Shown: in pieces, positions 1-20,381 of the stretch | How positions within the stretch are numbered: the first letter of the stretch is position 1 | Layout of the letters: each line of letters begins with the position of its first letter | Virus record (IMG/VR): IMGVR_UViG_3300042484_001947 | Location: 1-20,381 of that record | Strand: one strand, 5' to 3' | DNA length: 20,381 nucleotides | Origin: a virus | Made by a program: the position numbers and the translations under genes | Notes under the pieces: generated by a model | The model's database searches: none | What the model was told of the DNA's origin: nothing | The model's input: only the letters and a program-made list of their open reading frames with translations

Positions 1-796
1 CGAAAGTTCTGTCCATTTTACTGTAATCTTCTGCACCTGTGGCTATGATCACACGACCAAAGCACAGTCTGGGATCAGTGTTGGTTTCGATGCCCCAGCG
101 TGTGCGAAAGAATTCCTGATGTTCGCTGACCCAGGCCTGGAACCCTGCTGCGTCCTGAAATATATGACTGTCGTCAGGCAAGAACCATTTAACACCCGAT
201 CCCACTTTGTGTTGTATGACACAACTGCTGTCCAGACTGGTGTCGTCACGTGTCAGGTAGCTGCCGTGGGGGCTGCGACCCACGTGACTGAAGTCATCCT
301 GTATGAAGTTCTCACAGGGCTCTGTGGTGAAGTCCAGATAGTCTGCGTACTCCATGTCTATCAGCAGCCCTGGTGGAACCCATTGCAACTTCTTCATGGG
401 TATGTCTATGGAACGCCAATTCATACCTTCCAGGAAATGTATGTCGTTGTGCAGTATCAGGTGATCAGCAGCATCAGCCTTGTTATGTTCAATGAAGCGA
501 TGGATGGTGTTGACTGTGTTTTGATCTACTGCACCTACGTCGGCAATGCCATGTGTGGCCAAAAACTCTGCAATCTCAGGTGATGCACTCACAGCAGCAC
601 GTATGCGATCCTGATATACTTCTGGCCGTCCCTCGCTGAATTTGGGGAATCCCCAATTGTGCGGCGTCTGCCCTTGTATACTGCGAATACATTGTACCCA
701 TTTGTCGCTATATCGCCCGGGTCTGATGTTGAACTCCAGGTCAAGAAATTCCCGACCATCAGGATGGCGAGCACATCTTACGATAAATTTTTTCAT
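1..796 (-). CDS. Hypothetical protein, incomplete at the left edge
   Basis: I do not recognise this gene. I translated it from the sequence: it opens with ATG at 796-794 and stays open to the window edge, giving about 265 residues with the C-terminus missing. Its start forms an ATGA overlap with the stop of the upstream radical SAM gene, so it is probably translationally coupled to it. The N-terminus begins MKKFIVRCARHPDGREFLDL. The protein looks soluble, rich in aromatic and acidic residues, with no signal peptide or membrane segment. No catalytic motif is obvious. Plus-strand open frames here (for example 119-583) are shadows. That the frame is coding is well supported by the lack of stops over about 800 bases and by the coupled start; its function is unknown. 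Confidence 0.75.
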   Translation of the reverse strand, partial: MKKFIVRCARHPDGREFLDLEFNIRPGRYSDKWVQCIRSIQGQTPHNWGFPKFSEGRPEVYQDRIRAAVSASPEIAEFLATHGIADVGAVDQNTVNTIHRFIEHNKADAADHLILHNDIHFLEGMNWRSIDIPMKKLQWVPPGLLIDMEYADYLDFTTEPCENFIQDDFSHVGRSPHGSYLTRDDTSLDSSCVIQHKVGSGVKWFLPDDSHIFQDAAGFQAWVSEHQEFFRTRWGIETNTDPRLCFGRVIIATGAEDYSKMDRTF

Positions 797-2058
797 TTTA
801 TGTTGTGTCTGAGGAACTGTTCTACCAACCAGGGATACAGAGCAGGCCAATCAGTACCACGACGGCGATCCAATTCGTCCAGGAATGCCTTGAGCTCACT
901 TAGCTTGTCCAAGTTGGGCTTGCTGGCAGCAATCTGTTGAGCTATGCCAGTCATGTAGGGTACAAAATTACTGTACCATTGATCCAGATGCTCGGTCTCC
1001 CGCATGATGCTGATGATCTCAGCAAAATCATCTGTAAATACATCGCCACCCAGATAGTCAGGATTCATGGGCTGTGGATCTTGTATGGTCATGAAGTTCT
1101 GATAGATGGGCCGTTGTTGCCTCCAGCCATTTAACTTGCGTAACAGCTCGGGCATGGCCTTGATGCTGAGACTGCTGATGGCACTGTTGATGCTGAGTAC
1201 AATCCAGTCCTGGCTGACCAGATATTCAAAGTTACGTTCAAAGCGAGCCAGGTCCAAGGGGAATCTCAGATGCTCTTGTGCAGGCCCCCAGCAGTCTATG
1301 CTGCCAGTAATCTGCAGAGTTTTAATGCGACCGTCTGCCTGTATCCGCTTAAATCGTTCTATCTTGTCCTTCAATCGATCAGTTTCACAATTTAAGTTAC
1401 TGCTGATGTTGAATGTTAAATTGGGGTTACTGCGGGCTTCGATAAAGTCCAGACACTCATCAAATTCACGTTGGAAGAACGGTTCTCCTCCCAGGAATTG
1501 AAAATGTGTCAGATGATCATAATGACGATCCCACCACAACCAAAACTTTTCGACATAAGCACGGCGATTATCGCTCTTTTTGTAGTCATCAATCAGTCTA
1601 AAGCCTTTGTGTTCCCAATATCCATGCCGCTTGTTCTCAGCAGCCCAGGCACTTGAATACCAGGGGCCGCAATAAGCACATTTCAGGTCGCAGGTGTTGT
1701 CGAAATACACTTCCACCATCTTGGGAATCACACTGATGGCAGTGGGATCGGTCAATACTTCATCCGGTGTGCTATTGTTGGCTGTATTATTGAACATACG
1801 GTCGCTAAATCCGCCCGCATCTTCAATCTTACGACAATACTCACACCCATTACCGGGCCATTGCCCGTCCAGCATCATCTGACGATCTCTCAACTTCTCA
1901 GGGAGGTTGTGGAAATCGTCAAAGCTATCTAAATCAAAGTTGTACTGTGTTGTGCGATGACAACTGGCACTGGCACTATTGGTCAGATAGATAGTGCTCC
2001 AGTTCCATTTGGCCTGACAGGTGGGTTCTATATCAATGGGCCAGGTCTTTTTAGTCAT
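793..2058 (-). CDS. Radical SAM protein with cysteine-containing N-terminal region (421 aa)
   Basis: The protein carries the radical SAM signature CxxxCxxC at C123, C127 and C130 (CDLKCAYC), which binds the 4Fe-4S cluster that cleaves S-adenosylmethionine. About 120 residues precede it, with cysteines near C33, C72 and C75 (NGCEYC), resembling the N-terminal 'twitch'-type region of phage and bacterial twitch-domain radical SAM proteins. After the cluster motif comes a 'FLGGEP' segment, the usual glycine-rich SAM-binding GGE motif. It lacks the short length and N-terminal layout of QueE, so I do not assign it to 7-deazaguanine synthesis. It overlaps the upstream membrane protein gene by 8 bases and the downstream gene by 4. 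It is one of three such proteins in the window. The substrate is unknown; the fold assignment is strong. Confidence 0.85.
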   Translation of the reverse strand: MTKKTWPIDIEPTCQAKWNWSTIYLTNSASASCHRTTQYNFDLDSFDDFHNLPEKLRDRQMMLDGQWPGNGCEYCRKIEDAGGFSDRMFNNTANNSTPDEVLTDPTAISVIPKMVEVYFDNTCDLKCAYCGPWYSSAWAAENKRHGYWEHKGFRLIDDYKKSDNRRAYVEKFWLWWDRHYDHLTHFQFLGGEPFFQREFDECLDFIEARSNPNLTFNISSNLNCETDRLKDKIERFKRIQADGRIKTLQITGSIDCWGPAQEHLRFPLDLARFERNFEYLVSQDWIVLSINSAISSLSIKAMPELLRKLNGWRQQRPIYQNFMTIQDPQPMNPDYLGGDVFTDDFAEIISIMRETEHLDQWYSNFVPYMTGIAQQIAASKPNLDKLSELKAFLDELDRRRGTDWPALYPWLVEQFLRHNIK

Positions 2059-2248
2059 TCCAGTGTCTCAGTATACCTGCTATGATGAACACACAGGTGA
2101 TTATATGCATACCTATCCAGAATGTTTTTAGGAACAAGGCAATACGTGCTTCTCTCAAGGTCAGTACAGGAACATCTGGACTATCGTGATCAGTCTCGCC
2201 CATTAAATGGCCAGTGGCCCGGGCCCAGATTTTTTCAAAACTATTCAT
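2051..2248 (-). CDS. Small single-pass membrane protein (65 aa)
   Basis: This short protein has one clear hydrophobic stretch at about residues 37-60 (IALFLKTFWIGMHIITCVFI), preceded by a polar, acidic N-terminal region of about 35 residues and followed by a short charged tail. It would sit in the host inner membrane. Its ATG overlaps the end of the aldolase gene by 8 bases and its own stop overlaps the next radical SAM gene by 8 bases, which supports its being real. No family is recognised. Small membrane proteins of this sort are common and mostly uncharacterised in T4-like phages. Confidence 0.65.
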   Translation of the reverse strand: MNSFEKIWARATGHLMGETDHDSPDVPVLTLREARIALFLKTFWIGMHIITCVFIIAGILRHWND

Positions 2249-2909
2249 GTTTTCCAGATGCCAGCACTATACGGCAGATGTGTTCCAATCTTTCGATATG
2301 TTCATATGCACGCCATGGGCTGGTATCAATAGCAACCACACCATGTCCTTTAATGCCTACAATGTCATAAGCAATATTACCTGCTGCATCTAATTGCAGA
2401 TTCCTGTGACATTCGTCAGCAAGTTCCTGACTGATGGGAGGTACATCACCCACATTGGGTGCTACTCGGGTATAACGGTTGAGTTCCGGAAACGCATCAC
2501 TGATAGTACTCAAATCTATACCGGCATGCATGGCTGCTATACAGTAAGTAGGATGTAGGTGGACCACTACTCTGACATCTGCGCTATGCTGGCCCATGGC
2601 TCGTTGCAAGCCAAAGTGCAGTGGGATTTCACCACTGGGTTTTAAGTTTGCACTGATGTCAGTATAAAATTCCTCTTCCCAACTCGATAGCATCACTGGC
2701 TTAATAAACATTGGGGTAGGTACATGTGGTGAATTTAATATTTTGATCTTTTTAAACTGATCTGGTTGTAGAGTTTGCTTACGTACTCCAGTCGGGGTAA
2801 TGTAGAAATGATCACGACCATGATGACGAATACTGACATTACCATCTCTACTGGTGATCCAATTACGTTGGTAGGCATCTACTAAGACTTCACAAATAGT
2901 TTCTAACAT
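2241..2909 (-). CDS. Class II aldolase/adducin family protein
   Basis: The protein matches the class II (zinc) aldolase family typified by L-fuculose-1-phosphate aldolase and methylthioribulose-1-phosphate dehydratase. Visible family features are the phosphate-binding GNVSIR near residues 24-29, an acidic residue in PSGEIPLHFG (E94, the usual catalytic glutamate region), the zinc pair H117 and H119 in VVHLHPTY, and the third zinc ligand H189 in KGHGVV. At 222 residues it has the normal family length. I chose ATG at 2909 because it forms a TAATG junction with the queD stop; an in-frame ATG at 2933 would add eight residues and overlap more. It probably acts in the cytoplasm on a phosphorylated sugar or ketose, but the substrate cannot be read. 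Adducin-like non-catalytic roles are less likely because all metal ligands are kept. Confidence 0.85.
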   Translation of the reverse strand: MLETICEVLVDAYQRNWITSRDGNVSIRHHGRDHFYITPTGVRKQTLQPDQFKKIKILNSPHVPTPMFIKPVMLSSWEEEFYTDISANLKPSGEIPLHFGLQRAMGQHSADVRVVVHLHPTYCIAAMHAGIDLSTISDAFPELNRYTRVAPNVGDVPPISQELADECHRNLQLDAAGNIAYDIVGIKGHGVVAIDTSPWRAYEHIERLEHICRIVLASGKHE

Positions 2910-3412
2910 TATGCAAATAAATCCTCTGCCCATTCTCTGTGGCCTTCTCGGAACGCCATGTTGTTCTGCGTCTCACGTACTTCTACTCTGTAGCACCACA
3001 GGCGTTCTGCCTCACCTGGTCCCCAGTTATCAGGAATATACACGCCATTAATAAATCGGTACAGCATGTCTGCCAACCCCTCACAGCCCAGCTTGGGCAG
3101 GATGGTCAACTTGGCCATGTTCTTGGATTCCAGCATGATGAATGTCTGTAACTCTGGATCATCTTCAGCCACTAACAATGTGTGGTCAAACTGCATTTCC
3201 AGGACATTTTTAAGTTCTTTAAGTCCGCCGTAGTCGGCAGCCCAGTTACGCACATCCAGGTCGTTGGTACCAAAGTAAAACTTCATGCTAAAGGCATAGC
3301 CATGTATTAGATTGCAATGACTGTCTGCTCGCCACTGCCTGTAGGCGCAGGGAAATGCATCGTGATATTCTTTTGTACTGGTGTATCGGTATTGCACGGA
3401 TTGATTTGCCAT
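2909..3412 (-). CDS. queD: 6-carboxy-5,6,7,8-tetrahydropterin synthase-like (QueD/PTPS family)
   Basis: This T-fold enzyme would convert 7,8-dihydroneopterin triphosphate, the FolE product, into 6-carboxytetrahydropterin on the path to preQ0. Visible features are the catalytic-type cysteine C33 followed by H37 in a C-NLI-HGY motif, the FDH pair D76/H77, and the substrate-binding glutamate E147 in VEVRETQNN. The canonical HGH zinc motif is HGY here, so the third zinc ligand is altered; from memory, marine phage and alphaproteobacterial relatives share the HGY form, so this is probably a subfamily trait. At 167 residues it is longer than E. coli QueD (about 120), because of an insert after the FDH motif. 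It is the first gene after a strong sigma70-like promoter, with GGAG upstream of its ATG, and is coupled to the aldolase gene. A 6-pyruvoyl-type activity is the main alternative. Confidence 0.85.
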   Translation of the reverse strand: MANQSVQYRYTSTKEYHDAFPCAYRQWRADSHCNLIHGYAFSMKFYFGTNDLDVRNWAADYGGLKELKNVLEMQFDHTLLVAEDDPELQTFIMLESKNMAKLTILPKLGCEGLADMLYRFINGVYIPDNWGPGEAERLWCYRVEVRETQNNMAFREGHREWAEDLFA

Positions 3413-3430
3413 GTTTAACTCCTATGATAT

Positions 3431-3460
3431 ATTATAGCATAGGCTTGCAGAATTTGTAAA
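3431..3460 (-). promoter_or_regulatory. Sigma70-like promoter for queD and downstream genes
   Basis: On the minus strand TTTACA (3455-3460) is separated by 18 bases from TATAAT (3431-3436). Transcription would start a few bases later, just before the AGGAG ribosome site of queD. It lies in an 83-base gap between two minus-strand genes and matches the bacterial consensus closely, so host RNA polymerase could use it without phage factors. It is a sequence match only. Confidence 0.7.
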
Positions 3461-3495
3461 GCGGGATGAATGCCATAAAGGCCGCTGTGCTACTG

Positions 3496-3843
3496 TTATT
3501 TATTTTGATATTCGCGTTCAAATTTTAAATGACTCTGCATGGCTGCACCACTGCAGAACTTATTGCCTGTGTCAAATGGCACACCGTTGAGGGTAAATGG
3601 CTGCAATACACGGTCGCCATTCCACCAATTGCGTTCGCATTTGATGTAGCCCAGTGACTCCAATTGGTTACGCAGGGCCTGGAATTCAGGGCTATCATCG
3701 TTACGTATACTGGTGATCTCGTGATGCTGTAACAGTAACTTGATCAGGTCATCTGGTGTGGGATTGTCGGGATTTTCCAGAGTACTCCATGACTGCCTGA
3801 TGCTGATGTCCCAGGGTATGGATTCATCTAATGTAAAGTTCAT
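3496..3843 (-). CDS. Hypothetical protein (115 aa)
   Basis: I do not recognise this protein. I chose ATG at 3843 because it forms an ATGA overlap with the stop of the gene before it and has GAGG five bases upstream; an in-frame GTG six bases further upstream is possible. The protein is soluble and mixed in character, with two cysteines and many tryptophan and phenylalanine residues, and no membrane segment or signal peptide. It is the last gene before the queD promoter region and belongs to a run of small genes downstream of a phosphoribosyltransferase. The coupled start and uninterrupted frame support it as real. Confidence 0.65.
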   Translation of the reverse strand: MNFTLDESIPWDISIRQSWSTLENPDNPTPDDLIKLLLQHHEITSIRNDDSPEFQALRNQLESLGYIKCERNWWNGDRVLQPFTLNGVPFDTGNKFCSGAAMQSHLKFEREYQNK

Positions 3844-4202
3844 GACCACCTCAGTAAAAATGCTGTGAGATCCTGCGGCTTACGAACATATACCTGTGCG
3901 AAACCATTTTTCCAGACCCAGCAGGCATTTTTTTCAGGATTGTGGATGTTGTCTCGAATCCAATGCACCATGCTGGCCCATGATTCCCAACCAGAGTCAC
4001 TGGGGTCGCCATACGCAACTCTCAACGGTGTACTCCATTCTCCAGCCCATCCCTCGGGCAAATTTGGTCCCGGAGGTTGTCTATCATCAGCATACAGTGA
4101 ATCAGGCCAGTTACTCAATACCTCAATCAATACGTTACGGTCTATTTGTTTTCTGATCTCGTCAGTCATAGTAGCTGCTATTTGATTTTCCAGGGTACTC
4201 AC
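3840..4202 (-). CDS. Hypothetical protein with LLRW-type C-terminus (120 aa)
   Basis: Function is not recognised. The likely start is GTG at 4202, which gives a GTGA overlap with the preceding stop and has GAGG five bases upstream; a GTG at 4208 would add two residues. The N-terminus (TLENQIAATMTDEIRKQIDR) is a charged helix that resembles 'aEIdRe' helices of T4-type capsid proteins, though weakly. The C-terminus, WIRDN...DLTAFLLRW, resembles the C-terminus of the neighbouring 138-residue protein (WIREQ...DDLYTALALRW), so the two may share a small module of about 40 residues. No membrane segment is present. It is probably coupled to both neighbours. Confidence 0.65.
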   Translation of the reverse strand: MSTLENQIAATMTDEIRKQIDRNVLIEVLSNWPDSLYADDRQPPGPNLPEGWAGEWSTPLRVAYGDPSDSGWESWASMVHWIRDNIHNPEKNACWVWKNGFAQVYVRKPQDLTAFLLRWS

Positions 4203-4615
4203 ATCCACCTCAACGCCAGTGCAGTATATAAGTCGTCGGCTATGACGAATCGATCTCGAAGGAAGTGGACCCTATTGGAATCCTTCCACAGATGTATGGG
4301 TTGTTCTCTGATCCAGTCATGTATTTCCAAGTCAACATCCACCACACAATAGCCTTCAGGTACTGGAATAGCATCGCCATATACATCAAAATCCAAACGC
4401 TCAAATTTGGGTCTGCGTGTTCCGAATATCGACCCCGTTGGTCCAGTCATGGGCTGAACACCTACAATCTGGTGGGCAATCATGGTGGGCATGAGTTTTC
4501 TTATCATGGGTATCAGGATACCCGTGGATTGCCAGGATTTCCTGATGGACATTGCCTGCTGTTGTAGTTTTCGTAATACTAGACGTCTGGCTACCCTGCG
4601 TTGATGACTGTTCAA
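4199..4615 (-). CDS. Small protein carrying a gp23-like capsid motif (138 aa)
   Basis: Residues 39-66 (RKLMPTMIAH, then QIVGVQPMTGPTGSIF) closely resemble a conserved N-terminal segment of the T4 major capsid protein gp23, which from memory reads VRRAIPNLIAFDICGVQPM with NSPTGQVF after it. The rest is not gp23: the protein has only 138 residues against about 520, and ends in a module (WIREQ...ALALRW) like that of the next gene. The start is probably TTG at 4615, directly after the stop of the phosphoribosyltransferase gene, with GGTGGGA upstream; the next ATG would drop 21 residues. It may be a captured capsid fragment, a capsid-interacting protein or a domain with independent ancestry. The motif match is strong; the role is unknown. 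Confidence 0.7.
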   Translation of the reverse strand: MNSHQRRVARRLVLRKLQQQAMSIRKSWQSTGILIPMIRKLMPTMIAHQIVGVQPMTGPTGSIFGTRRPKFERLDFDVYGDAIPVPEGYCVVDVDLEIHDWIREQPIHLWKDSNRVHFLRDRFVIADDLYTALALRWM

Positions 4616-5152
4616 TTATTCCCACCAGTTTTCCCAGGGGAATACGATCCAGCAATCTTCTTCGGCTTTGTTGATCTCTGTACCTGAATAATTGACCGCT
4701 TGGAAGTCGCTGGCTTGATTGTCAGCCAGTACAGCAAAGCGAACATTGTCTTTCCAAACATGATCCCACCTTTCGGTATCGTCGGGTAAGCAACCTGATT
4801 GCCAATCCTTTTTAATCCAATTTAATGTAGCACCAGTATCATTAATGTCGTCAACGATGAGGATCTTTTTTCGACCATCACCACCTGACATGGGGTCATA
4901 ATGTACGTGTCCGTATGCATCTTCGGCCATCCAGCAATTACTTTCGCATTCAGCACCGTCTCGTAGACTGACTTTTAAAGATTCCATGGGAACGTTCAAG
5001 TACTGACTGATCATATTGGCTGGTACTAGCCCACCGCGGGTCAGACCCACTACGTAATCAGGACGCCAATTGTCCTGTTGCATGGCTCGGATGATGTTGT
5101 GTACGTATCCACGAACGTCACGATCGCTGTAATAAATTTTAGGCGTGCTCAT
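4616..5152 (-). CDS. Phosphoribosyltransferase family protein (type I)
   Basis: The motif ILIVDDINDTGAT at about residues 97-109 is the PRPP-binding loop of type I phosphoribosyltransferases, and GLTRGGLVPA near residue 36 matches the phosphate loop that follows the first strand. At about 178 residues it has family length and resembles xanthine/hypoxanthine phosphoribosyltransferases, which join a purine base to PRPP. I prefer ATG at 5152 because GGAG lies seven bases upstream; the upstream ATG at 5191 has no clear ribosome site and would overlap the previous gene by about 50 bases. In this setting it may support base salvage for phage DNA synthesis, possibly including 7-deazapurine bases, but that is inference. 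Specificity cannot be told from the sequence. Confidence 0.85.
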   Translation of the reverse strand: MSTPKIYYSDRDVRGYVHNIIRAMQQDNWRPDYVVGLTRGGLVPANMISQYLNVPMESLKVSLRDGAECESNCWMAEDAYGHVHYDPMSGGDGRKKILIVDDINDTGATLNWIKKDWQSGCLPDDTERWDHVWKDNVRFAVLADNQASDFQAVNYSGTEINKAEEDCWIVFPWENWWE

Positions 5153-5492
5153 TGGTAAACTCCGGAAAATTGTGTGATAGGATTGATTCATTAAATCTCA
5201 GTATGAATGCCGATGCCACTGCACCATCCTCACCCTGAAAATGCAACAGGATGTTCTGGCTACCATCTTGCATACGGTAACAATACTTGCCCCGGCCATA
5301 ACTGACTCGTTTGACGAACTTTTCAGGCTGCATTTTGCCGTAACCCGGTCCATTGCGGGGATATGCCATCTGATGGTCGGTAGTGACTGCACCACCCACG
5401 TCCACGAACCATTGCAGCATGTCATCAGTCAATTCATCAATGACAATTCTGATGTTTTGTGATACTGTACAACCAGGGGGCATGATCATCAT
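5139..5492 (-). CDS. Hypothetical protein (117 aa)
   Basis: I do not recognise this protein. It starts at ATG 5492 in an ATGA overlap with the folE stop, and its end overlaps the phosphoribosyltransferase start by 14 bases. The middle is basic and glycine rich (YGRGKYCYR), and the C-terminal part (ILLHF...AFILRF) alternates like beta strands and loosely recalls the LLRW/ALRW ends of two small proteins further downstream. No signal peptide or membrane segment is seen. Its position between folE and a phosphoribosyltransferase suggests co-expression with nucleotide-related enzymes but does not give a function. Confidence 0.65.
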   Translation of the reverse strand: MMIMPPGCTVSQNIRIVIDELTDDMLQWFVDVGGAVTTDHQMAYPRNGPGYGKMQPEKFVKRVSYGRGKYCYRMQDGSQNILLHFQGEDGAVASAFILRFNESILSHNFPEFTNEHA

Positions 5493-6280
5493 CTGGGGGC
5501 AAACTCTTGTTGTAGTTTAATGTTGTCGAAAAATTCTTTCTTGGTACCGGGATCTGTCATAAACGAGCCTTTAAGTACCGTGGTCTGAGTCAGGCTACTA
5601 TGCGCCATGATGCCACGATTTTCGCAGCAACCATGTGTGGCTTGTATGTAGACTGCTACGTTTTCACTGTCTGTGGCACGACTTATCTCTCGAGCAATAT
5701 CGTTACACAATTCTTCTTGGAGTGTTCCACGTCTAGCGCACCACTGGGCGATACGAGTATATTTAGACAAACCAATGAGCTTTTGGGCTGCGATGATTCC
5801 GATATACGCGACGCCAACCACAGGCTGGTGATGGTGACTGCACATGCTACGAAGCTCACTACGCACAACCAACATACCTTCATATCTGTCCTCGCTGTCA
5901 TTGGGAAATGCAGTGGCATCAGGTGCTGCTTCATACCTGCCGGCCATGATCTCATTAAAATACATTTTGGCCAACCGCCTGGCTGTGCCCTTGCTGTTGG
6001 GATCGTTTTTACGATCAATAAGCAATGTATCTAATACTTTTTCAAATGCTTCTGTGGCTTCGTTGATCAAATGTTCTTTATCAGATTCAGCAATGTATTC
6101 GCTGATGTTATCACCAGCCCAGAAACGTTTGCCTTCACGATTCATTTTAAATCGAATGACATCTGACAAGTTACATTCTTCCCAATTTTTGTTGTCATCG
6201 CCCTGCTGTTCTGCACCAGCAAGGGTATTTCTTATTTCTTGATCTCTTTTTAACAGCTCAAGTGGTGTTGGATTGCCCAT
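5489..6280 (-). CDS. folE: GTP cyclohydrolase I
   Basis: FolE converts GTP to 7,8-dihydroneopterin triphosphate, the first step toward both folate and 7-deazaguanine (queuosine, preQ0) compounds. The catalytic domain fills about residues 70-263: the zinc site is C147 with H149/H150 in CSHHHQPV and C218 in HGCCENRG, and the conserved GLSKYTRI (170-177) and LQEELCNDIA (187-196) are present. The first 70 or so residues are a polar extension not found in the core enzyme of E. coli. It has its own near-consensus promoter and a GGGAG ribosome site. It is followed by coupled small genes and a phosphoribosyltransferase. With queD and a DpdA-type gene in the same window, supply of 7-deazaguanine is the likely job, rather than folate alone. 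Confidence 0.93.
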   Translation of the reverse strand: MGNPTPLELLKRDQEIRNTLAGAEQQGDDNKNWEECNLSDVIRFKMNREGKRFWAGDNISEYIAESDKEHLINEATEAFEKVLDTLLIDRKNDPNSKGTARRLAKMYFNEIMAGRYEAAPDATAFPNDSEDRYEGMLVVRSELRSMCSHHHQPVVGVAYIGIIAAQKLIGLSKYTRIAQWCARRGTLQEELCNDIAREISRATDSENVAVYIQATHGCCENRGIMAHSSLTQTTVLKGSFMTDPGTKKEFFDNIKLQQEFAPR

Positions 6281-6298
6281 TTATTTCTCCCGTGTGTT

Positions 6299-6327
6299 AT
6301 TGTAATGATTATTTAGATCAGTGTCAA
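6299..6327 (-). promoter_or_regulatory. folE: Near-consensus sigma70 promoter for folE
   Basis: On the minus strand TTGACA (6322-6327) is followed after 17 bases by TACAAT (6299-6304). The -35 hexamer contains the TGA stop codon of the DUF2061 gene upstream, so the promoter is partly nested in coding sequence. The folE ATG lies about 20 bases beyond the -10, after GGGAG. It matches the consensus in 11 of 12 positions. Confidence 0.75.
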
Positions 6328-6563
6328 GCATCGGAATTTTTATTCTCAGCCTTGCCCCAGTTGATTCGATTCCAGATGCGTTCGTGGAAGAAATAAAGTA
6401 TGCTGTTGACCACCAGAGCAAAGCCAGCAACGCCCAATCCCACCATCCAACTGCCACTGGCCAAAAAGCCGCCTACTGTATTAGTGACAGTCACTGCAAT
6501 ACGCCAGGTCACCACTTTGCCCAGACTTCTGAATGCTCGTTCTACCCATAATGTGTTAAACAT
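6324..6563 (-). CDS. DUF2061 family membrane protein (79 aa)
   Basis: The protein fits the DUF2061 family of small predicted membrane proteins. Family marks are the N-terminal VVTWRIAVT (about 17-25), two hydrophobic segments (about 22-37 and 40-58) and the ending HERIWNRINWG (60-70), which is typical of the family. It should be an integral inner-membrane protein with a short charged tail. The family has no known activity. It sits between the divergent promoter region and folE, and its stop codon forms part of the folE -35 box. It is preceded by AAGGA and a TATAAT-type promoter. Confidence 0.85.
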   Translation of the reverse strand: MFNTLWVERAFRSLGKVVTWRIAVTVTNTVGGFLASGSWMVGLGVAGFALVVNSILYFFHERIWNRINWGKAENKNSDA

Positions 6564-6582
6564 AAATGATCCTTAAAACAAT

Positions 6583-6611
6583 ATTATACTATAAATACAC
6601 ATGTTAATCAA
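6583..6611 (-). promoter_or_regulatory. Sigma70-like promoter for the DUF2061 gene
   Basis: On the minus strand TTGATT (6606-6611) lies 17 bases before TATAAT (6583-6588), and the DUF2061 ATG follows about 20 bases later. The element overlaps a plus-strand late-promoter motif at 6590-6597, so the two directions could compete. The -10 match is perfect; the -35 match is four of six. Confidence 0.55.
6590..6597 (+). promoter_or_regulatory. T4-type late promoter motif TATAAATA
   Basis: An exact TATAAATA, the -10 motif recognised in T4 by gp55-programmed RNA polymerase, lies 29 bases before the ATG of the only plus-strand gene. I noticed no other exact copy on either strand of the window. The region is AT rich, so chance is possible, but the position and orientation fit late expression of the ligase gene. 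Confidence 0.55.
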
Positions 6612-6626
6612 ATATCTGTTGCTCAT

Positions 6627-7709
6627 ATGAAACGTGCCGTACTGTGTGTGGACAATCCACAAGACTTCATCCCCCAATTAAATGATTATAGTATTATGAT
6701 CATCAATCCCAATTCCACTGCTGCCAGGAATCAATACCTGTTGGGCAAAAGCGACTATTCATTATTGATCACTGCTGAAGGCGAACAATATCGTGATGGT
6801 GGTGATTATGGTGATGAACGTGTGCTGTGGTATACATCAGGCACCACAGGTGACAGTAAATTCTGTAGCTTCACACAAGCACAGATTGACAACATGGCCG
6901 CCCGCATATGCCAGACCTATCAGATAACTGAAAACGATCGTTATGTCAGTGTCATGAGTCTGTGGCATGCACATGGGCAGGGCTTCTATTGGGCCACTAA
7001 CCTGGCTGGATGCAGCCGTAGTTTCATGTCAGTCAAGGACATACGTAGCCTACCAGAACGCCGGCCCACCTTCGTCACTGCCATACCAGATGTACTCAAA
7101 GTGGTTGCACAGGGCAATTATCGTGGTCTGCGATTTATTCGTAGTGCCAGCGCACCTCTGCCACCAGAATTACAAAGAGAATTGGCTTATAAATTCCGGG
7201 TGCCAGTTGTGGAAGCATTTGGCATGACCGAAGCCCTGAGTCATTGCTTTACCAATCCGTTGGTAGGTGAACAACGAGCCGGCACTGTGGGGTTGCCTGA
7301 CGGCGTGGAGGCTGACATAGTGGAAGGTCGTTTGTATATTCGTGGGCCAACTGTGGTAGTACCCGGCTGGTATGACACAGGTGATCTGGCTGACCAGGAT
7401 GCAGCTGGTTACTTCCGTATACTGGGCCGCAGTCGAGATCAGATCAACGTGCGTGGATTGAAGTTGAACCCCGTTAGTCTGGAGCAGAAACTCATGGATA
7501 ATATTGATGGATTACGTGATTGTGTGATATTTGGCTCAGACGCAGTCAAGTGTCTGTATGTGGGTGACGCAGACCCAGATGTCATAAGACGTTATCTAAT
7601 AGCATTGGGCCCGCATTGTCGCCCTGTATTACTGAACAAGGTCGATGCTGTGCCCGTCAGTCCGTCTGGCAAAATCAGCCGCACCTGGTTGGATGTTCAG
7701 TTTTCGTAA
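6627..7709 (+). CDS. Acyl-adenylate-forming ligase (ANL superfamily), compact
   Basis: The protein has the core motifs of AMP-forming acyl-CoA synthetases and acyl-AMP ligases: the phosphate loop YTSGTTGDSK (69-78), AFGMTEALSH (198-207), YDTGDL (249-254), the hinge ILGRSRDQINVRG (265-277) and the catalytic lysine K349 in PSGKISR. At 360 residues it lacks about 150 residues of the usual N-terminal part, yet both catalytic lobes remain, so activation of a carboxylic acid with ATP is plausible. It is the only plus-strand gene here and follows a TATAAATA motif. I see no clear Shine-Dalgarno sequence before the ATG. Its last 81 bases overlap the 3' end of the minus-strand aminotransferase gene. 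The acid substrate and the acceptor (CoA, carrier protein or other) are unknown. Confidence 0.88.
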   Translation: MKRAVLCVDNPQDFIPQLNDYSIMIINPNSTAARNQYLLGKSDYSLLITAEGEQYRDGGDYGDERVLWYTSGTTGDSKFCSFTQAQIDNMAARICQTYQITENDRYVSVMSLWHAHGQGFYWATNLAGCSRSFMSVKDIRSLPERRPTFVTAIPDVLKVVAQGNYRGLRFIRSASAPLPPELQRELAYKFRVPVVEAFGMTEALSHCFTNPLVGEQRAGTVGLPDGVEADIVEGRLYIRGPTVVVPGWYDTGDLADQDAAGYFRILGRSRDQINVRGLKLNPVSLEQKLMDNIDGLRDCVIFGSDAVKCLYVGDADPDVIRRYLIALGPHCRPVLLNKVDAVPVSPSGKISRTWLDVQFS

Positions 7710-8273
7710 GTCGGGATAGGCCACGTGTCTGGGTACTTCATACGAAACTTTTGAAAATCTAGAAATAATATCAGTGCCACGAGCGCAATCCTCCAGAGTG
7801 GGACAATAATGCCAACCCCAGCCAAATACCTGTTGGTCCTGCCAGGGACTAACGCTCAGATCTCGACCATCACTGCGCCAGCGACTCAATTGGTGATAGA
7901 CATTGACATCATCTGTCAATATAGCCCCCACCTTGCCCAAATGTAGCGGTTTGCCGTGACCAAAACTCATACATTGAATCGATCCCGGTCGATACATATC
8001 AGGACTCAATAGTCTGGCACTATCCCAAATGCGAGTGCCGTAGAACTGGTATTCGCCAGTCCATCGTTCAGGCACCAACTCGTAATCGATATTCAGTTGA
8101 AGCATCAGCTGAGGTATGCTCAGGTAGGTGTACGATGTAAATCGACAACTCTTGACTTCATCGTAGCGCATGGCCAGTTCAATTGCATGAGTGCAACCAT
8201 CTGTGGCCACTGCATAGGGGGCACCAGTGTACTCAGCCAGACGTTGTTCAAATTCAAAAAGCCGATCAAACAT
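7629..8273 (-). CDS. DegT/DnrJ/EryC1/StrS-type aminotransferase, compact (214 aa)
   Basis: The N-terminus FEFEQRLAEYTGAPYAVATD matches the opening of the DegT family of PLP-dependent sugar aminotransferases. IWDSARLL (about 82-89) corresponds to the PLP-contacting acidic segment, and CMSFGHGKPLHLGKVGAI holds the expected Schiff-base lysine at K108. The protein is little more than half the usual 370-400 residues: spacing before the lysine is shortened and most of the C-terminal small domain is missing, so it may be a minimal or non-catalytic member. Its ATG makes a TAATG junction with the upstream gene, and its 3' end overlaps the opposing ligase gene by 81 bases. Amino-sugar synthesis for a glycan is the family role, but this is not certain here. 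Confidence 0.75.
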   Translation of the reverse strand: MFDRLFEFEQRLAEYTGAPYAVATDGCTHAIELAMRYDEVKSCRFTSYTYLSIPQLMLQLNIDYELVPERWTGEYQFYGTRIWDSARLLSPDMYRPGSIQCMSFGHGKPLHLGKVGAILTDDVNVYHQLSRWRSDGRDLSVSPWQDQQVFGWGWHYCPTLEDCARGTDIISRFSKVSYEVPRHVAYPDLRKLNIQPGAADFARRTDGHSIDLVQ

Positions 8274-8488
8274 TAATCGTCGTGTTCCATGGCATCTGCT
8301 TCGCGAACCAGTTCTACCAACTGATCAATTGTCGCACACATGATCTTGGCAGTTTTCCAATCGCCTTCAGCATCTTTGCCACTGATCTCAAACATGTATC
8401 CATTGTCGTACATATAAACATTATAGTTCTCATTTACTTTTGCCAGCTTGTCGCTGATTTTACTCACTGCTGATTTCTTAGTCGCCAT
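8273..8488 (-). CDS. Hypothetical small protein (71 aa)
   Basis: I prefer ATG at 8488 (MATKKSAVSK) because AAGGAG lies six bases before it; an in-frame TTG at 8494 has poorer spacing. The protein has a lysine-rich start and an alternating, strand-like middle (YNVYMYDNGYMFEISGKD), then an acidic helix. It resembles small conserved proteins of T4-like marine phages, from memory, but no function is known. It is coupled to the aminotransferase gene by a TAATG junction and overlaps the gene before it. Confidence 0.65.
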   Translation of the reverse strand: MATKKSAVSKISDKLAKVNENYNVYMYDNGYMFEISGKDAEGDWKTAKIMCATIDQLVELVREADAMEHDD

Positions 8489-8672
8489 CTTCAACTCCTT
8501 TTAAGTTTTTAATCATTACATATTGGTCAAACAATTGTGTTAATTCGTTATCTTCACCCACGTACCAATCAGCAGCAGCCTTCATACTGTATGACATAAT
8601 CTCAGAGTCGGTTTTGCCGGGAAAATGTCCCTCGCAGACTGCCAACCAGATTTCCGGTTTAGTGTCCATCAT
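8478..8672 (-). CDS. Hypothetical small protein (64 aa)
   Basis: The start ATG at 8672 overlaps the stop of the glycosyltransferase gene in an ATGA junction. The protein is soluble and acidic, with a helical, tryptophan-containing sequence (PEIWLAVCEGHFPGKTDSEI). No family is recognised. Tight overlaps at both ends support it as a real gene in the same transcript as the glycosyltransferase. Confidence 0.6.
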   Translation of the reverse strand: MMDTKPEIWLAVCEGHFPGKTDSEIMSYSMKAAADWYVGEDNELTQLFDQYVMIKNLKGVEDGD

Positions 8673-9733
8673 GATGTCAATTGATTGACCATGACAGTGG
8701 GTTGTAGGTAATCCTTGATCAATATGGCCTTCTGTTCCATCAATGCAGGAATATAATCACGGTAGTTACGTATACGTTCATTGATAAACGCTGCCAGACT
8801 GTCACGATATAACTGATAGTTGGCCAGGGATTCAGTCCAGATACTGGGGTACTTAAACTCTGGCAAATACATTTCTGTATAACTACAACGATCCGGCAAG
8901 ATGGGGATTACACCTGCTAATACACCTTCCATGACACTGATGCCCAGGTTCTCATGTAGACTACAGCTGAACAGGATTTTACAACGTCCCATGGTCTGAT
9001 AATACTCAGACTTGCTGAGATTCATCTTCTGTGTGATCAATGTGCGAGCATAGATGGCATTCTGCAAATCTTCCACAATATCCGGCTGCTTGTCAGCATT
9101 GTAACGATGCGGCCAGATCATGGTGTCAGTTTTAATGGTGTTCCAATATTGACTGCACTGATCAATAATGGGTGTATGTGGTTGCCCACTACGAACTGCC
9201 TTGTGATGAAACTCTGTGGAAATTTCCAAGTTACGCAAGAACATGTCTTTGTGGAAGTCAGTGGCAAAGTAATTGCGATCACAAGCATGGAACCAGGCAC
9301 GTTCCTGATGGTGTGGCCAGGGCTTCTGCATTTTGTAACCCAGAATGTCTGTGGGATCATAGGCACCTGCATGCCAGATGCCGTGTATCTCCACTGGAAT
9401 ATCCAGCAAGTCGCTCATGTAACGTATGGCTGTGATGACAAAGTTCCAGGCATCTGTTACCAGAAACTTATCTCCTGACTTGATCTCACCAGTGCTGAAC
9501 AGTCGACTGATGCATTCTGTCTGGCTGGCCTTGTAGACGTTGGTGGCACCAAAGTCCAGGAATGCACCAGTGGTGGTACCTGCTGGGATAGTCACACCGT
9601 CGATAGTTTTTACTGTGTAAGATTTACCCTGTTGGGCAATGGACTCATCCAGAATGCCGGGAATGTTGTCGTACCATTGCCGTGTATATCTGGCATCTAT
9701 GGGCTCGATGGGTACAATGTAGATGGTGTTCAT
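8669..9733 (-). CDS. GT-B fold glycosyltransferase-like protein
   Basis: The C-terminal half contains CSLHENLGISVMEGVLAGVI (about 257-276), with E261 and E269, matching the E-x7-E nucleotide-sugar binding motif of GT4-type retaining glycosyltransferases. The N-terminal half, about 150 residues, would be the acceptor lobe. At 354 residues it has a normal GT-B length. It starts in an ATGA overlap with a 54-residue zinc-ribbon candidate and ends in an ATGA overlap with the next small gene. Possible acceptors are phage DNA bases, phage structural proteins or host surface glycans; the sequence does not say. It is not clearly one of the T4 DNA glucosyltransferases. Confidence 0.8.
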   Translation of the reverse strand: MNTIYIVPIEPIDARYTRQWYDNIPGILDESIAQQGKSYTVKTIDGVTIPAGTTTGAFLDFGATNVYKASQTECISRLFSTGEIKSGDKFLVTDAWNFVITAIRYMSDLLDIPVEIHGIWHAGAYDPTDILGYKMQKPWPHHQERAWFHACDRNYFATDFHKDMFLRNLEISTEFHHKAVRSGQPHTPIIDQCSQYWNTIKTDTMIWPHRYNADKQPDIVEDLQNAIYARTLITQKMNLSKSEYYQTMGRCKILFSCSLHENLGISVMEGVLAGVIPILPDRCSYTEMYLPEFKYPSIWTESLANYQLYRDSLAAFINERIRNYRDYIPALMEQKAILIKDYLQPTVMVNQLTS

Positions 9734-9894
9734 TTGATAATGCGTAGTCGTTTAAGTAGGTTGTGGAATCGCATGTAGTGCGGATTGCTGAGAATCTGTT
9801 CAACCATGCTGGGATTATGTGGACAACGTCCTTGTTGATAATCACAGTTGGGTTGTATCTTCATCCCGCAAGTTGAGCATTTCTCAGCATTCAT
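9730..9894 (-). CDS. Small zinc-ribbon candidate protein (54 aa)
   Basis: This short gene was found by direct translation. It begins MNAEKCSTCGMKIQ and holds four cysteines in a C-x2-C-x7-C-x6-C pattern (C6, C9, C17, C24) followed by H26, then a helical, basic C-terminus (HNLLKRLRIIK). The pattern suggests a small zinc-binding knuckle. Its TGA overlaps the glycosyltransferase ATG by four bases (ATGA), and GAGGA lies about ten bases before its start, so translation is plausible. It may bind nucleic acid or a partner protein; this is inference. Confidence 0.65.
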   Translation of the reverse strand: MNAEKCSTCGMKIQPNCDYQQGRCPHNPSMVEQILSNPHYMRFHNLLKRLRIIK

Positions 9895-9917
9895 TGTCTA
9901 GTAATCCTCGAATTTAT

Positions 9918-10184
9918 TCAGTCTCTCACACGATATGTAGTACGTGGCTTGTTGTCGAACTTACGCTCGGCACGTGGATAAGGATTCCAGCCCGGACGAG
10001 CAGGTTTACCTCGGATGATACGTTGCATTTCACCCCAGGGAGTCTTTTCGTTATACAGATGTGCTTCGTCAAAGAAATATCCTTGCTCCACACAAAATTC
10101 ACGATAGCGATCCAGGTCGTCAAAGATCTGACTGACTTCGGGTTTCATACGCATATACTTCTTTAGCCATGTAGGATGGGCCAT
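9918..10184 (-). CDS. Conserved phage hypothetical protein (88 aa)
   Basis: The protein has a helical core (VSQIFDDLDRYREFCVEQGY, about 17-36) followed by FDEAHLYNEKTPWGEMQRII and a basic, proline-rich tail. From memory this layout recurs in uncharacterised small proteins of T4-like cyanophages, with similar 'FDDLxxFxxFC' and 'ExxLYN' segments. AAGGA lies upstream of its ATG. It follows the T-fold gene by nine bases and is probably in the same transcript. No function is known. Confidence 0.7.
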   Translation of the reverse strand: MAHPTWLKKYMRMKPEVSQIFDDLDRYREFCVEQGYFFDEAHLYNEKTPWGEMQRIIRGKPARPGWNPYPRAERKFDNKPRTTYRVRD

Positions 10185-10193
10185 GTTATTTCC

Positions 10194-10646
10194 TTAGATA
10201 CTGATTGATTGATATGGTCGGTGAGTGTTGTATTTTACCAAGCAGCCGTTCTCACCATCTTCGGCTACTTCTATCCAGACATTGCGTCCAGGATATCTAT
10301 TGGCGATCTGTAAGTACAGATCGTCTGCAATCATTTCACATGACTTATAGTCAAGTTTTAAAATGGCACCTTGAGTACTGGAATAGAGATTTTCCAGCCA
10401 TCGTTTAAATTGGATGAACTCGATGTCGCGGTCCGTGTGGAAGACGTCGATCCACACCCTGAAGTGAAAAGTGTGACGATGAGGATAACCCAGAAACGAT
10501 ACATCATATTCATCCCCAGTGGCTAATGCCGGATCAGTTAACGCTGCTGGGTATTTATGGATTCCTTCCTTGTTGAATGTCACCCAGATCTTGCGATCTG
10601 CTGATTCAACAATACGATCTATTTGCGTTCTTTGTTCTTGATTCAT
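10194..10646 (-). CDS. QueD/PTPS-like T-fold protein lacking catalytic residues
   Basis: The layout matches the 6-pyruvoyl/6-carboxytetrahydropterin synthase family: a possible first zinc ligand H30 (EGIHKYP), the pair H56 and H58 in PHRHTFHFRV, a DIEFIQFKRWLE segment like the family's 'DFxxLK', SCEMIADDLYLQI like 'PTxExIA', and a final VWIEVAED strand where QueD has its glutamate. The catalytic cysteine four residues before the HxH motif is leucine, and the LDH catalytic histidine is tyrosine (LDY). It may therefore bind zinc and a pterin or purine without normal QueD chemistry. It lies 32 bases after a DpdA-type gene, with its own promoter, which suggests a role in 7-deazaguanine handling. 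A distinct T-fold enzyme activity is also possible. Confidence 0.65.
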   Translation of the reverse strand: MNQEQRTQIDRIVESADRKIWVTFNKEGIHKYPAALTDPALATGDEYDVSFLGYPHRHTFHFRVWIDVFHTDRDIEFIQFKRWLENLYSSTQGAILKLDYKSCEMIADDLYLQIANRYPGRNVWIEVAEDGENGCLVKYNTHRPYQSISI

Positions 10647-10666
10647 TACTGTTCCTGTATAAGTTT

Positions 10667-10695
10667 ATTTTATAGTAATTAACTCAGGTCGTCAA
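10667..10695 (-). promoter_or_regulatory. Sigma70-like promoter for the T-fold gene
   Basis: On the minus strand TTGACG (10690-10695) is followed after 17 bases by TAAAAT (10667-10672); each hexamer differs from consensus at one position. The -35 box lies inside the last codons of the DpdA-type gene. A weaker alternative -10, TATAAA, gives a 15-base spacer. GGA precedes the downstream ATG. Confidence 0.55.
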
Positions 10696-12400
10696 GTTTG
10701 GTTTCATCAAATTCCATGTCGTCACCAATGTCACCGTCACCGTCATCTTCTGCTGTAAACAGAGCTTCAAACATAGTGTGGCCATTGATGGCCTTGGGGC
10801 CAATGTTACCAAAAGATCCTAAAATTTCAATCCAATAATTTTCATAAAATTCAATAATAGCATGAGCCTCTGCTTTGGTGGGGGCAGCAAATATCCGCTC
10901 CACGATGTCACGACACTTGGCATAATCACCATGACTCCATTGCATACTGTTGGGTAACCGGCCCTGATCATACTGACGATTGGCTTCTTGTACAGCATAG
11001 ATATGCGTCCAGACATTGTGTCCCATTTGCAATGCATAGCTGAAACTGTCCCAGCTGGTGCGGCCAATTTTGTTGATCTTGTTGAGATCAGGAACCACAT
11101 CGTATAAATCTTGATCTTTGAAGTTTTCCTCAGTTAACTCCACGCCAGGTTTGGGTACGCCTGGTTTGTAGATACATATGTCACTGATCTTGCAATGAGC
11201 ACTGACAGGGCTTTCATCAAAGTGTTTGAAATGACTAACAAAATCACTCATGGCCACTTCGCGTAGTGTACGTTGATCCAGAGCATATTTCTTATCGTCA
11301 ATACTCTTGCTCATACGATAACTCCAGCGATGATCTCGGCTCAGATCAGCATGGTGGTAAATCTGTCCGTTAGCCGTGGCCAGGAACGGACTAGCACAGT
11401 CAAAGCTGATGGTAAAATCAGGATTGACATATTTACGAATTGCTCGCTGTAGGTCAGTCAACAACAGAGCATATTCAATCTTACTGGTTCCCAGAACGTG
11501 TAACCAATCCTGTTGCCCCTGTTGCATCAGCCCGTCAAACTTCATCTCAATTAGCAAACGAATCATCAGCTCTGCATCAGTCTTGGTCTGGCCACCCATG
11601 GCCCAGCCATTGAAGTGTCGGCCGGGATACTTGGCAGGATCACAGAAGTCCTTCATGGTATTATACCAATTCAGTGCTTGTTTGTGATGGCTACCTTGTA
11701 ATACGTTTAGGAATTTAACACCGCCTGCTTCAACACCTTTACGATGCTTGATGAAGTATTCATTGTTGTATTTGGTGGCTTCCACAGCATCTTCATACGA
11801 ATTAAGACCAATCTTAGGACCCACTGGAGTTTCGGCAACCCAGGCAGGAGTATCCAATACCATACCCCAGTTCATGACACCGTCCATCCATTTTAGCACA
11901 GCATCACGTTTCTTTTGTGCCGCCACCAGCTTGTCCTGATATTCCTTCAACAGGTCCACAGTGATGGTCTTACCGGATTTGTTCACACGTTGTTCAGTTT
12001 TACCGGCCAGTTCAGCCAACTTGGCTTGCACACCTGGACTGTCAGGTGCTGCCCAGATACCTTCCCAGACACCTTTGGCAATCTGGAATCCGCCCGAGTC
12101 GCCCACAACAATGGCTGTGGGATCGCGATCACGAACCATGTCTTCACCAGCATCAGGTTTATTCAGATCTAAATTGGCATGTCCTGCTGAATACAGACTC
12201 CAACGATAGGGGAACAGACCTCGCTGTGGATTCAACCAATTGAGTTGTTCCATATCAGGGATACCAGCTGGCATACGCTCTGGTGGTACACAGTTGGGGT
12301 CTGATCTTTGTTTACCTATGTATGTGGCATAAAATCCACTCAGTGCTGGCAGAAAGACTGCGTAGTCATTCTGTTTACTTGTTAGATCATCTTGTTCCAT
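10679..12400 (-). CDS. dpdA: TGT-fold DNA transglycosylase, DpdA type
   Basis: The protein has the tRNA-guanine transglycosylase (TGT) core. DSGGFQ at 101-106 carries the proton-acceptor aspartate (D102 in bacterial TGT), VLQGS (233-237) matches the base-recognition 'VQGG', GWAMGG (265-270) matches 'AIGG', and FDCAS (333-337) carries D334 at the place of the nucleophilic aspartate. The bacterial zinc motif CxCxxC is not clear, and the protein has 573 residues rather than about 375, with inserts and an acidic C-terminal tail. These departures fit the DpdA family, which exchanges guanine in DNA for a 7-deazaguanine base, better than tRNA TGT. Its ATG overlaps the sulfotransferase-like gene by 14 bases. 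FolE, QueD and a T-fold protein nearby support DNA modification. An archaeosine-type tRNA enzyme is the main alternative. Confidence 0.82.
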   Translation of the reverse strand: MEQDDLTSKQNDYAVFLPALSGFYATYIGKQRSDPNCVPPERMPAGIPDMEQLNWLNPQRGLFPYRWSLYSAGHANLDLNKPDAGEDMVRDRDPTAIVVGDSGGFQIAKGVWEGIWAAPDSPGVQAKLAELAGKTEQRVNKSGKTITVDLLKEYQDKLVAAQKKRDAVLKWMDGVMNWGMVLDTPAWVAETPVGPKIGLNSYEDAVEATKYNNEYFIKHRKGVEAGGVKFLNVLQGSHHKQALNWYNTMKDFCDPAKYPGRHFNGWAMGGQTKTDAELMIRLLIEMKFDGLMQQGQQDWLHVLGTSKIEYALLLTDLQRAIRKYVNPDFTISFDCASPFLATANGQIYHHADLSRDHRWSYRMSKSIDDKKYALDQRTLREVAMSDFVSHFKHFDESPVSAHCKISDICIYKPGVPKPGVELTEENFKDQDLYDVVPDLNKINKIGRTSWDSFSYALQMGHNVWTHIYAVQEANRQYDQGRLPNSMQWSHGDYAKCRDIVERIFAAPTKAEAHAIIEFYENYWIEILGSFGNIGPKAINGHTMFEALFTAEDDGDGDIGDDMEFDETKLDDLS

Positions 12401-13007
12401 AAAATTTCACTTTTTCAATTAGTTCGTAGTCGGGCTTGAAGTATTGTCGTACTCGATCCATGTAACCAGGGCTTTGTATCTCTCTGGAAAATATTTCTTT
12501 AAATAATTTTCGTTCTGGGCTTGCGTCACTTACGTGTTGGTAATCATATCTGTTGTATCGGTTGGGCATTCCGCGATCTGCCAGAAAGTCGCTGAAATTC
12601 TGTCGATATTCTGGTCCAAATTTAAAATACACTGCATTGGAAAGATTTAGCCCCTGTAAGAAGTATACTTGACGTTCAGTATGGTCGTCAAAGGCAATCT
12701 TGTCAAACACCAGGTCAAAGAAGGCATTATTAAACTGTGATACATCGATGTTGCGATGATACAGATACATATACTCTGCAATGCCACTTAGCCAACGGTC
12801 CACTGGGTCACGTAATACTATCATGGGTACTTTATTTAGGCCGTCGGTATGATAGTTATAACATTCCCAACCCCAATCCTTGAGATTGGGTTTGGTCCAG
12901 GATGTGGCATTTTTAGGCACATTGACATACATGAATTCAGATTCTGGATGACTCCAGCACTCTCCGAATACGTGGCCACGTTCTTGATAGTAATTTAAGA
13001 AGCTCAT
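12387..13007 (-). CDS. Sulfotransferase-like protein (206 aa)
   Basis: The N-terminal FMYVNVPKNATSW (25-37) resembles the 5'-phosphosulfate-binding loop (VPKxGS/T) of PAPS-dependent sulfotransferases, with K32, and VLRDPVDRWLSG (64-75) matches the 3'-phosphate-binding motif RDPxxRxxS. At 206 residues it is slightly short for the family but keeps both PAPS-binding motifs. It would transfer sulfate from PAPS to a glycan, peptide or small molecule in the cytoplasm. Its start forms an ATGA overlap with a radical SAM gene and its end overlaps the DpdA-type gene, so the three are probably made together. The acceptor is unknown. Confidence 0.78.
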   Translation of the reverse strand: MSFLNYYQERGHVFGECWSHPESEFMYVNVPKNATSWTKPNLKDWGWECYNYHTDGLNKVPMIVLRDPVDRWLSGIAEYMYLYHRNIDVSQFNNAFFDLVFDKIAFDDHTERQVYFLQGLNLSNAVYFKFGPEYRQNFSDFLADRGMPNRYNRYDYQHVSDASPERKLFKEIFSREIQSPGYMDRVRQYFKPDYELIEKVKFYGTR

Positions 13008-14023
13008 AGTAACTTTAATAGTGTATGTGGAATGTCTATACGTGGTGTACCACGCACAGCACGTAATTGATCTAATGCTACAGAATGTAATGGATGAGCA
13101 GGATTTGCCACATCTTGTGCAGCAAAATCGTCAAAGGTGTACCAGTCATCTAATTTGGTGATGCCACCATGGAATCCATATTCCGTACACATGGCGACAA
13201 AATTTTGTACATCATGAACATTGGCAGCACTCAGACAAAAGAACAACAACACATGAGTATCCGGCTCACGCCCAGCTGCCAACCAGTCCAGATTATCACG
13301 CAGCACACTGAACCGACCAGGACTACGCACACGCTCGTATACCTCCTGACTGCCAGCATCTACACTCAATTGATAGTACTTGATGTGTGGAAACACCGGG
13401 CTGGCGGGCAACAACTTACGCATCAGCAGTCCATTGGTAAACAATTTGACGCTGTGATTGTGCTTGGGTTTCCAGTTGAGTAACAGTGGTCGCATGATGG
13501 CACTGGCCAGTGGATCACCATTGCCGCTCATGGTCAGTAATAATCCTTCCGGCTCGTCAAAGTCATTGACCAAGTTCACCAGATGATTAACAGCGGCCAA
13601 TCTGCGTTCATACAAGTCGCCCTTCTGATGCATAATGGGACCACGACGACATGTGGGGCAGGCCAGATTACAGCTTTCGTCAATGTTGACACTGATCTCA
13701 TATCGCTGTAGATTGACATCATGTTGTAGAATACCGCAATGCTCTACAGCACAGTAGGTGAACTTTTGGTCAGCAATGTTCTGCTGTAGGTATCCACTGG
13801 CAGGTAGATGCCAGACATCACGCAGACGTTTTAAGTCCTGGATATTAGCAACAGCCACTGGTAAATATGCATCACAGTGACATAGAAAGCAATCGCCTTC
13901 CATGTCTATACTCAGGCCACGAGTGGCCATGTTACAGGTATTGGTTATCGGCTCAGACCTAGCAATGCCGCGAGGTCTGGCTTCAAACACATAGGGATGA
14001 ATCTTTATCAGCGGCGATGGCAT
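13004..14023 (-). CDS. Radical SAM protein with cysteine-rich N-terminus (339 aa)
   Basis: The radical SAM cluster motif CNLACPTC places C118, C122 and C125 as the 4Fe-4S ligands. A cysteine-rich stretch precedes it (C30, C45, C48, C50, then C91 and C96), which looks able to bind an extra Fe-S cluster as in SPASM/twitch-type enzymes, but placed N-terminally. LTMSGNGDPLAS (about 163-174) occupies the place of the GGE SAM-binding motif, and 'LFTNGLLM' follows as in many family members. It starts in a TAATG junction with the sliding clamp gene and ends in an ATGA overlap with the sulfotransferase-like gene. The substrate is unknown. It is not QueE by length and layout. Confidence 0.85.
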   Translation of the reverse strand: MPSPLIKIHPYVFEARPRGIARSEPITNTCNMATRGLSIDMEGDCFLCHCDAYLPVAVANIQDLKRLRDVWHLPASGYLQQNIADQKFTYCAVEHCGILQHDVNLQRYEISVNIDESCNLACPTCRRGPIMHQKGDLYERRLAAVNHLVNLVNDFDEPEGLLLTMSGNGDPLASAIMRPLLLNWKPKHNHSVKLFTNGLLMRKLLPASPVFPHIKYYQLSVDAGSQEVYERVRSPGRFSVLRDNLDWLAAGREPDTHVLLFFCLSAANVHDVQNFVAMCTEYGFHGGITKLDDWYTFDDFAAQDVANPAHPLHSVALDQLRAVRGTPRIDIPHTLLKLL

Positions 14024-14754
14024 TACTTGGTTTGTGCTGGGATGATGTAGCTGTACTCAGCGATGCCCGAGTCCACAGTGATCATTGCGGCACCTTGATC
14101 TGAAATCTTAAAGGTTTTATCGCCACTCAGTCCCAGAATACTGATTACACTCTTGACTGGCCATGCCCAGGAGTGGCTTAGTGAGCCGCTGACATTGCTT
14201 TCAAATACAAAGTCGCCTGCATGGCTGGCAGCGTCACCAAAGAAGAACTTCAGGTTACCGTTCTCGGTCTTGGCTGTGAATGTGGTCTGGTCACTATTGG
14301 CACTGGCCTGAAACTGCAGACGTTGAATACCAGCAACTGATGGCACAATGTCCACGCCCCAGGTCACACCCTTGAACTTCACAGCTTTGAGTTTGTCATT
14401 GACAATCTCTGCTGCCATGAATCGATAGTCGTTCTTGAAGTCAGCTGCTTTGTTTTCAAACCTGATGCCCACTGGCACTGACTCACCATTACGATCCTGG
14501 CGTGTGACTGTGATTTGTGCTTCATCCTTGTACTCAGGGATATTTAAGATAGAGCTGAGTTTGGCCAAATTGGGCATACCAAATGTGCCAACGAATTCAG
14601 CAATGGGTGCCTTGAATCGGGCTTCCAGGATAACAGAGCGATCTTCAGCAATGGCGTTGACCAGTGTTTCTTCTGCGGTGCCGGTTATCTTGAGCAAGTC
14701 GATGTTGCCTAGACCGTATGTGTGTTGTACAACATCTCGTAAAGTAGATTTCAT
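14023..14754 (-). CDS. 45: DNA polymerase sliding clamp (gp45 type)
   Basis: At 243 residues it has the size of T4 gp45 (228), the trimeric ring that tethers gp43 to DNA and, in T4, activates late transcription with gp55 and gp33. Similar features include an N-terminal helix, the segment EARFKAPIAEFVGTFGMPNL followed by LAKLSSIL, in the place of the gp45 'YDLNGFLGILSLV' region, a basic FKNDYRFM stretch, and alternating beta strands through to the end. The match is by pattern, as clamps diverge greatly. It has its own strong promoter and an AAGGA ribosome site. The TATAAATA motif elsewhere in the window fits a clamp-dependent late programme. Clamp loader genes 44 and 62 are not adjacent here. 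Confidence 0.8.
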   Translation of the reverse strand: MKSTLRDVVQHTYGLGNIDLLKITGTAEETLVNAIAEDRSVILEARFKAPIAEFVGTFGMPNLAKLSSILNIPEYKDEAQITVTRQDRNGESVPVGIRFENKAADFKNDYRFMAAEIVNDKLKAVKFKGVTWGVDIVPSVAGIQRLQFQASANSDQTTFTAKTENGNLKFFFGDAASHAGDFVFESNVSGSLSHSWAWPVKSVISILGLSGDKTFKISDQGAAMITVDSGIAEYSYIIPAQTK

Positions 14755-14775
14755 AGATAGTTCCTTTGATAAAGT

Positions 14776-14804
14776 ATTATAATAGAATTATTTAGACAAG
14801 TCAA
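14776..14804 (-). promoter_or_regulatory. 45: Strong sigma70-like promoter for the sliding clamp gene
   Basis: On the minus strand TTGACT (14799-14804) is followed after 17 bases by TATAAT (14776-14781), matching consensus in 11 of 12 positions with ideal spacing. The clamp ATG lies about 20 bases beyond, after AAGGA. It sits in a 60-base gap after the methyltransferase gene and would give the clamp expression independent of the polymerase. Confidence 0.75.
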
Positions 14805-14814
14805 CGACAATGAA

Positions 14815-15753
14815 TTAATTATCACGCCGTTTAATTTCACCCAGGACCTGGTGAGCCTTGATGGTTTCCAAATTGCCCGGACGACGAATTTCCAACCAAC
14901 TGATAGCTGGCCCATGTTCAGCTTCAGCCTGTATTTCAAACCCCAGACTCTGGCACAATGTCACCAGGAAACTTCTGGGCATGTAGCTGCGTACAAACTT
15001 TTCTGCCATGCCAGCGCCACCTGGGGTATCACCATCATTGTAACTGAACATAAACACACCGCCTGGTCGTAACAACGACATGGCTTGTTGCAGGTACTGT
15101 TTCATGGTATCCATGCTGACATAATTGAAGTATCCCCAGCTGAATATGAAACCCATTTGGTTTTGTGGTAACATACTCATGTCGTGATTGACCAAATGAT
15201 ATTGGCGCAGGCGCCGCTGGTATTCTTCTGGAAATTTCCTGGATGTGCTATCCAGAAAATCCCTGTGACGATCAATTATATACAAAGGATCAGCAGCCAC
15301 TAGATGTCGTGTCCAATGGCCGTCCTGGCAACCAATCTCCAGTGTTGGGTATTTCCAGTCAGTGTGTAATGCTATGCGCTGTGCAATTATCTTCTCGACA
15401 TCTGAATTTACATTAATCATCCAGTGGGTCCTGATAAACTCAGCCGAATTGTATTGACGATCCTCCAGGTCATAATTGTTGTAAAACAAATTATGAGTCA
15501 GCTGCTGTATTTCATCATTGATTGATTGCAGTTCAGCGTCCAGGCCATTATCGGCACTATTGATAAATTCAATAGCCTGATCATAATAGTCTACCAGACG
15601 ATCGATATACGCACTACGTTCAGCTGACAATGTTACAGCAGTTTTGATAGACAGCACATTATTTCTCAGGTCCAGTAATCGTTCCACCACTGGTCCGGTA
15701 TCAGATTTAGTCATTAAGTGTTGTCTGAGATCAACCAAGTCATACAATGCCAT
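14815..15753 (-). CDS. Class I SAM-dependent methyltransferase
   Basis: Residues 137-150 (TLEIGCQDGHWTRH) form the SAM-binding motif I, with E139 and the glycines of the loop; YIIDRHRDFLD (158-168) is the acidic motif II strand, and SLLRPGGVFMFSYND (226-240) is the usual late strand with 'LRPGG'. The first 100 or so residues are helical and may be an oligomerisation or substrate-binding part; they contain no recognised domain. At 312 residues it resembles small-molecule or glycan methyltransferases more than DNA methyltransferases, since no DPPY or cysteine-type catalytic motif is visible. It lies two bases after the polymerase stop and before the clamp promoter. The substrate is unknown. Confidence 0.85.
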   Translation of the reverse strand: MALYDLVDLRQHLMTKSDTGPVVERLLDLRNNVLSIKTAVTLSAERSAYIDRLVDYYDQAIEFINSADNGLDAELQSINDEIQQLTHNLFYNNYDLEDRQYNSAEFIRTHWMINVNSDVEKIIAQRIALHTDWKYPTLEIGCQDGHWTRHLVAADPLYIIDRHRDFLDSTSRKFPEEYQRRLRQYHLVNHDMSMLPQNQMGFIFSWGYFNYVSMDTMKQYLQQAMSLLRPGGVFMFSYNDGDTPGGAGMAEKFVRSYMPRSFLVTLCQSLGFEIQAEAEHGPAISWLEIRRPGNLETIKAHQVLGEIKRRDN

Positions 15754-15755
15754 GA

Positions 15756-18419
15756 TTAACCCCAGTTGAATAAACTATCAAACGTAGTTTTAATATCAGT
15801 GCTGGCAGCAATATCCCACTCCAGTACGCCCAATAAGTTTTCTACCTTTTGATTGACAATGGTACTCTCCATTAAGTCGTCATCAAATGGCAAGTCCTTG
15901 AACCACTGGGGAATACGACCCTCGTCAATGGGATAACCCACCGACGTAAACCCAATGGGATTATCCTTCAGTTTGCATACAATGGTCTTCATGCCATCTA
16001 CGATGCTCATGCTGTAGTTGTCACCCATCATGCGTTTGAGGTTGTTCCAGTTCATGGCAGCACGAACGTGTCCTGGCATATTGGCTTTACCTTGTGCTGT
16101 TTCAGCAGCACTATATTTGGTCAAGTTATTGACACGTTTGGGCGTGCCTTTCTCCCAGGCAGGCCGTTCAGCAAATGCTATCTTGAAGTCGCGAACTTTG
16201 TCGATTACAGATTCGCGAGTAGCATCTGTCAGTACATCCAACAGAATCTCACTTAGAAAATCTTGTACGACCTTGGGAGTATCTGAACGCTTGAGATCCA
16301 GACCCAGAGCCTTGACCTTGCCAGGTCGACCGTCCACGTCCAGACGTTTGCCCTCCAGATCAAAGACCAGTACCGCATAACGTTTCTTCTTGATGAACAG
16401 GCCCTTGCTGGCAACCAATTCACGTCCGCCTTTGATGATGGCACCCATTTCACGTGGGCAATGGAAGGCACGTTCCATGAATCCTGGGAAACTTTCGTTA
16501 ACTGCGTCACCAATGGCGTCATAGATTTCAACACAAGTGTCTCGATCCCAGGTCATACGGCCAGCCTCTACTTCCGTTTGGAACGCCGGCCACGCCGAGA
16601 AGTAGACAGAATCTGTATCGCCGTAGATAATTGCTTCCCCAACATGATCATATTTGCCCGTAATCGATTCGTTGACGAAGGCGTCCATGTGTTTAGCGAT
16701 GACCCTGCCAGTAAGCGTTGTGCTCTGACCAATACGTTTGTCAAAGAAACGACACCCGGCGTTGAGGATGGCCCCGTAGAGCGAGTTGAGGTTAATTTTT
16801 TTAACAAGCTGCCTTTTGTCCCAGAACGCTTTGTCTTCCGGCGTTTCTGCGGCACCTTTTTTGGCTTGGAGTTCTTTTCGTTCTGCATACCATCTCTCTA
16901 ATAATCCTGGAATAATTCCCTTGGTATTGTAATTAAATATAGTACCATTGGCACTGAGGATCCAGGGCTGGCGACTGTCAAATATAAGATCCCAAACTTG
17001 CGCTGCACTATGAGTACTCTCACGACCATCTTCCCAGTCAATGGTGATCTCAGTGCCAGGTTCGGCATTCATCACAGATGTGTATTCCAGACTACCGAAC
17101 ATATCTTCCCAGGCATCTGCAAATTTTCCACCGTTGGTCAGCATTTTTGCAGCAATATAGGGATCAGTCATGGTTGGTCTCAATTGACCGACAATGGTTT
17201 CCGGACCCATGTTAAGAGCACGGATCGCCGATGGGTAGAGACTGTTGATGTCAATGGCCCCGATCCAGTGATGGACGCCTTTTTTAGGGTGAGCAACATA
17301 GGCACCTGCGGCTTGACTACTGGCTTTATCATCTGATTTCTTCCTATTAGGTACTACCATACCTCGTTGATGTGCTTCATTAATAATTGCTTGGTCTGTG
17401 ACTGCCACAGCACCCATAGTGGTCTGTATGAGTACAGTATTGTCATGGGCTAGTTCATTAGCCAGATCTAGGAAGCGAAGCTTTTTGTCCAATTTGGACA
17501 ACAGCATAACGTCCTGTCGGTTGTAATCGATAAACTTTTCAAACTCTCGATTGTACAGTTGGTCCAGTGTGCCTTCATATGCGACCTTGCTACCACAATC
17601 TTCGTATTCACCAATGGCGTCCAGACTATAGCTATGTCGCTCTTCGTATGTGTATTTGCGATACAATTGCATATAGTCCACATGAATACGACCCACTAGA
17701 TCGAACGTCAGGCTTTCTACACCATAGCGTTCAAACATGCGCTTCTTGGGATACTGACCCCACAGGCATAGTCTACGTGTGTCATCCTTACTGAGTATCT
17801 TGTTGATACGCATGGTAGTATAAGGAATATCATAGCCCTCGCTGTTCCAACCTGACAACACATCAGCATCGTCAATGATGTCCAGGAAGGTGTGCAGCAT
17901 GTCTTCTTCACGTTCGAACAGATAACAATTGTCAAATCGTTCGCAAATTTCTCTGGCCGAATCCCAGCTATATGTCTTGGGCGGAACCACCAGTGTGACC
18001 ATTTTATCACACCAGTCCATGTAGACTGATATACTGGTGATGGGATTGAATGGATCCTCAGGCTTGCTGTATCCACGCACCTGGTCAAAGTCCACCTCAA
18101 TGTCGAAAAACGCTACATTAAGTTTGGGACTGTCTTTGCCCAGATAGTTTTCTTCTAGACAACGAAAGATGGGATTGAAATCACTTTCCCACAGACGTTT
18201 GCCTGAGTTTACTCGTTGCTCTTTATGGAATTCTTTACCATTGTTAGTGCTGAAACGACTAACTGGTGTGCCGTAAATAGTTGTAAATTTACCCCGGGGG
18301 TCATCATAGTAGAATACGTAATTGGCTGGAAACTCTTTGTATACTCTCAACCCATCAATACGTTCTACAATATGAATACGATCTTTATCTCTGTCGAACA
18401 GAGCATCAACATAACTCAA
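15756..18419 (-). CDS. 43: Family B DNA polymerase (gp43 type)
   Basis: This is the replicative polymerase with 3'-5' exonuclease. Counting from the upstream ATG at 18452, the exonuclease motifs are FFDIEVD (D117, E119), GWNSEGYD (about 201-208) and YNRQDVML (D314). The polymerase motifs are DINSLYPS (401-408), KINLNSLYG (552-560) and YGDTDSVY (610-617), so all catalytic aspartates are present. Length matches T4 gp43 (898 aa). I prefer TTG at 18419, which yields 887 residues, because GAGGAG lies exactly seven bases upstream; the ATG at 18452 has no ribosome site. A hairpin directly before GAGGAG resembles the T4 gp43 translational operator. The gene precedes a methyltransferase and the sliding clamp. 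Confidence 0.95.
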   Translation of the reverse strand: MSYVDALFDRDKDRIHIVERIDGLRVYKEFPANYVFYYDDPRGKFTTIYGTPVSRFSTNNGKEFHKEQRVNSGKRLWESDFNPIFRCLEENYLGKDSPKLNVAFFDIEVDFDQVRGYSKPEDPFNPITSISVYMDWCDKMVTLVVPPKTYSWDSAREICERFDNCYLFEREEDMLHTFLDIIDDADVLSGWNSEGYDIPYTTMRINKILSKDDTRRLCLWGQYPKKRMFERYGVESLTFDLVGRIHVDYMQLYRKYTYEERHSYSLDAIGEYEDCGSKVAYEGTLDQLYNREFEKFIDYNRQDVMLLSKLDKKLRFLDLANELAHDNTVLIQTTMGAVAVTDQAIINEAHQRGMVVPNRKKSDDKASSQAAGAYVAHPKKGVHHWIGAIDINSLYPSAIRALNMGPETIVGQLRPTMTDPYIAAKMLTNGGKFADAWEDMFGSLEYTSVMNAEPGTEITIDWEDGRESTHSAAQVWDLIFDSRQPWILSANGTIFNYNTKGIIPGLLERWYAERKELQAKKGAAETPEDKAFWDKRQLVKKINLNSLYGAILNAGCRFFDKRIGQSTTLTGRVIAKHMDAFVNESITGKYDHVGEAIIYGDTDSVYFSAWPAFQTEVEAGRMTWDRDTCVEIYDAIGDAVNESFPGFMERAFHCPREMGAIIKGGRELVASKGLFIKKKRYAVLVFDLEGKRLDVDGRPGKVKALGLDLKRSDTPKVVQDFLSEILLDVLTDATRESVIDKVRDFKIAFAERPAWEKGTPKRVNNLTKYSAAETAQGKANMPGHVRAAMNWNNLKRMMGDNYSMSIVDGMKTIVCKLKDNPIGFTSVGYPIDEGRIPQWFKDLPFDDDLMESTIVNQKVENLLGVLEWDIAASTDIKTTFDSLFNWG

Positions 18420-18426
18420 ATTACTT

Positions 18427-18451
18427 CTCCTCGGCGACTTATGGCCCGCCA
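18427..18451 (-). promoter_or_regulatory. 43: Leader hairpin and ribosome site of gene 43, possible autoregulatory operator
   Basis: On the minus strand TGGCG (18451-18447) can pair with CGCCG (18436-18432) around a ten-base loop GGCCATAAGT, giving four G-C pairs closed by a T-G wobble. The Shine-Dalgarno GAGGAG (18432-18427) begins at the stem's last base. In T4 and RB69, gp43 represses its own translation by binding a hairpin placed next to the ribosome site, so this layout is suggestive. No binding can be shown from sequence. Confidence 0.45.
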
Positions 18452-18487
18452 TGGCCGTGGTACATACTCTTAAGTGAGCGACTCTGT

Positions 18488-18493
18488 ATTATA
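18488..18493 (-). promoter_or_regulatory. 43: Possible -10 element upstream of gene 43
   Basis: A perfect TATAAT on the minus strand includes the TAA stop of the radical SAM gene. No good -35 hexamer lies 16-18 bases upstream (TCGCAT at 17), so it would need an activator, such as a MotA-like middle-promoter factor, or is fortuitous. Confidence 0.3.
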
Positions 18494-19799
18494 CTGCATC
18501 AGGGTAGTAGATGCGATATATTTCTGCAATATTTGACTCAGGATGGACACCTTGTATACCGTGTAACAAATGTTGTATATCTTGGTACCCATCTGAATAT
18601 ATATCCTGACGCAGGTGGTATTCAAAACTTTCCATTCTCTGCCGCATGCCTGGCGAGTGTCGGTATATACGTTCACATGCATCGGGCAACTGTGTTAGAA
18701 TTTCTTCAATCACTGGCTGGGGCACTTGTCCAATATAGAAATTGTCAAAGGGATCCATTAACGCAGTGAATCCCATGTGGAAGTTATAAGTGTATCGTTC
18801 AGCTAAAAAGCACCATAGGTCCAGTACATGATGTATGTTCAACGCAGATACCACTGTGTTGACTGTGATATTGGGAATTTTGTTTTTTGTTTTCTGATAC
18901 TCCACCAACCAGGACATCAGATAATCGGTATTCTTCAGAATCTGAGCCCAGTTACTGGGAGTGCGCTGTATATAGGCAATGTCTCCCATGCCATCCAGGC
19001 TCATGTTGATGCCAATTTTTTCAAAATGATACAAGACATCTAACAGTCGTTGATTGATGTTGGTCAGATTGGTGCTGAAACGCAATTCGATATGTTGACT
19101 ATGACCAGTACTGACCAACTGTTCCAGAAATTCGATGTTCTGGATAATCAGGGTGGGCTCTCCGCCAGTCAGGAAGATGTGTCGTATGTCGGCATAGTAT
19201 TTGGGAAATACGGTACTAAGTGGATTAGTGATGGGCCAATTTTGATCGCCGGCCAGATATATAGCACTATCATCATTATTAGCGTATGCACCACCATTTC
19301 TATTAAACTTGATCTGCTGTAGCATTTCAAATCCCTGCCGTCGGAAAAATTTACTCCAGGTATTGCTGTATCTGGGGCCACACATCTTACATGCCAGGTT
19401 GCACAGATTGCCACTCATGATCTGAAAATCTTTGGGGTTATCTTCTACATGTCCATGGTGAGTACTGGCATATTCGATTCTGTCCATCACTGTGGCAATG
19501 GGTATCTGCCCAAATGCTGCCTGTAAGCGCATACTGGAACCCTGTGTGTGGTCAGGAGTTTCACGCTTCCAACAGCCCTCACATGATTCAGGTTCACGGC
19601 CTGCAATTAAATCCTGTCTCAGCTGACGTATGTCTGCACTGTTCCAGGCCTCCAACATGGTGTGTGTTTTGACATTGTATTGGCCACCAGTCTCGGCAGT
19701 ATGAGTGCCGGGCTTGGCGTTGCAACAATATTTTATATCGCCATTGGGATCAATATGCTGATGAGCAAATGGGTACGGGCAGATGGTGGCACTGATCAT
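18489..19799 (-). CDS. Radical SAM protein with N-terminal twitch-like domain (436 aa)
   Basis: The 4Fe-4S motif CNLACKMC gives C133, C137 and C140, and HIFLTGGEPTL further on is the GGE SAM-binding motif. The N-terminal 80 residues have C7 and the pair C25/C26 in the pattern CPYPF...DPNGDIKYCC, then C73 and C76 in ESCEGCW: this is the same pattern seen in the C-terminal SPASM/twitch cluster domains, but at the N-terminus, as in 'twitch domain-containing radical SAM' proteins. A second auxiliary Fe-S cluster is likely. Its ATG makes a TGATG junction with the membrane protein gene, and the stop overlaps a -10-like element before gene 43. The substrate may be a peptide or a small molecule; it is unknown. 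Confidence 0.88.
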   Translation of the reverse strand: MISATICPYPFAHQHIDPNGDIKYCCNAKPGTHTAETGGQYNVKTHTMLEAWNSADIRQLRQDLIAGREPESCEGCWKRETPDHTQGSSMRLQAAFGQIPIATVMDRIEYASTHHGHVEDNPKDFQIMSGNLCNLACKMCGPRYSNTWSKFFRRQGFEMLQQIKFNRNGGAYANNDDSAIYLAGDQNWPITNPLSTVFPKYYADIRHIFLTGGEPTLIIQNIEFLEQLVSTGHSQHIELRFSTNLTNINQRLLDVLYHFEKIGINMSLDGMGDIAYIQRTPSNWAQILKNTDYLMSWLVEYQKTKNKIPNITVNTVVSALNIHHVLDLWCFLAERYTYNFHMGFTALMDPFDNFYIGQVPQPVIEEILTQLPDACERIYRHSPGMRQRMESFEYHLRQDIYSDGYQDIQHLLHGIQGVHPESNIAEIYRIYYPDAV

Positions 19800-20104
19800 C
19801 AGCTTACAATAATTAATCGAGCCAGTGCAATGAGATCAATTGTCATCAGCAACATGTAGTTAGACAGCATACCAAAACTGCCACGTGTCCAGCTGGCCCA
19901 GGTAAAGATTGCACACTGGATGATGAATAGAGGGTATAGAATAAAGAATGGAGGATGTGGCAGAGTAATGCCCATCCAGGCAGCGCAGATAATACTCATT
20001 ACCCAGGCAGTAATCTCCAGAGTAAATCGGACTGGATGGCTATCAAAGTCAGCCCGCATCCAGTCACGTGTTGACCGTAACCATCCTCCAAATGTTTCTA
20101 TCAC
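19799..20104 (-). CDS. Three-pass membrane protein (101 aa)
   Basis: Three hydrophobic segments are visible at about residues 28-48, 52-71 and 78-99, after a charged N-terminal region that ends in FDSHPVRFTLE. The protein should be an integral inner-membrane protein. The start is GTG at 20104, giving a GTGA overlap with the stop of the DsbA-like gene, and the stop overlaps the radical SAM start. From memory, similar small proteins with a 'HPxRFxxE' start are found in T4-like marine phages. No function is known. Confidence 0.7.
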   Translation of the reverse strand: MIETFGGWLRSTRDWMRADFDSHPVRFTLEITAWVMSIICAAWMGITLPHPPFFILYPLFIIQCAIFTWASWTRGSFGMLSNYMLLMTIDLIALARLIIVS

Positions 20105-20361
20105 AGAGTACGACCCACGGTTTCCAGAATTGTATTCAATTCTTCGTGATCAGCATTGGTGTCACCCAGTTTGCTCTTTTGTGCAATCTTGATGGCTTTT
20201 TTCAGGATAGCTGGTTTAATTTCCATTTCTTCCGCAACAGCCTTGACTGTGTCAGATAACCCAGCATTAAGATCTTCGATCTCTTGTAATACTGCTACAC
20301 CTTCATTGACGATTTGTACTAATTTGGCTTTCTGTTCAGCCGAATACATTCTTGATGACAT
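20101..20361 (-). CDS. dsbA: DsbA-like double-stranded DNA-binding protein (86 aa)
   Basis: The protein is small and helical, with EEMEIKPAILKKAIKIAQKS (about 44-63) after a coiled region (VLQEIEDLNAGLSDTVKAVA). This resembles T4 DsbA (about 89 aa), which binds double-stranded DNA near late promoters and enhances late transcription; T4 DsbA has the same layout of an EEId-type helix then a 'K.fnKAvK.a' helix. The match is from memory and the protein is short, so confidence is moderate. AGGAG precedes the ATG by seven bases, marking a well translated start. It is the first gene of the coupled block here, ahead of the membrane protein, radical SAM enzyme and gene 43. Confidence 0.6.
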   Translation of the reverse strand: MSSRMYSAEQKAKLVQIVNEGVAVLQEIEDLNAGLSDTVKAVAEEMEIKPAILKKAIKIAQKSKLGDTNADHEELNTILETVGRTL

Positions 20362-20381
20362 ATTAAACTCCTATTGATTTT

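Follow-up and report, generated by a model that had tools for sequence, protein, structure and literature searches.

Gene content of the locus

The DNA considered here, hereafter called the window, is the whole 20,381-nucleotide stretch of the IMG/VR virus record IMGVR_UViG_3300042484_001947. Around a small gene for a T-fold protein, the following features were recognised:

2909..3412, minus strand, phage-type QueD (H-G-Y variant), CPH4 synthase (PF01242, E=2e-14; phrog_2389, E=7e-36; residue conservation)
4616..5191, minus strand, phosphoribosyltransferase, xanthine/guanine-like (PF00156, E=6e-12; NCBIfam xanthine PRT, E=6e-11, below the cut-off)
5489..6280, minus strand, FolE, GTP cyclohydrolase I (PF01227, E=1e-39)
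7629..8273, minus strand, DegT/DnrJ sugar aminotransferase, N-terminal part only (PF01041, E=4e-11, profile positions 28-85 of 360)
8669..9733, minus strand, GT-B glycosyltransferase, tracking long and medium DpdA (weak Pfam Glycos_transf_1, motif, locus counts)
9918..10184, minus strand, conserved 88-aa protein, encoded between the T-fold and glycosyltransferase genes (no family match)
10194..10646, minus strand, T-fold protein, proposed CDG enzyme, DpdL-like (ORF, phrog_17812, AlphaFold2 model, fold matches, invariant residues)
10679..12400, minus strand, DpdA-type DNA guanine transglycosylase, long form, 573 aa (AlphaFold2 model, TGT fold matches, motifs)

The T-fold ORF is a genuine and widespread gene. 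Encoding 150 aa, it begins with an ATG preceded six bases upstream by AGGA, and it follows the DpdA gene in the same orientation, 32 nt further downstream. Its product matches phrog_17812 (E=1e-34), a family without name or function, of which scans of viral contigs returned at least 590 relatives among the matches listed; by tblastn, the protein was found in 26 annotated phage records, nearly all labelled "hypothetical protein." In Pfam, the profile of PTPS/QueD (PF01242) remained unmatched up to E 10 and nothing else of note appeared, and no NCBIfam model matched either. Natural fusions occur in Chryseobacterium phage MA9V-3 (L092:11437-12318), where the T-fold domain is joined to an endonuclease VII-like domain, and in Vibrio phage Bakedbeans (L089:9212-10363), where it follows a 260-aa N-terminal region of unknown nature.

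Gene neighbourhoods were surveyed in 138 unique loci, each with 4 kb or more of sequence to either side of the T-fold gene. The 88-aa protein is present in 80 of them and the phosphoribosyltransferase lies near the module in 40; possible roles of the latter are salvage of guanine set free by DpdA, or action on the 7-deaza base. Elsewhere in the window, three SPASM-like radical SAM proteins are encoded (793-2058, 13004-14023, and 18489-19799), none of which matches the phage QueE set.

The QueD at 2909-3412 had been taken for a second, complete copy in the preliminary description; it does keep C33, D76-H77, E111, and E147, whereas only one of its three zinc histidines remains. This H-G-Y type, retaining the Cys, the Asp-His and the Glu, lacks the same two canonical histidines in 69 of 70 neighbours and is a general phage type, present also in phages encoding QueC. 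A shared-site pair, i.e., a QueD without two zinc histidines complemented by a T-fold protein without Cys, Asp, and His, was considered and rejected as a specific arrangement, since phages with QueC but without the T-fold protein commonly carry the H-G-Y QueD. Of note, Aeromonas phage Ahp1 (L274) and Vibrio phage D479 (L275) encode proteins of about 300 aa apparently made of two T-fold QueD-like halves, with a CxxxxHGH motif in the second half only.

Fold and Conserved Residues of the T-Fold Protein

Since searching the family against the PDB by sequence gave nothing meaningful, the T-fold assignment was taken from the structural model. Built from 62 rows, the AlphaFold2 model is of high confidence (pLDDT 93.7) and bears out the T-fold supposed in the preliminary description, with strands 19-30, 56-67, 123-129, and 133-139 and helices 74-87 and 103-117 following the beta-beta-alpha-alpha-beta-beta order. 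PTPS and QueD are the best matches, namely Pyrococcus PTPS at the top (Z 12.7) and E. coli QueD (Z 11.7, 2.3 A over 110). That the protein might reduce a 7-deazaguanine base, as once suggested, gains no support: QueF-like proteins, which would share with it a T-fold acting on a 7-deazaguanine, match less well (Z 9.5), and no ESK-type NADPH motif of QueF is visible when the alignment is judged by eye.

The active site was read from profile alignments. H30, H56, and H58 fall on the QueD zinc ligands H16, H31, and H33, as predicted, and would bind zinc. L52, four residues before the HxH, occupies the place of the QueD catalytic C27, S102-C103-E104 aligns with the T-S-E helix start of QueD, and E129 with the base-anchoring Glu110. 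Across 232 distinct homologues, H30, L52, H56, H58, H70, R73, E76, F77, S102, E104, and E129 show no variation. C103 is kept in 230 and replaced by Val in two (L080, L212), which would argue that this Cys is not strictly required.

As such, the protein shares with QueD/PTPS the T-fold, the zinc triad positions and the base-anchoring Glu, but differs from them by an invariant Leu for the catalytic Cys, by the lack of an Asp-His dyad, by new invariant residues (H70, R73, E76, S102, E104) with a near-invariant C103, and by coexisting with a separate QueD in nearly every carrier. The loss of QueD chemistry proposed at the outset thus stands as regards the Cys and the Asp-His. It had, though, been argued in part from an LDY motif read as an altered LDH; that motif abuts S102-C103-E104, its D99 and Y100 vary freely (Tyr in 123 and His in 44 of the 232 homologues), and the true LDH segment has no counterpart in the protein. 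The protein's own set of H70, R73, E76, and C103 had been overlooked.

Pathway Position and Absence of QueC

Pathway genes were searched in 34 genomes or long contigs carrying the T-fold protein, some of the viral contigs being fragments in which a single absence weighs little. QueE was present in all 34, FolE in 32 and QueD in 31 over the cut-off. None had a full-length QueC, the matches to QueC being weak and partial. Those over the cut-off in two carriers (G009, G018) were set aside as sequences resembling NAD synthetase, and one possible exception is a 224-aa QueC-like protein of Vibrio phage D479 (partial match, 32.8 bits). Cellulophaga phage phiST is a carrier of a family member together with FolE, QueD, and QueE, without QueC.

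For contrast, phage 9g was taken together with 11 phages that share the window's QueD type, in most cases a single representative of each genus among the hits. This set is small and non-random: it was selected on QueD similarity, and for two of its members the hits had shown QueC beforehand. QueC was found in 12/12, strongly in 11, and the T-fold protein in 0/12 by the same search that recovers it in 11/11 positive controls. Small as this set is, the mutual exclusion of QueC and the T-fold protein is strong, with a Fisher p of about 1e-9. Phages making dPreQ0 or dPreQ1 encode QueC (PMC6884629; PMC12028318), and this includes the QueF phage reported to make dPreQ1, where QueC is also in the cluster (PMC12028318).

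Because QueE, FolE, and QueD are present and QueC absent, with exclusion in the contrast phages, the T-fold protein can be placed at the CDG (7-carboxy-7-deazaguanine) branch point in the stead of QueC. Like QueC and Gat-QueC, it is encoded beside FolE, QueD, QueE, and DpdA at the step after CDG, but its fold is unrelated and the two were mutually exclusive in the genomes tested. Such gene association fixes the pathway position, not the reaction, and as hosts can encode QueC, its loss from the phage alone leaves CDG unproven as the substrate. For the virus of the window, a 20-kb fragment, QueE is presumed from relatives. In sequences of Methanoperedenaceae and Methanosarcinales (L259:6099-11394 and L260), T-fold homologues have QueE and FolE close by but no DpdA was detected in their vicinity; the protein may have another use there.

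Three Types of DpdA and a Glycosyltransferase

The preliminary description had placed the gene beside dpdA, and structure search agrees that the neighbour at 10679-12400 has a TGT/DpdA fold. Pfam missed this protein and DpdA profiles found nothing meaningful among PDB sequences. Its AlphaFold2 model (pLDDT 87.5) has as first three PDB matches a TGT, an archaeosine TGT and the DNA preQ0 insertase DpdA (7ui4), and in a second fold comparison all 50 of 50 rows were TGT, with Z up to 20.7. In the long DpdA, D101-S-G-G-x-Q and D334, the nucleophile Asp, are invariant. The expected co-occurrence likewise holds, a DpdA being identified near the T-fold protein in 124 of the 138 unique loci; in 16 loci apparently without one, a profile search for DpdA found none. 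The T-fold protein pairs with three dissimilar DpdA families, for which the TGT fold was confirmed by fold search in the long type only, the medium type being assigned by motifs, position and, in Xanthomonas X1, the record's own annotation, and the short DpdA-like protein by TGT-like motif order and position rather than fold.

The glycosyltransferase of the window matches Glycos_transf_1 poorly (E 0.0024, vs. E 8e-12 for its Xanthomonas X1 homologue) and carries a GT-B-like ExxGxxxxE signature. We observed that its presence is tied to the type of DpdA, which is new here: the 138 unique loci comprise 98 with long DpdA and glycosyltransferase, 7 with medium DpdA and glycosyltransferase, 18 with a short DpdA-like protein and no glycosyltransferase, 12 with glycosyltransferase only, 2 with neither and 1 with long DpdA only. 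In other words, the glycosyltransferase accompanies 105 of 106 unique long- or medium-DpdA loci vs. 0 of 18 with short DpdA. On the tree of the T-fold protein, these labels change 10 to 13 times, and at least 5 to 6 times on well-supported branches alone, counts that are rough as the tree derives from few columns. Since repeated label swaps are needed, the glycosyltransferase moves with the DpdA type and not with the T-fold lineage; the invariant residues stay the same through these swaps, so that all types probably share one reaction.

Other sugar-related genes accompany the glycosyltransferase. An NDP-sugar epimerase lies at most 200 bp from it in 45 loci, overlapping it by a few bases in 28, and the DegT aminotransferase family occurs in 63 of 203 glycosyltransferase loci; neither was found in the 45 short-DpdA loci. 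The glycosyltransferase is translationally coupled in Acidovorax phage ACP17 and in Magnetospirillum cassettes, the Magnetospirillum sequences having the compact gene order glycosyltransferase, T-fold, DpdA. In one of them, on a 1.4-Mb contig (L254:8829-12554), the three genes overlap end to end, and behind them comes an ORF bearing a QueD-like HGH motif; this may be part of a prophage, or else a bacterial island for DNA modification. At another locus (L001:8893-9486), a 197-aa protein without Pfam match sits between the long DpdA and the T-fold gene, and its family occurs in 141 of 203 glycosyltransferase-type loci and 0 of 45 short-DpdA loci. In Xanthomonas phage PhiXhv-15 (L299:6659-9893), a distant relative of the glycosyltransferase, a deacetylase of PIG-L type and a Gat-QueC fusion are encoded side by side, a hint that phages with QueC may also have a glycosylated base.

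For the long-DpdA type, the window included, this gene content suggests that the modified base in DNA bears a sugar. The module of glycosyltransferase, T-fold protein and long DpdA, which jumbo phages and Magnetospirillum contigs carry, is tentatively proposed to make a glycosylated 7-deazaguanine in DNA, an assignment that we hold with some reserve. No such hypermodified guanine is known to have been described.

Proposed Function and Alternative Readings

A new step beside a DNA transglycosylase had been envisaged from the start, and this idea gains from the co-occurrence with FolE, QueE, and DpdA, the replacement of QueC and an invariant active-site set of the protein's own. With moderate confidence, we propose that the T-fold protein is a zinc-site enzyme standing in QueC's place, most likely converting CDG into 7-deazaguanine and CO2 ahead of DpdA. 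The pathway would run as follows: (i) FolE, QueD, and QueE would yield CDG, (ii) the T-fold protein would bind CDG, the base edge being gripped by Glu129 and the Ser102-Cys103-Glu104 turn and the 7-carboxylate placed at the zinc on H30/H56/H58, (iii) loss of CO2 would leave 7-deazaguanine, His70/Arg73 or Cys103 being candidates for the proton donor, (iv) DpdA would swap 7-deazaguanine for guanine in DNA, and (v) in the long-DpdA type, that of the window, the glycosyltransferase would probably add a sugar afterwards, for example at a nucleophilic C7 exposed by decarboxylation. From the evidence above we infer zinc binding, CDG as the substrate, its decarboxylation and the glycosylation; decarboxylation is preferred as the only obvious reaction open to CDG without a cofactor and the simplest one at this branch point.

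There is a closely similar system: in 2023, Cui et al. reportedly predicted a CDG decarboxylase, "DpdL," in phages with 2'-deoxy-7-deazaguanine. Both proteins would perform a predicted CDG to 7-deazaguanine step in phages, and the context of the T-fold gene (FolE, QueD, QueE, and DpdA, no QueC) matches, a likeness at the level of pathway context. The glycosyltransferase partner, in contrast, is not known to belong to the DpdL system.

What counts against decarboxylation is that a bare 7-deazaguanine offers no obvious acceptor to the accompanying glycosyltransferase. The T-fold protein might instead turn CDG into a base with a sugar-accepting handle, or present CDG itself, for the glycosyltransferase to decorate. 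The near-constant presence of the latter with long and medium DpdA (105/106), its translational coupling in ACP17 and the Magnetospirillum cassettes, and the epimerase close to it (45 loci, 28 overlapping), which like DegT is missing from the 45 short-DpdA loci, all speak for such a handle; we nonetheless regard it as unlikely, in that short-DpdA systems like that of phiST have the same invariant protein and no glycosyltransferase, and the product must there be usable unglycosylated. It is quite improbable that the protein works upstream on a pterin (H2NTP or CPH4) to give an alternative QueE substrate, in the manner of its PTPS/QueD relatives: pterin enzymes are the closest folds and the zinc triad is kept, but 31 of 34 carriers have a separate QueD, the Magnetospirillum cassette, too, has a QueD-like ORF behind it, and the QueD catalytic Cys and Asp-His are lost. 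Least probable, and very doubtful in our view, is a non-catalytic partner, akin to the DpdA subunit mooted in the preliminary description, that binds CDG, the predicted free base where QueC is absent, and hands it to DpdA for insertion as such, for despite the tight linkage to DpdA, an enzyme better fits a protein that associates with three dissimilar DpdA families, is never seen fused to DpdA, and keeps its zinc ligands and further invariant polar residues of catalytic type.

Significance

A large unnamed family of phage proteins hereby gains a position in a pathway, which accounts for how 7-deazaguanine DNA modification is completed in phages without QueC, and two types of system are separated by their DpdA and glycosyltransferase. 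Culturable phages, namely PA5oct, Paride, ACP17, Xanthomonas X1, and phiST, open the predicted decarboxylation and glycosylation to nucleoside mass spectrometry. If true, a guanine carrying a sugar would give phage DNA a novel form of protection from host defences.
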